The notes below the pieces were generated by a model that was given only the letters and a program-made list of their open reading frames with translations, was not told where the DNA came from and did no database searches. Positions 1 through 64,000 of a stretch of 64,000 bases of DNA are shown here, piece by piece; positions within the stretch are counted from its first letter, which is position 1, and every line of letters starts with the position of its first letter. The stretch covers positions 372,001-436,000 of the forward strand of contig NZ_LNTU01000034.1 of the NCBI RefSeq assembly GCF_001558695.1. The letters run 5' to 3'. Source of the DNA: Paramesorhizobium deserti (GTDB taxonomy: Bacteria > Pseudomonadota > Alphaproteobacteria > Rhizobiales > Rhizobiaceae). Position numbers and translations under genes: made by a program.

Positions 1-673
1 CCATCGCGATCACGTCATGCGGCGCGGCCGTGCCCAGCTTCTCCGCCGTTGCCGTCGTCATGACAGAGCGACTGCGCCGCGCGATCACCCGCTTTAACTC
101 GGCATCCTCCAGATGGAACGCCGTGATGCCGGCTTGCGCCTCGACCCCGCAGGCGCCGAGGATGCAGAGATCAGGCCGCAACAGCGCCACATCGCTCAAC
201 GCCTTGCCGCCGACCGCCGCGCCAACCCGCCGGTCGACCGTACCGCCGATGAGGATGAGATCAACCTTATCCATCAAAGCCGAAGCGATGAGCGGCGCAT
301 TGGTTGCGACCGTAATGCCCGAGATGGACGAAATCTCCCGCGCAATCGCCAGATTTGTCGAGGATGCGTCGAGGAACACGAGCATCCCCTGCTCGATGAA
401 TTGCACGGCGGCACGAGCGAGTGAGTGCTTGCGCTCCGGCTGCTCCGCGGCGCGTTCCATAAAAGGCGCCGTCGGTGGAACCGGCGCCAATGCGCCGCCA
501 TAGACCCGCCGGCAAAGGCCGGCGGCCGCCATTTCCCTCAGATCACGCCGGATCGTGTCTTCCGAAACCGAAAATTCAAGCGCCAGATCGCCCGCCAGCA
601 CTCGACCGGATGTCGCCAGCTTCTCGCGGATGCGGACCTGCCGCTCCTGGACCAGAAAATCGGATGCATTCAT
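1..673 (-). CDS. DeoR-family transcriptional regulator (3' end missing)
   Basis: Reads inward from ATG at 673 and stays open to the window edge (224 codons), so the C-terminus is outside. The first ~55 residues form a winged helix-turn-helix with the DeoR signature (VSEDTIRRDL, then the YGGAL stretch). The rest matches the DeoR sensor fold that binds phosphorylated sugars (LDASSTNLAIA, IGGTVDRRVGA, GACGVEAQAG). It lies 98 bp downstream of pyc on the same strand. A decamer repeat just upstream (691-730) is a likely autoregulatory operator. The effector and targets cannot be told from this sequence; a carbohydrate operon probably lies beyond the left edge. The family is sure, the role is not. 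Confidence 0.88.
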   Translation of the reverse strand, partial: MNASDFLVQERQVRIREKLATSGRVLAGDLALEFSVSEDTIRRDLREMAAAGLCRRVYGGALAPVPPTAPFMERAAEQPERKHSLARAAVQFIEQGMLVFLDASSTNLAIAREISSISGITVATNAPLIASALMDKVDLILIGGTVDRRVGAAVGGKALSDVALLRPDLCILGACGVEAQAGITAFHLEDAELKRVIARRSRSVMTTATAEKLGTAAPHDVIAM

Positions 674-690
674 GGGTAATCTCTTCAATC

Positions 691-730
691 ATGCATGTTT
701 GTGCACGTTTATGCATGTTGTTCATACCTG
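691..730. promoter_or_regulatory. Tandem decamer operator upstream of the deoR-type gene
   Basis: Positions 691-700, 701-710 and 711-720 are three contiguous 10-bp units (ATGCATGTTT, GTGCACGTTT, ATGCATGTTG), followed by a weaker fourth, TTCATACCTG. Each of the first three has a palindromic TGCA core. The period is one helical turn, so all cores lie on one face of the DNA. DeoR-family repressors of rhizobia are known to use short direct repeats near their own promoters. Autoregulation is inferred from the position 18 bp upstream of the start codon. Confidence 0.6.
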
Positions 731-771
731 CATCCGATGCGCCTGGCAAGCGCTGTTGCGGTTCGCCAGTT

Positions 772-3700
772 TCACCCGTAGACGATCAGCAGATCCTTCG
801 CGTCGATCTGGTCCCCGGCGCGGACCAGCACTTCCGCGATCACGCCATCTTTCTCCGCGTGGATGGCGGTTTCCATCTTCATGGCCTCGATGGAGACAAG
901 CACGTCGCCGGCCTTCACCGGCTGGCCTGCCGCAACGGCAATGGTCGAGATGATTCCGGGCATTGGCGCGCCGACCTGATTGTCGTTTCCGGGCTCCGCC
1001 TTGCGCCTGGTCCCGTTGCCCGTCGCGCCATGCGCCCGATCCGGCACCTTGACGCGGCGCGGTTGGCCGTTCAGCTCGAAGAACACGGTGACCATGCCCT
1101 TCTCGTCGGTATCGCTCATCGCCTGGTTGCGGACGACCAGCGTCTTGCCGCGCTCGAGATCGACGAAGACCTCCTCCTCCTGCGCGAGTCCGTAGAAATA
1201 GACCGGCGTCGGCAGCACACTCGTCGGGCCGTAGGTTTCACAAGCGAGTGCATAATCGGTGAAGACCTTGGGATACATCAGATAGGAGGCGAACTCCTGG
1301 TCGCTGATCTTGCGCCCGAGCTTCTCCTCGATCTCCTTGCGCTCCTTGTCGAGATCGGCGGGGGCGAGCAATGAGCCCGGCCTGACCGTGAATGGCTTCT
1401 CGCCCTTGAGCACCTTCTTCTGCAAGGCCTCCGGCCAGCCCGATGGCGGCTGGCCAAGATCGCCGCGCATCATCGAGACGACCGAATCCGGGAAGGCTAT
1501 GTCCTTCTCCGGGTTCTCCACATCGGCGACGGTCAGGTCCTGGCTGACCATCATCAGCGCCATGTCGCCGACGACCTTGGAGGACGGCGTGACCTTGACG
1601 ATATCGCCGAACATGCGGTTCACATCGGCATAGGCCTGCGCCACCTGATGCCAGCGGGTCTCCAGCCCCAGCGAGCGTGCCTGCTCCTTGAGATTGGTGA
1701 ACTGGCCGCCCGGCATCTCATGGAGATAGACCTCCGATGCCGGCCCCTTCAGATCGCTCTCGAAGGCTGCATATTGGGTGCGCACCGCCTCCCAGTAGAA
1801 GGAGATCTTGCGGATCCAGACGGGATCGAGGCCGGGATCGCGCTCGGTGCCGGAGAGCGCCTCGACGATCGAACCGAGGCAAGGCTGCGAGGTGTTGCCG
1901 GAGAGCGCATCCATTGCCGCATCGACCGCATCGACATCCGCCTCCACCGCGGCGAGTACGGTGGCCGCCGAAATGCCTGATGTATCGTGGGTGTGGAAAT
2001 GGATCGGCAGATCGGTCGCCTCGCGCAGCGCCTTGAACAGAACCTTCGCCGCCGCCGGCTTCAACAGCCCCGCCATGTCCTTGACGGCGATGATATGCGC
2101 ACCAGCCTTCTCGACCTCCCTGGCGAGTTCGACATAATATTTCAGGTCATATTTCGGACGGGCAGCGTTGAGGATATCGCCCGTATAGCAGATCGCCGCC
2201 TCGCAGAGTTTGTCCTCCTCCAGAACGGCGTCCATCGAGACGCGCATGTTCTCGACCCAGTTCAAACTGTCGAACACCCGGAAGAGATCGATGCCGCCGC
2301 GCGCCGCCTCCCGCACGAAATATTTGACCACATTGTCGGGATAGCTCTTGTAGCCGACGCCGTTCGCTCCGCGCAGGAGCATCTGCAGCAGGATATTCGG
2401 CGCAGCTTCGCGGATGAGCGCCAGCCGCTCCCACGGGTCTTCGGTCAGGAACCGCATCGACACGTCGAATGTGGCGCCGCCCCAGCATTCCAGCGAGAAG
2501 AGATCGGGCAGCACGCGGGCATAAGTGCCGGCGATCTGCGCGATATCATAGGTGCGCATCCGCGTAGCGAGCAGCGACTGGTGCCCATCGCGCATCGTCG
2601 TGTCGGTGATCAGAACGCGCTTTTCGTTACGCATCCACTCGGCGAACTTCTCAGGTCCAAGCGCATCAAGCCGCTGCTTGGTGCCGTTGGCGATTTTTAC
2701 TTCGCCGGCATAGGGCACCTGCGGCAGTGCGGCATCCGCCGGCGGCCGGGCGCGGCCCTTGGTCTCGGGATGGCCGTTCACCGTCACATCGGCCAGATAG
2801 GTCAAGAGCTTGGTGGCGCGGTCCTGCCGCTTCACATGCTCGAAGAGCTCCGGCGTGTTGTCGATGAACTTCGTCGTATAGGCATTCGCGCGGAATTGCG
2901 GATGCGTGATGATCGCCTCGAGGAAGGTCAAGTTCGTCGCAACGCCGCGGATGCGGAACTCGCGCAGCGCCCGGTGCATCCTGTCGATCGTCTCTTCCGG
3001 CGTCGGCGCCCATGCCGTCACTTTTTCGAGCAAGGGATCATAGAAACGGGTGATCACCGCGCCCGAATAAGCGGTGCCGCCATCGAGCCGGATGCCGAAG
3101 CCGGTGGCGCCGCGATAGGCGGTGATGCGGCCGTAATCCGGGATGAAATTCTGCTCGGGGTCTTCTGTGGTGATGCGGCACTGCAGGGCATGGCCGTTCA
3201 AGCGGATGTCCGCCTGCGCCGGGACGCCTGAGGCCGGCGTGCCGATGGCTGCCCCTTCCAGGATATGGATCTGCGCCTTGACGATATCGATGCCCGTCAC
3301 CTCCTCGGTCACGGTGTGCTCGACCTGGATGCGCGGATTGACCTCGATGAAATAGAAAGCGCCGGTGTCGGCGTCCATCAGGAACTCGACCGTCCCCGCG
3401 CCAATATAATCCGTCGCATGCGCGATCTTCAGGGCGTGAGCGGCCAGTTCCTTGCGCTGGCTGTCGTCGAGATAAGGCGCCGGTGCCCGCTCCACGACCT
3501 TCTGGTTGCGCCGCTGGATCGAGCAGTCGCGCTCGAAGAGATGGACGGCATTGCCATGCGTGTCTCCAAGAACCTGCACTTCCACATGCCGGGCGCGCTC
3601 GACCAGCTTTTCCAGATAGACCTCATCCTTGCCGAACGCCGCCTTCGCCTCGCGCTTCGCCTCGGTCACCTCCTTGACGATGTCATTGGCCGAGCGGATG

Positions 3701-4233
3701 ACGCGCATGCCGCGGCCGCCGCCGCCCCAGGAAGCCTTCAGCATGAGCGGATAGCCGATCTTCTCGGCCATCGCCTTGACTTGATCCATATCGTCGGGAA
3801 GCGGCTCGGTCGCCGGCACCACGGGAACGCCGATCTCGATGGCGAGATTGCGCGCGGCCACCTTGTTGCCGAGCCGGCGCATCGTCTCCGCCTTCGGCCC
3901 GATGAAGATGATGCCGTTTTCCGCGCAGGCCTCGGCAAACTCGGGACTCTCTGAAAGCAGCCCATAGCCGGGGTGGATCGCGTCCGCGCCGGAGAGTTTA
4001 GCGACCCGGATGACCTCATCGATCGAGAGATAGCTTTCGATCGGTCCCAGATCGCGCGGCAGATGCGGGCCGCGCCCGACCTGATAGCTCTCATCAGCCT
4101 TGAAGCGATGCAGGGCAAGTTTGTCCTCTTCCGCCCATATGGCGACCGTTTTCATGCCGAGCTCGTTGGCCGCGCGGAAGACGCGGATGGCGATTTCGGA
4201 TCGGTTGGCGACGAGGATCTTCTTGATCGGCAA
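772..4233 (-). CDS. pyc: Pyruvate carboxylase
   Basis: ATP-dependent carboxylation of pyruvate to oxaloacetate, the main anaplerotic reaction in rhizobia. The single polypeptide (1153 aa from TTG 4233) has the full order: biotin carboxylase/ATP-grasp in the N-terminal ~460 residues (KASWGGGGRGMRV), carboxyltransferase from about residue 540 (DTTMRDGHQSLLATRMRT), then a C-terminal biotinyl domain with EAMKMET; the modified Lys is about residue 1119. Start choice: an in-frame ATG at 4260 gives 1162 aa, but it lies inside a palindromic repeat (AGCATGATC) and has no ribosome site. TTG at 4233 has GGGAG 7-8 bases upstream and gives a protein starting LPIKKILVANRSEIA, like other rhizobial pyruvate carboxylases. 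Appears monocistronic. Confidence 0.96.
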   Translation of the reverse strand: MPIKKILVANRSEIAIRVFRAANELGMKTVAIWAEEDKLALHRFKADESYQVGRGPHLPRDLGPIESYLSIDEVIRVAKLSGADAIHPGYGLLSESPEFAEACAENGIIFIGPKAETMRRLGNKVAARNLAIEIGVPVVPATEPLPDDMDQVKAMAEKIGYPLMLKASWGGGGRGMRVIRSANDIVKEVTEAKREAKAAFGKDEVYLEKLVERARHVEVQVLGDTHGNAVHLFERDCSIQRRNQKVVERAPAPYLDDSQRKELAAHALKIAHATDYIGAGTVEFLMDADTGAFYFIEVNPRIQVEHTVTEEVTGIDIVKAQIHILEGAAIGTPASGVPAQADIRLNGHALQCRITTEDPEQNFIPDYGRITAYRGATGFGIRLDGGTAYSGAVITRFYDPLLEKVTAWAPTPEETIDRMHRALREFRIRGVATNLTFLEAIITHPQFRANAYTTKFIDNTPELFEHVKRQDRATKLLTYLADVTVNGHPETKGRARPPADAALPQVPYAGEVKIANGTKQRLDALGPEKFAEWMRNEKRVLITDTTMRDGHQSLLATRMRTYDIAQIAGTYARVLPDLFSLECWGGATFDVSMRFLTEDPWERLALIREAAPNILLQMLLRGANGVGYKSYPDNVVKYFVREAARGGIDLFRVFDSLNWVENMRVSMDAVLEEDKLCEAAICYTGDILNAARPKYDLKYYVELAREVEKAGAHIIAVKDMAGLLKPAAAKVLFKALREATDLPIHFHTHDTSGISAATVLAAVEADVDAVDAAMDALSGNTSQPCLGSIVEALSGTERDPGLDPVWIRKISFYWEAVRTQYAAFESDLKGPASEVYLHEMPGGQFTNLKEQARSLGLETRWHQVAQAYADVNRMFGDIVKVTPSSKVVGDMALMMVSQDLTVADVENPEKDIAFPDSVVSMMRGDLGQPPSGWPEALQKKVLKGEKPFTVRPGSLLAPADLDKERKEIEEKLGRKISDQEFASYLMYPKVFTDYALACETYGPTSVLPTPVYFYGLAQEEEVFVDLERGKTLVVRNQAMSDTDEKGMVTVFFELNGQPRRVKVPDRAHGATGNGTRRKAEPGNDNQVGAPMPGIISTIAVAAGQPVKAGDVLVSIEAMKMETAIHAEKDGVIAEVLVRAGDQIDAKDLLIVYG

Positions 4234-4256
4234 GGCAGGTCTCCCAAGCTGCTGGA

Positions 4257-4300
4257 GCATGATCCCGAAAAGTTGCCGACTTCTCGGATAAGATCATGCG
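4257..4300. repeat. Rhizobial palindromic intergenic repeat, copy 1
   Basis: GCATGATCCCGAAAAGTTGC and its imperfect complement (TTCTCGGATAAGATCATGC) form a hairpin just upstream of pyc. The same element recurs at 6192, 17324, 18276 and 18333. Such hairpins are dispersed through rhizobial intergenic DNA. This copy supplies a misleading ATG for pyc. Confidence 0.75.
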
Positions 4301-4315
4301 GCCAAAACAAAGGCT

Positions 4316-4353
4316 TAGAGCGGGACGCCTAATTCAATTGCATTCTGCTCTAG
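4316..4353. repeat. Second short palindromic repeat (TAGAGC...GCTCTA)
   Basis: TAGAGCGGGACGCC and CATTCTGCTCTA bracket an AT-rich centre, with 6-bp TAGAGC/GCTCTA ends. This is a common partner of the copy-1 type repeat in rhizobial intergenic DNA. Apart from these repeats and the terminator at 4510-4545, I see nothing gene-like in the roughly 330 bases between pyc and the binding-protein gene. Confidence 0.45.
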
Positions 4354-4509
4354 GCCAGCAAAATAGTCGAGCGGTTCCGGTTTGATGAAACCGATGCGCC
4401 GTCCTCTTTTTATCGTTATAGGCTTGGACGGATACCGGTTCTAACTGGACCCGGTCCAATGCTTACCCCGCAAAATGCTGCAGCGCAAACGCTGTGTTGA
4501 AACCCGCGA

Positions 4510-4545
4510 GCAAAAACAAAAATGCCCGGCGCAAAGGCCGGGCAT
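4510..4545 (-). terminator. Rho-independent terminator of the liv binding-protein gene
   Basis: Read on the minus strand, a 9-bp stem (ATGCCCGGC/GCCGGGCAT) with a 6-base loop is followed by TTTTTGTTTTTG. It lies about 22 bases after the stop codon at 4568. Confidence 0.85.
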
Positions 4546-4567
4546 CTCTGTGGTCTTGTAAGTCGGC

Positions 4568-5683
4568 TTACTGCTGGATGTAGGTGTACTTACCGTCCTC
4601 GCCCTTCTTCCATTCGTACATGACGTAGCCGGGAAGCTTGGGATCGCCCTTCTCGTCGAAGGAGATATCGCCGAGAACGGTCTTGAATGGGCCCTTTTCC
4701 TTCATCGCGGTCGCCACTTCCTGCGGATCGTTGGATCCGGCGGCATTGGCGGCGGCGGCGATCGCCTGAGCGGCGGCGTAGGAATAGAGCGTATAGGCTT
4801 CCGGCTCGAAACCGGCGTCGCGGAACTTCTTCACCAGCTCGGCATTGTCCGGGTTGTTGCGCGGATCAGGACCGAAGGTGTTGAGCGTTCCGGCAACGGC
4901 GTCGCCGGCGATCGAGGCAAGCTCGTTGGAGACGATGCCGTCACCGGAGATGAACTGCACCTTCAGGCCCTGGTCGGCGAGCTGGCGCATGATCAGGCCG
5001 GCTTCAGTGTGCAGGCCGCCCCAATAGAGAACGGTGACGCCGCTCTGCTTCATCTTGGCGATGAGGGCGGAAAAATCCTTCTCGCCGACATTCACGCCTT
5101 CATACATCACTTCCTTGATGTCGGCTTCGTTGAGCGCCTTCTTGGTTTCGTCGGCAAGGCCCTGACCATAAGGCGTCTTGTCGTGAATGACGGCGATCTT
5201 GGCGTCCTTGAAATTCTCGGCGATAAATTTGCCGGCGATGGTGCCCTGCTGGTCGTCACGGCCGCAGGTGCGGAAGGTGTTCCACAGACCGCGCTCGGTG
5301 AAGACGGGGTTCGTCGAAGCGGGCGTCACCTGGAGAATGCCGTTTTCGGCATAGACGTCGGAAGCCGGGATCGACACGCCGGAGTTGAAGTGGCCGATGA
5401 CGAACTGCACACCGTCGGCAGCGAATTTATTGGCGACCGAGATGCCCTGCTTCGGATCGGAGACGTCGTCGCCGACCGTGATGGTGATCTGCTCACCGTT
5501 GATGCCGCCTGCGGCATTGATCTCCTTGATAGCCTCTTCGGCTCCCCTTCTGATCTGAGCGCCGTAAACGGCGTTGGGACCGGTGATCGGAGCGCCGACC
5601 CCGAAGAGGACATCGGCCCAGGCGCTACCGCCGCAGGCAAGCATCGCAGCGAGTGCAACGCCGGAAAACAGTGACTTTTTCAT
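4568..5683 (-). CDS. livK: Branched-chain amino-acid ABC transporter, periplasmic binding protein
   Basis: High-affinity substrate capture for the Liv transporter encoded upstream on the same strand. The 371-aa precursor starts [15 protein letters not shown], a Sec signal peptide probably cut after AWA (residue 23). The mature part is a type I periplasmic binding protein ([36 protein letters not shown]). The reading frame stays open 40 codons further upstream, but ATG 5683 has GGGAG at good spacing and begins the signal peptide. It lies 130 bp after the small membrane gene and has a strong terminator, so it may also be made from its own promoter in excess of the permease. The exact amino acids bound cannot be read from the sequence. 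Confidence 0.93.
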
Positions 5684-5813
5684 GCGAATAACTCCCATTC
5701 TTCTTAGACCCCACGCGATGCGAGCTGCATCGCCTGTTAACACATTTGCCGATTTCCCGGCGCTTGTCACGCTGAATTGCTTAATACCAGCGCGATTGCT
5801 CAAGTGAACCTGA

Positions 5814-6176
5814 TCAGGATGCCAGGTTACCTTTCTTTTCCTTCCACGAGAGCGGAGAAACCTTTTCGTAGAGCCAGCTATACTGCCGCACCATCTGGTT
5901 GGTGCGTGTGTAACGATACCCTATCGTCCCGATGATCATCAGCACGATCGTATCGACGATATAATAGTGCAGCGACAGCATGCTTCCGCCGAAAAGCGCA
6001 TGATGGATGAACCGCACGGCAATACCGAGCGGGATCATGTAAAGCAGAAAGACACCATAGCTGCGCCACGTCTGGGCGCAGGCCCGCCCCGTCATCCATG
6101 CCGCCCAGCCGCCCAGGATACATGTCACGAACAGGAAGAGCCCAAACGACGGTTCTTCGTAGAGAATGCTCTGCAT
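5814..6176 (-). CDS. Small integral membrane protein of the liv operon (DUF6867-like)
   Basis: A 120-aa protein with three hydrophobic segments (about residues 11-30, 40-60 and 73-92) and a basic/aromatic C-terminus ([19 protein letters not shown]). Its place between livF and the binding-protein gene is the place I recall for the DUF6867 family in rhizobial liv operons; no biochemical role is known to me. GTG at 6182 would be a longer start, but AAGGGA lies 8 bases from ATG 6176 and only 2 bases from the GTG. It may be an accessory of the transporter; that is inference from position only. Confidence 0.75.
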
Positions 6177-6191
6177 GGCCACGTTCCCTTT

Positions 6192-6236
6192 AGAGCATGA
6201 TCCCGAAGAGCTGCAGGCTTCAGAGTCATGCGACTG
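6192..6236. repeat. Rhizobial palindromic intergenic repeat, copy 2 (degenerate)
   Basis: Starts TAGAGCATGATCCCGAAGAG and ends CAGAGTCATGCGAC. The stem is weaker than in the other copies. It lies between livF and the small membrane gene, inside the presumed transcript, where it could set relative expression. Confidence 0.55.
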
Positions 6237-6240
6237 AAAA

Positions 6241-6972
6241 CTAGTGCCGCCCGCCTTCGAGATAGGCGGCGCGCACTTCCGGATTGGCGAGCAGTTCCTT
6301 GCCGGAACCGCTCATCGTGATCGAGCCGTTGACCATGACATAGCCACGGTCTGCCAGCTTCAGCGCGCCGAAGGCATTCTGCTCGACCAGAAAGACGGTC
6401 AGGCCCTTGGTGCGGTTGAGCTCCTTGATGGCCTCGAAGATCTGCTTGACGATCAGCGGCGCCAAGCCGAGTGAGGGCTCGTCAAGCAGCAGAAGCTTCG
6501 GCCGCGCCATCAGCGCCCGCGCGATCGCCAGCATCTGCTGTTCACCGCCCGAAAGCGTGCCGCCGCGCTGGTTGATGCGCTCCTTCAGACGCGGGAAGAG
6601 ATCGAACATCAGCCGCACGTCTTCATCGAAATGAGCAAGATTATCGAGGCTGGCGCCCATCTGCAGGTTTTCCTGCACGCTCATGCGCGGAAAGATGCGT
6701 CGCCCCTCCGGCGACTGGGCGATGCGCAGCCGCGCTATCTCGTGCGGCAGCAATTGCGTGATATCCTGCCCGTTGAAGATCACCCGGCCGCTGCGGGCGC
6801 GCGGGCTGCCGCAGATCGTCATCATCAGGGTCGATTTGCCGGCGCCGTTGGCTCCGATGAGGGCGACGATCTCGCCTTCATCCACCGTGATGTCCACCCC
6901 CTTGAGGGCGCGTATGTTGCCGTAATAGGTCTCGACCTGCTCGACCCTGAGAAGCGAATTCTTGGCCGACAT
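6241..6972 (-). CDS. livF: Branched-chain amino-acid ABC transporter, ATPase LivF
   Basis: One of the two cytoplasmic ATPases of the Liv importer. The 243-aa protein has Walker A GANGAGKST (about 40-48), the signature LSGGEQQ (140-146) and Walker B LLLDEP just after 160. The start is ATG 6972, with GGGGGGAG six bases upstream and a TGATG overlap with the livG stop; a GTG one codon earlier is too near the ribosome site. The usual length for LivF. The overlap shows translational coupling with livG. Confidence 0.95.
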   Translation of the reverse strand: MSAKNSLLRVEQVETYYGNIRALKGVDITVDEGEIVALIGANGAGKSTLMMTICGSPRARSGRVIFNGQDITQLLPHEIARLRIAQSPEGRRIFPRMSVQENLQMGASLDNLAHFDEDVRLMFDLFPRLKERINQRGGTLSGGEQQMLAIARALMARPKLLLLDEPSLGLAPLIVKQIFEAIKELNRTKGLTVFLVEQNAFGALKLADRGYVMVNGSITMSGSGKELLANPEVRAAYLEGGRH

Positions 6973-8047
6973 CACTTGCTCCCCCCGGAAGGCTTCTTCG
7001 TGCGGGCGGATGTCCTGGACGCTTTCCCCGCCGGCTTGGCTGATGAGGCTTTGGCGGCGGGCTTTTTCCGTGCCGGTTTCGCCTTGGGTCCATCCGTTTT
7101 CACGGCGGCTCCTGCCTGCACGATCTCGGTTATCGCCTCCTTGGCCAATTGCTTGACGGCGATGTCGGCGGGATCGGCGACATGGGGCGCGTCGACCTCT
7201 TCGATCAGTTCGGCGATCTCCTCATCCTCGACGCCGAGATAGGCGGCGATCACCTTCGGGTCGTTGCGCACCGCTTCCGGCTTCCCGTCAGAAATCTTCG
7301 TGCCGTATTCGAGCACCACCACATGATCCGAGATTTCCATGACGACCGCCATGTCGTGCTCGATCAGCAGGATCGACGTACCGGTTTCGCGGCGGATATC
7401 GAGCAGCAGCTTGTTGAGCTGCGAGGATTCACGCGGATTGAGGCCCGCGGCGGGCTCATCGAGGCAAAGCAGCTCCGGGTCGGTGCACATGGCGCGGGCG
7501 ATCTCAAGCCGGCGCTGGTCGCCATAAGGCAGATCGCCCGCCGGATCGTCCGCCCGCTCGATCAGATTGATCTTTTCCAGCCAATAGCGCGCCTTTTCGG
7601 TCGATTCCGCCACGGCCCGCTTGTAGGCCGGCAGGCCGAGCAGCCCGAGGATCGTATAGCCCGACGATTTCATCAGGGGGTTGTGCTGCGCCACCAGCAG
7701 ATTTTCCAGAACCGTCAGACCCGAGAACAGGCGGATGTTCTGGAACGTCCGCGCCACCTTGGCCTTCTGCGTGATCTTGAAATCCGGCAGCCGCTCGAGG
7801 AGATATTTCTCGCCGTTCTTCCTCGAGAGCGTCAGCATCCCGCCGGTTGGCTTGTAGAAGCCGGTGATGCAGTTGAACACAGTGGTTTTGCCGGCACCGT
7901 TGGGGCCGATGATCGCGGTGATATCGCCGCGCTTCGCCTCCAGGCTCAGATCATTGATGGCGATCAGACCACCGAACTTCATCGATAGATGCTCGACCTT
8001 GAGAATTGGGTCCATTGCAGTTTCAGACATGATTTGTGCCGCCGACA

Positions 8048-8048
<1 letters not shown>
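6972..8048 (-). CDS. livG: Branched-chain amino-acid ABC transporter, ATPase LivG with long basic tail
   Basis: Second Liv ATPase. Walker A GPNGAGKTT (48-56), signature LPYGDQRRLEIARA (173-186), Walker B LLCLDEP (193-199) and switch His in LLIEHDMAV (~231) are all present. The core ends near residue 280 (LGVEDEEIAEL), where I expect LivG proteins of rhizobia to stop. Here about 75 residues follow, the last 42 made almost only of Lys, Ala, Pro, Arg, Ser and Thr (from PKAKPARKKPAAKAS on). The gene overlaps livM (TGATG) and livF. The tail is probably disordered and could bind nucleic acid or acidic surfaces; that is inference. Start ATG 8048 is tied to the livM stop. Confidence 0.95.
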
Positions 8049-9427
<1,379 letters not shown>

Positions 9428-9429
9428 GA

Positions 9430-10338
9430 TCACACCTTTTCGACTTCTGGGCGGCCGAGAATGCCGGAAGGCATGAAGATGAGCACGATCGCGAGAATCG
9501 AGAACGCCGCCACATCCTTGTAGTCGATCGAGAAATAGGCCGACCACAGCGCCTCGATCAGGCCGATGAGCAGGCCGCCGACGACCGCCCCGGGCAGCGA
9601 GCCGATGCCGCCGAGCACCGCCGCGGTGAACGCCTTGACGCCCGGAATGAACCCGTCGGAGAAGGAGATCACGCCGTAGAACATGAGATAGAGCGTGCCG
9701 GCCACGGCCGCCAGCGCCGCGCCCATGACGAAGGTGAGCGATATGGTCCTGTCGACATTGATGCCGAGCAGCGCCGCCATCTTGCGGTCCTGTTCACAGG
9801 CCCGCTGCGCGCGCCCGAGCGACGTGCGGTTGACCAGATACCAAAAGGCTGCCAGCAGCGCGGCCGTCACCACGATGATGACGATCTGCTTCAGCGAAAT
9901 GGTGATATTGGTGCCGTAGATCGTATAGCCGCTGCTGATCAGCGGCGGGATCGGCTTATTGCGCGGCCCCTGCGTGACCTGCACGAAATTGGAGAGCGCA
10001 ATCGACATGCCGATCGCGGTGATCAGCGGAGCCAGGCGGAACGACCCGCGCAGCGGACGATAGGCCACGCGCTCGATGGTCCAGCTCCAGAGACTCGTCA
10101 GACACATGGCGACGACCATCATCAGGAAGAGCGCCAGGACGACCGGCACGCCGCCGATGAATGTCGTCAATATCAGAAACACGATGAGCGCCATGAAGGC
10201 GCCCAGCATGAAAATGTCCCCATGTGCGAAATTGATCATGCCGATGATGCCGTAGACCATCGTATAACCGATCGCTATCAAGCCATAGATCGAGCCGAGC
10301 GTCAGCCCGTTGATCAACTGCTGGATAAAGTATTCCAT
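9430..10338 (-). CDS. livH: Branched-chain amino-acid ABC transporter, permease LivH
   Basis: First inner-membrane permease of the Liv system and first gene of the operon livH-M-G-F-(small membrane protein)-K. 302 aa, starting MEYFIQQLINGLTLGSIYGL, a classic LivH opening. The permease loop is RTSLGRAQRACEQDRKMAALLGI. ATG 10338 is preferred over the 36-codon upstream extension because homology begins there and AAGGGTGG lies upstream. The promoter should lie in 10339-10600. Confidence 0.95.
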   Translation of the reverse strand: MEYFIQQLINGLTLGSIYGLIAIGYTMVYGIIGMINFAHGDIFMLGAFMALIVFLILTTFIGGVPVVLALFLMMVVAMCLTSLWSWTIERVAYRPLRGSFRLAPLITAIGMSIALSNFVQVTQGPRNKPIPPLISSGYTIYGTNITISLKQIVIIVVTAALLAAFWYLVNRTSLGRAQRACEQDRKMAALLGINVDRTISLTFVMGAALAAVAGTLYLMFYGVISFSDGFIPGVKAFTAAVLGGIGSLPGAVVGGLLIGLIEALWSAYFSIDYKDVAAFSILAIVLIFMPSGILGRPEVEKV

Positions 10339-10631
10339 CGAAAAGCCACCCTTACTTCGGTCGGGACCATTATTTCCTGCCTTTTTAGGGCGGTTCCCTT
10401 GTTCCCCGATCCTTCTTACACCTAACCGCTGCAACACGGAAAGCAACCGTTTTTATATCAGACGAAGGACTAATAAGTCGCCCCTCGCATTTATAGGTGT
10501 TTCCACTAATGAGCTAGGGTCTTTCCGCTTCTTCCCCTATTTATCCACCTCCAAACGAGAGTTTCTCCTCCCATTTTGCTCGCAATCCTGTCAGGCGAAG
10601 CCATGAAGGCTGGCCAATATGCGACATCGCA
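10339..10631. other. Intergenic region holding the liv promoter
   Basis: About 290 AT-richer bases between livH and the hydroxyproline epimerase gene, both read leftward. On the minus strand there are TATAAA-like boxes near 10450 and 10490 and no convincing -35 partner. A short ATGCGA/TCGCAT palindrome at 10619-10632 sits at the epimerase stop. I see no gene and no clear terminator. Confidence 0.4.
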
Positions 10632-11633
10632 TCAAACGACGACAAAACCATGGGCGAAGGGATCGCGATCGTCGATGAAGATCGTGTTGTAGCCGGTCAT
10701 CCGGGCCCAGCCGGCAATGGAGGGAATGATCGCCGGGCGACCCGCCATTTCCGTCTCCTTTTCGACCCGGCCATGAAAGAGCGAGCCGATGATCGATTCA
10801 TGTACGAAATCATCGCCGGGCTTCAGCTTGCCCTTGGCGGCGTGCTGCGCCATGCGCGCCGAGGTGCCCGTTCCGCAGGGCGAACGGTCGATGGCCTTTT
10901 CGCCATAGAACACTGCGTTGCGGGCATGCGCTTCCGGCTTGGTCGGCTTGCCCGTCCACAGAATGTGGCTGAGGCGGTTGATGTCAGGCTTTTCGGGATG
11001 GATGAAGGAATAGCGCTCGTTCAGCCGCTGACGCAGCACCGGGCTCCAGCCGATCAGGTCGAGCGCGCGATAATCCGCCATGTCGCCATAGTTTTCCTGG
11101 GGATCGATGATGGCGTAGAAATTGCCGCCATAGGCGACGTCGACCCGCAGCAGGCCGAGATCCGGGCATTCCACCTCCAGCCCTTCGGCATAGAGGAAGG
11201 CCGGAACATTGGTGATCCGCACGCTTTCGACATATTGCCCCTTCTGCTCATATTCCGCCACGACCAGCCCGGCCGGCGTATCGAGCCGCAGGACACCCGG
11301 CGTCTTCGGCGTCACCAGCCCGTGCTCGATCGCCATCGTCACCGTGCCGATGGTGCCGTGCCCGCACATCGGCAGGCAGCCTGAGGTCTCGATGAACAGC
11401 ACCGCCACGTCGCAATCCGGCCGGGTCGGCGGATAGAGGATCGAGCCCGACATCATATCGTGGCCGCGCGGCTCGAACATCAGCCCGGTGCGGATCCAGT
11501 CATGCTCCCGCTGGAAATGCGCCCGCTTCTCCATCATGTTGGCCCCCTCGAGGTTCGGGCCGCCGCCGGCCACCAGCCTCACCGGATTGCCGCAGGTATG
11601 CCCGTCGACGCAGAAAAAGGAATGCCTGGCCAT
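10632..11633 (-). CDS. 4-hydroxyproline 2-epimerase (proline racemase family)
   Basis: Cofactor-independent epimerisation of trans-4-hydroxy-L-proline to cis-4-hydroxy-D-proline, the first step of bacterial hydroxyproline breakdown. The 333-aa protein keeps both catalytic cysteines of the two-base mechanism: Cys90 in MCGHGTIG and Cys253 in SPCGTGTSA. This separates it from the Ser/Thr-containing dehydratases of the family. It lies 12 bp after an FAD D-amino-acid dehydrogenase gene and near a GntR regulator, which fits hydroxyproline rather than proline. The Brucella PrpA protein belongs to this family. Substrate assignment rests on context, since proline racemase and hydroxyproline epimerase share these motifs. 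Confidence 0.85.
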   Translation of the reverse strand: MARHSFFCVDGHTCGNPVRLVAGGGPNLEGANMMEKRAHFQREHDWIRTGLMFEPRGHDMMSGSILYPPTRPDCDVAVLFIETSGCLPMCGHGTIGTVTMAIEHGLVTPKTPGVLRLDTPAGLVVAEYEQKGQYVESVRITNVPAFLYAEGLEVECPDLGLLRVDVAYGGNFYAIIDPQENYGDMADYRALDLIGWSPVLRQRLNERYSFIHPEKPDINRLSHILWTGKPTKPEAHARNAVFYGEKAIDRSPCGTGTSARMAQHAAKGKLKPGDDFVHESIIGSLFHGRVEKETEMAGRPAIIPSIAGWARMTGYNTIFIDDRDPFAHGFVVV

Positions 11634-11645
11634 GGATCTGAGACC

Positions 11646-12905
11646 TTAAAAACGTTGCGGGTTGAAGGGCGCGAGATCAATCGCCGGAGTTTGCCCGGAA
11701 ACGAGATCGCGGATCAAGCGTCCGGTCGCGGCCGACTGGGTGAGCCCCAGATGGCCGTGGCCGAACGCGTAGAAGACATTGGGCAGGCCTTTCGCCCTGC
11801 CGATCGCGGGAAGCGAATCCGGCAATGACGGCCGGTAGCCCATCCATTGGCGTCCGCCGGTGGTCTTCAACCCCGGCAGGAACATTGCGGCCTTCTTCAG
11901 CATTGCCTCCGAGCGCGCATAATTGGGCGGCAGGCTGAGGCCGCCGAGCTCCACCGCCCCGCCGACGCGGATGCCGGTTTCGAGCGGCGTAACGACAAAA
12001 CCATGCCCGCCAAAAATCAGCTGTCGCCTCAGATCGAAGCTGTCGACAGGCAATGTGGTGTTATAGCCGCGCTCGGTCTCGAGCGGTATGGCATCACCGC
12101 ATTGCTTTGCCAGTTGATGTGACCAGGCGCCCGCCGCGATGACAAGCTTGTCCGCCGAGATCGTGCGGCCGTCGGCCAGCCCGATAGAGGTCTTCCCGTT
12201 CGCGGTGGAAAGGGATTTCACCTCGCCTTTGATAAACCGCGCGCCGGCGCGCTCGGCAAAGGCCCACAGCGCCTGTCCCAAAAGCCTGGGATCGCTTACC
12301 GTCTTCCAGTCCGGCACGAAACTGCCGACGACGAAGCGCGGGCTGAGCCCCGGCTGGTATTCCGCTAGTTCCTTGCCCCTGATATGCCAGAATGCGATGC
12401 CCGCCTTTTCCCGCGCGTCCCAGCCGGGCTGCGCCGCCTTCAATTCCGCCTCGCTCTCATAGAGTTCGAGCGAGCCGTCCTCGCGCAGCATGGACAGGAC
12501 ACCGGCGCGCTTCATGAGCGCCAGCATCTCCGTTTCGGCAAGCCGCATCATCGCCGCCTGCGCCTCAAGGCTGTTCGCCTGGGCCGTTTCCCCGCTCGCT
12601 AGCCAGAAACGATAGAGCCAGGGCGCGAGCTTCGGCAGATAGGAGGGGCGAATGGTGAAGGGCCCGAGCGGATCGGCAAGCCACCGCGGAAGTTTGGCGA
12701 GGACGCCTTTGGAAGCAAGCGGCAGTATATCGGAAAAGGCGAGCGCGGCAGCGTTGCCCGAACTCGTTTCCTCGCAGATGCCGGTACGGTCGATGACCAG
12801 CACCTGATGCCCTGCCTCGGCCAGAAAGGCAGCGATCGAGGTCCCGATTATGCCTGCGCCAATGATGACGATCTCATCATCGTGCTGGCTTTCGATGCCG
12901 GACAT
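11646..12905 (-). CDS. FAD-dependent D-amino-acid dehydrogenase, probably D-hydroxyproline dehydrogenase
   Basis: Likely oxidises the cis-4-hydroxy-D-proline made by the neighbouring epimerase to the pyrroline acid. 419 aa; DAO fold with the dinucleotide-binding GAGIIG (about 16-21) right at the N-terminus and a C-terminal FAD-contact region (WMGYRPSLPDSLPAIG, FAFGHGHLGLTQSAATG in outline). Start ATG 12905 has GGGGAG six bases upstream; the frame runs 35 codons further but through the divergent promoter. It is first in a two-gene operon with the epimerase. DadA-type alanine dehydrogenase is the alternative; the context favours hydroxyproline. Confidence 0.83.
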   Translation of the reverse strand: MSGIESQHDDEIVIIGAGIIGTSIAAFLAEAGHQVLVIDRTGICEETSSGNAAALAFSDILPLASKGVLAKLPRWLADPLGPFTIRPSYLPKLAPWLYRFWLASGETAQANSLEAQAAMMRLAETEMLALMKRAGVLSMLREDGSLELYESEAELKAAQPGWDAREKAGIAFWHIRGKELAEYQPGLSPRFVVGSFVPDWKTVSDPRLLGQALWAFAERAGARFIKGEVKSLSTANGKTSIGLADGRTISADKLVIAAGAWSHQLAKQCGDAIPLETERGYNTTLPVDSFDLRRQLIFGGHGFVVTPLETGIRVGGAVELGGLSLPPNYARSEAMLKKAAMFLPGLKTTGGRQWMGYRPSLPDSLPAIGRAKGLPNVFYAFGHGHLGLTQSAATGRLIRDLVSGQTPAIDLAPFNPQRF

Positions 12906-12955
12906 ACGCCGCTCCCCTTCTGACGAATGCCGCAATGGGGCATCCACTCCCGATT

Positions 12956-12974
12956 GATATATCAGTGATATATC
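12956..12974. promoter_or_regulatory. Paired GATATATC operator between dehydrogenase and GntR genes
   Basis: GATATATC at 12956-12963 and again at 12967-12974, separated by AGT. Each half is a palindrome and the pair as a whole is a near-palindrome with an 11-bp period. It lies in the divergent promoter region of the hydroxyproline operon and the GntR gene, so control of both by that regulator is likely but inferred. Confidence 0.6.
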
Positions 12975-13023
12975 TATACCCTCCATTATGGTCAAGCGCA
13001 CGCCACGCAACAGGGAGGACCGA

Positions 13024-13671
13024 TTGACGAGCCTTCAACTCGATAACCCGCCGGGCGTGAGCCTTGCCGAGCAGGCCTATCGCACCCTCGAGCATCTGAT
13101 CGTCACGCTCGTCCTCGAACCCGACATGGTGGTCAACGAACGCATGCTGATCGAGCTCACCGGCATGGGGCGCACGCCGGTTCGCGAAGCCATTCAGAGG
13201 TTGGCCTGGGAAGGGCTGATGGAGGTGCGCCCCCGCTCCGGCATTGCCGTCACGCCCCTTGATCCGAAGGATTTCGTGAAGGTTCTCGATGCCCGCGAAG
13301 GGGTCGAGCAGGTGCTGGCGCGCGACGCCGCGCGGCTTGCCGGCCCCCGCGATCACCAGCGTTTTCAGGCTGCGGCGGACAGCATGCGAAAGGCCTCTTC
13401 CGCCGATGATCTCGGCCGGTTCCTCGATGCGGATAAGGCGCTTGATTCGGTCCTGGGGCAGGCCGCCGGCAATGCCTTCGCCGCGCGCCTTGCGGCTCCC
13501 CTGCAGACCCATAGCCGCCGTTTCTGGTTTCGCCTGAGAGGCGATGACGGTATCGCGGCATCGACCAAAGCCCATATAGCGATGATCGAAGCGATCCTCG
13601 CCCGCGACCCGGAAAAGGCCATTGCCGCGGCTGGCGATCTCATCCGCCATTTGCGGACGCTCGCGCCATAA
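13024..13671 (+). CDS. GntR-family transcriptional regulator (FadR/FCD subfamily)
   Basis: Probable regulator of the divergent hydroxyproline genes. The N-terminal winged helix-turn-helix contains ERMLIELTGMGRTPVREAIQRLAWEGL; the C-terminal ~130 residues are an all-helical FCD ligand domain. Start choice: ATG 12988 is in frame but has no ribosome site and almost touches the operator. TTG 13024 has AGGGAGG five bases upstream and gives a normal-length 215-aa protein starting TSLQLDNPPGVSLAEQAY. I therefore prefer TTG, with ATG 12988 as the alternative. Confidence 0.88.
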   Translation: MTSLQLDNPPGVSLAEQAYRTLEHLIVTLVLEPDMVVNERMLIELTGMGRTPVREAIQRLAWEGLMEVRPRSGIAVTPLDPKDFVKVLDAREGVEQVLARDAARLAGPRDHQRFQAAADSMRKASSADDLGRFLDADKALDSVLGQAAGNAFAARLAAPLQTHSRRFWFRLRGDDGIAASTKAHIAMIEAILARDPEKAIAAAGDLIRHLRTLAP

Positions 13672-13715
13672 GACGCGCCTGAACAAAGGCTATCCCGACC
13701 GCCTTAGATTTTCGA

Positions 13716-14048
13716 TCAGTTTCCCGTGGTGTTTTGCATCTCGGTATCGTTCGGCGTCGTTTCGTTCTGCACCGTATCGTTCCGCATCATTGTCTTTGCC
13801 GGGCCGATATAGTCGACATAGAAGTCGCCGTTGAGATTGCTCTGCCAGCCGATCACAACCTCATCCCCAGGGCGGATATCCGGATTTTGGCCGGGCCGAA
13901 GAATGAACGACGAACCGCTGTCCAACGTAACCATCTGGCTGCTCTGATCATACATTTTCACCTTGCCGAAGGCGAAATCCTCCGCTTGTGCACTGTAAGC
14001 GGAGAGAGCGAGAATGGTTGCCGCAGCCGATATTATCTGAATACGCAT
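13716..14048 (-). CDS. Small periplasmic DUF1344-type protein
   Basis: A 110-aa secreted protein: signal peptide MRIQIISAAATILALSAYSAQA, then a short beta-rich domain (KVKMYDQSSQMVTLDSGSSF) typical of DUF1344, and an Asn/Thr-rich tail (RNDTVQNETTPNDTEMQNT). Start ATG 14048 has GGAGGA seven bases upstream. Function unknown; these are single-domain envelope proteins of rhizobia. It diverges from the next gene across about 220 bp. Confidence 0.75.
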   Translation of the reverse strand: MRIQIISAAATILALSAYSAQAEDFAFGKVKMYDQSSQMVTLDSGSSFILRPGQNPDIRPGDEVVIGWQSNLNGDFYVDYIGPAKTMMRNDTVQNETTPNDTEMQNTTGN

Positions 14049-14268
14049 GAGATAATCCTCCATGGTAACGGGCATTTCCGAACGCCCGTTCAGCAGAGAG
14101 CCGTCAAGCTCGTGGAGGATATCGTGCCGTCCGTGCCGCTTTTCAGCGGCGGCGCCGATCAACACCGTTCACTTGTTTTCACGCGAGCGCGACCGGAACC
14201 AATTCATCTGACACGGCGTTGCGTTTGCTGACATGCCGAAATTATCTGCAGATGAAAGGAGATGTGAG

Positions 14269-14580
14269 ATGGCTGCAACGGGGACAAGGACCCGCACCCA
14301 GTCCGGCAAGGACCTCGAAAATCAGATCGCCGAACTGCGCAAGGAAATCGCCGAAATTTCAGAAACGCTTTCCCGGCAGGGTTTCCATATTCTGGATAGC
14401 GCCAGAGACACGGCGTCCGACGTCTATGATGCTCTCAAGGCCAAAAGCGCCAAGGCCGCCCATGTGGCGGGCAGGCAGGCGCATTACGTCGCCGATACTG
14501 CGCGGGAAAGGCCTGTTGCATCCGCCGCCGTCCTGATCGGCATAGGCCTTGTCATCGGCGGCCTGCTCGCTCGCCGATAG
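14269..14580 (+). CDS. DUF883/ElaB-like tail-anchored protein
   Basis: 103 aa. A charged, coiled-coil-prone N-terminal half (DLENQIAELRKEIAEISETLSRQ) is followed by an Ala/Lys helix and one C-terminal membrane segment (ASAAVLIGIGLVIGGLLARR). This is the layout of the E. coli ElaB/YqjD family, which ties inactive ribosomes to the membrane in stationary phase; the same role here is inference. Start ATG 14269 has AAAGGAGA six bases upstream, so the 12 codons before it are untranslated. Confidence 0.75.
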   Translation: MAATGTRTRTQSGKDLENQIAELRKEIAEISETLSRQGFHILDSARDTASDVYDALKAKSAKAAHVAGRQAHYVADTARERPVASAAVLIGIGLVIGGLLARR

Positions 14581-14589
14581 ATTATCGGA

Positions 14590-15060
14590 TCAGTTCGGCC
14601 GCGAAACCGAAACCCTGTCGGTACTGTCGATCGAACGCCCCATCGCGTGAAGGACGCGGACGGTGGTAGCCAGATCCTCATCGCTGACCGAATCCAGGAG
14701 ATCCTCCCGCACATCTTCGGCAAGCTTCACAACCTGTTCGGCCTGCTGGCGCCCCTCCTCGGTCATGACGATCTGTTTCGCCCGGCGATCGCCTTCGACG
14801 GCGCGGCGCTCGATGAAATTCTGCTTTTCGAGACCATCGAGAAGGCGCACCATCGTCGCGTTCTCGATCTCCAGTACCTCGGCCAGTTCCTTTTGATAGA
14901 GACCTTCCTGGCGGCTGAGCACAAGGAGCGTGCGGGCCCGCGCCAGGGTCAGGCCCTGCTCCTTGACCCGCCCGTCAAAAAGCGTGCGCAGCTTCCGGCT
15001 GACCTTCGAAAGCGCATCGACCATTTCCGTGCGAAGTTCTTTGGTCCCCATAATAGACAT
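14590..15060 (-). CDS. MarR-family transcriptional regulator
   Basis: 156 aa with the MarR winged helix-turn-helix (LYQKELAEVLEIENATMVRLLDGLEKQNFIERR) and the wing motif EGDRRAKQIVMTEEG. N- and C-terminal helices provide the dimer interface. Upstream on its strand is an AT-rich stretch with an AGTATACT palindrome (about 15070-15079), a plausible autoregulatory site. It converges on the ElaB-like gene. No ligand or target can be named; neighbouring genes give no metabolic hint. Confidence 0.88.
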   Translation of the reverse strand: MSIMGTKELRTEMVDALSKVSRKLRTLFDGRVKEQGLTLARARTLLVLSRQEGLYQKELAEVLEIENATMVRLLDGLEKQNFIERRAVEGDRRAKQIVMTEEGRQQAEQVVKLAEDVREDLLDSVSDEDLATTVRVLHAMGRSIDSTDRVSVSRPN

Positions 15061-15194
15061 CCATATATGTAGTATACTAACGATATCTCGCTGGATTATA
15101 TCCTGGGGAAAATGGTTTCAAGTAAACAATTCATTCTCACGCAAGTGTGAATCAAATGACCTGCGCCGGACGCAATGCCTGTGCGCAACGCAAA

Positions 15195-15220
15195 ATAAAA
15201 AAGCGGCCCGAGGCCGCTTT
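15195..15220 (-). terminator. Terminator of the atp operon
   Basis: On the minus strand AAAGCGGCC, a 3-base loop and GGCCGCTTT are followed by a T-rich run (TTTTTTATTTTG). It lies 27 bases after the atpC stop. Confidence 0.85.
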
Positions 15221-15246
15221 CTTAAAGTCGAAATCCGACGCTTGGA

Positions 15247-15654
15247 TCAGGCCGGCAGGACCGAGCCTTCAAGCGTCATCAGCTGATGCAGGAACTGCTC
15301 GGCCTTCGTGCGCTGCTCATGCGAGGTGGCATCCGCCAGATCCTCGCGCGCATCCTGGATCCGGCGCTGCAGTTCCTCACGGTTCAGATCGTCGACGTGA
15401 ACCGCGGATTCCGCCAGAATCGTGCAGCCTTCCGGCGAGATATCGGCAAAACCGCCAAAAACGACATAGGAATCCTCCTTGCCGTCGGGCTGCCTGACCC
15501 GGATGACACCTGGCTTGATGGTGCTCATCAGCGGGGCATGGCGGGCCATGACGGTCAGATAACCCTCGCTGCCCGGGATCACGACTTCCGTGATCTCCGC
15601 GGAGAGCAGAAGGCGTTCCGGCGATACCAGTTCGAAATGGAAGGCTTCAGCCAT
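15247..15654 (-). CDS. atpC: ATP synthase F1 subunit epsilon
   Basis: Last gene of atpHAGDC. 135 aa: an N-terminal beta-sandwich (FHFELVSPERLLLSAEITEVVIPGSEGYLTVMARHAP) and the C-terminal helical part. It is part of the rotor stalk and an inhibitor of ATP hydrolysis. It follows atpD by 88 bp, which contain an inverted repeat; the other atp genes are also spaced by repeats except atpH-atpA. Length is normal for alphaproteobacteria. Confidence 0.97.
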   Translation of the reverse strand: MAEAFHFELVSPERLLLSAEITEVVIPGSEGYLTVMARHAPLMSTIKPGVIRVRQPDGKEDSYVVFGGFADISPEGCTILAESAVHVDDLNREELQRRIQDAREDLADATSHEQRTKAEQFLHQLMTLEGSVLPA

Positions 15655-15660
15655 ATCGTT

Positions 15661-15740
15661 CTAGTGAATAGTGAGTAGTGAGTAGAGAACAAAAATCCCC
15701 ATCTTCACTATCTCACTACCTCACTACTCCCTATTCCCTA
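15661..15740. repeat. Inverted repeat of GTAGTGA units between atpD and atpC
   Basis: Left arm from AGTGAATAGTGAGTAGTGAG (15662 on) and right arm from TTCACTATCTCACTACCTCA to 15740 are imperfect complements built of 7-bp units, with a short A-rich loop. A related element of GGGAGTAG units is at 33079-33156. It lies inside the atp operon, so read-through or partial attenuation between atpD and atpC is expected. Confidence 0.6.
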
Positions 15741-15742
15741 AA

Positions 15743-17311
<1,569 letters not shown>

Positions 17312-17323
17312 TTACCTTCCGTT

Positions 17324-17370
17324 AGCATGATCCCGAAAAGTTGCAGACTTTTCGGATGAGATCATGCGGC
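17324..17370. repeat. Rhizobial palindromic intergenic repeat, copy 3
   Basis: AGCATGATCCCGAAAAGTTG pairs with ACTTTTCGGATGAGATCATG; the strongest stem of the set together with copy 4. It fills most of the 74-bp gap between atpG and atpD. Confidence 0.8.
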
Positions 17371-17379
17371 AAACTAAAC

Positions 17380-18258
17380 CTAGAGCGCTTCCGCGCCCGA
17401 AATGATTTCGATCAGTTCCTTGGTGATCTGAGCCTGACGCTGCCGGTTATACGTGATCGACAATTTGTTGATCATGTCGCCGGCATTGCGGGTCGCGTTG
17501 TCCATGGCGCTCATCTTGGCGCCCATCTCGCCCGCCACATTCTCCAGGAGCGCCCTGAATATCTGGACGGAGATGTTGCGCGGGATGAGATCGCCGAGGA
17601 TGACGCTCGGGTCTGGCTCGTATTCGTAAAGCGCGCCTGCGGCGTTGTCGGATTCCGCCTCACCGCCGGCGGAGGCCGGGATGAGCTGCTGCGCGGTCGG
17701 CACCTGGCTGATGACCGACTTGAATTCCGAATAGAACAGCGTGCAGACGTCGAACGCGCCCTCTTCGAACAGCGCGATGACCTTGCGGCCGATCTCGTCG
17801 GCATTGGCGAAACCGATCTGCTTGACCTCGCGCAGGTTGAAATGCTCGATGAAAAGCGATCCGAACTCGCGCTTGAGGATGTCCGCGCCCTTCTTGCCGA
17901 CGGTGATGATTTTCACCGTCTTGCCTTCGCTCAAGAGCTTGCGTGCATGATCGCGCACCAGACGCGCGATCTGCGAGTTGAAACCGCCGCAAAGGCCGCG
18001 TTCCGCCGTGCAGGCGATCAGCAGGTGCACATTGTCGGCGCCCGTCCCGGTCATCAGCTTCGGCGCGTCCTCGCCGCTGACATTCTGCGCGATATTGGCA
18101 AGAACCGCACCCATCCGCTGCGAATAGGGCCGCGCCGCCTCGGCAGCTTCCTGCGCGCGACGCAGCTTCGCCGCGGCGACCATCTGCATCGCCTTGGTGA
18201 TCTTCTGCGTCGCCTTGACCGAGGCGATACGGTTTCTCAGATCCTTTAGTGAAGGCAT
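17380..18258 (-). CDS. atpG: ATP synthase F1 subunit gamma
   Basis: Central stalk of F1, 292 aa. The N-terminal helix [34 protein letters not shown] (opening given in part) and the C-terminal helix with [34 protein letters not shown] in outline are the conserved parts that fill the alpha3beta3 cavity. It is third in atpHAGDC, separated from atpA by 131 bp holding two palindromic repeats and from atpD by one. Confidence 0.97.
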
Positions 18259-18275
18259 CCGTTCATCCCGTCCGG

Positions 18276-18322
18276 AGCATGATCCCGAAAAGTTGCAGAC
18301 TTTTCGGATGAGATCATGCGGC
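18276..18322. repeat. Rhizobial palindromic intergenic repeat, copy 4
   Basis: Same sequence as copy 3 through AGCATGATCCCGAAAAGTTG and ATCATGCGGC. Lies between atpA and atpG, directly followed by copy 5. Confidence 0.8.
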
Positions 18323-18332
18323 TAAAACTCTG

Positions 18333-18380
18333 AGCATGATTCCGGAAAGCTGCGGACTTTCCGGATGAGATCATGCGGCT
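18333..18380. repeat. Rhizobial palindromic intergenic repeat, copy 5
   Basis: Variant with compensating changes: AGCATGATTCCGGAAAGCTG pairs with GACTTTCCGGATGAGATCAT. The paired substitutions (CCCGAAAAG to TCCGGAAAG and CTTTTCGG to CTTTCCGG) keep the stem, which points to selection or turnover on RNA or cruciform structure. Confidence 0.8.
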
Positions 18381-18389
18381 AAACAAAAC

Positions 18390-19918
<1,529 letters not shown>

Positions 19919-19919
<1 letters not shown>

Positions 19920-20479
19920 CAGCCGACCTCTTTCAGTGCAAGCTTGAGAGAAGAAAGTTTGGTGCGAAGGGAAGTGTCGATCTGGCGTGATCCCATCTTG
20001 ACGATGAGACCGCCGAGGATCGACGGATCGACGGTGACATTGATCGTCACGTCCTTGCCGGCCACGCCCTTGAGCGTCGCCTTCAATTCATTTTGCTGCG
20101 CGGCAGTCAATTCATGAGCGGAGACGACATCGGCGGAAACCTCGCCGCGATGCTGGGCCGCGATCTGCCGGAAAGCCTGGATCATGCCGGGCAGCACGAA
20201 AAGCCGACGATTGCCCGCGACGACGCGCAGGAAATTGCCCGTGAGGCCCTTGATGCCCGCCTTGTCGGCGATTGCGGAGATGGCCTTCACCTGGTCCTCG
20301 GTCGAGAAGACCGGGCTGGACACCAGGCGCTTCAATTCATCGCTGCCGTTCAAAAGAGCCTCGAACCGGCCGAGATCCTTTTCCACCTGGACGACGGAGT
20401 TTGCCTCGAGCGCCAGATCGAAAAGCGATCCGGCATAACGCCGCGCGGCACCTGAAATGAGCGATGAAGTTTCTGTCAC
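19919..20479 (-). CDS. atpH: ATP synthase F1 subunit delta
   Basis: Peripheral stalk subunit linking F1 to the b subunits; first gene of the operon. 186 aa from GTG 20479, reading [22 protein letters not shown], with the conserved C-terminal [24 protein letters not shown] two codons earlier (20485) is equally possible: AGAGAG sits 6 bases from the TTG and about 12 from the GTG. Remembered homologues begin at or just before ETSSLIS. The region upstream (20480-20719) should hold the atp promoter; it is AT-rich near 20530-20580 and I see no other gene there. F0 genes are not in this window, as is normal for rhizobia. Confidence 0.95.
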
Positions 20480-20719
20480 GAACAACCAGCTCTCTGCTTT
20501 GACGCCAAGACCCGGACACTCGAAAAGGTGAGCTAATCTAAGTCTTTGACTTTATTGAGTTTTTTCAGCAATTTTTGAATGCGCCAAGCATCCCCGCTGA
20601 AATTCGATTGCCGTCTAGCATGAACGGACAGGACTCGCAACACGCGAATCCCTCTGTTTTTGGTCAGCTTTGTCGCAATTACGGGGATTTTTCGTCCGTC
20701 GATGCGATTTTCCGCCCGT

Positions 20720-21109
20720 TCAGGCGATGAACCCGAAAGCGAAAAGCAGCGGTCCCGCCGCGAGCAGGAACTCCAGCACCACCGCCATCCAGTTGTAGAA
20801 GGTACCGCCCCGATCCGACATCATTGAGATGAGCCGGCCGAAAAGGGTGAAGCCCCATGCCGCCCCCAGCGCGAGCCACAGGAATGGCTGGGTGAAGATG
20901 AGGCAGCTGAGCCCTAAACCTATGTGGAATCCAGCCATTGTCGCGCGGATCGAGGCAAAGGCTTCGGGCCGCCCATCGGCCGGTGAAAGCCGCAGAACCT
21001 TCATCGACAGCCCCGGCGCGAAGAAAAGGATCACCCCGAAGAGAACGGTGATCACCGCAGAAATCCATGCGAGCCACTCGCCATCGCTCGCCGGCCAATA
21101 GAGTTCCAT
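20720..21109 (-). CDS. Small four-helix membrane protein (DUF4345-like)
   Basis: 129 aa with four hydrophobic segments: WISAVITVLFGVILFFAPGL, a segment at IRATMAGFHIGLGLSCLIF, FLWLALGAAWGFTLFGRLI, and VVLEFLLAAGPLLFAFGFIA. The order of short loops recalls DUF4345-type proteins, widespread in rhizobia with no assigned biochemistry. It has no cofactor or enzyme motif. Stands alone between atpH and priA; ATG 21109 is preceded by GGAAGAGAC. Coding is supported by codon bias and the clean membrane pattern; function unknown. Confidence 0.75.
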   Translation of the reverse strand: MELYWPASDGEWLAWISAVITVLFGVILFFAPGLSMKVLRLSPADGRPEAFASIRATMAGFHIGLGLSCLIFTQPFLWLALGAAWGFTLFGRLISMMSDRGGTFYNWMAVVLEFLLAAGPLLFAFGFIA

Positions 21110-21194
21110 GTCTCTTCCTCATGCTTCGAAAACTGCTTCGCGCTCTATAAAGCACATCGGCCGGAAGTGCGACAAAAAGCGCTTCCCTTTATCA

Positions 21195-21228
21195 TCGTCA
21201 CCCTCGGGTCAAGCCCGAGGATGACGAC
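21195..21228. repeat. Dispersed palindrome (CCTCGGG...CCCGAGG)
   Basis: CGTCACCCTCGGGTCAAGCC continues into the complement CCCGAGGATGACG. This family of hairpins is scattered in intergenic DNA of many alphaproteobacteria. It lies between priA and the small membrane gene and may help end transcription of priA, though there is no T-run. Confidence 0.6.
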
Positions 21229-21297
21229 TGGAGGGATGCTAAAGCCCAAGAGAGCAAAAGACAGTGTCCCGCGACCAGCGTTTCCAACTGAACCACT

Positions 21298-23538
21298 CTA
21301 CAAAAAGCTCTGCGGGTCGATGTCCACCTGCACCCTCACCGAGCCGCGCTCCTTCGGCCCCGCCGCAAGCAGCGTGCGGATGAAGGCCTGGATATCGGCG
21401 CGTTTCGTCCCGTGGACGAGCAACCGGAAGCGATGCCGGCCGCGAATCAGCGCCAGAGGGGCCTCCGCCGGGCCGAGCACGGCAATCTCTGAAGAGGACG
21501 GCGCTGCCCGGCGCAGTGCGCGGGCATGGCTTTCGGCCTCACCACGCGTATTGGCTGAAACGATCAGCGCCGCCAGCCGTCCGAACGGCGGCAGCCCGGC
21601 GCGTTCGCGTTCCTCGATCTCGCGGGCATAGAAGGCGTCCGCATCGCCCGAGACGATGGCGCGCATCACCGGGTGGTCGGGCTGATAGGTCTGAAGCAGC
21701 CCGATGCTCTTGCGCCCCGTACGCCCTGCCCGGCCCGTCACCTGGTTGAGGAGCTGGAACGTCCGCTCGGCAGCCCTCGGATCGCCATTGGCAAGACCCA
21801 GATCGGCATCGACGACGCCGACGAGAGTCATGTCGGGGAAATTGTGCCCCTTCGCCACCAGCTGTGTGCCGATGACGATATCCGCCTCGCCCTTGGCAAT
21901 GGCTTCGAGCTCCAGCCGTAGCCGCTTCACCCCGCCGAGAAGATCGGACGAAAGCACGATGATCCGCGCATCGGGAAAGGCGGCCGCCGTCTCCTCGGCG
22001 ATACGCTCGACGCCCGGTCCGCAGGCGACCAGATGATCGAGCGTACCGCATTCCGGACAGGCATGCGGCGTCGGCTCGTGATAGCCGCATTGATGGCACA
22101 TCAGCTGGCCGCGAAAACGATGCTCGACCAACCAGCTCGAACAGCTCGGGCACTGAAACCGATGCCCGCAGACACGGCAGAGCGTCAGCGGCGCATAACC
22201 TCGCCGGTTGAGAAACAGCAACGCCTGTTCCTTGCGTTCGAGCGTCTTGGCGATCGCTCCCGTCAGCACCGGCGAGAGAAACTTGCCCGGCGGCGGCGGG
22301 GAGCGGCGCATATCGATGGTCTTCAGGTCAGGCATCGCCGCCTCGGCATAGCGGGCGGCAAGCCTGATGCGCTGATAGCGGCCCTGCTCGGCATTGACCT
22401 GGCTTTCGATGGACGGCGTCGCCGAGGCGAGCACCACCGGGAAGCCGCCGATATGACCGCGCACGACAGCCATGTCGCGGGCATTGTAGAAGACCCGGTC
22501 CTCCTGCTTGTAGGCCGGGTCATGCTCCTCATCGACCACGATCAGGCCAAGCTCGCGAAACGGCAGGAACAGGGCCGAGCGCGCGCCGGCCACCACCCGC
22601 ACCTGGCCTTCCGCCACCTGACGCCAGACCCGCTCGCGCATCTTCGGCGCCAGATCGGAATGCCATTCGGCGGGTTTTGCGCCGAAGCGGTCATGGAAGC
22701 GATCGAGAAACTGCTGCGTCAGCGCGATTTCCGGCAGAAGGATCAGCACCTGCCGGCCATCCTCGATCGCTTTCGCCACCGCCTCGAAATAGACCTCCGT
22801 CTTGCCCGAGCCGGTGACGCCGTCGAGCAGCGAAACGGAGAATCCCTGTCTCCCGACATTCTCCACCAGCATGTCCGCCGCCGCCTGCTGGTCCGGCGAT
22901 AGATCGGCGCGGGCATAATCGATATCAGGCGCGGCCACCACGGGACGCGGTGGGATCATCACCTCCTCGAAGACGCCTTGCGCCTTCAAGCCATCGACGA
23001 CGGTGAGCGAGACACCGGCCGCATGCGCAAGGCCGGAACGCGTCCAGGCCATGCCGTCCTCGGCCAGTTCCATGATCCGGCTGCGCGCTTCGGTCAGCCG
23101 GTCCGGCTTGACGCCCGCATAGCGCAGGCCGGGAATAGGCGGCTCGGGATCAAAAGCCGTGGGGACCCGGAGCAACATCCTCGCGACCATGCCCGGCGGC
23201 GACAGCGTGTAATCCGCCGCCCATTGCACGAAACGCAGCATCTGCGGCTCGATCGGCGGGCAGTCGAAGACCTCCGAAATCGGCCGCAGCTTCTTCGCAT
23301 CGACGGAATCGGTTTCTCCCGCCGTCACGATACCCGCCACCTCGCGCGGCCCCAGCGGCACGCGCACGATCGACCCTGGAACGACCATCATTCCGTCCGG
23401 TACAGCGTAGGAGTACGGGCGTTCCGCGGGCATGGGAACGAGCACCGGAACCGTCCTTAAAGCAAGTCCAGGAAAAGTGTGCCGCGGTTTTCCGTCCGGA
23501 CTTGCGTGCTTTAGAGGAGCTTGCGAATCTTTCGACAT
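21298..23538 (-). CDS. priA: Primosomal protein N' (replication restart helicase)
   Basis: Superfamily 2 DNA helicase that reloads the replisome at abandoned forks. 746 aa: N-terminal DNA-binding domain ([24 protein letters not shown]), helicase core with [12 protein letters not shown] (Walker A) and [14 protein letters not shown] (DEEH box), and the eight-Cys zinc-binding insert between [15 protein letters not shown] and [18 protein letters not shown]. Start ATG 23538 is chosen over an upstream in-frame ATG that would overlap the divergent fsa promoter. The gene pair priA/fsa next to atpHAGDC is a conserved rhizobial arrangement as I recall. Confidence 0.96.
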
Positions 23539-23640
23539 GATGGCGTGACCTTGGCCCGGCTTTGGGCTAAAGAAAAGCCACCTTCCCGGGATTATCATCC
23601 CTCAAACGCCCAGCAAGCCCTGTTATGGAGGACAGCTGAA

Positions 23641-24294
23641 ATGAAATTCTTTGTCGATACCGCCGATGTGAAGGAAATCCGTGAACTCAACGATCTCGGC
23701 CTCCTCGACGGTGTGACCACCAATCCCTCGCTGGTGGCGAAGTCCGGCCGCAGCATCCTCGAAGTGACCAAGGAAATCTGCGATATCGTATCAGGCCCCG
23801 TCTCTGCCGAAGTCACCGCCCTCGACTATGACGGCATGATGAAGGAAGCCGCGGTTCTCTCGAAGATCGCCGATAACATCTGCATCAAGGTGCCGCTGAC
23901 GCTCGATGGCCTGAAGGCCTGCAAGGCGCTGACTTCGGATGGCCGCAAGGTCAATGTCACGCTCTGCTTCTCCGCTACCCAGGCGCTGCTCGCCGCCAAG
24001 GCCGGCGCGACCTTCATCTCGCCCTTCATTGGCCGTATCGACGATATGGGCGTCAACGGCATGGAGCTGATCGCCGAAATCCGCACGATCTATGACAATT
24101 ACGATTTCAGGACCGAGATCCTGGCGGCCTCGATCCGCACCGTGAACCATGTCAAGGAAGCGGCCCTCATCGGCGCCGACGTCGCCACCGTCCCGCCGGC
24201 GACGCTGAAGGCACTCGTCAAGCATCCGCTGACCGACAAGGGCCTTGATGCATTCCTCGCCGATTGGGCGAAGACCGGACAGAAGATCGCCTGA
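23641..24294 (+). CDS. fsa: Fructose-6-phosphate aldolase / transaldolase-like protein
   Basis: 217 aa, beginning [20 protein letters not shown], the signature opening of the short transaldolase subfamily (MipB/TalC/Fsa). [11 protein letters not shown] and the Schiff-base Lys in NICIKVPLT are present, and SPFIGRIDD marks the active-site region. Members either cleave fructose 6-phosphate or act as transaldolases; sequence alone does not decide. Start ATG 23641 has GGAGGA at good spacing; the 40 codons open upstream overlap the priA promoter and are not coding. Confidence 0.93.
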
Positions 24295-24788
24295 CGACGT
24301 ATTTGATAAAGGGATCGGCATGCCGATCCCTGTGCGGCAAAAGCGGCCGCAACGGCCCTGCTCCCGGAAAACTTATCCCACAGTTCCCGCCCTGCCCTTA
24401 TCCTTCCCCTCAGTTCTTCCCGCGGGAACGCGGCTCGCGACGGCGGGTCTCGCGGGGAAGAACCGGCGCTTCCGGTTGACCGCTGACGCAGTGGTGAACT
24501 GGGAGGCTTCGTCCAGGGTTTCCCTCACGGGAAGGGCCGAGACGGGACGTGGGTGAATGAAGCTCCCGCGACGATCCCTAGCTCTTCTCGAAGCGGAACG
24601 GACGGACATCGCCGACGGGCGGTCTTGCGGCCGCAATTGAATTTATAATGAGCGTTGGCAAGACCGCCCGTCTTCCCATTCCCGGTTCGGGGTGTTCTTC
24701 TCAATGACCAGACGCGGCAAGCGGGCGTGGTGACACCCCCCTCTGGCCCGCCGGTATTCTCTCTGCCGCCAGTGACGCAGCGGCCGAA
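24295..24788. other. Highly structured non-coding region with a 15-bp perfect inverted repeat
   Basis: About 490 bases without a convincing gene. It opens with a 20-bp palindrome at 24311-24330 (GGGATCGGCA/TGCCGATCCC), probably ending fsa. From about 24411 there is a run of possible hairpins: GTTCTTCCCGCG with CGCGGGGAAGAAC, AACCGG/CCGGTT, ACCGCTG/CAGTGGT, and CTGG/CCAG. A perfect 15-bp inverted repeat (24614-24628 and 24658-24672, GACGGGCGGTCTTGC and complement) encloses a TATAAT box at 24644-24649. The 87-codon frame on the minus strand (24373-24636) has no ribosome site and odd composition. A structured RNA is possible; I cannot match it to SRP, RNase P, tmRNA or 6S RNA. Confidence 0.45.
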
Positions 24789-25914
24789 TTAAGACTGTGA
24801 GGAGCTTACGGACAACACCCTCACCGCCGTTTCGCCGCTCCTGCGCTCGACGGTCGCGGACCGTGCCCCGGTCTGATCCCGGATAGCCTCTGCCAGAACG
24901 CTGGAATGCGTGACGACCCAGACCTGGGCGCGCTCCGCCGCCTTGGCGATCATGCCGGCAAGCGCCGGCAGCATGGATGGATGGAGGCTCGCTTCCGGCT
25001 CGTTGAGTGCGATCAGCGGTGGCAGCCGATAGGAAAGCAGCGCGCCGGCGAGCGCCAGGAACCGGATCTGCCCGTCGGAAAGTTCCTCAGGTCCGAAGAT
25101 GCGTTGCGGGAACTCTGGGACGACGAGGCCGAAGCTGGCGGTCCGGCCAGGCAACGGGATATCCAGCTTTGCTCCGCCCAGCGCATCCGCGACACAGCGG
25201 TCGAGATCGACCGTGTCTCCCCTGATATGGGCAAGCGTGGCGAAGACGGCGGCGAGATTGCCGCCATCCTCGTCGAGCATGGGTGACGTGATCGCGATCG
25301 ACGGCTGGCGCGCGGGTGAGTCCCGGTCCGTCCGGAAACCGTGATAAAAGCGCCACCCTCTCAATGTCGTGCAGAGGTCGCCGATCTCGGGATAGCGTCC
25401 CGAGCCGGCGAGCAGGGAAAGTGCTGTTTCGGATTCCAGCATGCGCACGGGATGCTGCACACGCCTTCCGTCGCCATCGCGGGCAAAAACCGCCGGCCCC
25501 TTGCGGCTCATCAGTTCGACGGGCCGGCCGGCGCCCGGTATCGAGGCTCAGCTCCTCTTCCTTTATGTGCGGTTCGAACATGAAGCCCGCCGACACAGGC
25601 GGCGGAAGACTCGCCTCGATGCGATAGGAAAAGCGCGCCGCCGTCTCCTCATCCTCGAAATGGGTATCGAGGATAATCCGTACAGGTTTTCCGGCCTTCC
25701 GCACGCCGGTCCAAAGCGCCGACTGCATGCCGCCTTCCCCTGCGATCTCGGAAGCCAGCGTGCCTTCGGCCGACGCCTTCACCAGTTGCAGCGCACGATA
25801 GAGATTGGATTTGCCCGCCCCGTTTTCGCCGACGAAGAGCGAGACCTGTCCCGTTTCGAGATGGACGGAGCGGAGCGAGCGATAGCCGCTGGCGGAAAAG
25901 GAAGTCAGTCGCAT
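24789..25914 (-). pseudogene. RecF/SMC-like AAA ATPase, interrupted by a one-base frameshift
   Basis: Two overlapping frames encode the two halves of one ATPase (AAA_21/RecF-like). The first (from ATG 25914) starts MRLTSFSASGYRSLRSVHLE and has Walker A GENGAGKSN (about 30-38). The second carries the ABC-like signature LSDGQIRFLALAGALLS, Walker B PPLIALNEPEASLHP and the switch His in VWVVTHSSVLAE. Near 25540 one base too many in GGGCGCCGG shifts the frame; with GG the text would read DTGAGRPVELMSRKGPAVFA. Both halves look well conserved, so the change is recent or a sequencing error at a G run. Such ATPases are often linked to DNA repair or defence; no partner nuclease is adjacent. Confidence 0.8.
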
Positions 25915-25997
25915 GGCACAGGCAGAAGCGGTTCCCGGATTTCTCCCCCGCCTCTATCGTGCAAATCGGGCGCAACCATGGACGCTGGCTCCGAGAC

Positions 25998-26582
25998 CTA
26001 GCGCTTCGACAAATCCTGCGCCACGGCCAGCATGATCTGCTCCGCCAGTTCCTGCGCCGCGCGATCCTGCGCATCGCGCTCGGCGCGCAGATTGGCGAAC
26101 TCCTGGCGCGGGCGGTCGAAGGACGCGCTGACGACGCGCGTGCCCTTGGCGACCGGCTTCCCGGCCGCGTCACGCAGCACATACCGCGATGTCACGCGAA
26201 CCGTGCCGGCCGAAGGGCGGCCGGTCCTGTCCGTGGTGTCGCCGACATTGATGCGAACCGCAGCGCTCGTTGCCGAGGCTACGCCGAGCGACAGGCGATA
26301 GGCGGGGGCCGCCGGTTCGCCGGCGCCACCGCTCAGGAGGAAGATCAGCTTGTTGCGCACTTCCTGCGCATAGCGCGTATCGGCCGGATCGATCGCGATG
26401 GAGGCGAGCTTCTCGCGCATGCCGGGGGTAACCGTTCCGCCGATGCTCGATGTCCCGTTCCCGCCGGAATAAAGCGGTTGCACGGTGCAGCCGGCAATAG
26501 CGATCAGAGCCCCGGTGAGGACAGCAAAAAGCGCACTGCGTTTCAGTTTCGGCATGGAAAAAGCGCGATCAGGCAACGACAT
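25998..26582 (-). CDS. lptE: LPS-assembly lipoprotein LptE
   Basis: Outer-membrane lipoprotein that plugs LptD and helps insert lipopolysaccharide. 194 aa with a signal peptide ending in the lipobox AIAGC (Cys at about 32), then VQPLYSGG, the usual opening of alphaproteobacterial LptE. The order leuS-lptE (usually followed by holA) is conserved. ATG 26582 has AGAGGA six bases upstream and overlaps the leuS end by 14 bases; ATG 26555 ([10 protein letters not shown]) is a possible later start with no ribosome site. The expected holA neighbour is absent; the broken ATPase gene follows instead. Confidence 0.85.
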
Positions 26583-29187
26583 TGACGATCCTCTGCGGCA
26601 CCACGATGATCTTCTTCGGTGCGCTCCCGTTCAGGGCCGACTTGATGAAGTCAAGCTCGAGCACCGCCTTCTCGACGGCCAATTGATCCGCATCGCGGGC
26701 AATTGTCAAATCGCCTCTTTTCTTGCCGTTGACCTGGACAGGCAGCGTGATCTCGTTCTCCACGATCAGCGCCGGATCGAAGGTCGGCCAGGGCGCCATG
26801 GCGGCAAGGCCATCGGCTCCCAGCTCGGCACGGCAGGCTTCCGCCAGATGCGGCATCATCGGCGCGATCATGGCGATCAAGACATCGACCGCCTCGCGCG
26901 ATGCGCCCTGCAAGACGGCATCCGCCTTGCCCGACGCCACGGCCTGCAGCGGCGCGGCGATCGTGTTAACCAGTTCGTAAAGGCGGGCAACAGCCTTGTT
27001 GAAGGACAGCTTCTCGATGTCCTCGCCTACGGCCTTCAGCGTCTTGTGGGTTGCCTTCGAGATTTGCCCCGCCTCGCCCTCGGACGCCGATTTCGGCGCA
27101 ACCGATTTCAACACGGGCGCCGCTTCGGAAATCAGCCGCCAGACGCGCTGCACGAAGCGGTGCGCGCCCTCGACGCCGGCTTCGGTCCAGATCACGTCGC
27201 GATCGGGGGGCGAATCGGACAGCATGAACCAGCGCGCCGTGTCCGCGCCGTAGGAAGCGATAATGTCATCAGGGTCGACGACATTCTTCTTCGACTTCGA
27301 CATTTTCTCGATGGAGCCGATCTCGACGGGCTCGCCAGTCGAAACAAGCACGGCCTTGCGTGTCCCCTCGCTCTCCTCGATGCGGACATCGGCGGGGGCG
27401 ACCCAGCCGTCCGTGCCCCTGTAAGTCTCGTGCACCACCATGCCCTGGGTGAACAGCCCCTTGAACGGCTCGTCGACGCTCACATGGCCGGCCACCTTCA
27501 TCGCGCGGGTGAAGAACCTGGAATAGAGCAGATGCAGGATCGCATGCTCGATGCCGCCGATATACTGATCGACCGGCAGCCATTCGTTCGCCGCCTTGAG
27601 ATCGGTCGGCTCGTTCTCCCACGGCGCGGTGAAGCGGGTGTAGTACCAGGACGAATCGACGAACGTGTCCATCGTATCGGTCTCGCGCCGCGCCGCCTTG
27701 CCGCATTTCGGGCAGGGAACCTGCTTCCAGGCGGCATGCCGGTCGAGCGGATTGCCCGGCCGGTCGAAATCGACATCATCCGGCAGCTTCACCGGCAGAT
27801 CCGCCTTCGGCACCGGCAGCACACCGCAATCGTCGCAATGGATCATCGGGATCGGGCAGCCCCAATAGCGCTGGCGCGAGATGCCCCAGTCGCGCAGGCG
27901 GAACTGCACCTTGCGCTCACCCTGCGGACGCCCGTTGATGGTGACCTTCTCCAGACGGTCGGCCACCTCTTTGAAGGCCACATCCGGCGTCATGCCGTCG
28001 AGGAAGCGGGAATTGATCATCGTCCCCTCCTCGACATGAGCCGTCTCGGTGATCTGAAACGTCGCCGCATCCTCGCCCTCCGGCAACACCACAGGCGTCA
28101 CCGGCAGGCCGTATTTGTTGGCGAAATCGAGGTCGCGCTGGTCATGCGCCGGACAGCCGAAGATCGCGCCGGTGCCATACTCCATCAGCACGAAATTGGC
28201 GACATAGACCGGCAGGGTCCAATTATCGTCAAAGGGATGCTTGACCTTGAGACCGGTATCGAAGCCCTTCTTTTCAGCCGTTTCGACCGCCGCGACCGAG
28301 GTTCCCGTGTGCCGGCACCCCTCGGCGAAGGCCGCCAATGCCGGGTTCTCGTCCGCCAGCTTTTTCGCCAGCGGATGATCAGCGGCAATGGCGATGAAGG
28401 AAGCGCCGAACAGCGTGTCGGGCCGTGTCGTATAGACCTCGATCTCGCTTTCTCCCTCGGGCGCGCTCGCCTGATCAAGCGCCCAGCGGACCAGCAGGCC
28501 TTCCGAACGGCCGATCCAGTTGCGCTGCATCACGCGCACCTTCTCCGGCCAATGGTCGAGCGTATCCAGCCCGTTCAGCAGTTCCTCGTTGAAATCGGTG
28601 ATCTTGAAGAACCACTGCGTCAGCTCGCGCTGCTCCACCAGCGCGCCGGAGCGCCAGCCGCGCCCGTCCACCACCTGCTCGTTGGCGAGCACGGTCTGGT
28701 CGACCGGATCCCAGTTGACCTTGGAAGTCTTGCGGGTCACCAAGCCCTTCTCGTAGAAATCGACGAACAGCATCTGCTGGCGGTGATAATAATCCACGTC
28801 GCAGGTGGCGAACTCGCGCGACCAGTCGAGCGACAGCCCCATCGATTTCAGCTGCCGCCGCATGGTGTCGATGTTCTGGTAGGTCCATTCCTTGGGATGC
28901 ACCTTGTTCTGCATGGCGGCGTTTTCGGCAGGCATGCCGAACGCGTCCCAGCCCATGGGATGCAGGACGTTGAAGCCCTTCGCGCGCTTGTAGCGCGCCA
29001 CCACATCGCCCATCGCATAGTTACGGACATGGCCCATATGGATGCGCCCCGACGGATAGGGGAACATTTCGAGGACGTAATATTTTTCCCGCGGGTCGTC
29101 ATTCCCGGTCTCGAAGATCTTCGCCTCGTCCCAGACCTTCTGCCAATGAGGTTCCGCGGCGCGCGGATTATAGCGTTCGGTTGCCAT
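26569..29187 (-). CDS. leuS: Leucyl-tRNA synthetase
   Basis: Class I aminoacyl-tRNA synthetase, 872 aa. The HIGH-type motif is [11 protein letters not shown] (43-53) and the KMSKS motif is at 628-632. The editing domain (with [20 protein letters not shown]) and a zinc-type insert with CDDCG and CPKCGK are also visible. Start ATG 29187 ([10 protein letters not shown]) is preferred to an 18-codon upstream extension. It is co-transcribed with lptE. Confidence 0.98.
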
Positions 29188-29314
29188 GACCGTATTTCTC
29201 TTGCAAAGAGGATTTGAAATATGTGGGCGGACCTTCACCATGGATTGGCGGAGGCGTCAACCGTCACCCGATAGGTAGCGAGCCCAAACCGCATTAAAAA
29301 GAGGTGTTAATGCC

Positions 29315-29998
29315 ATGACCGATGCCGTCATCAACGTCATTGGGCGCCTGGAAAACGTCCGCGGCGCCATCGCGGATGCGACGCGCGAGGCGGGACGGCC
29401 GCAGGGTTCGGTCGCGCTGGTCGCCGTTTCCAAGACGTTCGAAGCGCGAGACATCCGGCCCGTTCTGGAGGCCGGCCAGCGCGTCTTCGGCGAAAACCGC
29501 GTGCAGGAGGCGCAGGGTAAATGGCCCGAGCTCAGGCAGGACTATAATAGCATCGAGCTGCACCTGATCGGGCCGTTGCAGTCCAACAAGGCGGCCGACG
29601 CGGTGGCGTTGTTCGACGTGATCGAAACCGTCGATCGCGAGAAGATCGCCGCGACACTTGCCGCCGAAATGAAGAAGCAGAACCGTTTTCCCAAGCTTTA
29701 CGTGCAGGTCAACACGGGGATGGAGCCGCAGAAGGCGGGCATCGCACCGACTGAGGCGGAAGCTTTCGTCAGGCGCTGCCGGGAAACGCATGGCCTCACC
29801 ATAGAAGGGCTTATGTGCATCCCGCCGGCGGAGGAGAACCCCGGGCCGCATTTCGCGCTTCTCCAAAAGATCGCCCGTGCGGCCGGCGTCGAAAAGCTCT
29901 CCATGGGCATGTCCAGCGATTACGAGACCGCGATCGCCTTCGGCGCTACGTCGGTGCGCGTCGGCTCGGCCATTTTCGGCCACCGCGACTACAAATAG
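29315..29998 (+). CDS. yggS: PLP homeostasis protein YggS/PLPBP
   Basis: A 227-aa pyridoxal-phosphate-binding TIM-barrel protein that buffers free PLP; no catalysis is established. PLP Lys is about residue 40 in VAVSKTFEARDI; FGENRVQEAQGKW and the phosphate-binding region LSMGMSSDYETAIAFGATSVRVG are conserved. Diverges from leuS across about 130 bp. AAGAGGTG precedes ATG 29315. Confidence 0.95.
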   Translation: MTDAVINVIGRLENVRGAIADATREAGRPQGSVALVAVSKTFEARDIRPVLEAGQRVFGENRVQEAQGKWPELRQDYNSIELHLIGPLQSNKAADAVALFDVIETVDREKIAATLAAEMKKQNRFPKLYVQVNTGMEPQKAGIAPTEAEAFVRRCRETHGLTIEGLMCIPPAEENPGPHFALLQKIARAAGVEKLSMGMSSDYETAIAFGATSVRVGSAIFGHRDYK

Positions 29999-29999
29999 T

Positions 30000-30515
30000 T
30001 CAGGTCGCCTCCCGCCCCTGCTTCTTGCGCTTGGCAAAATAGGTATAGACACCGGCGAGCGCGATCGCCACGGCGCAGCCGACAGCAATCTCGATCAGAC
30101 GCAGCAGCGCATAGGTGATCTCCTCGCGATGCGAAGTCGCCAGCCGACCCGCATCCATCAGGATAATCACGGTCGCCGGCGCCAGCCGCCAGTTCGCCGG
30201 ATAGCGGTCGATCAGCATGATGACGAAGACGGTGAACGCGGCCGCATAAAGGCTAGCTTCCGGCGAATAGCCGAACAGAAACATGGTCGCGAGGCCAACG
30301 GCGCAGCCGACCGCCGTGTTGATGGCGCGGGCTTCGGCCAGGTTGAGCGTCGTGGTGACATCCGGATCGCTGACGATCAGCACCGTGATCACGGCCCAGA
30401 TCGGATTGGGGACGCCCAGGAGCAGAAGGCCGTACCAGCAGATCAACGCGCCCAGAAGCGTCTTCGACGCATAGATGAGGGCTTTTCCGATACGGCCGGA
30501 GAGTTGCATCGTCAT
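30000..30515 (-). CDS. FUSC/aromatic-acid-exporter-like membrane protein
   Basis: 171 aa with about five hydrophobic segments and the FUSC pattern: VPNPIWAVITVLIVSDPDVTT, then EARAINTAVGCAVGLATMFLFG, repeated in part as RLIEIAVGCAVAIALAGVY. It lacks the cytoplasmic domain of full-length exporters, so it is a short, single-domain member. Ends 1 base from the yggS stop (convergent). Transported compound unknown. Confidence 0.75.
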   Translation of the reverse strand: MTMQLSGRIGKALIYASKTLLGALICWYGLLLLGVPNPIWAVITVLIVSDPDVTTTLNLAEARAINTAVGCAVGLATMFLFGYSPEASLYAAAFTVFVIMLIDRYPANWRLAPATVIILMDAGRLATSHREEITYALLRLIEIAVGCAVAIALAGVYTYFAKRKKQGREAT

Positions 30516-30580
30516 TCGGCCGTTTTACCGGAACGGCAGTGCAAACAAAAGCAGTGCCGCTCCGTTCGGTGAACTCTCCG

Positions 30581-30850
30581 TCAATGCAGGATGATTTCGC
30601 CGTTCACATTGCGCCATTCATTCGGTCCGATCAGGCGCTTGTGCGCATAGACGATCGAATGGATCGGGCCGTCGATCTCCTCCTTCCAGAAATCGATGAA
30701 GCGGAATAATACCGGGAAATCCGGCTCCAGATCATATTCCTGCCAGATGAAGGCTTGGAGCAGATGCGGATGATCCGGCAGATGATAAAGGATCTGTGCC
30801 GTCGTCAGCCCATAACCTTCAAGCTGAAGTTCGAATGCAGATTTCATCAT
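30581..30850 (-). CDS. usg: Usg-family protein
   Basis: 89 aa, strongly conserved in rhizobia: FELQLEGYGLTTAQILYHLP, then LLQAFIWQEYDLEPDFPVLFRFIDFWKEEIDG. Usg was named for a gene in front of a trp operon in other bacteria; its function is unknown to me. Here it sits between the FUSC-like gene and acs. Two adjacent ATGs open the frame, with GGGAG at 5-8 bases. Confidence 0.8.
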   Translation of the reverse strand: MMKSAFELQLEGYGLTTAQILYHLPDHPHLLQAFIWQEYDLEPDFPVLFRFIDFWKEEIDGPIHSIVYAHKRLIGPNEWRNVNGEIILH

Positions 30851-31120
30851 TCCAACTCCCGTCCTGTTTACCCCATGTGATTTTCAACCCATTCAGGACT
30901 TACGTCCAGAGGGAAATGATTGCACCAATTCGTTTTTCAATCGTAAAAACAATATATTAGCATCACTCACCTTCGAGTGCTGACAGCCAGGTACAGATGC
31001 TGCGTCACTTTGATCTTCCGCCCCAGTCATTTGTCTAATTTACGAACCGCGCGTGCAGTTGCTAGAACAGCCCTACTGCAGCCGGTGCGGAGGCACGCCG
31101 GCCCAATTCGGAGGAGTTTC

Positions 31121-33073
31121 ATGTCGGAGAAGATTTATCCCGTGCTGTCCAGCGCGAAAAAGAACGCGCTGATCGACGAGGAGACGTATCTCAAATGGTA
31201 CAAGAAAAGCATCCGCGATCCGGAAGCTTTCTGGGACAAGCACGGCAAGCGTATCGACTGGTTCAAACCTTATACCAAGGTGAAGAACACCTCCTTCACC
31301 GGCAAGGTTTCGATCAAATGGTTCGAGGACGGGGTGACCAACGTCACCTATAATTGCATCGATCGTCACCTGAAGAAGCGTGGCGACCAGGTGGCGATCA
31401 TCTGGGAAGGCGACAACCCCTATATCGATAAGAAGATCACATATAGCGAGCTTTACGAACAGGTCTGCCGCCTCGCCAACGTGCTGAAAAAGCGCGGCGT
31501 CAAGAAGGGCGACCGCGTCACCATCTACATGCCGATGATCCCGGAAGCCGCCTATGCGATGCTCGCCTGCGCGCGTATCGGCGCCATCCATTCGGTCGTT
31601 TTCGGCGGCTTTTCGCCTGAAGCGCTGGCCGGACGTCTCGTCGACTGCGAATCGACCTTCGTCATCACCGCCGATGAGGGCGTGCGTGGCGGCAAACCGA
31701 TCCCGCTGAAGGAGAACACCGACACCGCGATCGACATCGCGGCCAGGCAGGGGCTTCTGGTCAAGAACGTGCTGGTCGTGCGCCGCACGGGCGGCAAGAT
31801 CGCTTGGGCCTCGGGCCGCGATCTCTGGTATCATCAGGAAATCGCCTCCGTGGAAGCGGAATGCCCGCCGGCCAAGATGAAGGCGGAGGATCCGCTGTTC
31901 ATCCTTTACACGTCAGGTTCGACCGGCAAGCCGAAAGGCGTGCTGCACACGACAGGCGGCTATCTCGTCTACGCCTCGATGACGCATCAATATGTCTTCG
32001 ATTACCACGACGGCGACATCTACTGGTGCACCGCCGATGTCGGCTGGGTGACGGGCCACTCCTATATCGTCTATGGCCCGCTCGCCAACGGCGCGACGAC
32101 GCTGATGTTCGAGGGCGTGCCGAACTTTCCCGATGCGGGCCGCTTCTGGGAGGTGGTCGACAAGCACAAGGTCAATATCTTCTACACGGCGCCGACCGCG
32201 ATCCGCGCCCTGATGGGCGCCGGCGATGACTTCGTCAAGCGCTCTTCGCGCAAATCGCTGCGCCTGCTCGGCTCCGTCGGCGAGCCGATCAATCCGGAAG
32301 CCTGGGAATGGTATTATCACACCGTCGGCGACAATCGCTGCGCCATCGTCGATACCTGGTGGCAGACGGAGACCGGCGGCATCATGATCACCCCGCTGCC
32401 CGGTGCGACAAAGCTCAAGCCGGGTTCCGCGACGCGCCCCTTCTTCGGCGTCCAGCCGCAACTGTTCGATACCGAAGGCAAGGTGCTGGAGGGACCGGCG
32501 GACGGCAATCTCTGCATCGCAGACAGCTGGCCGGGCCAGATGCGTACCGTCTATGGTGATCACAAGCGCTTCGTCGAGACCTATTTCTCGACCTATAAGG
32601 GCAAATATTTCACCGGCGACGGCTGCCGCCGCGACGAGGACGGCTATTACTGGATCACCGGGCGCGTCGACGACGTCCTCAACGTGTCCGGCCATCGGCT
32701 CGGAACGGCGGAAGTGGAATCGGCGCTGGTCGCACATCATCTCGTCTCCGAGGCGGCCGTGGTCGGCTATCCCCACAACATCAAGGGACAGGGCATCTAT
32801 TGCTATGTCACGCTGATGTCGGGGAGCGAGGAAAACGACGATCTGCGCAAGGAGCTTGTCGCCCATGTGCGCAAGGAGATCGGCCCCATCGCCACGCCTG
32901 ACAAGATCCAGTTCGCGCCGGGCCTGCCAAAGACGCGCTCGGGCAAGATCATGCGCCGCATCCTGCGCAAGATCGCGGAGGATGATTTCGGCTCGCTCGG
33001 CGATACCTCGACGCTCGCCGATCCCGGCGTTGTCGACGGCCTGATCGCAAACCGGCAGAACAAGCAGGCGTAA
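31121..33073 (+). CDS. acsA: Acetyl-CoA synthetase
   Basis: AMP-forming acetate:CoA ligase, 650 aa. P-loop-like [10 protein letters not shown] at 264-273, adenylate motif TWWQTETGG, hinge and the acetylation-target Lys609 in TRSGKIMRR, the same number as in other Acs enzymes. ATG 31121 has GGAGGAG 5 bases upstream; the 48 codons open before it are leader. The leader (30851-31120) is about 270 bp of AT-rich DNA that probably holds the acs promoter; I see no clear box pair. Lys609 suggests control by reversible acetylation as in the family. Confidence 0.97.
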
Positions 33074-33078
33074 TTTCG

Positions 33079-33156
33079 AGGGGAGTAGGGGAATAAGGAA
33101 GTAAGTTTTGCTCCAACATATTCCCCTACTCACTTACTCCCCTATTCCCCTAATCC
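33079..33156. repeat. Inverted repeat of GGGAGTAG units, bidirectional hairpin after acs
   Basis: Left arm from GAGGGGAGTAGGGGAATAAG and right arm from ATTCCCCTACTCACTTACTC are imperfect complements around a short loop. It spans the gap between the convergent acs and LysR genes and reaches the LysR stop. Likely a shared terminator; related in build to the element at 15661-15740. Confidence 0.6.
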
Positions 33157-34005
33157 CTTCATCGCCGCAGCGAGCACCCTCAGCATCTCGCGCGAACGCT
33201 GGTCGGTTTCGCGTGAAAGAAGGACGATGTCCAGCGCCGGCAAGGGCGGCAGCCCGAAGCGCTCACCCACATCGATTGCACCGGCCGGCGCCACGCGCCG
33301 CGCCAGGGCGGCAACGGCAAGACCGGCATTGACCGCGGCGCCGAGCGCCAGCACGCCGCCGCCGACAAAGGCTTCCGTCCACGGAATGTTCGCCTGTTCG
33401 AGCGTATCAATCGCCACCGCGCGGATCCCGCATGGGGCCGCGAGGGTGGCAAGCTTAAGCGGCTCGCCCGCCCGGTATTGAAAGGACGGCGCGGCAAACC
33501 AGCAGAACTGCTCGGCGAACAGCCGTTTGCCGTCCACCTGCTCCTCGCCCCGCCGGATGATCACCGCGTCGAACTCGTTATGATCGAAGCGCTCCATGAG
33601 AAGGCGGGACGCCGCAATCCTGACCTCGATCACCAGAGAAGGGTCATAGGCATTGAGCCGACTGAGCAATTGCGGCAGTTCCGGCCCGGCCACATGGTCG
33701 CTGATACCGAGCGCCAGCCTTCGGCGGGGCAAGGCGCCGATGCCGGACAAGGCCAGTTCATGCGCCATCAGCAGATCGCGTGCCCCCGGCAGGAAGCGGT
33801 TGCCTTCTCCCGACAGCCGCACATGCCGCGGCGTCCGCTCGATGAGACGGCAGCCGAGCCTGTCTTCCAGACGTTTGAGCTTGAGGCTTATCGCCGCCTG
33901 CGAGGTCTCCATCACCTCAGCGGCGCGCGTGAAGCTGCCGAGATCGGCGATTAGGACAAAAGCCCGTACCGTGTCGAGATCAAGTGCTTTTACCGCTTCG
34001 TTCAT
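33142..34005 (-). CDS. LysR-family transcriptional regulator
   Basis: 287 aa. N-terminal helix-turn-helix (VRAFVLIADLGSFTRAAEVMETSQAAISLKLKRLEDRLG) and the C-terminal effector domain of LysR proteins. Divergent from a DUF4865 gene, with a palindromic LysR-box in between. I recall this pair as a recurring arrangement, so the DUF4865 gene is the likely target. Ligand unknown. Confidence 0.9.
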   Translation of the reverse strand: MNEAVKALDLDTVRAFVLIADLGSFTRAAEVMETSQAAISLKLKRLEDRLGCRLIERTPRHVRLSGEGNRFLPGARDLLMAHELALSGIGALPRRRLALGISDHVAGPELPQLLSRLNAYDPSLVIEVRIAASRLLMERFDHNEFDAVIIRRGEEQVDGKRLFAEQFCWFAAPSFQYRAGEPLKLATLAAPCGIRAVAIDTLEQANIPWTEAFVGGGVLALGAAVNAGLAVAALARRVAPAGAIDVGERFGLPPLPALDIVLLSRETDQRSREMLRVLAAAMKGLGE

Positions 34006-34010
34006 TTTAA

Positions 34011-34024
34011 TCTGTTATGACAGA
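34011..34024. promoter_or_regulatory. LysR-type palindromic box (TCTGT-N4-ACAGA)
   Basis: TCTGTTATGACAGA is a perfect 5-bp-arm palindrome in the 94-bp gap between the LysR gene and the divergent DUF4865 gene. It fits the T-N11-A rule of LysR sites. Regulation is inferred. Confidence 0.55.
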
Positions 34025-34099
34025 TATATCCATGCATATGTTTTCATGATCATGGAAATCTGGCAAGCCTCATCCGGTCAGAAATGGACGGAGATCGCC

Positions 34100-34669
34100 A
34101 TGTTCATGAAGCAATACACCCACCGCCTGCCCGCCGATTACGACATGAACCGCATCAGGACGCGCGCCACCGCCCTCGGGCCGCAATGGGACGGAACGCC
34201 GGGACTGGGCTTCAAGGCCTTCATCGCGCAGGAGCGCGGCGCCAACGGGGCGAAGAACAACGCCTATTCCTCGCTCTATCTCTGGCTCGACGACGAGGCG
34301 GTCACCGACTTCATCACCGGCGACCGGTTCCGGGCCGTTATCGACGGCTTCGGCCGTCCCCGCATCGAGACCTGGATACCCCTGGACATCCATCTCGGGC
34401 AGGCTGAGACTGCCCGTTCCGTCTATCGCGAAGACCTCGATGTGGGCACCGATCTTAGCGAGCTCAAGCATCGCGAGACGGCCCGCAACAATATTCTCGC
34501 CCGGCATGCCGGCACGCTGGCGGCGGTAACCGCGCTCGACCTTTCGACATGGCGGCTGTCGCGTTTCCTGCTCAGCGCGGAGAAGGCGCAGACCCCGGAA
34601 ATAGGCTCGGCCTATGAAGTCCTGCATCTCGCCAAGCCGGGCCTGCCGATGCTCCTCGCCGCTGCCTGA
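34100..34669 (+). CDS. DUF4865 family protein
   Basis: 189 aa from ATG 34100 (MFMKQYTHRLPADYDMNRIR), with GGAG six bases upstream. The family is a small cytoplasmic one of about this length; YSSLYLWLDDEAVTDFITGDRF and RPRIETWIPLDIHLG are its landmark stretches as I recall. The fold resembles a dimeric alpha-beta barrel, which is speculative. The longer frame open back to 33653 runs over the LysR gene on the other strand and is not coding. Control by the divergent LysR protein is likely. Confidence 0.82.
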   Translation: MFMKQYTHRLPADYDMNRIRTRATALGPQWDGTPGLGFKAFIAQERGANGAKNNAYSSLYLWLDDEAVTDFITGDRFRAVIDGFGRPRIETWIPLDIHLGQAETARSVYREDLDVGTDLSELKHRETARNNILARHAGTLAAVTALDLSTWRLSRFLLSAEKAQTPEIGSAYEVLHLAKPGLPMLLAAA

Positions 34670-34741
34670 TGGCGCGCCTGATAATTTTCCCCTTGCACAA
34701 TGGGCAGAAAGCCCCCACCTTGTGCCGGTGTTCAACAAACG

Positions 34742-34755
34742 AAAGGAGGTGATCC
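34742..34755 (+). promoter_or_regulatory. Extended Shine-Dalgarno, 14-base complement of 16S 3' end
   Basis: AAAGGAGGTGATCC is the exact complement of the 3' end of 16S rRNA (GGATCACCTCCTTT in this class), far longer than the 4-6 bases usual in this window. It lies 1 base before the ATG of a 23-codon ORF (GGAGG core 7 bases away). Confidence 0.8.
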
Positions 34756-34756
34756 G

Positions 34757-34828
34757 ATGTCGAGTGATTTCGTTTTCCGTTGCGAGGCCCGAGCGGATTG
34801 CCTGATCGGAGAGCAGCCTCTCCGTTGA
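34757..34828 (+). CDS. 23-codon small ORF with near-perfect ribosome site
   Basis: ATG TCG AGT GAT TTC and on to TGA 34826-34828; the peptide starts MSSDFVFRCEARADCL and ends IGEQPLR, with two Cys. It has the strongest ribosome-binding site of the window and a terminator 67 bases after its stop, so 34.70-34.93 kb looks like a self-contained short transcript. TTGCAC near 34693 might be a -35 box. I recall similar MSS-starting tiny ORFs behind this ribosome site in other rhizobia but know no name or function. It could be a translated peptide, a leader-type ORF or an sRNA that titrates ribosomes. Confidence 0.6.
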   Translation: MSSDFVFRCEARADCLIGEQPLR

Positions 34829-34895
34829 TCGCATGACGCTGCAGCTTCAGCCGGCCTGTCCGGCAAGCAAAGGCTGCGTAACGGACGGAATTGCG

Positions 34896-34928
34896 GGGCC
34901 ACTCCTTGAGGAGTGGCCCTTGCCTTTT
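34896..34928 (+). terminator. Terminator of the small-ORF transcript
   Basis: Perfect 10-bp stem GGGCCACTCC/GGAGTGGCCC with a TTGA loop, followed by TTGCCTTTT. Oriented with the small ORF; the DUF1674 gene converges from the right and ends at 34961. Confidence 0.85.
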
Positions 34929-34960
34929 GTACTCAGCGTGTTTCCAGCGTCGCGGCGGTT

Positions 34961-35206
34961 TTAAAAATCGATCGCCCTTCCCTTGATCTCCCAATCGCCG
35001 AAGCGCGCCGGATCCTTGCCGCCGCGTCCGCCGATCTCGCGCGGTTCGGACTTCTCCCGCGCTTCCGCCATCCGCCGCCGCTCTTCCGCCTCTTTCAGCG
35101 CCCGCTGAGCCACCGGCGGCAGCTCTTCAAAAGCCCGGCGGGAGGCCTCGTTTTCCACGTCGACCACCTTCTCTTCCGACATATCGGAACCTTTTTTCTC
35201 GCTCAT
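34961..35206 (-). CDS. DUF1674 / succinate dehydrogenase assembly factor 4-like protein
   Basis: 81 aa. The C-terminal GGRGGKDPARFGDWEIKGRAIDF is the DUF1674 signature shared with mitochondrial SDHAF4, which helps flavinylated SdhA mature. The N-terminal part is charged and probably disordered (MSEKKGSDMSEEKVVDVENE). The function in bacteria is inferred from the mitochondrial homologue. Start ATG 35206 has GAGGATC upstream; the longer frame adds an unlikely leader. Confidence 0.8.
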   Translation of the reverse strand: MSEKKGSDMSEEKVVDVENEASRRAFEELPPVAQRALKEAEERRRMAEAREKSEPREIGGRGGKDPARFGDWEIKGRAIDF

Positions 35207-35331
35207 TTCTGATCCTCGCCCAAACTGGGACTCATTGAAGCTTGGCGGCTTCGACACCATGATATAGGCAAGCACAGCCATTCGAGGCAAATCACGGCTC
35301 AAGGCCTTTTGCCCGCAACGGAGACTATACG

Positions 35332-36333
35332 ATGAACATGATGCGTACTGCCATGCTGATCGCCTTCATGACGGCGATGTTCATGAGCATCGGTTATCTG
35401 ATCGGTGGCGGCGGCGGCATGATGATCGCCCTCGTCATCGCCGCTGCAATGAACGTCTTCAGCTACTGGAATTCCGACAAGATGGTGCTGCGCATGTATA
35501 ACGCCCACGAGGCGAACGAGCGCACCGCCCCCGAATATTACCGCATCGTGCGTGAGCTCGCGCAGCGCGCCGGCCTGCCGATGCCCAAAATCTATGTGAT
35601 CGACAATCCGCAGCCCAATGCCTTTGCCACCGGGCGCAACCCGGAAAACGCCGCCGTGGCCGCCACGACCGGGCTGCTTGACCGCCTGACGCCGCAGGAG
35701 ATCGCCGGCGTGATGGCCCACGAGCTCGCCCACGTCCAGAACCGCGACACACTGACCATGACGATCACCGCGACGCTCGCCGGCGCGATCTCCATGCTCG
35801 GCAATTTCGCCTTCTTCTTCGGTGGCAACCGCGACAACAACAATCCCTTCGGTTTCATCGGCGTGCTGATCGCCATGCTGGTCGCGCCCTTTGCGGCTAT
35901 GCTCGTGCAGATGGCCATCAGCCGCACGCGGGAATATTCGGCCGACCGGCGCGGCGCGGAGATCTGCGGCAATCCGCTCTGGCTCGCCTCGGCGTTGCGC
36001 AAGATCGCCAGCGGCGCCCATAATATCCCCAACGAGGAGGCGGAGCACAATCCCGCTACCGCCCATATGTTCATCATCAATCCCTTGAGCGGCCGCGGCG
36101 CGGACAATCTGTTCTCCACCCACCCCGACACGGAGAACCGCATCGCCGCCCTGCAGGCAATGGCCGTCGAGATGGGCCAGGCCGGTTCGGACTTTGGTTC
36201 CGTTCCGGGCGGCGCGCCCACGTCCCCAACCTCCCGCTCGCCTCTCAGGACCGGTGGCCCCTCGCCGCTCCAGCCCTGGGGAAGCCCTGACGACGATCAC
36301 GATGCCCGGCCGCCGAAAGGCCCCTGGTCGTGA
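35332..36333 (+). CDS. htpX: Membrane zinc metalloprotease HtpX
   Basis: M48-family protease of the inner membrane that degrades misfolded membrane proteins. 333 aa with two N-terminal membrane segments, zinc site HELAH at 130-134 and the third ligand Glu at about 201 in [11 protein letters not shown]. Two further hydrophobic stretches follow the zinc site. The C-terminal ~40 residues ([20 protein letters not shown]) are low complexity. GGAG lies 8 bases before the ATG. Its stop overlaps the GTG of rsmB. Confidence 0.95.
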
Positions 36334-37706
36334 GCGGCGGAAAGGCTGCTTTCCGCGCGAAGAAGCATGCAGGAAAACGAAATCCGCCTGAAGCCGCCGA
36401 GAGGCCGGGCCTCGCCGCGCGCCAGTGCGCCGTAAGGCTCCTCGGCGCCGTCATCGAGAAGAAGACCTCGCTCGACGGACTAACCGACAATCAGCACGGC
36501 CATCCGCACTATCTGGCGCTTGACGATCGCGACCGCGCGCTGGTGCGCGCGATCCTTGGAGCGGCCTTGCGCAACCGCGGCACCATCGACGCGCTTCTGG
36601 CGCAATTGCTCGACCGGCCTTTGCCGGAGAACGCGGTGGCACTGAAGGCGCTGCTGCATGTCGCCGCCGCACAGATCCTCTATCTCGATATTCCCGACCA
36701 TTCCGCGGTCGATCTGGCCGTGACTGCCGCCAATGACGATCCGCGCAACCGCCGCTATGCCGGACTGGTCAATGCGGTGCTGCGCCGCCTCTCGCGTGAC
36801 AAGGACAAGCTCTCCACCTCCACCCCCAACGCGCCCGCATGGTTCGCCGAAACGCTCGTGGAGGCTTACGGCGCGGAAAAGGCTGCCGCCATCCTGGCGA
36901 TGCATGCGGTCGAGCCACCGGTCGATCTCACGGTCAAAAGCGATCCACAGGGCTGGGCGGAGCGCCTCGGCGGCATCGTGCTGCCGAACGGAACGGTGCG
37001 GCTTGCCAGGCTGGAAGGTCCCCTGACCGAACTTCCCGGCTTTGCCGAAGGCGAATGGTGGGTGCAGGATGCCGCCGCCAGCCTGCCGGCCCGCCTCTTC
37101 GGCGACATCGCCGGCAAGCGCGTTGCCGATCTCTGCGCGGCACCGGGCGGCAAGACGGCGCAGCTCGCGCTGGCTGGAGCGGACGTCACCGCGGTCGAGA
37201 TTTCCGCCAATCGCCTCGCCCGTCTCAACGCCAATCTCGAGCGGCTGAAGCTCAAGGCCCATACGGTCGAGGCCAATCTGATGCAGTACCAGCCGGAAGA
37301 GAAATTCGATGCCGTGCTGCTCGATGCGCCATGCTCCTCGACCGGCACGGTGCGCCGCCATCCCGACGTGCCATGGACGAAATCGCCCGAGGACATCGCC
37401 AAGCTTGCCGCCCTTCAGGCGCAGTTCCTGGCGCGCACGGTGGAGCTGGTGAGGCCTGGCGGCATCATCGTTTTTTCCAATTGCTCGCTTGATCCCTCGG
37501 AAGGCGAAGCCGTCGCACGATCGGCTCTTGCAAATCCCGCGCTTCAGGCGTTTCCTGTTGCCGAGGAGGAGTTTCCAGGCTTGCACGGCTTGATCACGCC
37601 GGAAGGCTTCCTGCGGTCGACGCCCCAGGACTTTCCGAATCCTGATCCCCGGCTGGCGGGCATGGATGGTTTCTTCGCGGCAAGATTTCGCCGTACTTCT
37701 GCATAA
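36330..37706 (+). CDS. rsmB: 16S rRNA m5C967 methyltransferase RsmB
   Basis: SAM-dependent RNA (cytosine-5)-methyltransferase, 458 aa. N-terminal NusB-like domain, then motif [15 protein letters not shown] (about 268-281), motif [10 protein letters not shown] with Cys335, and motif VI SNCSL with the catalytic Cys385. GTG start overlaps the htpX stop (GTGA), so the two are coupled. Followed by a heparinase-like gene, a conserved neighbour in rhizobia as I recall. Confidence 0.95.
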
Positions 37707-37861
37707 GTGCTGGATTAATTTGTATTTTTCAATTCCGCCTTCTTTCGGCGAACATGGTTAACGCAAGCTTTACTATTAGCGAACCATAATTTGCCGCAAG
37801 AACCGGAATATTTGCCAAATCGAACGGAAACACCCTGCGGCGGGACAAGGAGAAAAAACGC

Positions 37862-39577
37862 GTGACGGTCGCGCTGAGCGAAACGCCGCATCTGTGGGGA
37901 CTGGCCGCCGCGCAAATGTGGCGGCGGATGCGCCGACGTCTGCGCATGGGCCCGCTTTTTCGCTGGCGCTTCACCGGCTTCACGCCCGACCGCGTGCTGA
38001 TTGCGCCGCCTGATCTGCGCGTCGCCGATCCACAGCTTGCCCAGGAATTCTATCACGGCCGCTTTTCACTGGCCGGCCGCACGGTTGAGACGGGCGGACG
38101 CTCCCCCTTCGCCGTCGAGCCGCCGAGCGAGGCATGGGAAGCAGCGCTTCACAATTTCAGCTGGCTGCGCCATCTGCGCGCCGCCGGCAGCGAGCTTGCC
38201 ACGGCCAACGCCCGCGCCCTAGTCGAGGATTGGATCACGCTGCACGGAAGGCGCATGGGCGGCCCCGCCTGGGCGCCCGACGTCACGGCACAGCGCATCA
38301 TCGCCTGGCTGCAGCATTCGAACCTCATCCTCGCCGGCGCCGAACTCTCCGCCTACCGCAAATTCATGCGTTCACTTGCTTTTCAGGTGCGCTATCTCAG
38401 AACCGTGGCGGCGGTCATGGACGATGGCGAGGAGAAGCTCAGGGCGCGCATCGCGCTTGCCTTCGCCTCGCTGGCGCTTCCCGTTTCGCCCACCACCGCC
38501 CGCGCGGCGCGGCGTCATCTGGAGCATGAGCTGATCCGTCAGATCTTGGCCGACGGCGGCCATATCTCGCGCAACCCGATGACCATTCTGGAGTTGCTGG
38601 CCGATCTCTTGCCGCTGCGCCAGACCTATGCCAATGGTGCGGAAGCCCCGCCCAAGGCGCTGATCGAAGCCGTTGAGCGCATGCTGCCGGCGCTACGCTT
38701 TTTCCGCCACCACGACGGGAGTCTCGCGCTTTTCAACGGCGTCGGCCCGACATTGCCCGAACGCATCATCGCCGTCTTGCGCCATGACGAGACGGCGGGT
38801 TCGCCGCTAACTCACGCGCCGCATTCGGGCTATGAGCGGCTCTCCATGGGCTCGACCACCATCATCGCCGATACCGGCCTGCCGCCGCCGGTCACCGCCT
38901 CGCGCGATGCCCATGCCGGATGTCTCGCCTTCGAGATGTCGTCGGGCAGGCAGCGTTATATCGTCAACGCCGGCATCGACCGCTATGGCCCGCCCGAGTT
39001 CCGCCCGCTTGGGCGCTCCACAGCCGCCCATTCCACGGCAACGGTCAACGACACCTCCTCATGCCGGTTCAGCCTCAGCACCGGTCTTTCCAACATGCTC
39101 GGTACGCCGATCATTGCCGGACCGACCAAGGTGCAGATCAAGCGCATCGAGGGCATGGACGAACAGGGCTTCGTCGCCCGCCATGACGGTTATGCCAGGC
39201 TGTTCGGCATCCATCACGAGCGTTCCATCGTGCTTTCGCACAATGGCAGCGTCATCGAGGGCCGGGACCGTTTCCTGGCGGCCAATGGCAAGGCGCCACG
39301 CGCCAACGGGCGCGACAACATCACCATCCGGTTCCACATTCATCCCGCCGTGGACATCGCCTTCGACGAGGACGGTCTTCTGGTGCTGCGCGCCGAACGT
39401 GACGACACATGGGCCTTCTCCTGCGTCGAGGCACCGCCGCAGCTGGAGGATTCGATCTTCTTCGCGGGCTTCCACGGCCCGGTGAAGACGAAGCAGATCG
39501 TGCTCTCCTTCCCGGCATCCGAGCTGCCGGAGGTTAACTGGCGCCTCACCCGCATCGCGCTGGGAAGTTACGTTTAG
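37862..39577 (+). CDS. Heparinase II/III-like protein
   Basis: 571 aa starting at GTG 37862, with AAGGAGA upstream. An alpha-helical toroid-like half (FHNFSWLRHLRAAG type helices) is followed by a beta-rich Heparinase_II_III domain (GYERLSMGSTTIIADTGLPPP, SSGRQRYIVNAG, FHIHPAVDIAFDEDG). No signal peptide is evident, which is unusual for a polysaccharide lyase. The same gene lies between rsmB and purH in many rhizobia; its natural substrate is unknown, and a role in envelope polysaccharide turnover is inference. Confidence 0.88.
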   Translation: MTVALSETPHLWGLAAAQMWRRMRRRLRMGPLFRWRFTGFTPDRVLIAPPDLRVADPQLAQEFYHGRFSLAGRTVETGGRSPFAVEPPSEAWEAALHNFSWLRHLRAAGSELATANARALVEDWITLHGRRMGGPAWAPDVTAQRIIAWLQHSNLILAGAELSAYRKFMRSLAFQVRYLRTVAAVMDDGEEKLRARIALAFASLALPVSPTTARAARRHLEHELIRQILADGGHISRNPMTILELLADLLPLRQTYANGAEAPPKALIEAVERMLPALRFFRHHDGSLALFNGVGPTLPERIIAVLRHDETAGSPLTHAPHSGYERLSMGSTTIIADTGLPPPVTASRDAHAGCLAFEMSSGRQRYIVNAGIDRYGPPEFRPLGRSTAAHSTATVNDTSSCRFSLSTGLSNMLGTPIIAGPTKVQIKRIEGMDEQGFVARHDGYARLFGIHHERSIVLSHNGSVIEGRDRFLAANGKAPRANGRDNITIRFHIHPAVDIAFDEDGLLVLRAERDDTWAFSCVEAPPQLEDSIFFAGFHGPVKTKQIVLSFPASELPEVNWRLTRIALGSYV

Positions 39578-39640
39578 ACACTCATGCTTAGATGGAAACG
39601 ATGACGTTTCATTTTGCTGGAGAGTGGCTGCGGCACAGTT

Positions 39641-39681
39641 GAGGCATGGATCCCGGTGACAAGCACTGGGATCCATGCCTC
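39641..39681. repeat. 14-bp perfect inverted repeat before purH
   Basis: GAGGCATGGATCCC at 39641-39654 and its exact complement at 39668-39681 around a 13-base loop. A dispersed hairpin of the GGATCCCGGTGACAAGCAC type, common in alphaproteobacterial intergenic DNA. No T-run, so termination of the heparinase-like transcript is uncertain. Confidence 0.65.
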
Positions 39682-39843
39682 GACCTTTCCATTATCACAA
39701 CGGTGCAAAATAAGGTTCGGTTAAGGCGATTTCATCAAACGGGCATTGCTCTAATTAGCCGGAAATCTTCCATCCACGGTAGGATTCCGCGCAAGCCTAT
39801 GCTAACCCGCGCTCAATCCTCCCATCCGACGAAGAGACTTTCC

Positions 39844-41460
39844 ATGGCTGTCACCTCCAAGCACATTCCCGCTCCCGATCTCACCCGTGTGCGCCGGGCG
39901 CTCCTGTCCGTATCCGACAAGACCGGTCTGACCGATTTCGCGAAAGCGCTGGCAAGCCATGGCGTCGAGCTCGTCTCCACCGGCGGCACGGCAAAGGCGA
40001 TCGCCGCCGAGGGCATCCCCGTGCGCGACGTCTCCGACATCACCGGCTTTCCCGAGATCATGGATGGCCGGGTCAAGACCCTGCATCCCGCCGTCCATGG
40101 CGGCCTGCTTGCCGTGCGTGACGACCCCGAACATGCGCAGGCGATGGAGGCCCATGGCATCGAGGGCATCGATCTGGTCGTCATCAATCTCTACCCCTTC
40201 GAGGAGGTGCGCTATCAGGGCGCGGATTATGCGACGACGGTCGAGAATATCGATATCGGCGGTCCAGCGATGATCCGTGCCTCGGCCAAGAACCACGCCT
40301 ATGTCGCGATCGTCACCGACCCGGACGATTACAACGAAGTGCTGAGCGAGCTCGACGGGCATGACGGCGCCCTGCCCTATGCGTTCCGCCAGAAGCTTGC
40401 CGCCAAGGCCTTTGCCCGCACTGCCGCCTATGACGCTGCGATTTCAGGCTGGTTCGCCGAGACCACGAAGACGGAAGCGCCCACCTGGCGCGCCGTTGCC
40501 GGAAAGCTCCATTCGGTGATGCGCTATGGCGAGAACCCGCACCAGTCGGCGGGCTTCTACTTGACCGGCGAGAAGCGGCCGGGGGTTGCCACTGCGACGC
40601 AGCTTCAGGGCAAGCAGCTTTCCTATAACAACATCAACGACACCGACGCCGCCTTCGAGTTGGTTGCCGAGTTCGACCCGGCGCGCACCGCCGCCGTCGC
40701 CATCATCAAGCATGCCAATCCCTGCGGCGTGGCGGAAGGCGTGACGCTGAAGGACGCCTATCTGAAGGCGCTCGCCTGCGACCCCGTCTCCGCCTTTGGC
40801 GGCATCGTCGCGCTGAACCGCACGCTCGATGCGGGAGCAGCCGAAGAGATCGTCAAGATCTTCACCGAGGTCATCATCGCGCCCGATGCGACCGAGGAGG
40901 CCCAGGCCATCATCGCCGCCAAGAAGAATTTGCGACTGCTCGTTACCGGCGGCCTGCCCGATCCGCGGGCACCCGGCATCGCCGCCAAGACGGTGGCAGG
41001 CGGGCTTCTGGTGCAGTCGCGCGACAATGGCGTCGTCGACGATCTCGACCTCAAGGTAGTGACGAAGCGCGCGCCGACGGAAAAGGAGATGGCCGATCTG
41101 AAATTCGCCTTCCGCGTTGCCAAGCACGTGAAGTCGAACGCCATTGTCTATGTCAAGGATAGCGCCACCGCCGGCATTGGCGCGGGCCAGATGAGCCGGG
41201 TAGACTCCTCCCGCATCGCCGCGCGCAAGGCACTGGATGCGGCCGAGGCCGCCAGCAATGCCGAGCCGCTGACCAAGGGCTCGGTCGTCGCCTCCGACGC
41301 CTTCTTTCCCTTCGCCGATGGGCTTCTGTCAGCCATCGAAGCCGGCGCTACCGCCGTCATCCAGCCGGGCGGTTCTATGCGCGACGATGCGGTGATCGCC
41401 GCAGCCGACGAGCATGGCATCGCCATGGTCTTCACCGGCATGCGGCATTTCCGGCATTAA
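39844..41460 (+). CDS. purH: Bifunctional AICAR transformylase / IMP cyclohydrolase
   Basis: Last two steps of IMP synthesis. 538 aa: N-terminal MGS-like cyclohydrolase ([42 protein letters not shown]) and C-terminal transformylase ([37 protein letters not shown]). ATG 39844 is the homologous start; the frame runs 66 codons further through the palindrome at 39641 and is not coding there. Single gene with its own terminator. Confidence 0.97.
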
Positions 41461-41492
41461 GATTATTCAGCGGAAAACTCGGCGGGACAATA

Positions 41493-41526
41493 CCCCCTCT
41501 GCCCTGCCGGGCAGAGGGGGTGTTTT
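41493..41526 (+). terminator. Terminator of purH
   Basis: CCCCCTCTGCC pairs with GGCAGAGGGGG around a short loop, followed by TGTTTT. The sequence family (CCCTCTGCCCTGCCGG) is also used in the long inverted repeat at 61783-61937. Confidence 0.8.
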
Positions 41527-41558
41527 CTGGCTCCCTCAGAACCAGAACTGGCCCATTA

Positions 41559-42941
41559 TCACGTCTCCCTCTCCACCGCCGGATAGGGCGTTCCCGCAAG
41601 GATCGCCAGTCCGGCGAGGAAGAAGGCGATCAGCACCGCCATGCCGAGGCGCGGCGAACCGCTCAATGCCGTCACGCTCGCCACCAGGAAGGGCGCGACG
41701 AAGCTCGTCGCCCTCCCGGCGAGCGCATAGATGCCGAAATAGCGCCCCGCCTCCTCGGCGCTGACGCTGCGCGCCAGATAGGAGCGCGACGAGGCCTGCA
41801 CCGGGCCGAAGGCGATGCCGATCAGGATGCCGAAGACCAGATAGGCTTTCTCGGCTGATGTGGCGAACAATCCGCCGTTGTCCTCGCTGGAAAAGCGCAA
41901 AGCACCGAACAATGTATAGTCCGTCCCGGTGGAGACGATGCCGACGGTCGCGATGAAGAGCAGCACCAGCGACAGGATCACCACCGCCTTCGAGCCGAAA
42001 AGCGTGTCCATTCGGCTTGCCGCCAGGCATCCGAAGATCGCCACGACATTGAGGATGATCCCGAAAAGCCCGATCTCGGTGATCGACCAGCCGAACATCG
42101 CGGCGGCAAACCCGCCGCCCAGCGCCAAGAGCGCATTGACGCCATCCTGATAGATCATCCGGGCGATGAGAAACCGAAAAATGCCGGCCCGCTGCCGCAC
42201 TTCCCCGAGCGTCGCCTTGAGCTCGCTCAAGCCCCGCCTCACGGCTGCACGGAGCGGCAACCCCTTCTCGCCATCCGGCGTGAACAGGAACATCGGCAGG
42301 ATGAAGACGAAATACCAGAGCGCGGAGATCGGCCCTGCCACCCGCGCATCCTCTCCCTTCGCCGGATCGAGGCCGAACAGCGGATCGAGGCCGAACAGCG
42401 TCTTTCCCGTCTGTGGCGAGGCGGCAAGGAAAGCCACGATGAAGATCAGCACGATCATGCCGCCGAGATAGCCGAGCCCCCAGGCGATGTTGGAGATGCG
42501 GCCGATCTCATCCTTCGAGACGAGCCGCGGCATCATGGAATCGTTGAAGACGATGGAAAACTCCGCCGCCACGGAAGCCATGGAAAAGGCGGCCAGAACC
42601 CAGAAGAGGCTGGAGCCGGGCGCGGCGAACCACAGAAGCGACAGACTGACGATCTTGATCACCGCGAAGAAGCCGATCCACGGCTTGCGAACGCCGGTCT
42701 GATCAGCGATGGAGCCTAGAACGGGCGAAAGAAGGGCGATGACGAAACCCGCTGCCGCAACGGCATATCCCCATGCGGCTTGGCCCACCGCCGGATCGGC
42801 AGCCATCCGCGAGATGAAATAGGGCCCGAAGATGAATGTGGTGACGACGGTGAAGAAGGGTTGGGCTGCCCAGTCGAACAGCATCCAGCCCCATATGCCG
42901 CGCCTTGTCGCCGGCGCGTGCATTGTTTCGGTGATAGCCAC
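41559..42941 (-). CDS. MFS transporter of the UMF1/Atg22-like family
   Basis: 460 aa with about 12 hydrophobic segments. WGWMLFDWAAQPFFTVVTTF and FNDSMMPRLVSKDEIGRISN are typical of the UMF1/Atg22-like group (PF11700), whose yeast member exports amino acids from the vacuole. Bacterial substrates are unknown. An internal 18-bp tandem duplication (42363-42398) gives FGLDPLFGLDP in a loop. The first codon is GTG 42941; ATG 42923 is a possible later start. Confidence 0.85.
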   Translation of the reverse strand: MAITETMHAPATRRGIWGWMLFDWAAQPFFTVVTTFIFGPYFISRMAADPAVGQAAWGYAVAAAGFVIALLSPVLGSIADQTGVRKPWIGFFAVIKIVSLSLLWFAAPGSSLFWVLAAFSMASVAAEFSIVFNDSMMPRLVSKDEIGRISNIAWGLGYLGGMIVLIFIVAFLAASPQTGKTLFGLDPLFGLDPAKGEDARVAGPISALWYFVFILPMFLFTPDGEKGLPLRAAVRRGLSELKATLGEVRQRAGIFRFLIARMIYQDGVNALLALGGGFAAAMFGWSITEIGLFGIILNVVAIFGCLAASRMDTLFGSKAVVILSLVLLFIATVGIVSTGTDYTLFGALRFSSEDNGGLFATSAEKAYLVFGILIGIAFGPVQASSRSYLARSVSAEEAGRYFGIYALAGRATSFVAPFLVASVTALSGSPRLGMAVLIAFFLAGLAILAGTPYPAVERET

Positions 42942-43021
42942 GGCTCCCCTTCCCTCTTGCGAGTACGTTGACGGGACAGAGGGGCGCGCCTCGTGATTCC
43001 GTTAAACAGGAACCTGCCAAA

Positions 43022-46000
43022 TTACCCCGCCAGATCAGACATCAATCCAGCCGCCACCGCAAGCCGCGAAACGGTGAGGTCGCCGCCTTCCGCCAGCACG
43101 GTCATGCGCTGGCGTATCGCCTCGACCTGCATGCTGCCGCTGTCGAGCCAAATCGCCGCCGGGTTCTTTTCTTCGCCGAAGCGCGTCAGCGCCGCGATGG
43201 TGATCGCCCGCGTCGCCTGGGCGATCGTGTCGTTGGCCCGGGCCAGCGCCATCCCGTCATAATAGTCGGTGATGGGAATGGCACGCGCCGCCTCCTCGAT
43301 CCGGGCGATGCGGAAGGCTTCGGTGATGGTGAAATAGGCCTTCGCCGCCGCGATGAGATCCGACTTCGAGCGATAGGCGATGAGCGCGATATCCGGCACG
43401 ACGGACGCGATCTGCAGCCGCGCAAGCCGGGCGGCGAGATCGGCAGGCGCTCCCTTTTCCGTAAAGCGCGCCGTATCGTCGGCGATGACGCCCGCCATGA
43501 ACTCCGGCATCAGCTTGCCGAGACGCGGCTCGAGCACGCGGCGGGCATTGCAGATCGCCTCGACGAATTCAGCGAGCGTGGCATTGGAGGTGTCATTGCG
43601 CAGCACCCAGGCGGTCGTCCAGTGCAGCATGCGCGAGACCTCGGCATAGAACTCGTTCTGCACCGAACCTGGCACCTTGTTGTCGAGCTTGTCGATGGCG
43701 TCGAACAGGCTGTCCAGCTCGAAGCCGTCGCGCACCGCCACATAGGCGCGCAGGATTTCCGCCGGCGCCTTGCCCGTCATGTCCTGCAGCCGGTTGACGA
43801 AGGTCGGCCCGCCGCGGTTGATCGCATCATTGCCGAGAAGCGTGGCGATGATCTCGCGCCGCAGCCGGTGGCCCTCTATCTCCGGCGCATAGGTCTTGGT
43901 CATACGCTTCGGGAAATAACCGAAGAGTTCCGGCTGGAAATAGGAATCATCCGGCAGATCGCTTTTGACGATCTGGTCTACCAGCACCAGTTTGGCATAG
44001 GCGAGCAGGACGGCGAGCTCCGGACGGGTGAGCGCCAGCCCGCGCGCTTCCCTCTCGCCCAGCGCCTGGTCGTCGGGCAGGGTCTCGACCTTGCGGTCGA
44101 GCAGCTTCTGCCTTTCGAGATCCGCCATGAACCGCGCCTGATAGGGCAGGTCGGCAAGCCCGCGCCGCTCCACCAGCGAGATCGCCAGCGTCTGCAGGTA
44201 ATTGTTGCGCAGCACCAGCGCCGCAACCTCGTCGGTCATCGCCGCAAGCAGCTTGTTGCGCGCCGGACGCTGCAATTTGCCCGAGCGCATCGCCGCGGCA
44301 AGCGCGATCTTGATATTGACCTCGACGTCGGAAGTGTTGACGCCTGCCGAATTGTCGATCGCATCGGAGTTGCACCGGCCGCCGGCCAGGCTGAACTCGA
44401 TGCGGCCGCGCTGGGTGACGCCGAGATTGGCGCCCTCGCCGATCACCTTGGCCCGCACCTCGCTTCCCGTGATGCGGATTGCGTCATTGGCGCGGTCGCC
44501 CACCTGCGCGTCGCTTTCGGTGCTGGCGCGCACATAGGTGCCGATGCCGCCGAACCACAGGAGATCGACCGGCGCCTTCAGGATCGCATTGATGAGCTCC
44601 AGCGGCGTCATTGTCGTTTTGCCGGCAAGGCCGAGCGCCTGCGCGGCCTGCGGCGATAGCGTGATCGTCTTCTGCGAGCGCGAATAGACGCCGCCGCCCG
44701 CCGACAGCTTCGAGCGGTCATAATCCTGCCAGCTCGAGCGCGGCAGATCGAACAGACGCTGCCGCTCGGCGATGGCGACCGCCGGGTCGGGATCCGGATC
44801 GATGAAGATGTCGCGATGGTCGAAGGCGGCGATGAGCTTCGTCTGGCTGGAAAGCAGCATGCCGTTGCCGAAGACGTCGCCCGACATGTCGCCCACGCCG
44901 ACGACCGTGAACGGCGTCGTCTGGATATCTGTGTCCATCTCGCGGAAATGCCGCTTCACCGCCTCCCACGCGCCGCGCGCGGTGATGCCCATCTTCTTGT
45001 GGTCGTAACCCGCCGAACCGCCGGAGGCGAAGGCATCGTCGAGCCAGAAATCATGGGACTGGCTGATGGCGTTCGCCGTGTCGGAGAATGTCGCGGTGCC
45101 TTTGTCGGCGGCAACGACGAAATAAGGATCGTCCGTATCATGCCGTATCACGTTCTGCGGCGGCACCACATGATCGCCATGGATATTGTCGGTGACGGAA
45201 AGAAGCGTCGAGATGAAAATGATATAGGCTTGGCGCCCTGCCTCGAAGAAGGCGTTGCGGTCGCCGCCCGTCGGCAGGTGCTTCGGATAGAAGCCGCCCT
45301 TCGCGCCGACCGGCACGATCACCGCGTTCTTGACCTGCTGTGCCTTGACGAGACCCAGCACTTCCGTGCGGTAATCCTGCGCGCGATCCGACCAGCGAAT
45401 ACCGCCGCGCGCCACCGGACCAAAGCGCAGATGCACGCCCTCGACCTCCGGCCCGTAAACGAATATCTCGCGATAGGGGCGCGGCTCCGGCAAACCCTCC
45501 ACCACACGCGGATTGAGCTTAAAGGCAAAAGTCACCCGCGGCGAGCCGTCCGCCTCGGGCGCAAAGACATTGGTGCGCAGCGTCGCCTCGATCAGATTGA
45601 GGAAGCGGCGCACGATCTGATCGTCGTCGAGGCTCGGGACCGATTGCAGCTCCTTGTCGATGGCGTCGCGGATACTCTTTTCCGCACCGGCCTTGACGTC
45701 CTCGCCAGCGCGCGCCGGGTTGAACCTGAGATCGAACAGGCTGTGGAGATTGCGCGCGATATCGGGATAACGATTGAGCGCGGCGGCGATGAAGCCCTGC
45801 GAATAGGCGATCCCCGCCTGCTGCAGATAACGGCCATAGGCGCGCAGGATCATGATCTCGCGTGCCGAAAGCCGCGCCGTCTGCACCAGCGCGTTGTAGC
45901 CGTCATTGTCGGATGCACCGTCCCATACCGAGCGGAACGCCTCCTCGAGCAGCGCGCCGTCATCGCCCAGATCCACGGGGACGCCGAAGGCATTGACGAG

Positions 46001-47833
46001 CTGCATGTCGTGCACATGCACCTTCGTCCCGTCGGCGCCCGGAAGCTCGAAGGTCTGCTCGCTGATGACCCGGAAGCCCATATTCTCAAGCAGCGGCACG
46101 CGCCGCGACAGCGCTACCGCCGCACCGTAGTGATAGATTTTCAGCGATGCCGCGTCCGGCCCATCGGCATGATGCTTGTAGAAATCGACATAAAGCGGAT
46201 TTTCCGTCGAGAGCGCTGCAATGCGCTCGGCATCGACCAGCGCTTCATCAGGAGTGAAACTCTCGCGATAGGAATCGGGAAAGCCCGACGCCAGCGCAGC
46301 GATATTGACATCGCCGACGATAGGCAGACCGGCGAAGCTTTCCGCCGCCTCCTGGACCGCATCCTCCCAGGTGCGCACAATGGCGCGGATTTCCGCCTCC
46401 AACGTTTCGCGCGGAACCTCCGGCACGGCGCCCTCGTCGCGGCGGATGATGAAATGAACACGCGTCAGCGTTCCCTCGGGGAAAGAGGGCTGGAAATCGA
46501 TGCTCTGCCCGTTATAGACGCGCATCAGATATTGGCTGATCTTCTCGCGGACGATCGAATCATAGCGGTCGCGCGGCACATAGACCAGGACGGAAACGAA
46601 GCGCCCGAACGGATCGACGCGCGGCAAGGCACGCACGCGCGGACGCTCGCCCAGCGCAAGGATGTTTTCCGCATTGGCCCCCAGCGTGTTGACATCGACC
46701 TGAAAGAGTTCATCGCGGGGATAGTCTTCCAGCACATTGATCAGCGCCTTGCCGGAATGGTCCTGCGGGTTGAACCCCAGCCGCTTGATGACCGCGTCCA
46801 CCTTCGGGCGCAGGAAAGGGATCTTGAGGACGGAGCGCGTATAGGCGGTAGAGGTAAAGAGGCCGACGAACCGCAATTCGCCCACGACCTCGCCCTTATC
46901 ATTGAACTGCTTGATCCCGACATAGTCGAGATAACCGCGCCGGTGCACCCTTGAGCGGGTATTCGCCTTGGTGACGATCAGCGCCTCCGGTCCCTCGAGG
47001 AAGGCTAGCGTCTCGCTCGTCGCCGTCGTGCCGGTCTCGCCGCGGCGCAGCACGCGCACCGCGGGATCGCTCAGTATGCCCAATTGCGGCTTGTCGGCAT
47101 GGACGAGCTCGCGCTTCTTGCCCTTGCGCCTGTAGTCATATTCCCGCATGCCGAGGAATGTGAAATTGTCGTCGCGCAGCCATTCGAGGAATTCAATGGC
47201 TTCCGCTACATTCTTCTTCTTTCCGGGCGGGGGATTGGTCTTATAGGCCTCGATCGCCTCGTCGAGACGCGCCAGCATCGGCTTCCAGTCCCGAACGGCC
47301 GCACGCACCTGGCCGAGCACCGTCTTCAGGGACGAAGCCAGCTCCTCGCGCGCCGCCTTGTCGAGCATCGGCAGGTGGATCTGCATGACGCTGACCCGGT
47401 TTGTCCCCGCAGGTTCGTGGCCGGCGGACGCCTCGCCATGAACGACGACGCCGTTTTCGCCATGCATCACGTCGAGCACGGGATGCAGCACCAGATAGAT
47501 GGTGCTGGTCCGCTGATTGATTTCGCCCAATACCGAATCGAGCAGGAAGGGCATGTTGTCGTTGATCAGCGTAACGATCGTCACCGGCCGTCCGGCGCGA
47601 AGCACATCGTTCTTGCCGTTGACGGAAACGACGCTCTTCCCGTCGCGGTGCCTGGAGAGTTCCACCAAGGCCAACCGGGCCGATTCCTCCAGGGCTGCGG
47701 TGTCATATTCGGCCAGATCTTCCGGCGGGGCCCATTCGAAAAGCAGGGCTGCGAAATCCTTCAATCCCTCCTTTTTGCTCGATTTGGTCCTGACTGCCCC
47801 GACTTCCCGTTCCTGCCTGGCTGACACTTCCAT
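43022..47833 (-). CDS. gdhZ: NAD-specific glutamate dehydrogenase, large form
   Basis: Oxidative deamination of glutamate to 2-oxoglutarate. About 1603 aa, the length class of the 180-kDa alphaproteobacterial enzymes. The long N-terminal part holds regulatory ACT-like regions; the catalytic Glu/Leu/Phe/Val-dehydrogenase core lies in the middle (KGGFYPKHLP, VVGVGDMSGDVFGNGMLLS); the C-terminal ~400 residues are helical. Start: ATG 47833 follows GGGAG by 1 base; GTG 47827, two codons on, has better spacing and is an equal candidate. The open frame further upstream lacks a ribosome site. Confidence 0.95.
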   Translation of the reverse strand: MEVSARQEREVGAVRTKSSKKEGLKDFAALLFEWAPPEDLAEYDTAALEESARLALVELSRHRDGKSVVSVNGKNDVLRAGRPVTIVTLINDNMPFLLDSVLGEINQRTSTIYLVLHPVLDVMHGENGVVVHGEASAGHEPAGTNRVSVMQIHLPMLDKAAREELASSLKTVLGQVRAAVRDWKPMLARLDEAIEAYKTNPPPGKKKNVAEAIEFLEWLRDDNFTFLGMREYDYRRKGKKRELVHADKPQLGILSDPAVRVLRRGETGTTATSETLAFLEGPEALIVTKANTRSRVHRRGYLDYVGIKQFNDKGEVVGELRFVGLFTSTAYTRSVLKIPFLRPKVDAVIKRLGFNPQDHSGKALINVLEDYPRDELFQVDVNTLGANAENILALGERPRVRALPRVDPFGRFVSVLVYVPRDRYDSIVREKISQYLMRVYNGQSIDFQPSFPEGTLTRVHFIIRRDEGAVPEVPRETLEAEIRAIVRTWEDAVQEAAESFAGLPIVGDVNIAALASGFPDSYRESFTPDEALVDAERIAALSTENPLYVDFYKHHADGPDAASLKIYHYGAAVALSRRVPLLENMGFRVISEQTFELPGADGTKVHVHDMQLVNAFGVPVDLGDDGALLEEAFRSVWDGASDNDGYNALVQTARLSAREIMILRAYGRYLQQAGIAYSQGFIAAALNRYPDIARNLHSLFDLRFNPARAGEDVKAGAEKSIRDAIDKELQSVPSLDDDQIVRRFLNLIEATLRTNVFAPEADGSPRVTFAFKLNPRVVEGLPEPRPYREIFVYGPEVEGVHLRFGPVARGGIRWSDRAQDYRTEVLGLVKAQQVKNAVIVPVGAKGGFYPKHLPTGGDRNAFFEAGRQAYIIFISTLLSVTDNIHGDHVVPPQNVIRHDTDDPYFVVAADKGTATFSDTANAISQSHDFWLDDAFASGGSAGYDHKKMGITARGAWEAVKRHFREMDTDIQTTPFTVVGVGDMSGDVFGNGMLLSSQTKLIAAFDHRDIFIDPDPDPAVAIAERQRLFDLPRSSWQDYDRSKLSAGGGVYSRSQKTITLSPQAAQALGLAGKTTMTPLELINAILKAPVDLLWFGGIGTYVRASTESDAQVGDRANDAIRITGSEVRAKVIGEGANLGVTQRGRIEFSLAGGRCNSDAIDNSAGVNTSDVEVNIKIALAAAMRSGKLQRPARNKLLAAMTDEVAALVLRNNYLQTLAISLVERRGLADLPYQARFMADLERQKLLDRKVETLPDDQALGEREARGLALTRPELAVLLAYAKLVLVDQIVKSDLPDDSYFQPELFGYFPKRMTKTYAPEIEGHRLRREIIATLLGNDAINRGGPTFVNRLQDMTGKAPAEILRAYVAVRDGFELDSLFDAIDKLDNKVPGSVQNEFYAEVSRMLHWTTAWVLRNDTSNATLAEFVEAICNARRVLEPRLGKLMPEFMAGVIADDTARFTEKGAPADLAARLARLQIASVVPDIALIAYRSKSDLIAAAKAYFTITEAFRIARIEEAARAIPITDYYDGMALARANDTIAQATRAITIAALTRFGEEKNPAAIWLDSGSMQVEAIRQRMTVLAEGGDLTVSRLAVAAGLMSDLAG

Positions 47834-48031
47834 ACTCCCGTGGGAAAGAAATTTTCGGCAACCTATCAGATAGGCTTCCATTTGCGACCACAAACTGCCT
47901 TCGCAGAGTGAATTTGCCATGACAAAGCGATAAAATGCGGCAAAAAACATCCGCCAAGGGAGAAAATTACGTGCGGAACAGGCGAATTATCGCATTCGAG
48001 CTGCAATTTCGTCATTTCGGGCGATCCGCCC

Positions 48032-48667
48032 TCACAATTCGACCAGATGATCGCTGAGCTCGTTGGGCTTGCCGTCCGTGGGCGGGAAATGCCGGGCCAG
48101 CAGCTCGCCGGCCTTGCCGATCGCGGCCACGTATCCGTCGGCCACCGCCTGGCGCGAGGCGTGGTCGGTGAGGGTGGCGACGATGCCGTTCCACTCCTCC
48201 TGCTCGACCTTGGCATTGATGCCCGCATCGGCCACCACCTCGGCATAGTGTTCGGCAAGCGAGACGAACAGGAGAACGCCGGTGCGCTCCGAGGTGATGT
48301 GGACGTTGCGTGCCAGAAACTGCTGGACCGCATTGAGATGAGCGCGGCGGTAGCGGATGCGGTGCGGCACCAGCATGATACGGACCGACGGCGCCAGCCA
48401 GAGCACGAGCACGACGGAAATGAAGCCTGCCAGAATGGCGAGGCCGAAGACCGGCAGGGAAATGTCGAACCAGTACCAATGCGCCAGGAGAGCCGCGATG
48501 ATTGCCGCGATGATCACGCCGCAGGCGGCGACGAAACCGGCTGCGAAGAAATAATCATCGCTGCGGCGCGCCAGGACGGCATAGATCTCTCCATCCGTCT
48601 TTTCCTCCGCGATGCGGATAGCTTCCGCGATGCGGGCGTGATCGTCGGCACCAAGAAATTGCTGCAC
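48032..48667 (-). CDS. TPM-domain membrane protein
   Basis: 211 aa, GTG start with AGGAGAGGGGA upstream. The N-terminal segment (HARIAEAIRIAEEKTDGEIYAVLARRSDDY) and the region past the membrane segments (ERTGVLLFVSLAEHYAEVVAD) form the TPM (TLP18.3/Psb32/MOLO-1) fold. Two or three membrane segments lie between. It is last in an apparent operon with a second TPM protein and LemA. The trio recurs in bacteria; its role is not well defined. Confidence 0.82.
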   Translation of the reverse strand: MQQFLGADDHARIAEAIRIAEEKTDGEIYAVLARRSDDYFFAAGFVAACGVIIAAIIAALLAHWYWFDISLPVFGLAILAGFISVVLVLWLAPSVRIMLVPHRIRYRRAHLNAVQQFLARNVHITSERTGVLLFVSLAEHYAEVVADAGINAKVEQEEWNGIVATLTDHASRQAVADGYVAAIGKAGELLARHFPPTDGKPNELSDHLVEL

Positions 48668-48682
48668 GAAAATTCCCCTCTC

Positions 48683-49558
48683 CTACCAGCTTCCCGAAGC
48701 GCCGCCGCCGCCCGACGAGCCACCGCCGCCGGAAAATCCACCGCCGCCTGACCAGCCGCCACCACCACCGAAGCCACCGCCGCCGATCCAGATGCCGCCA
48801 CCGCCCAATCCGCCCATCGAGCCGCCCGAACGAGGGCCGCTCTGCATGCCAAGCCATTCGTATCGTCCCGGCCCGATCTTGCGGCCGAAGATCGGCGCCA
48901 GCAGCGCAAAGCCGAAACCACCGAAGAAGATGATGCCCCAGAAGGTGAGGAAGATCACCGAAATCCAGTCGATCCCCGAGCCGGAAGACTGCGCCTGCGC
49001 ATTGCGCTGCGCCCGCGCTTCGAAATCCGCCGCGTCGCCAGCCAGGACGGCCAATATGCCGTCGACGCCCTTGGAGATGCCGCCGGCATAGTCGCCCTGC
49101 CGGAAGGCCGGAATGACTGCCGTCCTGATGATGACGCTGGAGAGTGCGTCGGTCAGCGTGCCCTCGAGGCCGTAGCCGACCTCGATGCGCACCTTGCGGT
49201 CGTTCGGCGCGACCACGAGGAGGACACCGTTATTCTCTTTCTTCTGGCCAAGGGCCCAGCTGCGGAACAGCCTGTTCGAATAGGATTCGATGTCCTCGCC
49301 GCCAAGGCTCGGCACCGTGACGACCACCACCTGATCCGACGATTTCGCCTCGAAGGCGGCGAGCTTGTCATCGAGTGCGGCCCGCGTCTGCGGATCGATG
49401 ATGTTCGCGTCATCGACGACGCGTCCGGTCAGCGCAGGCAGCGGCGCATCCGCCGCCGCGACGGCGATGAAGGCGACGAGCATCATCACGATGCCCGTCG
49501 CCAGGCGGAGCCATTGGGCGGCGCCCCGGCCGATCGGCATCCCTGGGGTCAATGTCAC
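48683..49558 (-). CDS. TPM-domain secreted/membrane protein with Gly-rich tail (YgcG-like)
   Basis: 291 aa. An N-terminal signal-anchor, then the TPM domain (LTGRVVDDANIIDPQTRAALDDKL, SDQVVVVTVPSLGG, GVLLVVAPNDRKVRIEVGYGLEG), one membrane segment near 200-225 and a Gly/Ser-rich tail (SGGGGFSGGGGSSGGGGASG). TPM proteins have been linked to acid phosphatase activity and membrane quality control. GTG 49558 is taken as start; the ribosome site is weak. Sits directly after lemA. Confidence 0.85.
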   Translation of the reverse strand: MTLTPGMPIGRGAAQWLRLATGIVMMLVAFIAVAAADAPLPALTGRVVDDANIIDPQTRAALDDKLAAFEAKSSDQVVVVTVPSLGGEDIESYSNRLFRSWALGQKKENNGVLLVVAPNDRKVRIEVGYGLEGTLTDALSSVIIRTAVIPAFRQGDYAGGISKGVDGILAVLAGDAADFEARAQRNAQAQSSGSGIDWISVIFLTFWGIIFFGGFGFALLAPIFGRKIGPGRYEWLGMQSGPRSGGSMGGLGGGGIWIGGGGFGGGGGWSGGGGFSGGGGSSGGGGASGSW

Positions 49559-49572
49559 GGCAGCGATACCCG

Positions 49573-50196
49573 TCAGTTGTTGAAGTTTACCTTCGGCGCC
49601 TCTTGGGCCTGTTCACTGATGGTGAAGGTCGGCATCGGCTGCTTGTCGCGGAACCAGATGAGCCGCCACAGCATCGTCGGCAGGGTCTGCAGCGAGGTGT
49701 TGTAGACGCGGACCGCCTCGATATAGTCGCGCCGCGCGATCGCGATGCGGTTTTCCGTGCCCTCGAGCTGCGACTGAAGCGCCAGGAAATTCTGATTCGC
49801 CTTCAGATCGGGATAATTCTCGACCACCGCGAGCAGCCGCGACAGGGCGCCACTCAGATTGGCCTGATTCTGCTGGAACTGCTTGAACAGCTCCGGATTG
49901 TTGAGCATATCGGGCGTCACCTGCACCTGCGTCGCCTTGGCGCGCGCCTCGACCACGTCAGTCAGCGTATCCTTCTCATGCGCTGCATAGCCCTTGACCG
50001 TTTCCACCAAATTGGGAATGAGGTCCGTGCGGCGCTGATACTGGTTGAGCACCTCGCTCCAGGCGGCCTTGACCTGCTCCTCCTGAGTTGGGATGGTGTT
50101 GAAGCCGCATCCTGAGAGAAGCGGCGCCAGCATGGCGAGAAAAAGCGCAGCAAAGAGACGGCGGCCGGAAAGCCGCAGATTGGTAACAGCGGTCAT
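49573..50196 (-). CDS. lemA: LemA family lipoprotein
   Basis: 207 aa with a lipobox LLSGC (Cys about 30), so membrane-anchored by lipid. The LemA coiled-coil helix bundle is clear: QVKAAWSEVLNQYQRRTDLIPNLVETVKGYAAHE, ending with VRVYNTSLQTLPTMLW. First of the lemA-TPM-TPM set. Start ATG 50196 has GGGAG seven bases upstream. LemA proteins are scaffold-like; exact function unknown. Confidence 0.88.
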   Translation of the reverse strand: MTAVTNLRLSGRRLFAALFLAMLAPLLSGCGFNTIPTQEEQVKAAWSEVLNQYQRRTDLIPNLVETVKGYAAHEKDTLTDVVEARAKATQVQVTPDMLNNPELFKQFQQNQANLSGALSRLLAVVENYPDLKANQNFLALQSQLEGTENRIAIARRDYIEAVRVYNTSLQTLPTMLWRLIWFRDKQPMPTFTISEQAQEAPKVNFNN

Positions 50197-50408
50197 GCAT
50201 ATCTCCCGATAACGGCCCCCTGATATGGCCCATTGAGACAACTGGCAGTGCCATCCCCAGCACAGTAGTGCGAGAGTAATCATATTCGCGGATAAAGAAA
50301 ACAGCCAAGAACTTGCCCTGCCATTTGCTCTGTGAATGGAAAAGCCGCATGATGAAATCAATCAAAGCATTAAACGAGAATCAGAATCCTGTGGGAGAAA
50401 ATACGGCA

Positions 50409-50666
50409 ATGGTGGGAAACCGGAAGAGCGACAACAGGGAAACGGAATCCCGGCGCATCCTGGACAGGGTCGGCCGCGAATCGACAGCCGATCACGGCAT
50501 GGTTGCGCGCGGCGTCGAGCGGACGAAGAAGCATTTGTCCGCTGCCGATGCCGATCACGCCGACAGCATCGAATTATGGGGCACCCGCATAGGACGCGCC
50601 CTCGCCCTGCTTCTGATGGCGGCTGCAATCATCTGGCTTCTGGTCTATATTGCTGGAACGGCTTGA
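50409..50666 (+). CDS. Small tail-anchored protein, unknown
   Basis: 85 aa from ATG 50409: an Arg/Glu-rich N-terminal half (NRKSDNRETESRRILDRVGRES), a middle with KKHLSAADADHADSIELWG and one C-terminal membrane segment (ALALLLMAAAIIWLLVYIAG). GGGAGA lies 10 bases upstream. Earlier ATGs at 50349/50352 in the same frame are less supported. I recall such a protein next to lemA or pdxY in rhizobia without a name. No function can be given. Confidence 0.55.
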   Translation: MVGNRKSDNRETESRRILDRVGRESTADHGMVARGVERTKKHLSAADADHADSIELWGTRIGRALALLLMAAAIIWLLVYIAGTA

Positions 50667-50720
50667 GATGCCGCACCCTATCTTCCAAGACGCCCTGATA
50701 CCTCCTGCGAGCACCAGTTG

Positions 50721-51605
50721 ATGAACCATTCCGAAGCGTCAGACGCAAACGCCGTCATCGTGATCTCCAGCCATGTCGTGCGCGGTTCGGTGGGCAACCG
50801 CGCCGCCGTTTTCGCGCTGGAAACGCTCGGCCATCCCGTATGGGCGGTGCCGACGGTGATCCTGCCATGGCACCCGGGCCACGGTCCTGCCAAGCGCATC
50901 ATTCCCGAGGAACAGCAATTCGACGATCTCATCGCCGATCTGGAGCGGGCGCCCTGGCTGGGCGAAGTCGGCGCGGTGCTATCAGGCTATCTCGGCCAAG
51001 CTTTGCAGGCCGCAAGCATTGCGAGGCTCGTCAAGGCCGTCAAGGCAAGGAACCCGCGCGCCTGTTATCTCTGCGATCCCGTCATCGGCGACGAAAAGGG
51101 GCTTTATGTCCCCGAAGCGACGGCAATCGCCATCCGCGACCAGTTGATGCCGCTTGCCGATATCGCCGCGCCTAATCGCTTCGAGCTCTCCTGGCTGACC
51201 GGCGTACCGCTGGAAGACAACAGGGCGATCATGGAAGCAGCCCTTGAAGCCGGCCCCGCCACCATGCTCGTCACATCGGCCGTCCCGATGATGGCCGGCA
51301 GCACCGGCAATATCCTGTTGACGCCGACATTGGCGATAATGGCCGAACACCGCCACGTCGACGGACCGACGAACGGCCTGGGCGATCTGACCTCCGCGAT
51401 CTTTCTTGCCCGCACCATGGCTGGCCAACCGCCGGAAAAGATCTTGCAGGGAACGACTGCGGCGGTTTTCGAGATCATGGCCCGCGCCGCCAAGCGCGGC
51501 GCCGACGAACTGATGCTGGAAGCTGATGCATCGAGCCTGTCGACACCGATGGCCATGGTGCAGATCCGCAGGCTCATGCATCCGACCAAGGGGCTGAGGG
51601 TGTGA
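50721..51605 (+). CDS. pdxY: Pyridoxal kinase
   Basis: ATP-dependent phosphorylation of pyridoxal in the salvage of vitamin B6. 294 aa from ATG 50721 (a TTG one codon earlier is possible). VISSHVVRGSVGNRAAVFALE is the PdxK/PdxY opening, CDPVIGDEKGLYVPE binds substrate, and the anion-hole Asp is in GPTNGLGDLTSAIF. Fits with yggS elsewhere in the window, the PLP carrier, though they are not linked. Follows the small anchored protein by 54 bp. Confidence 0.93.
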   Translation: MNHSEASDANAVIVISSHVVRGSVGNRAAVFALETLGHPVWAVPTVILPWHPGHGPAKRIIPEEQQFDDLIADLERAPWLGEVGAVLSGYLGQALQAASIARLVKAVKARNPRACYLCDPVIGDEKGLYVPEATAIAIRDQLMPLADIAAPNRFELSWLTGVPLEDNRAIMEAALEAGPATMLVTSAVPMMAGSTGNILLTPTLAIMAEHRHVDGPTNGLGDLTSAIFLARTMAGQPPEKILQGTTAAVFEIMARAAKRGADELMLEADASSLSTPMAMVQIRRLMHPTKGLRV

Positions 51606-51657
51606 TAGCTGTTTCTAGACGATTGATCTTCTTCTTGAGCGGAGCTATGCCACGAGC

Positions 51658-52317
51658 ATGAGCGATCTTCCTGATAAGAATCTTCCCGATGCGCTTCTCG
51701 CCGGTTACCGCAACTTCATGTCCGGTCGTTTCACCAACGAGTCCCTACGCTACAGGGAGTTGGCCGAACGGGGACAGACGCCGGAAACCATGGTCATCGC
51801 CTGCTGCGATTCGCGTGCGGCGCCGGAAATCATCTTCGACACCCATCCCGGCGAGATCTTCGTCGTGCGCAATGTCGCCAATCTGGTGCCGCCCTATGAG
51901 CCGGACGGTGAATATCACTCCACTTCGGCGGCGCTCGAATTCGCGGTGCAGAGCCTGAAGGTCAAGCATATCGTCGTTCTGGGCCATGGCCGCTGCGGCG
52001 GCATCAAGGCGGCGCTTGATCTCGAAAGCGCCCCGCTCTCGCCCGGCGATTTCATCGGCAAATGGATGAGCCTTGTCGCTCCCGCGGCCGAGACCGTCGT
52101 CACCAACAGCCTGATGACGTCTGGCGAACGGCAGACAGCGCTGGAGCGCATCTCCATCCGCTACTCGATCGCCAATCTGCGCAGTTTTCCCTGCGTCGAC
52201 ATTCTGGAGAAGAAGGGTCGCCTCAGCCTGCATGGCGCGTGGTTCGACATTTCCACGGGCGAATTGTGGGTGATGGACCGCAAGACGGGCGATTTCATCC
52301 GCCCGCCTGCCGAATAG
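51658..52317 (+). CDS. Beta-class carbonic anhydrase
   Basis: Zinc enzyme for CO2/bicarbonate, 219 aa. Zinc ligands Cys50, His110 and Cys113 in ACCDSRAAP and GHGRCGG; the Asp51-Arg53 dyad is intact. The length and HSTSAALEFAVQSLKVKHIVV agree with the plant/bacterial beta class. Follows pdxY by 52 bp on the same strand and may share its transcript. No signal peptide, so cytoplasmic. Confidence 0.95.
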   Translation: MSDLPDKNLPDALLAGYRNFMSGRFTNESLRYRELAERGQTPETMVIACCDSRAAPEIIFDTHPGEIFVVRNVANLVPPYEPDGEYHSTSAALEFAVQSLKVKHIVVLGHGRCGGIKAALDLESAPLSPGDFIGKWMSLVAPAAETVVTNSLMTSGERQTALERISIRYSIANLRSFPCVDILEKKGRLSLHGAWFDISTGELWVMDRKTGDFIRPPAE

Positions 52318-52358
52318 GAATGGGCGCCACGCCGTTCACGCGCAGCGCCCGGTAAAAC

Positions 52359-53189
52359 TCAGCCATCGATCTCCTTGCCGATGATGGCGATCGCCTGCTG
52401 ATAGACGCCGGCGGCGTTCCAGCCCTGAAGAGCGCCGAAATTGCCCTGTCCGGGCTGATAGCCGCCACCCGGCTGCCAGCCATGGCCACGCAGGAAATTC
52501 GCCGTCGAAGCAAGGGCGTCCGCCTTGGAGCGAGCCATGTCGATATGTCCGTTGCCATCGCCGTCGACGCCGTATCTCAGCACGTTGAGCGGCAGGAACT
52601 GCGTCTGGCCGATCTCGCCATGGGCGGCGCCGATCGCATCGGGGCTCAGATCGCCCCTGTCGATGAGCTTGAGCGCGGCGTAGAGCTGATCGGTGAAATA
52701 GGCCGAGCGACGGCAGTCATAGGCAAGCGTCGCAACGGCGGAAAGCGTGTGCTGATTGCCCATATAGGCGCCGAAGCCCGTCTCCATGCCCCAGATCGCG
52801 ATCAGCGGTCCGGCCGGCACGCCGTAGCGCCTCTCCAGATTGGCGAAAAGCTTGGCATTCTGCTTTTTCAATGATTTGCCGCGGCTGATGATCGTCTGTC
52901 CACCGCGCTTCTTCATGAACTGATCAAGCGAAAGCTTGAAGCTCTTCTGGTTGCGGTCGGCATAGATCGTCTTGGTGGCGTACTGGGTCTTGTCGAGGGC
53001 GCTCAAAGCCCGTCGGCCGACGCCCCGCGCCGCAGCCTCCTGCTTGAACTGCTGCAGCCATGCGTTGTAGCCGGCGGCATTGTTGCCGCATGAGGCGGCC
53101 TGGGCGCTGCCGGCACCGGCCAATATGCCCGCTGCGAGGAATATGGTTGCTGCGGCCATTTTCGACCGACTTTTGGCAAGCAATGCCAT
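52359..53189 (-). CDS. Lytic murein transglycosylase (MltB family)
   Basis: Periplasmic peptidoglycan-cleaving enzyme, 276 aa. Signal peptide (MAAATIFLAAGILAGAGSAQA) with likely cleavage at ~31. The catalytic Glu is about 136 in IAIWGMETGFGAYMG; GEIGQTQFLPLNVLRYG is the substrate-binding region. No lipobox and no C-terminal peptidoglycan-binding domain, so a short, soluble member. Start ATG 53189 has AAAGGAGA close upstream. Confidence 0.92.
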   Translation of the reverse strand: MALLAKSRSKMAAATIFLAAGILAGAGSAQAASCGNNAAGYNAWLQQFKQEAAARGVGRRALSALDKTQYATKTIYADRNQKSFKLSLDQFMKKRGGQTIISRGKSLKKQNAKLFANLERRYGVPAGPLIAIWGMETGFGAYMGNQHTLSAVATLAYDCRRSAYFTDQLYAALKLIDRGDLSPDAIGAAHGEIGQTQFLPLNVLRYGVDGDGNGHIDMARSKADALASTANFLRGHGWQPGGGYQPGQGNFGALQGWNAAGVYQQAIAIIGKEIDG

Positions 53190-53414
53190 CCTATTCTCCT
53201 TTGGAGTGATTCGACCTCGACGCGAATTTGCCATTCATCCCGGGAATTGTCACCGGTGCCGAACCAGGTTGTAGGCCCTGACGCGATGAGCCGCAAACCC
53301 TCCGCCTGAAGAAAATCTCTTAGACCTATTGCTTATTGCATACTGGTCAATTTTATTTACCAGCGTGTTAACAGCCTATGCCGATGAGGGGGCGGGGGCG
53401 ACAAGGGAGGAACC

Positions 53415-55118
53415 ATGTCGAACGGATTTCTTGCGCTATTTGCATTTCTGCCAATTCTTGTGGCCGGCGTGATGCTGGTCGGTTTTCGTATCCAGGCGCG
53501 GATCGCGATGCCAATCACCTATATTCTGACCGTCATCATCGCCATCACGATATGGGGCATGAGCGGCAATCGCGTGATCGCATCCACGCTGCAGGGGCTT
53601 ATCCAGACCGCGGGTCTGCTCTGGATCATTTTCGGAGCGATCCTGCTCCTCAATACGCTCAAGCATTCCGGCGGCATCTCGGCGATCCGCTCCGGCTTCG
53701 CGCAGATCAGCCCGGACCGGCGCATCCAGGTCTTCCTGATCGCCTGGCTGTTCGGCTCCTTCATCGAAGGCGCATCGGGTTTCGGCACGCCGGCCGCCGT
53801 GGTGGCGCCGCTGATGGTCGCCATCGGCTTCCCGGCCCTTGCCGCCGTCACCTTCGGCCTGATGATCCAGTCCACGCCGGTTTCCTTCGGCGCGGTCGGA
53901 ACGCCGCTCATCGTCGGCGTCCAATCGGGCCTCAATCGCGAGGCGTTGACGGCGCAGTTGCAGGGTGCCGGATCGAGCTGGGAACAGTTCTTCCACATCA
54001 TCACCTCGGAAGTGGCGATCCTGCACGCGATCTGCGGCACCTTCATGCCGTTGTTCCTGGTCGTCATCATGACGCGCTTCTTCGGGCGCAACCGCTCCTG
54101 GACAGAGGGGCTAGCAATCCTGCCTTTCGCGCTCTTCGCGGCTTTCGCCTTCACCATCCCCTATGTGCTGAGCGCGGTTTTCCTCGGCGCCGAGTTTCCG
54201 TCCATGATCGGCGGCCTCGTCGGCCTGACGCTTGCAACGCTCGCGGCACGGGCCGGCTTCCTGATGCCGAAGGACAAATGGGATTTCGCCCCGCCGTCGC
54301 AATGGCCTTCAAGCTGGATGGGCAGCATCGAGATCAAGCTTGATGAACTGACATCGAAGAAGATCCCGCTGTTCCTCGCATGGACGCCCTACGTGCTTCT
54401 GGCGATCTTCCTCGTCGTGAGCCGCACGGTGCCGTCCGTCGGCAATGCGCTGAAATCGGTGACCTTCGCCGCCAAGGACATCATGGGCGAAGCCAACATA
54501 AGTGGCGATTTTGCGCCGCTTTTCCTGCCCGGCGGCCTTCTGGTCATCGTCTGCCTGATCACCTTCTTCCTGCACCGCATGAATGCCGGACAATTCGCCA
54601 GGGCATTTGGTGAAAGCACCAAGACGCTGCTCGGCGCAGGTTTCGTGCTGCTCTTCACCGTGCCGATGGTGCGCGTGATGATCAACTCCGGCGTGAACGG
54701 CAATGATCTGGTCAGCATGCCGCTCATGGTGGCCGATTGGGTGGCGACGGAAGTGGGCAATGTCTATCCGTTCTTCGCGCCCTCGGTCGGTGCGCTGGGC
54801 GCATTCCTCGCCGGGTCCAATACGGTGTCCAACCTGATGCTCAGCCAGTTCCAGTATGGCGTGGCGGAGGGGCTGGGCGTCTCCGGGGCGCTCATGGTGG
54901 CCGGTCAGTCGGTAGGCGCCGCGGCGGGCAACATGATCGCGATCCACAATGTCGTGGCCGCCTCGGCAACTGTCGGCCTCCTCGGGCGCGAGGGCACGAC
55001 GCTGCGCATGACCATCATCCCGACCATCTATTATGTGACGTTGGCGGGCACCGTACTTATGATCGCGCTCTATATGTTCGGCATCGGTGATCCGCTCGTC
55101 GGCACGGGTGCGCGGTAA
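53415..55118 (+). CDS. lldP: L-lactate permease
   Basis: Proton-coupled lactate/glycolate transporter of the LctP family, 567 aa with about 14 hydrophobic segments. [22 protein letters not shown] and [19 protein letters not shown] are family signatures. GGGAGGAA lies just before the ATG. No lactate dehydrogenase or lldR gene is adjacent. A CTGGT-N11-ACCAG inverted repeat at about 53342-53362 is a possible regulator site. Stand-alone gene with its own terminator. Confidence 0.94.
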
Positions 55119-55125
55119 ACATTGA

Positions 55126-55157
55126 AATTGGCTCCGGCGCCAATGCCGGGGCCAATT
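55126..55157 (+). terminator. Hairpin after lldP
   Basis: AATTGGCTCCGGC pairs with GCCGGGGCCAATT (one mismatch) around a 6-base loop, starting 8 bases after the lldP stop. No clear T-run follows, so efficiency is uncertain. Confidence 0.65.
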
Positions 55158-55180
55158 CATGGGCGCAATTGCCCCCTTTG

Positions 55181-55209
55181 CTTGACTTTGCCGCGCTTTT
55201 CCTGTTTAA
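55181..55209 (+). promoter_or_regulatory. Candidate promoter of the ffh transcript
   Basis: CTTGAC at 55181-55186, a 17-base spacer and GTTTAA at 55204-55209. The -35 matches the alphaproteobacterial CTTGAC consensus; the -10 is weak. The 200-base leader to ffh contains a hairpin CACCCGA/TCGGGTG near 55293-55320. No gene is seen there. Confidence 0.4.
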
Positions 55210-55407
55210 GCGCCCTATCAATCCGCGACGAGCAGAGACTCCGAGCAGCCGACCGGGACCCATTTTGGTATAAACAGATCCCGGAGGCCCACACCCGACA
55301 GCGCGATGCGTCCTCGGGTGTCGTTATGCTTTGGACTATTGGGCTTCGGCGCGGAATGACCTACCTCTTGCGAAGAACTGTCCTCGCACGGGTAAAAAGG
55401 AAAACGG

Positions 55408-56982
55408 ATGTTTGAAACGCTACAGGAACGCCTCGGCGCGATATTGAACGGCCTGACCGGCCGCGGTGCCCTGTCCGAACAGGACGTGGCGGCGGCGCTG
55501 CGCGAAGTGCGCCGTGCGCTGATCGAAGCCGACGTCGCGCTCGATGTGGTGCGCTCCTTCACCGACCGTGTCCGCCAGAAGGCCGTCGGCGCGGAAATCC
55601 TGAAGTCCATCAAGCCCGGCCAGATGGTCGTCAAGATCGTCCATGACGAGCTGGTCGAGATGCTGGGCGCCGAGGGCGTCACCGTCGATTTGAATGCGCC
55701 CGCCCCTGTCGTCATCATGATGGTCGGCCTGCAGGGCTCCGGCAAGACGACGACAACCGGCAAGATCGCCAAGCGCCTGGCCGAGCGGCAGAAGAAGAAG
55801 ATCCTGATGGCGTCGCTCGACACGCGCAGGCCTGCCGCACAGGAGCAGCTTCGCCAGCTCGGCATCCAGACCGGCGTCGATACGCTGCCGATTATTGCCG
55901 GCCAGTCGCCGGTGGAGATCGCGGCGCGCGCCGTGCAGGCGGCGAAGCTCGGCGGGCATGACATCGTCATCCTCGACACCGCCGGCCGCACCCATATCGA
56001 CGAGCCCCTGATGGTCGAGATGGCCGACATCAGGAAGAAGTCCGATCCACACGAGATCCTCCTCGTCGCCGATGCGCTGACCGGCCAGGACGCCGTCAAC
56101 CTCGCCCGCTCCTTCGACGAGCGTGTCGGCATCACCGGCATCGTGCTCACCCGCATGGACGGCGACGGGCGCGGCGGCGCGGCCCTTTCCATGCGCGCCG
56201 TCACCGGCAAGCCGATCAAGCTGATCGGCACCGGCGAAAAGATGGATGCACTCGAGGAGTTCTACCCCCGCCGCATCGCCGACCGCATCCTCGGCATGGG
56301 TGATATCGTCTCCCTCGTCGAGAAGGCCGCCGAAAACATCGACGCCGAAAAGGCGGCGGCGATGGCCAAGAAGATGCAGTCGGGCAAGTTCGACCTGAAC
56401 GACCTTGCCGATCAATTGCGCCAGATGCAGAAGCTCGGCGGCATGGGCGGCATCATGGGCATGATGCCCGGCATGGCCAAGATGAAAGACCAGGTTGCCG
56501 CGGCCGGACTTGACGATTCCGTCTTCAAACGCCAGCTCGCCATCATCGGCTCGATGACGCCGGCGGAGCGCAGCAATCCTGATATGCTGAAGCACAGCCG
56601 CAAGCAGCGCATCGCCAAGGGCTCCGGCACCAATGCCGCCGATATCAACAAGCTTTTGAAGATGCACCGCCAGATGGCCGACATGATGAAAGCCATGGGC
56701 GGCAAGGGCAAGGGCGGCGGCATGATGCAGAAGATGATGGGCGGCATGGCGTCGAAGATGGGGCTTGGCGGCATGGGAGGCCTTGGCGGCATGGGCGGCA
56801 TGCCTGACCTCTCCAAGCTCGATCCCAAGCAGCTTGAAGCCCTGCAGAAGCAGGCGGAAGCGTCTGGCCTTGGCAAGGGCGGGATGCCTGGCCTTGGCAC
56901 CGGAGGCTTGCCTGGCCTGCCGGGCGGGCCGCGCCTTCCCGGCCTTGGCGGTGGTCTCCCCGGTTTGCCGAAGAAGAAGTGA
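55408..56982 (+). CDS. ffh: Signal recognition particle protein Ffh
   Basis: GTPase that brings ribosomes making membrane proteins to FtsY. 524 aa: N domain, G domain with GLQGSGKTTTTGKIA (from 107), DTAGRTHID and TRMDGDGRGGAA, then the Met-rich M domain that binds 4.5S RNA (SNPDMLKHSRKQRIAKGSG). The C-terminal ~80 residues are Gly/Met/Leu-rich (GLGGMGGLGGMGGMPD), a longer tail than in E. coli. AAGGAAAA precedes the ATG. First of ffh-(chorismate mutase)-rpsP. Confidence 0.97.
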   Translation: MFETLQERLGAILNGLTGRGALSEQDVAAALREVRRALIEADVALDVVRSFTDRVRQKAVGAEILKSIKPGQMVVKIVHDELVEMLGAEGVTVDLNAPAPVVIMMVGLQGSGKTTTTGKIAKRLAERQKKKILMASLDTRRPAAQEQLRQLGIQTGVDTLPIIAGQSPVEIAARAVQAAKLGGHDIVILDTAGRTHIDEPLMVEMADIRKKSDPHEILLVADALTGQDAVNLARSFDERVGITGIVLTRMDGDGRGGAALSMRAVTGKPIKLIGTGEKMDALEEFYPRRIADRILGMGDIVSLVEKAAENIDAEKAAAMAKKMQSGKFDLNDLADQLRQMQKLGGMGGIMGMMPGMAKMKDQVAAAGLDDSVFKRQLAIIGSMTPAERSNPDMLKHSRKQRIAKGSGTNAADINKLLKMHRQMADMMKAMGGKGKGGGMMQKMMGGMASKMGLGGMGGLGGMGGMPDLSKLDPKQLEALQKQAEASGLGKGGMPGLGTGGLPGLPGGPRLPGLGGGLPGLPKKK

Positions 56983-56987
56983 CTGAC

Positions 56988-57293
56988 ATGAACGACAAGA
57001 GCCTGCCCGATGAGCTTTCCGGCCTGCGCGCCTCGATCGACAATATCGATGCCGCGCTCATCCATATGCTGGCCGAGCGCTTCCGCTGCACCAAGGCGGT
57101 AGGCGTCCTGAAAGCCGAATATGGCCTCGCCCCCGCCGATCCGATCCGCGAGAAGCAGCAGGTCGAGCGGCTGCGCCGCCTGGCGCAGGAGGCAAGCCTG
57201 GACCCCGATTTTGCCGAGAAGTTCCTGAACTTCATCGTCAAGGAAGTGATCCGTCATCACGAGAATACCGCTGCCGAACGCAGCGCTAGTTAA
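56988..57293 (+). CDS. Chorismate mutase, AroQ class
   Basis: Converts chorismate to prephenate. About 101 aa from ATG 56988: LRASIDNIDAALIHMLAERFRCTKAVGVLKAEYGL is the AroQ helical core with the catalytic Arg and Lys residues, and FLNFIVKEVIRHH closes the domain. A GTG at 56979 overlapping the ffh stop is an alternative start. Lies between ffh and rpsP, as in other rhizobia as I recall. Confidence 0.9.
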   Translation: MNDKSLPDELSGLRASIDNIDAALIHMLAERFRCTKAVGVLKAEYGLAPADPIREKQQVERLRRLAQEASLDPDFAEKFLNFIVKEVIRHHENTAAERSAS

Positions 57294-57377
57294 CCCTAAA
57301 CAAAAACACCGTCGCGTTGCGGCGCCAACCTACCACCGCCGTCAGGCGGTATGGAAACAGACCAACAGGAGAATGAA

Positions 57378-57791
57378 ATGTCGTTGAAAATCCGTCTGGC
57401 CCGCGCGGGCTCGAAGAAGCGTCCTTATTACCACATCGTCGTCGCCGACGTCCGCGCGCCGCGCGACGGCCGCTTCATCGAGAAGATCGGCGCCTGGAAC
57501 CCGACCCTGCCGAAGGACGCAGAGCGCGTTACGCTGGACGCCGACCGCGTGAAGCATTGGATCGGCCATGGCGCGCAGCCGACCGACCGGGTGCTTCGCT
57601 TCCTCGATCAGGCCGGCCTCGCCAAGCGCCCTGCCCGCAACAACCCGGCCAAGGCCGTTCCGGGCAAGAAGGCCCAGGAGCGCATCGCTCTCGCCAAGCA
57701 GGCCGAGGAAGAAGCCGCGGCCAAGGCTGCCGAAGCTGCTCAGGCCCCCGCAGAGGCCGAAGCGCCCGCAGCGGAAGCCGCCAGCGAGTAA
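57378..57791 (+). CDS. rpsP: 30S ribosomal protein S16
   Basis: 137 aa. [38 protein letters not shown] is the S16 core (opening given in part); the last ~45 residues are a Lys/Ala/Glu-rich tail typical of alphaproteobacterial S16. AGGAG lies 6 bases before ATG 57378. It ends in a strong terminator. Normally rimM, trmD and rplS follow in one operon; here the next gene is mmsA on the other strand, so the operon is broken. Confidence 0.97.
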
Positions 57792-57820
57792 CTCGCCTTT
57801 CGGCATAGCCAGCCAAATGA

Positions 57821-57849
57821 AAACGGCAGCCTTTCGGCTGCCGTTTTTG
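57821..57849 (+). terminator. Terminator of rpsP
   Basis: AAACGGCAGCC pairs with GGCTGCCGTTT with a 4-5-base loop, followed by TTGTTTC. Shows the ffh-rpsP transcript ends here. Confidence 0.88.
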
Positions 57850-57869
57850 TTTCTGGATGATTTTTCGGA

Positions 57870-57914
57870 TCAGTTCATCGCCGAGATAACGAACTCGGCA
57901 CCTTCCTTGATGCC
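57870..57914 (-). pseudogene. Relic of a second mmsA 3' end
   Basis: Read on the minus strand this gives GIKEGAEFVISAMN and TGA, matching the mmsA end GVKEGAEFVIPTMN. The DNA matches the true mmsA 3' end at 35 of 43 positions, most changes being third-base. It is in the same frame as mmsA, 102 bp beyond the mmsA stop, and no stop lies between. The 33 codons between do not resemble MmsA. A relic of a paralogue or of a tandem duplication at the block boundary. Confidence 0.65.
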
Positions 57915-57971
57915 CGCCGCGCGCCCGCAGCCGCATTGCGGCGAGGACGCGCAAACGGAAAACCGTCCGGC

Positions 57972-59468
57972 TTAGTTCATCGTCGGGATGACGAATTCCG
58001 CGCCTTCCTTCACGCCGGACGGCCAGCGCGAGGTGATGGTCTTCGTCTTGGTATAGAAGCGGAAGGCATCGAGGCCGTGCTGGTTGAGATCGCCGAAGCC
58101 GGAAGCCTTCCAGCCGCCGAAGGTGTAATAGGCGATCGGCACCGGGATCGGCACATTGATGCCGACCATGCCGACCTGAACACGGCTTGCGAAATCGCGT
58201 GCCGCGTCGCCGTCGCGGGTGAAGATCGCGACGCCATTGCCATATTCATGGTCGTTCGGCAGGGCCAGCGCCTCTTCATAGTTCTTCGCCCGCACCACGG
58301 AGAGGACCGGGCCGAAGATCTCCTCCTTGTAGATACGCATGTCAGGCGTCACGTGATCGAACAGGCAGCCGCCCATATAATAGCCGTTCTCATAGCCCTG
58401 CATCTTGAAGCCGCGCCCGTCGACGACGAGCTTCGCACCTTCCTGCACGCCGAGATCGACATAGCCGCGCACCCGGTCGAGCGCCTGCTTGGTCACCAGC
58501 GGGCCGTAATCGGCGCTGGCATCGGTTGACGGGCCTACTTTCAGGCTTTCCACGCGCGGAATGAGCCTCTCGACCAGGCGATCGGCCGTCTCCTGGCCGA
58601 CGGGCACGGCGACCGAAATCGCCATGCAGCGCTCGCCCGCCGAGCCGTAGCCGGCGCCGATCAGCGCATCGACCGTCTGGTCCATGTCGGCATCCGGCAT
58701 GATGATCATGTGGTTCTTGGCGCCGCCGAAGCACTGGACGCGCTTGCCGTTGGCGCAGCCGCGCGCATAGATATATTGCGCGATTGGCGTCGAACCGACG
58801 AAACCGATGGCCTTGACGTCGGGATCGTCGAGCAGCGCATCGACCGCATCCTTGTCGCCATTGACGACGTTGAAAATCCCTGCGGGAAGCCCGGCTTCCA
58901 TGAAAAGCTCGGCGAGGCGCATCGGCACGCCGGGATCGCGCTCCGACGGCTTGAGGACGAAGGCATTGCCGCAAGCGATTGCCGGGCCCGCCTTCCACAG
59001 CGGGATCATCGCCGGGAAGTTGAACGGCGTGATACCTGCGACGACGCCAAGCGGCTGGCGAAGTGAATAGACATCGATGCCCGTGCCGGCGCTGTCGGTG
59101 AACTCGCCCTTCATCATATGCGGCGAGCCAAGGCAAACCTCGACCACTTCGAGCCCGCGCTGGATGTCGCCCTTGGCATCGGGAATGGTCTTGCCGTGCT
59201 CGCGGGCGAGAAGCTCGGCGAGCGAATCCATTTCCGCCTCGACCAGCGAAAGGAACTTGCGCAACACGCGCACCCGGCGCTGCGGATTGGTGGCGGCCCA
59301 CTGCGGCTGCGCCGCCTTGGCGTTCTCGACCGCCGCGCGCACCTCGTCCTTTGTCGCCAAGGCGACCTTGCCCTGGACCGTGCCGTCGAGCGGCTGGAAG
59401 ACGTCTGATGTCCGCCCGCTCTTGCCCTCCACATGCTTGCCGCCGATGAAATGACCGATATCGCGCAT
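57972..59468 (-). CDS. mmsA: CoA-acylating methylmalonate-semialdehyde dehydrogenase
   Basis: NAD-dependent oxidation of methylmalonate semialdehyde (valine) or malonate semialdehyde (inositol, beta-alanine) to propionyl- or acetyl-CoA. 498 aa; catalytic Cys281 in SAGERCMAIS, and the MmsA-type GITPFNFPAMIPLWK. ATG 59468 has GGGAG eight bases upstream. Divergent from a LysR gene that probably controls it. Which pathway it serves here cannot be decided; no inositol or valine genes lie within the window. Confidence 0.95.
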   Translation of the reverse strand: MRDIGHFIGGKHVEGKSGRTSDVFQPLDGTVQGKVALATKDEVRAAVENAKAAQPQWAATNPQRRVRVLRKFLSLVEAEMDSLAELLAREHGKTIPDAKGDIQRGLEVVEVCLGSPHMMKGEFTDSAGTGIDVYSLRQPLGVVAGITPFNFPAMIPLWKAGPAIACGNAFVLKPSERDPGVPMRLAELFMEAGLPAGIFNVVNGDKDAVDALLDDPDVKAIGFVGSTPIAQYIYARGCANGKRVQCFGGAKNHMIIMPDADMDQTVDALIGAGYGSAGERCMAISVAVPVGQETADRLVERLIPRVESLKVGPSTDASADYGPLVTKQALDRVRGYVDLGVQEGAKLVVDGRGFKMQGYENGYYMGGCLFDHVTPDMRIYKEEIFGPVLSVVRAKNYEEALALPNDHEYGNGVAIFTRDGDAARDFASRVQVGMVGINVPIPVPIAYYTFGGWKASGFGDLNQHGLDAFRFYTKTKTITSRWPSGVKEGAEFVIPTMN

Positions 59469-59513
59469 TGCGCCTTCTCCCTTGTTATCCGGATTTATGC
59501 GGTCATCATCGCT

Positions 59514-59560
59514 CTGCAAAATTCATATTGCAAGGCGCGCAAAGGCGTATCCGTTGTGCA
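59514..59560. promoter_or_regulatory. LysR-type sites between mmsA and its regulator
   Basis: TTGC-N7-GCAA at 59528-59542 fits the T-N11-A rule; TGCAAAATTCATATTGCA (59516-59533) overlaps it and TGTGCAAAAA follows near 59555. Repeated TGCAA half-sites in the 115-bp divergent gap suggest binding by the LysR protein encoded on the right. Confidence 0.5.
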
Positions 59561-59583
59561 AAAATCATAGTAATCATAGGCCC

Positions 59584-60465
59584 ATGAACTGGGACGACAT
59601 CCGCATATTCCTGGCGGTCGCGCGCGCCGGCCAGATCCTGGGCGCAGCACGCAGGCTCGGGCTCAACCACACCACCGTGGCCCGCCGGCTCACCGCACTT
59701 GAAACCGCGCTCAACACGACCCTGCTGACCAGGCGGACCAACGGATCGGAACTGACGCAGGCCGGCGAGGAATTCCTGCTGTCGGCCGAGCGCATCGAGG
59801 CGGAGATGCTTGCCGCCCGCTCGCATGTCGGCGATGCCGATGTAGCGATTTCAGGCACGGTCAGGATCGGTGCTCCCGACGGCTTCGGCGTGACCTTCCT
59901 CGCCCCGCGGCTTGCATCGCTCACCGCGCGCTATCCCGATCTCACCATCCAGCTCGTGCCGGTGCCCCGCTCGTTTTCGCTCTCGCGGCGCGAGGCCGAT
60001 ATCGCGATTACCGTCGACAGGCCGGACCAGGGCCGGCTCATCGCGCGCAAGCTGGTCGACTATACATTGGGTCTCTATGCGCATTCCCGTTACCTGCAGG
60101 AGCATGGCGTTCCCCAATCAGTGGAGGAACTCGCTTCACACCGGCTCGTCGGCTATGTCGAGGATCTCGTCATCAGCCCTTCCCTCAATTATGCATCCGA
60201 GATCAGCCGCGACTGGAACCCGGCCTTCGAGGTATCGAGCGCGCTCGGCCAGGTCGAGGCGGTGAAGGCCGGCGCGGGCATCGGCATTCTTCACGCCTTC
60301 ATTGCGCGCGAACATGCCGATCTCGTGCCCGTCCTGCCGGAGCGTGTCATCCCCCGTTCCTACTGGCTCGCCTATCATGAATCGGCGCGCACGCTGCGCC
60401 GCGTCACCGCCGTATCCGGGTTCATCTCCGACCTGGTCGAGAGAGAGCGCAGCCGGTTCGTTTAA
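59584..60465 (+). CDS. LysR-family regulator, likely of mmsA
   Basis: 293 aa starting MNWDDIRIFLAVARAGQILG, with the LysR helix-turn-helix (LGAARRLGLNHTTVARRLTALE) and effector domain. Divergent from mmsA, the arrangement usual for this group. ATG 59584 has only a weak AGG-type site; the 34 codons open upstream are not homologous. The 3' end overlaps the end of rhaI by 4 bases on the opposite strand. Confidence 0.88.
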   Translation: MNWDDIRIFLAVARAGQILGAARRLGLNHTTVARRLTALETALNTTLLTRRTNGSELTQAGEEFLLSAERIEAEMLAARSHVGDADVAISGTVRIGAPDGFGVTFLAPRLASLTARYPDLTIQLVPVPRSFSLSRREADIAITVDRPDQGRLIARKLVDYTLGLYAHSRYLQEHGVPQSVEELASHRLVGYVEDLVISPSLNYASEISRDWNPAFEVSSALGQVEAVKAGAGIGILHAFIAREHADLVPVLPERVIPRSYWLAYHESARTLRRVTAVSGFISDLVERERSRFV

Positions 60466-61754
60466 ACGATACCGCCGCTGCCGCCCTTCACCGCCGGGCG
60501 CTCCTTGCCCACCTGCTGCCGATAACCACTGGCGCGATAAGCCGCGATCGGATCGATAGCCCCGCCTGCACGACGTCGTGCTTCGGCGAGAATCGGCTCC
60601 ACATCGATGCGATAAGCCCGCTTCAGCGTCTCGGAGGCCATCAGCGCGTCGTTCTCGTCCTGATAGCCGGAGAGTGCCGCACGATCCACCAGCAGCGCCT
60701 GCGCATAGGCGCGGCGGATTTCGTTGGCGCTGGAGATCAGGCTTTCGATCGGATCGGTGACATTGTGCGACTGGTCGATCATGTGGGCAGGGTGGAAGCC
60801 CTTCACACCACGATGCTCCGCGTCCACCAGCTCGTTGAAGACAAGGAACAGCCGGTAGGGCTCGATGGCCCCGGCATCGAGATCGTCATCGCCATATTTG
60901 GAATCGTTGAAATGGAAGCCGCCCAGCTTGCCGAACTGGATGAGCCGCGCGACGATCATCTCGATATTGGTGTTGGGCGCGTGATGGCCGAGATCAACGA
61001 GGCAGAACGCCTTCTCGCCCAGTGTCGAGGCGATGAGATAGTTCGTGCCCCAATCCTGCACGACTGTCGAATAGAAGGCGGGCTCATACATCTTGTGCTC
61101 GGAGAAGATGCGCCAGTCCTCAGGCAGCTTTTGGTAGATCTTCCCCATCGCCGCAAGATAACGCTCGAACGCTTTCGTGAAATTCGACTGCCCCGGAAAA
61201 TTCGACCCATCGCCGATCCACACCGTCAGCGCCTTGGAGCCGATGGCCTTACCGATCTCGATGCACTCGATATTGTGCTCGACCGCCTGCGCCCGCACGG
61301 CTGCGTCGACATGAGAAAGCGAGCCATATTTATAGGAATGCGGCTGGTCCGGCGCGTCGGAGAAGGTATTGGAATTCATCGCGTCGAAGCCGAGCCCCAG
61401 CGCATCCGCCTTGGCCTTCAACTCCTTCGGGTCCGCCTTGTCCCACGGGATATGCAGCGAGACCGTGGGCGTCGCCCGCGTCAGCTGCTGGATAACGGCG
61501 CAATCATCAAGCTTGTCGAAGATGTTGCGCGGCTCGCCGATGCCGGGAAAGCGGGAAAAGCGGGTGCCGCCGGTGCCGACGCCCCATGAGGGGACCGCGA
61601 CGAAGAACTCGGCCACCTTGGCCGTAATAGCTTCGATATCGACGCCGCGGCGCGCCAGGTTCGCCCCCAGCGCTTCGTAGTCGCTTGTTAGCGCGTTCTC
61701 CCGCTTGGCGTTCTCATCGGTGATGATATCCGCCGCTATTCTTGGCTCAGACAT
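60462..61754 (-). CDS. rhaI: L-rhamnose isomerase, rhizobial type
   Basis: Isomerises L-rhamnose to L-rhamnulose. 430 aa; a metal-dependent TIM barrel of the RhaI/sugar isomerase group, with SWGVGTGGTRFSRFPG, HIPWDKADP, CLVDLGHHAPNTNIE and KLGGFHFNDSKYGDDDLD giving the metal and substrate contacts. It differs from the E. coli RhaA family. GGGAGGA precedes ATG 61754. It follows rhaD after a 197-bp gap that carries a long inverted repeat. Confidence 0.93.
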   Translation of the reverse strand: MSEPRIAADIITDENAKRENALTSDYEALGANLARRGVDIEAITAKVAEFFVAVPSWGVGTGGTRFSRFPGIGEPRNIFDKLDDCAVIQQLTRATPTVSLHIPWDKADPKELKAKADALGLGFDAMNSNTFSDAPDQPHSYKYGSLSHVDAAVRAQAVEHNIECIEIGKAIGSKALTVWIGDGSNFPGQSNFTKAFERYLAAMGKIYQKLPEDWRIFSEHKMYEPAFYSTVVQDWGTNYLIASTLGEKAFCLVDLGHHAPNTNIEMIVARLIQFGKLGGFHFNDSKYGDDDLDAGAIEPYRLFLVFNELVDAEHRGVKGFHPAHMIDQSHNVTDPIESLISSANEIRRAYAQALLVDRAALSGYQDENDALMASETLKRAYRIDVEPILAEARRRAGGAIDPIAAYRASGYRQQVGKERPAVKGGSGGIV

Positions 61755-61782
61755 ATATTCCTCCCTCATTGCCCACTGGAAC

Positions 61783-61937
61783 ACCCCCCTCTGCCCTGCC
61801 GGCCATCTCCCCCTCAAGGGGGAAGATTGGCTGCGTCAAACGTCTCGCCCATTCTGCGACCTCAGCGATTGAGGCCACCATTTATGAAAGCGTAATCTCC
61901 ACCTTGAGGGGGAGATGGCCGGCAGGGCAGAGGAGGG
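61783..61937. repeat. Long inverted repeat (arms ~36 bp) between rhaD and rhaI
   Basis: The left arm (about 61784-61819) and right arm (about 61902-61937) are complementary with a single mismatch; key pieces are CTGCCCTGCCGGCCATCTCC and GGAGATGGCCGGCAGGGCAG. The ~82-base spacer has its own CCTCA/TGAGG palindrome. Looks like a small non-coding mobile or REP-type element; its CCCTCTGCCC family also forms the purH terminator. Confidence 0.65.
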
Positions 61938-61951
61938 TGATTCACACGCGA

Positions 61952-64000
61952 CTACCGCGTAAAACTCTGCGCGTTCCCCGCATCGACATTGACGATATTC
62001 CCCGTCGACTTCGCCGAAGCATCCGACGCGAGGAAATAGATCGCTTCCGCGATATCCTCCGGAAACACATTCAGTTTCAAGAGCGAGCGGTTGCGGTAAT
62101 GCTCTTCCAGATCGCTGACCTCGATCTTCGATGACGCCGCACGCTGTTCGCGCCACTCGCCGTTCCAGATCTTCGAGCCGCGCAGCACCGCATCCGGATT
62201 GACAGTATTGACCCGAATGCCCGCATCCGCGCCTTCCAGCGCCAGGCAGCGCGCCAGATGGATTTCCGCCGCCTTGGCCGTACAATAGGCGGAAGCGCCG
62301 GGTGACGCGGCAAGACCGTTCTTGGACGCGACGAACACCACATTGCCGCCGAGCTTCTGGCGGCGGAACAGCCGGAACGCCTCGCGCGAGACGAGGAAAT
62401 AGCCGGTCGCCAGGATGTCGATATTGCGGTTCCACATCGAAAGCTCTGTCGCCTCGACCGGCGCTGAGGATGCAATGCCCGCATTCGACACGAGGATATC
62501 GAGCCCGCCGAATTCCACCGCCGCATCAGCGAACGCGGAAATCACACCCGCTTCATCGGTGACATTTAGAGCCACGCTGCGCACCACATCGCCGCCAAAC
62601 CGCTTGGCAAAATCCTCATGCGCGCTTGCGAGCGAATCTGCATCGATATCGGCAAGCACGACGCACGCGCCCTCGCCTGCCAGCCGCTCCGCCGTGGCAC
62701 GGCCGATACCGCCCGCCCCGCCGGTGACAAGCGCGATGCGCCCCGCAAGGCTCTTCGGCTTCGGCATGCGCTGAAGCTTCGCTTCCTCCAGCAGCCAATA
62801 TTCGATGTCGAAGGCTTCCTGCTCCGGCAGGCCCTGATATTCGGACACCGTGGATGCTCCGCGCATGACATTGATGGCGTTGACATAGAACTCCCCGGCA
62901 ATGCGCGCCGTCGCCTTGTCGCGGGCAAACGACAGCATGCCGACGCCGGGAACGAGGAAGATCACCGGGTTGGGGTCGCGCATCGCTGGCGAATTGTCGT
63001 GCTTGCACGTCTCGTAATAGCGCGTGTAGTCGGCGCGATAATCCTCCAGCGCCTTTTCCAGCCCTGCTAGCACTGCGTCCACATCCGGCTTCGCCGGGTC
63101 GAAATCCAGCACCAGTGGGCGGATCTTGGTGCGCAGGAAATGGTCGGGGCAGCTTGTGCCAAGCGCCGCCAACGGGCGCAAATCCCTAGAATTGACGAAT
63201 TCGAGAACGGCGTCCTGATCGTCGAAATGCCCCAGCTTGCGCTCCGCCTTGCCGATCATGCCGCGGATGACGGGCATCAGACGCGCGGCGACAGCGCGGC
63301 GCTCGGAAGGTTCAAGGCTTTGGGTTACAGCACCGCCAAACGCCGCCTTGCCCTCCATCCGCTCCGCCAGCCAGCGGATTGCCTTGTTGATCACATCCAG
63401 CGTCAACTCATAGCAGACCTTGGCATCGTCAGCCCATGTGAACAGGCCATGGCTTTCCAGCACCACGCCCTTCGCCTGCGGGTTCGCCTTGACGAAGGCT
63501 TCGAGGTCGAGACCCAGTTGGAATCCCGGCCGCCGCCATGCCAGCCAGCCGATCTCGTCGCCGAAGATTTCCTTGGTCAATTCCCGCGAATTCTTCGAGG
63601 CCGCAATGGCGATAATCGCGTCCGGGTGCATATGGTCCACATGCTTGTACGGCACGAAGCCGTGCAGCGGCGTATCGATGGAGGCGGCGCGGGGATTCAA
63701 ATTGAAAGTGCAGTGCGGCAGGAAGCCGACCATGCGGTCCTCGTCCTCGACGCCTTTGTAAATGCCTTTCAGCGCATTGAGCTTGTCCTGATAAAGAGTC
63801 GCGAAGCCGTCCAGCTTGATCGTGCCGACATCGCCACCCGAGCCCTTGACCCAAAGCACCTGAACCGGCTCCCCGGTCAGCGGGTCCGTTTCTGTCACCT
63901 TGGCGGAGGTATTGCCGCCACCATAATTGGTGATGCGCTTGTCGGCCCCCAGCAGATTGGAGCGGTAGAGCAGCTTGCCTGGTTCGTCCAAAGCTGCCGC
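61952..64000 (-). CDS. rhaD: Bifunctional rhamnulose-1-phosphate aldolase / short-chain dehydrogenase (5' end missing)
   Basis: The rhizobial fused enzyme of rhamnose breakdown: an N-terminal class II aldolase domain (GGGNTSAK, HVDHMHPDAI, ESHGLFTW) that would cleave rhamnulose 1-phosphate, and a C-terminal SDR domain (VTGGAGGIGRATAERL, SNAG, catalytic YCTAK) that would oxidise lactaldehyde. About 680 codons are inside the window and the frame continues past the right edge (AAALDEPGKLL); the TTG at 63991 is not the true start. rhaI follows on the same strand. The kinase, regulator and transporter genes of a rha locus are expected beyond the edge. Confidence 0.92.
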   Translation of the reverse strand, partial: AAALDEPGKLLYRSNLLGADKRITNYGGGNTSAKVTETDPLTGEPVQVLWVKGSGGDVGTIKLDGFATLYQDKLNALKGIYKGVEDEDRMVGFLPHCTFNLNPRAASIDTPLHGFVPYKHVDHMHPDAIIAIAASKNSRELTKEIFGDEIGWLAWRRPGFQLGLDLEAFVKANPQAKGVVLESHGLFTWADDAKVCYELTLDVINKAIRWLAERMEGKAAFGGAVTQSLEPSERRAVAARLMPVIRGMIGKAERKLGHFDDQDAVLEFVNSRDLRPLAALGTSCPDHFLRTKIRPLVLDFDPAKPDVDAVLAGLEKALEDYRADYTRYYETCKHDNSPAMRDPNPVIFLVPGVGMLSFARDKATARIAGEFYVNAINVMRGASTVSEYQGLPEQEAFDIEYWLLEEAKLQRMPKPKSLAGRIALVTGGAGGIGRATAERLAGEGACVVLADIDADSLASAHEDFAKRFGGDVVRSVALNVTDEAGVISAFADAAVEFGGLDILVSNAGIASSAPVEATELSMWNRNIDILATGYFLVSREAFRLFRRQKLGGNVVFVASKNGLAASPGASAYCTAKAAEIHLARCLALEGADAGIRVNTVNPDAVLRGSKIWNGEWREQRAASSKIEVSDLEEHYRNRSLLKLNVFPEDIAEAIYFLASDASAKSTGNIVNVDAGNAQSFTR

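Follow-up and report, generated by a model that had tools for sequence, protein, structure and literature searches.

The window analysed here is a stretch of 64,000 nucleotides from the genome of Paramesorhizobium deserti (contig NZ_LNTU01000034.1), in which a small unit is located between upstream genes for an acetyl-CoA synthetase, a LysR regulator and a DUF4865 protein and a downstream convergent DUF1674 gene followed by an M48 peptidase gene (Table 1). The unit is centered on the 14-mer AAAGGAGGTGATCC (34742-34755, plus strand), followed by a single G and the ATG of a short open reading frame (ORF). The original prediction described this 14-mer as a complete match to the anti-Shine-Dalgarno, and with the addition of G34741 the complementarity reached 15 nt, measured against the 16S tail CTGGATCACCTCCTTTCT of two plasmid-borne rrn copies from the Hyphomicrobiales genera Phyllobacterium and Rhizobium instead of that of the organism itself. 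A pattern search for the 16S tail gave no match in 21 genomes, its own genome included, in which the 16S end is probably missing or masked. The claim that this Shine-Dalgarno (SD) is far stronger than any other in the window also held, as it was the sole exact site among 11 with three or fewer mismatches (shuffles average 4.26), the runner-up at 57239 having two mismatches; the 14-mer occurs once on both strands of the 5.48-Mb assembly. The predicted ATG, 22 further codons and stop were found as 23 codons ending in TGA at 34826-34828, which is indeed too short for ordinary annotation. Starting at an alternative in-frame ATG at 34700 would extend the ORF to 42 codons, but this ATG sits between the -35 and -10 elements of the predicted promoter.

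The view of the locus as a self-contained unit was supported by a promoter-like pair before the SD and a terminator after the ORF. The predicted pair stops 20 nt upstream of the SD, and sites of the type TTGnnn-16/18-YAnnnT ending 15-45 nt upstream of the SD were present in 69 of 122 representatives, compared with a mean of 2.8 (range 0-12) in ten control windows; a general promoter scan of the window did not list the predicted pair. The 5' end of the RNA would be expected near the short A-rich leader. The terminator had been called near-ideal, which is borne out by its strong 11-pair stem and is slightly generous for its T-run, since the latter is interrupted (TGCCTTTTGT). A simple scan detected terminator-like hairpins in 155 of 158 family sequences, although some were weak or lay in the wrong place, and three of the 158 sequences in one step and four in another were left out for want of a terminator. 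Elsewhere in the window, positions 55277-55328 (plus strand) matched the Rfam ffh sRNA (RF01793) with 54.8 bits, over its cut-off.

Table 1. Features of the element, in positions of the window.
Feature	Position	Strand	Basis
Sigma-70-type promoter (predicted), TTGCAC-17-CACCTT	34693..34721	+	Class-wide pattern count
Short leader with UUCAACAAACG	34729..34756	+	CAAC-A-rich leader common to clades; RF01867 model starts at 34733
Shine-Dalgarno GAAAGGAGGTGATCC, 15-nt complement of the 16S 3' tail	34741..34755	+	Recurs over the class
23-codon ORF MSSDFVFRCEARADCLIGEQPLR and TGA	34757..34828	+	Frame kept; peptide not kept in the two larger groups
P1 helix, 5' strand (codons 3-6)	34764..34772	+	Predicted fold, co-variation; helix likewise in the Rfam consensus
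16S-tail imitation GCGGATTGCCTG, able to pair with the SD (predicted)	34793..34804	+	-14.9 kcal/mol, own-genome copy L001
Hairpin GGAGAG-CAGC-CTCTCC just before the stop	34808..34823	+	Predicted fold; landmark type in 61/158
P1 helix, 3' strand, abutting the terminator	34886..34894	+	Predicted fold, co-variation, Rfam consensus
Intrinsic terminator and T-rich tail	34895..34928	+	Stem 34895-34920, 11 pairs

The suggestion had been to search other Hyphomicrobiales genomes for this SD followed by ATG TCN AGN. In several surveys the element was found to recur across Alphaproteobacteria. In a DNA search, matches, some of them weak, appeared in 31 of 61 genomes, the own genome among them. The pattern AAAGGAGGTGATCCNATGTC (SD plus ATGTC) retrieved at least 118 stretches in named contigs, in which the conservation of SD and start is by construction because the loci were chosen by them. 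The record titles were alphaproteobacterial except for L148, titled only Pseudomonadota, and L099, L115 and L149, which are MAG contigs labelled Gamma- or Deltaproteobacteria and may reflect mis-binning or transfer. Longer ORFs among these loci include those of L078 (36 codons), L149 (32 codons) and three Azospirillum loci (L065, L096 and L108), where the SD and ATGTC precede a frame of 57-59 codons that begins like a signal peptide and may encode an unrelated or a fused small protein. When any start base was allowed, 45 of 289 class genomes matched, and a reversed control pattern gave no match among the class-genome matches listed. A slightly looser pattern matched 73 of 151 genomes of the family. 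In the phylum, 34 of 249 genomes matched, corresponding to 34 of 67 in the class Alphaproteobacteria and none of 182 outside it. Each matching genome held one place in the start-free class survey and the phylum survey, the rows of which were counted by hand; the family survey showed a second place in G573 and in G588, ending in CTG or TTG. With the Rfam model, some genomes were found to carry two members, such as the sphingomonad-type genome G245 with L157 (P1 version CATTGTC/GACAATG) and one at a GATGTC pattern, which may be paralogues dividing roles. Three members missed by the regular expressions (L159, L031 and L269) were read by eye. L031 and L269 (near position 1500) are homologues with one extra A inside the SD core (AAAGGAAGGTGATCC) in which the start and an ORF of 24 codons persist; they offer a natural test of the SD exactness needed.

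The element resembles a known Rfam family, RF01867 (CC2171, 'Caulobacter sRNA'), which aligned with the window over its full length with 39.2 bits (E 3.1e-7) against a gathering cut-off of 75; the cut-off was reached by none of 20 related loci either. The alignment covers model positions 1-159 and includes the leader, the SD, NTG-TC and P1 abutting the terminator. All eight relatives compared also matched at full length below the cut-off (E 3.4e-6 to 0.06), the weakest being L137 (E 0.038) and L044 (E 0.06). Searches with the model, which do not require the SD as such although the match depends on it, gave matches at E 0.01 in 31 of 142 class genomes, of which five exceeded the cut-off, and at E 0.05 in 72 of 101 family genomes, of which none did. 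Four of 30 class loci found in this way (L173, L176, L177 and L178) lacked such an SD and were set aside as chance hits. Among 14 controls, Caulobacter vibrioides and Deinobacterium chartae matched, the latter outside the phylum, below the cut-off and, we think, by chance, so that sub-threshold matches include chance ones. When the stretch was begun at the ATG, no credible match to RF01867 was obtained, only chance-level matches to the terminator, and the same applied to L066; the sequence homology thus rests on leader and SD, and a homology independent of the SD was rejected. L066 (Pelagibacterium luteolum) carries its element at 4860-5049, just upstream of a same-strand FMN riboswitch at 5129-5280.

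Kinship with CC2171 is nevertheless supported by the shared build of leader, SD, start and P1 before the terminator, the last being part of Rfam's own consensus. In addition, the five loci above the cut-off (L150-L154) carry the identical SD, a GTG start and 22-26 codons, whereas the window element falls well below 75 bits and shows no credible similarity to the family outside the SD region. In Mesorhizobium huakuii, the 215-nt sequencing product MH_s33 was labelled RF01867 by its authors, as given in the accessible part of PMC5596092. Small-RNA expression has been seen for this labelled relative only, and the window RNA is putative. CC2171 is listed as an sRNA, and a literature search that excluded its discovery paper found no description of an ORF; the accessible portions of PMC5596092, PMC11701678, PMC4117421, PMC10117765, PMC7717549, PMC12559287, PMC11005374, PMC2245857 and PMC5082802 hold none.

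According to the original prediction, homologous loci with a broken ORF and an intact RNA would favour an RNA over a peptide. No such case occurred among the best 29 of 79 RF01867 places in the family, of which 28 retain SD, start codon and ORF; in the last, L269, start and ORF persist and the SD has gained one base. This comparison is biased, as the Rfam model needs the SD region for its match and would miss RNAs lacking the SD. The reality of the ORF was further examined in the 61 of 158 family sequences that carry the landmark hairpin at the ORF end. No frame-0 stop preceded this hairpin (0/61), compared with 33/61 and 53/61 in the other frames, and the frame-0 stop ended 13-39 nt past the hairpin start in 61/61. 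This included nine sequences with the hairpin in a different reading phase; in five of these (L013, L018, L023, L093 and L142) the TGA comes right after the stem. A length of 16-31 codons was found for 151 of 158 sequences in the true frame and for 19% and 25% in the other frames. These counts are not independent, because a single TGA shared within the P1 strand accounts for many of the frame-2 stops, and the representatives are not phylogenetically independent either. In the start-free class survey the start base was A in 25, G in 15, T in 5 and C in none of 45 matches, and the looser family pattern gave CTG at one of 75 places, the second place of G573. The stop-free frame, the placement of the stop and the start base, never C in 45 of 45, argue that ribosomes read the frame and that the frame end matters. 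The maintained open frame expected of a micropeptide gene is observed.

Conservation of the peptide itself was a different matter. The pN/pS of the sphingomonads was 1.66 (49 sequences, 240 pairs; false frames 0.66 and 0.59) with 533, 572 and 317 differences at the three codon positions, so that third positions differ least, the reverse of a coding pattern. The Mesorhizobium-type group gave 1.16 (11 sequences, 34 pairs; false frames 1.5 and 0.95), and purifying selection on the amino acids was not seen in these two larger groups. Values below 1 came from small sets, namely 0.58 from five pairs of nearest relatives, comprising four own-genus sequences and L006 of another genus (0.81 from codon 7 onward), and 0.92 from three pairs of the 25-codon group. 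L003 has the same peptide, whereas L004 and L005 lack the first Cys and L006 the second. The comparison of substitution rates that had been proposed gave values above 1 in the larger groups, and the idea of a conserved peptide with two Cys was not borne out. The first codons are conserved, which is explained by the RNA helix P1.

A small protein as the actual product is favoured by the maintained frame, the preserved start codon, the low pN/pS of the two small sets and recurring motifs such as EQPL and TW.VAS. EQPL, however, coincides with the RNA hairpin, which is out of phase in 9/61, and TW.VAS coincides with an imitation of the 16S tail in GTG-type members; as pN/pS also exceeds 1 in the sphingomonads and in the Mesorhizobium-type group, a functional micropeptide is an unlikely answer. 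In groups with enough pairs the peptide is not the thing that is kept, the reading of the locus as a conserved micropeptide gene is weakened, and it seems to be the act of translation, more than the peptide, that is preserved. The dual-function sRNAs rnTrpL/peTrpL and Spot 42 hold a translated short ORF within a small RNA and make a functional peptide, as described in the accessible part of PMC10117765. The window element shares with them the short ORF inside a small RNA and differs in that its type of peptide is not conserved in the larger groups, whereas theirs is functional.

The RNA of the window was predicted to fold with a z of -4.37 and with P1 formed, part of the SD being paired with the T-rich tail in the same fold. 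P1 was tested with 40 of 154 sequences, chosen as representatives with less than 70% similarity between their 5' strands. The strands paired with their own partners at a mean of -11.2 kcal/mol, compared with a permuted mean of -8.0 (sd 0.43), and none of 10,000 permutations reached the observed mean; the automatic 3' box lay inside the terminator in at least one sequence (L151), and the own 3' box ranked among the best five of 40 in just 20 of 40 and poorly in some. Clades carry their own versions of the helix, for example CATTGTC/GACAATG, CATGGT/ACCATG and GTGAGA/TCTCAC. In computed ensembles of 123 representatives, the start codon was more open than with shuffled bodies (p 1.3e-7), except in the mixed 'other' group (0.42 vs 0.46). 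The SD core was mostly paired in the ensembles (mean unpaired 0.28-0.34) and slightly more open in the natural sequences than in shuffled controls (p 0.013). A stable sequestration of the SD as the resting state was rejected, as the SD core is no more paired than in shuffles.

In most members a GGAU..CC-like stretch within the element imitates the 16S tail and is predicted to pair with the SD. Its z was below 0 in 93 of 114 representatives, compared with 59 of 114 for flanking DNA, and in 107 of 114 when set against permuted SDs. The mean z was -1.48 for the MSS type, -1.43 for the GTG type, -1.51 for the other members and -0.37 for the sphingomonads, in which the imitation is weak. It starts a median of 52, 42, 52 and 63.5 nt, respectively, from the start codon and overlaps the frame or the 15-nt footprint beyond it in 40/46, 16/19, 15/21 and 12/28. 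The stop ends a median of 12 nt (MSS) and 14 nt (GTG) after the imitation, and the end of the imitation falls -15 to +30 nt from the frame-0 stop in 65%, compared with about 10% for the other frames. In L061 the stretch GCGGATCACCTCCG is nearly the 16S tail itself but is located past the stop. Because the ensembles do not favour it, capture of the SD by the imitation is a possible state and not the predicted resting state.

Considering these patterns, we assign a probability of roughly 45% to the locus being a free-standing RNA gene of about 200 nt, built like CC2171 and working as a ribosome-gated RNA switch. It is proposed that the frame exists so that ribosomes cross the internal imitation of the 16S tail and then stop just past it. 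Initiating ribosomes would open P1 and cover the imitation, leaving the SD free; upon failure of initiation, the imitation would capture the SD or P1 would re-form, and the RNA would change its state. The output could be a change in stability or the release of a 3' part that acts in trans. The start, the length and the stop would then be selected while the residues are free. Such a switch would account for most of the patterns, with its steps beyond the sequence being ones that we infer. Against it, SD capture does not stand out in the ensembles, the imitation is weak in sphingomonads, and the small sets give a pN/pS below 1. Moreover, ribosome profiling of Caulobacter found intergenic ncRNA regions to be untranslated, a general statement in the accessible part of PMC4117421. 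A further step, doubtful at present, would let the RNA sense free small ribosomal subunits, with the tail of the 16S rRNA in a 30S subunit and the internal copy of that tail competing for one SD.

A simpler use of the same complementarity would be a sponge, in which the near-perfect complement of the 16S tail holds small subunits and the short ORF releases them after a few codons. The recurrence of a 13-14-nt SD over the class and the open start codon agree with this, as do 9 of 15 GTG-start matches that read ATCCAG, extending the tail match to 17 nt where G precedes AAAGG. Very high RNA levels would be needed, however, from one place per genome in the class and phylum surveys, P1 and the stop placement would be left unexplained, and the base inserted in the SD core of L031 and L269 does not fit; a sponge is therefore improbable. 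Less likely still is a trans-acting RNA that pairs with and titrates small RNAs bearing an anti-SD, such as the alphaR8/Sis family. The accessible text of PMC12559287 describes Caulobacter SisA-D as using a 10-mer with an anti-SD signature, antagonised by the sponge RNA CrfA, but CC2171 is unnamed there, and the GATCC half of the element fits 16S.

In leader-peptide attenuators, the choice between alternative RNA folds depends on whether a short ORF is translated, and a comparable control may be at work in the window RNA. The short ORF with its terminator resembles such a leader, yet an attenuator of a downstream gene is very unlikely and a cis-leader was rejected, as a convergent DUF1674 gene follows in the window, neighbours vary between clades, and no downstream gene is conserved in cis across loci of this type, where the most frequent co-oriented cluster downstream occurs in at most 16 of 119 loci. 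A mobile or phage element was likewise rejected after a search of plasmids and phages without a match.

These results place an RNA filed as a Caulobacter sRNA far beyond the reach of its Rfam cut-off, and its translation seems to be an end in itself. If the sensing of free 30S subunits were true, the fate of the RNA would report the initiation capacity of the cell and feed back on it in trans. The 15-nt SD kept over the class offers a compact and testable system for the effects of an over-strong SD, and the RNA also lends itself to the question of how cells could monitor their capacity for initiation.
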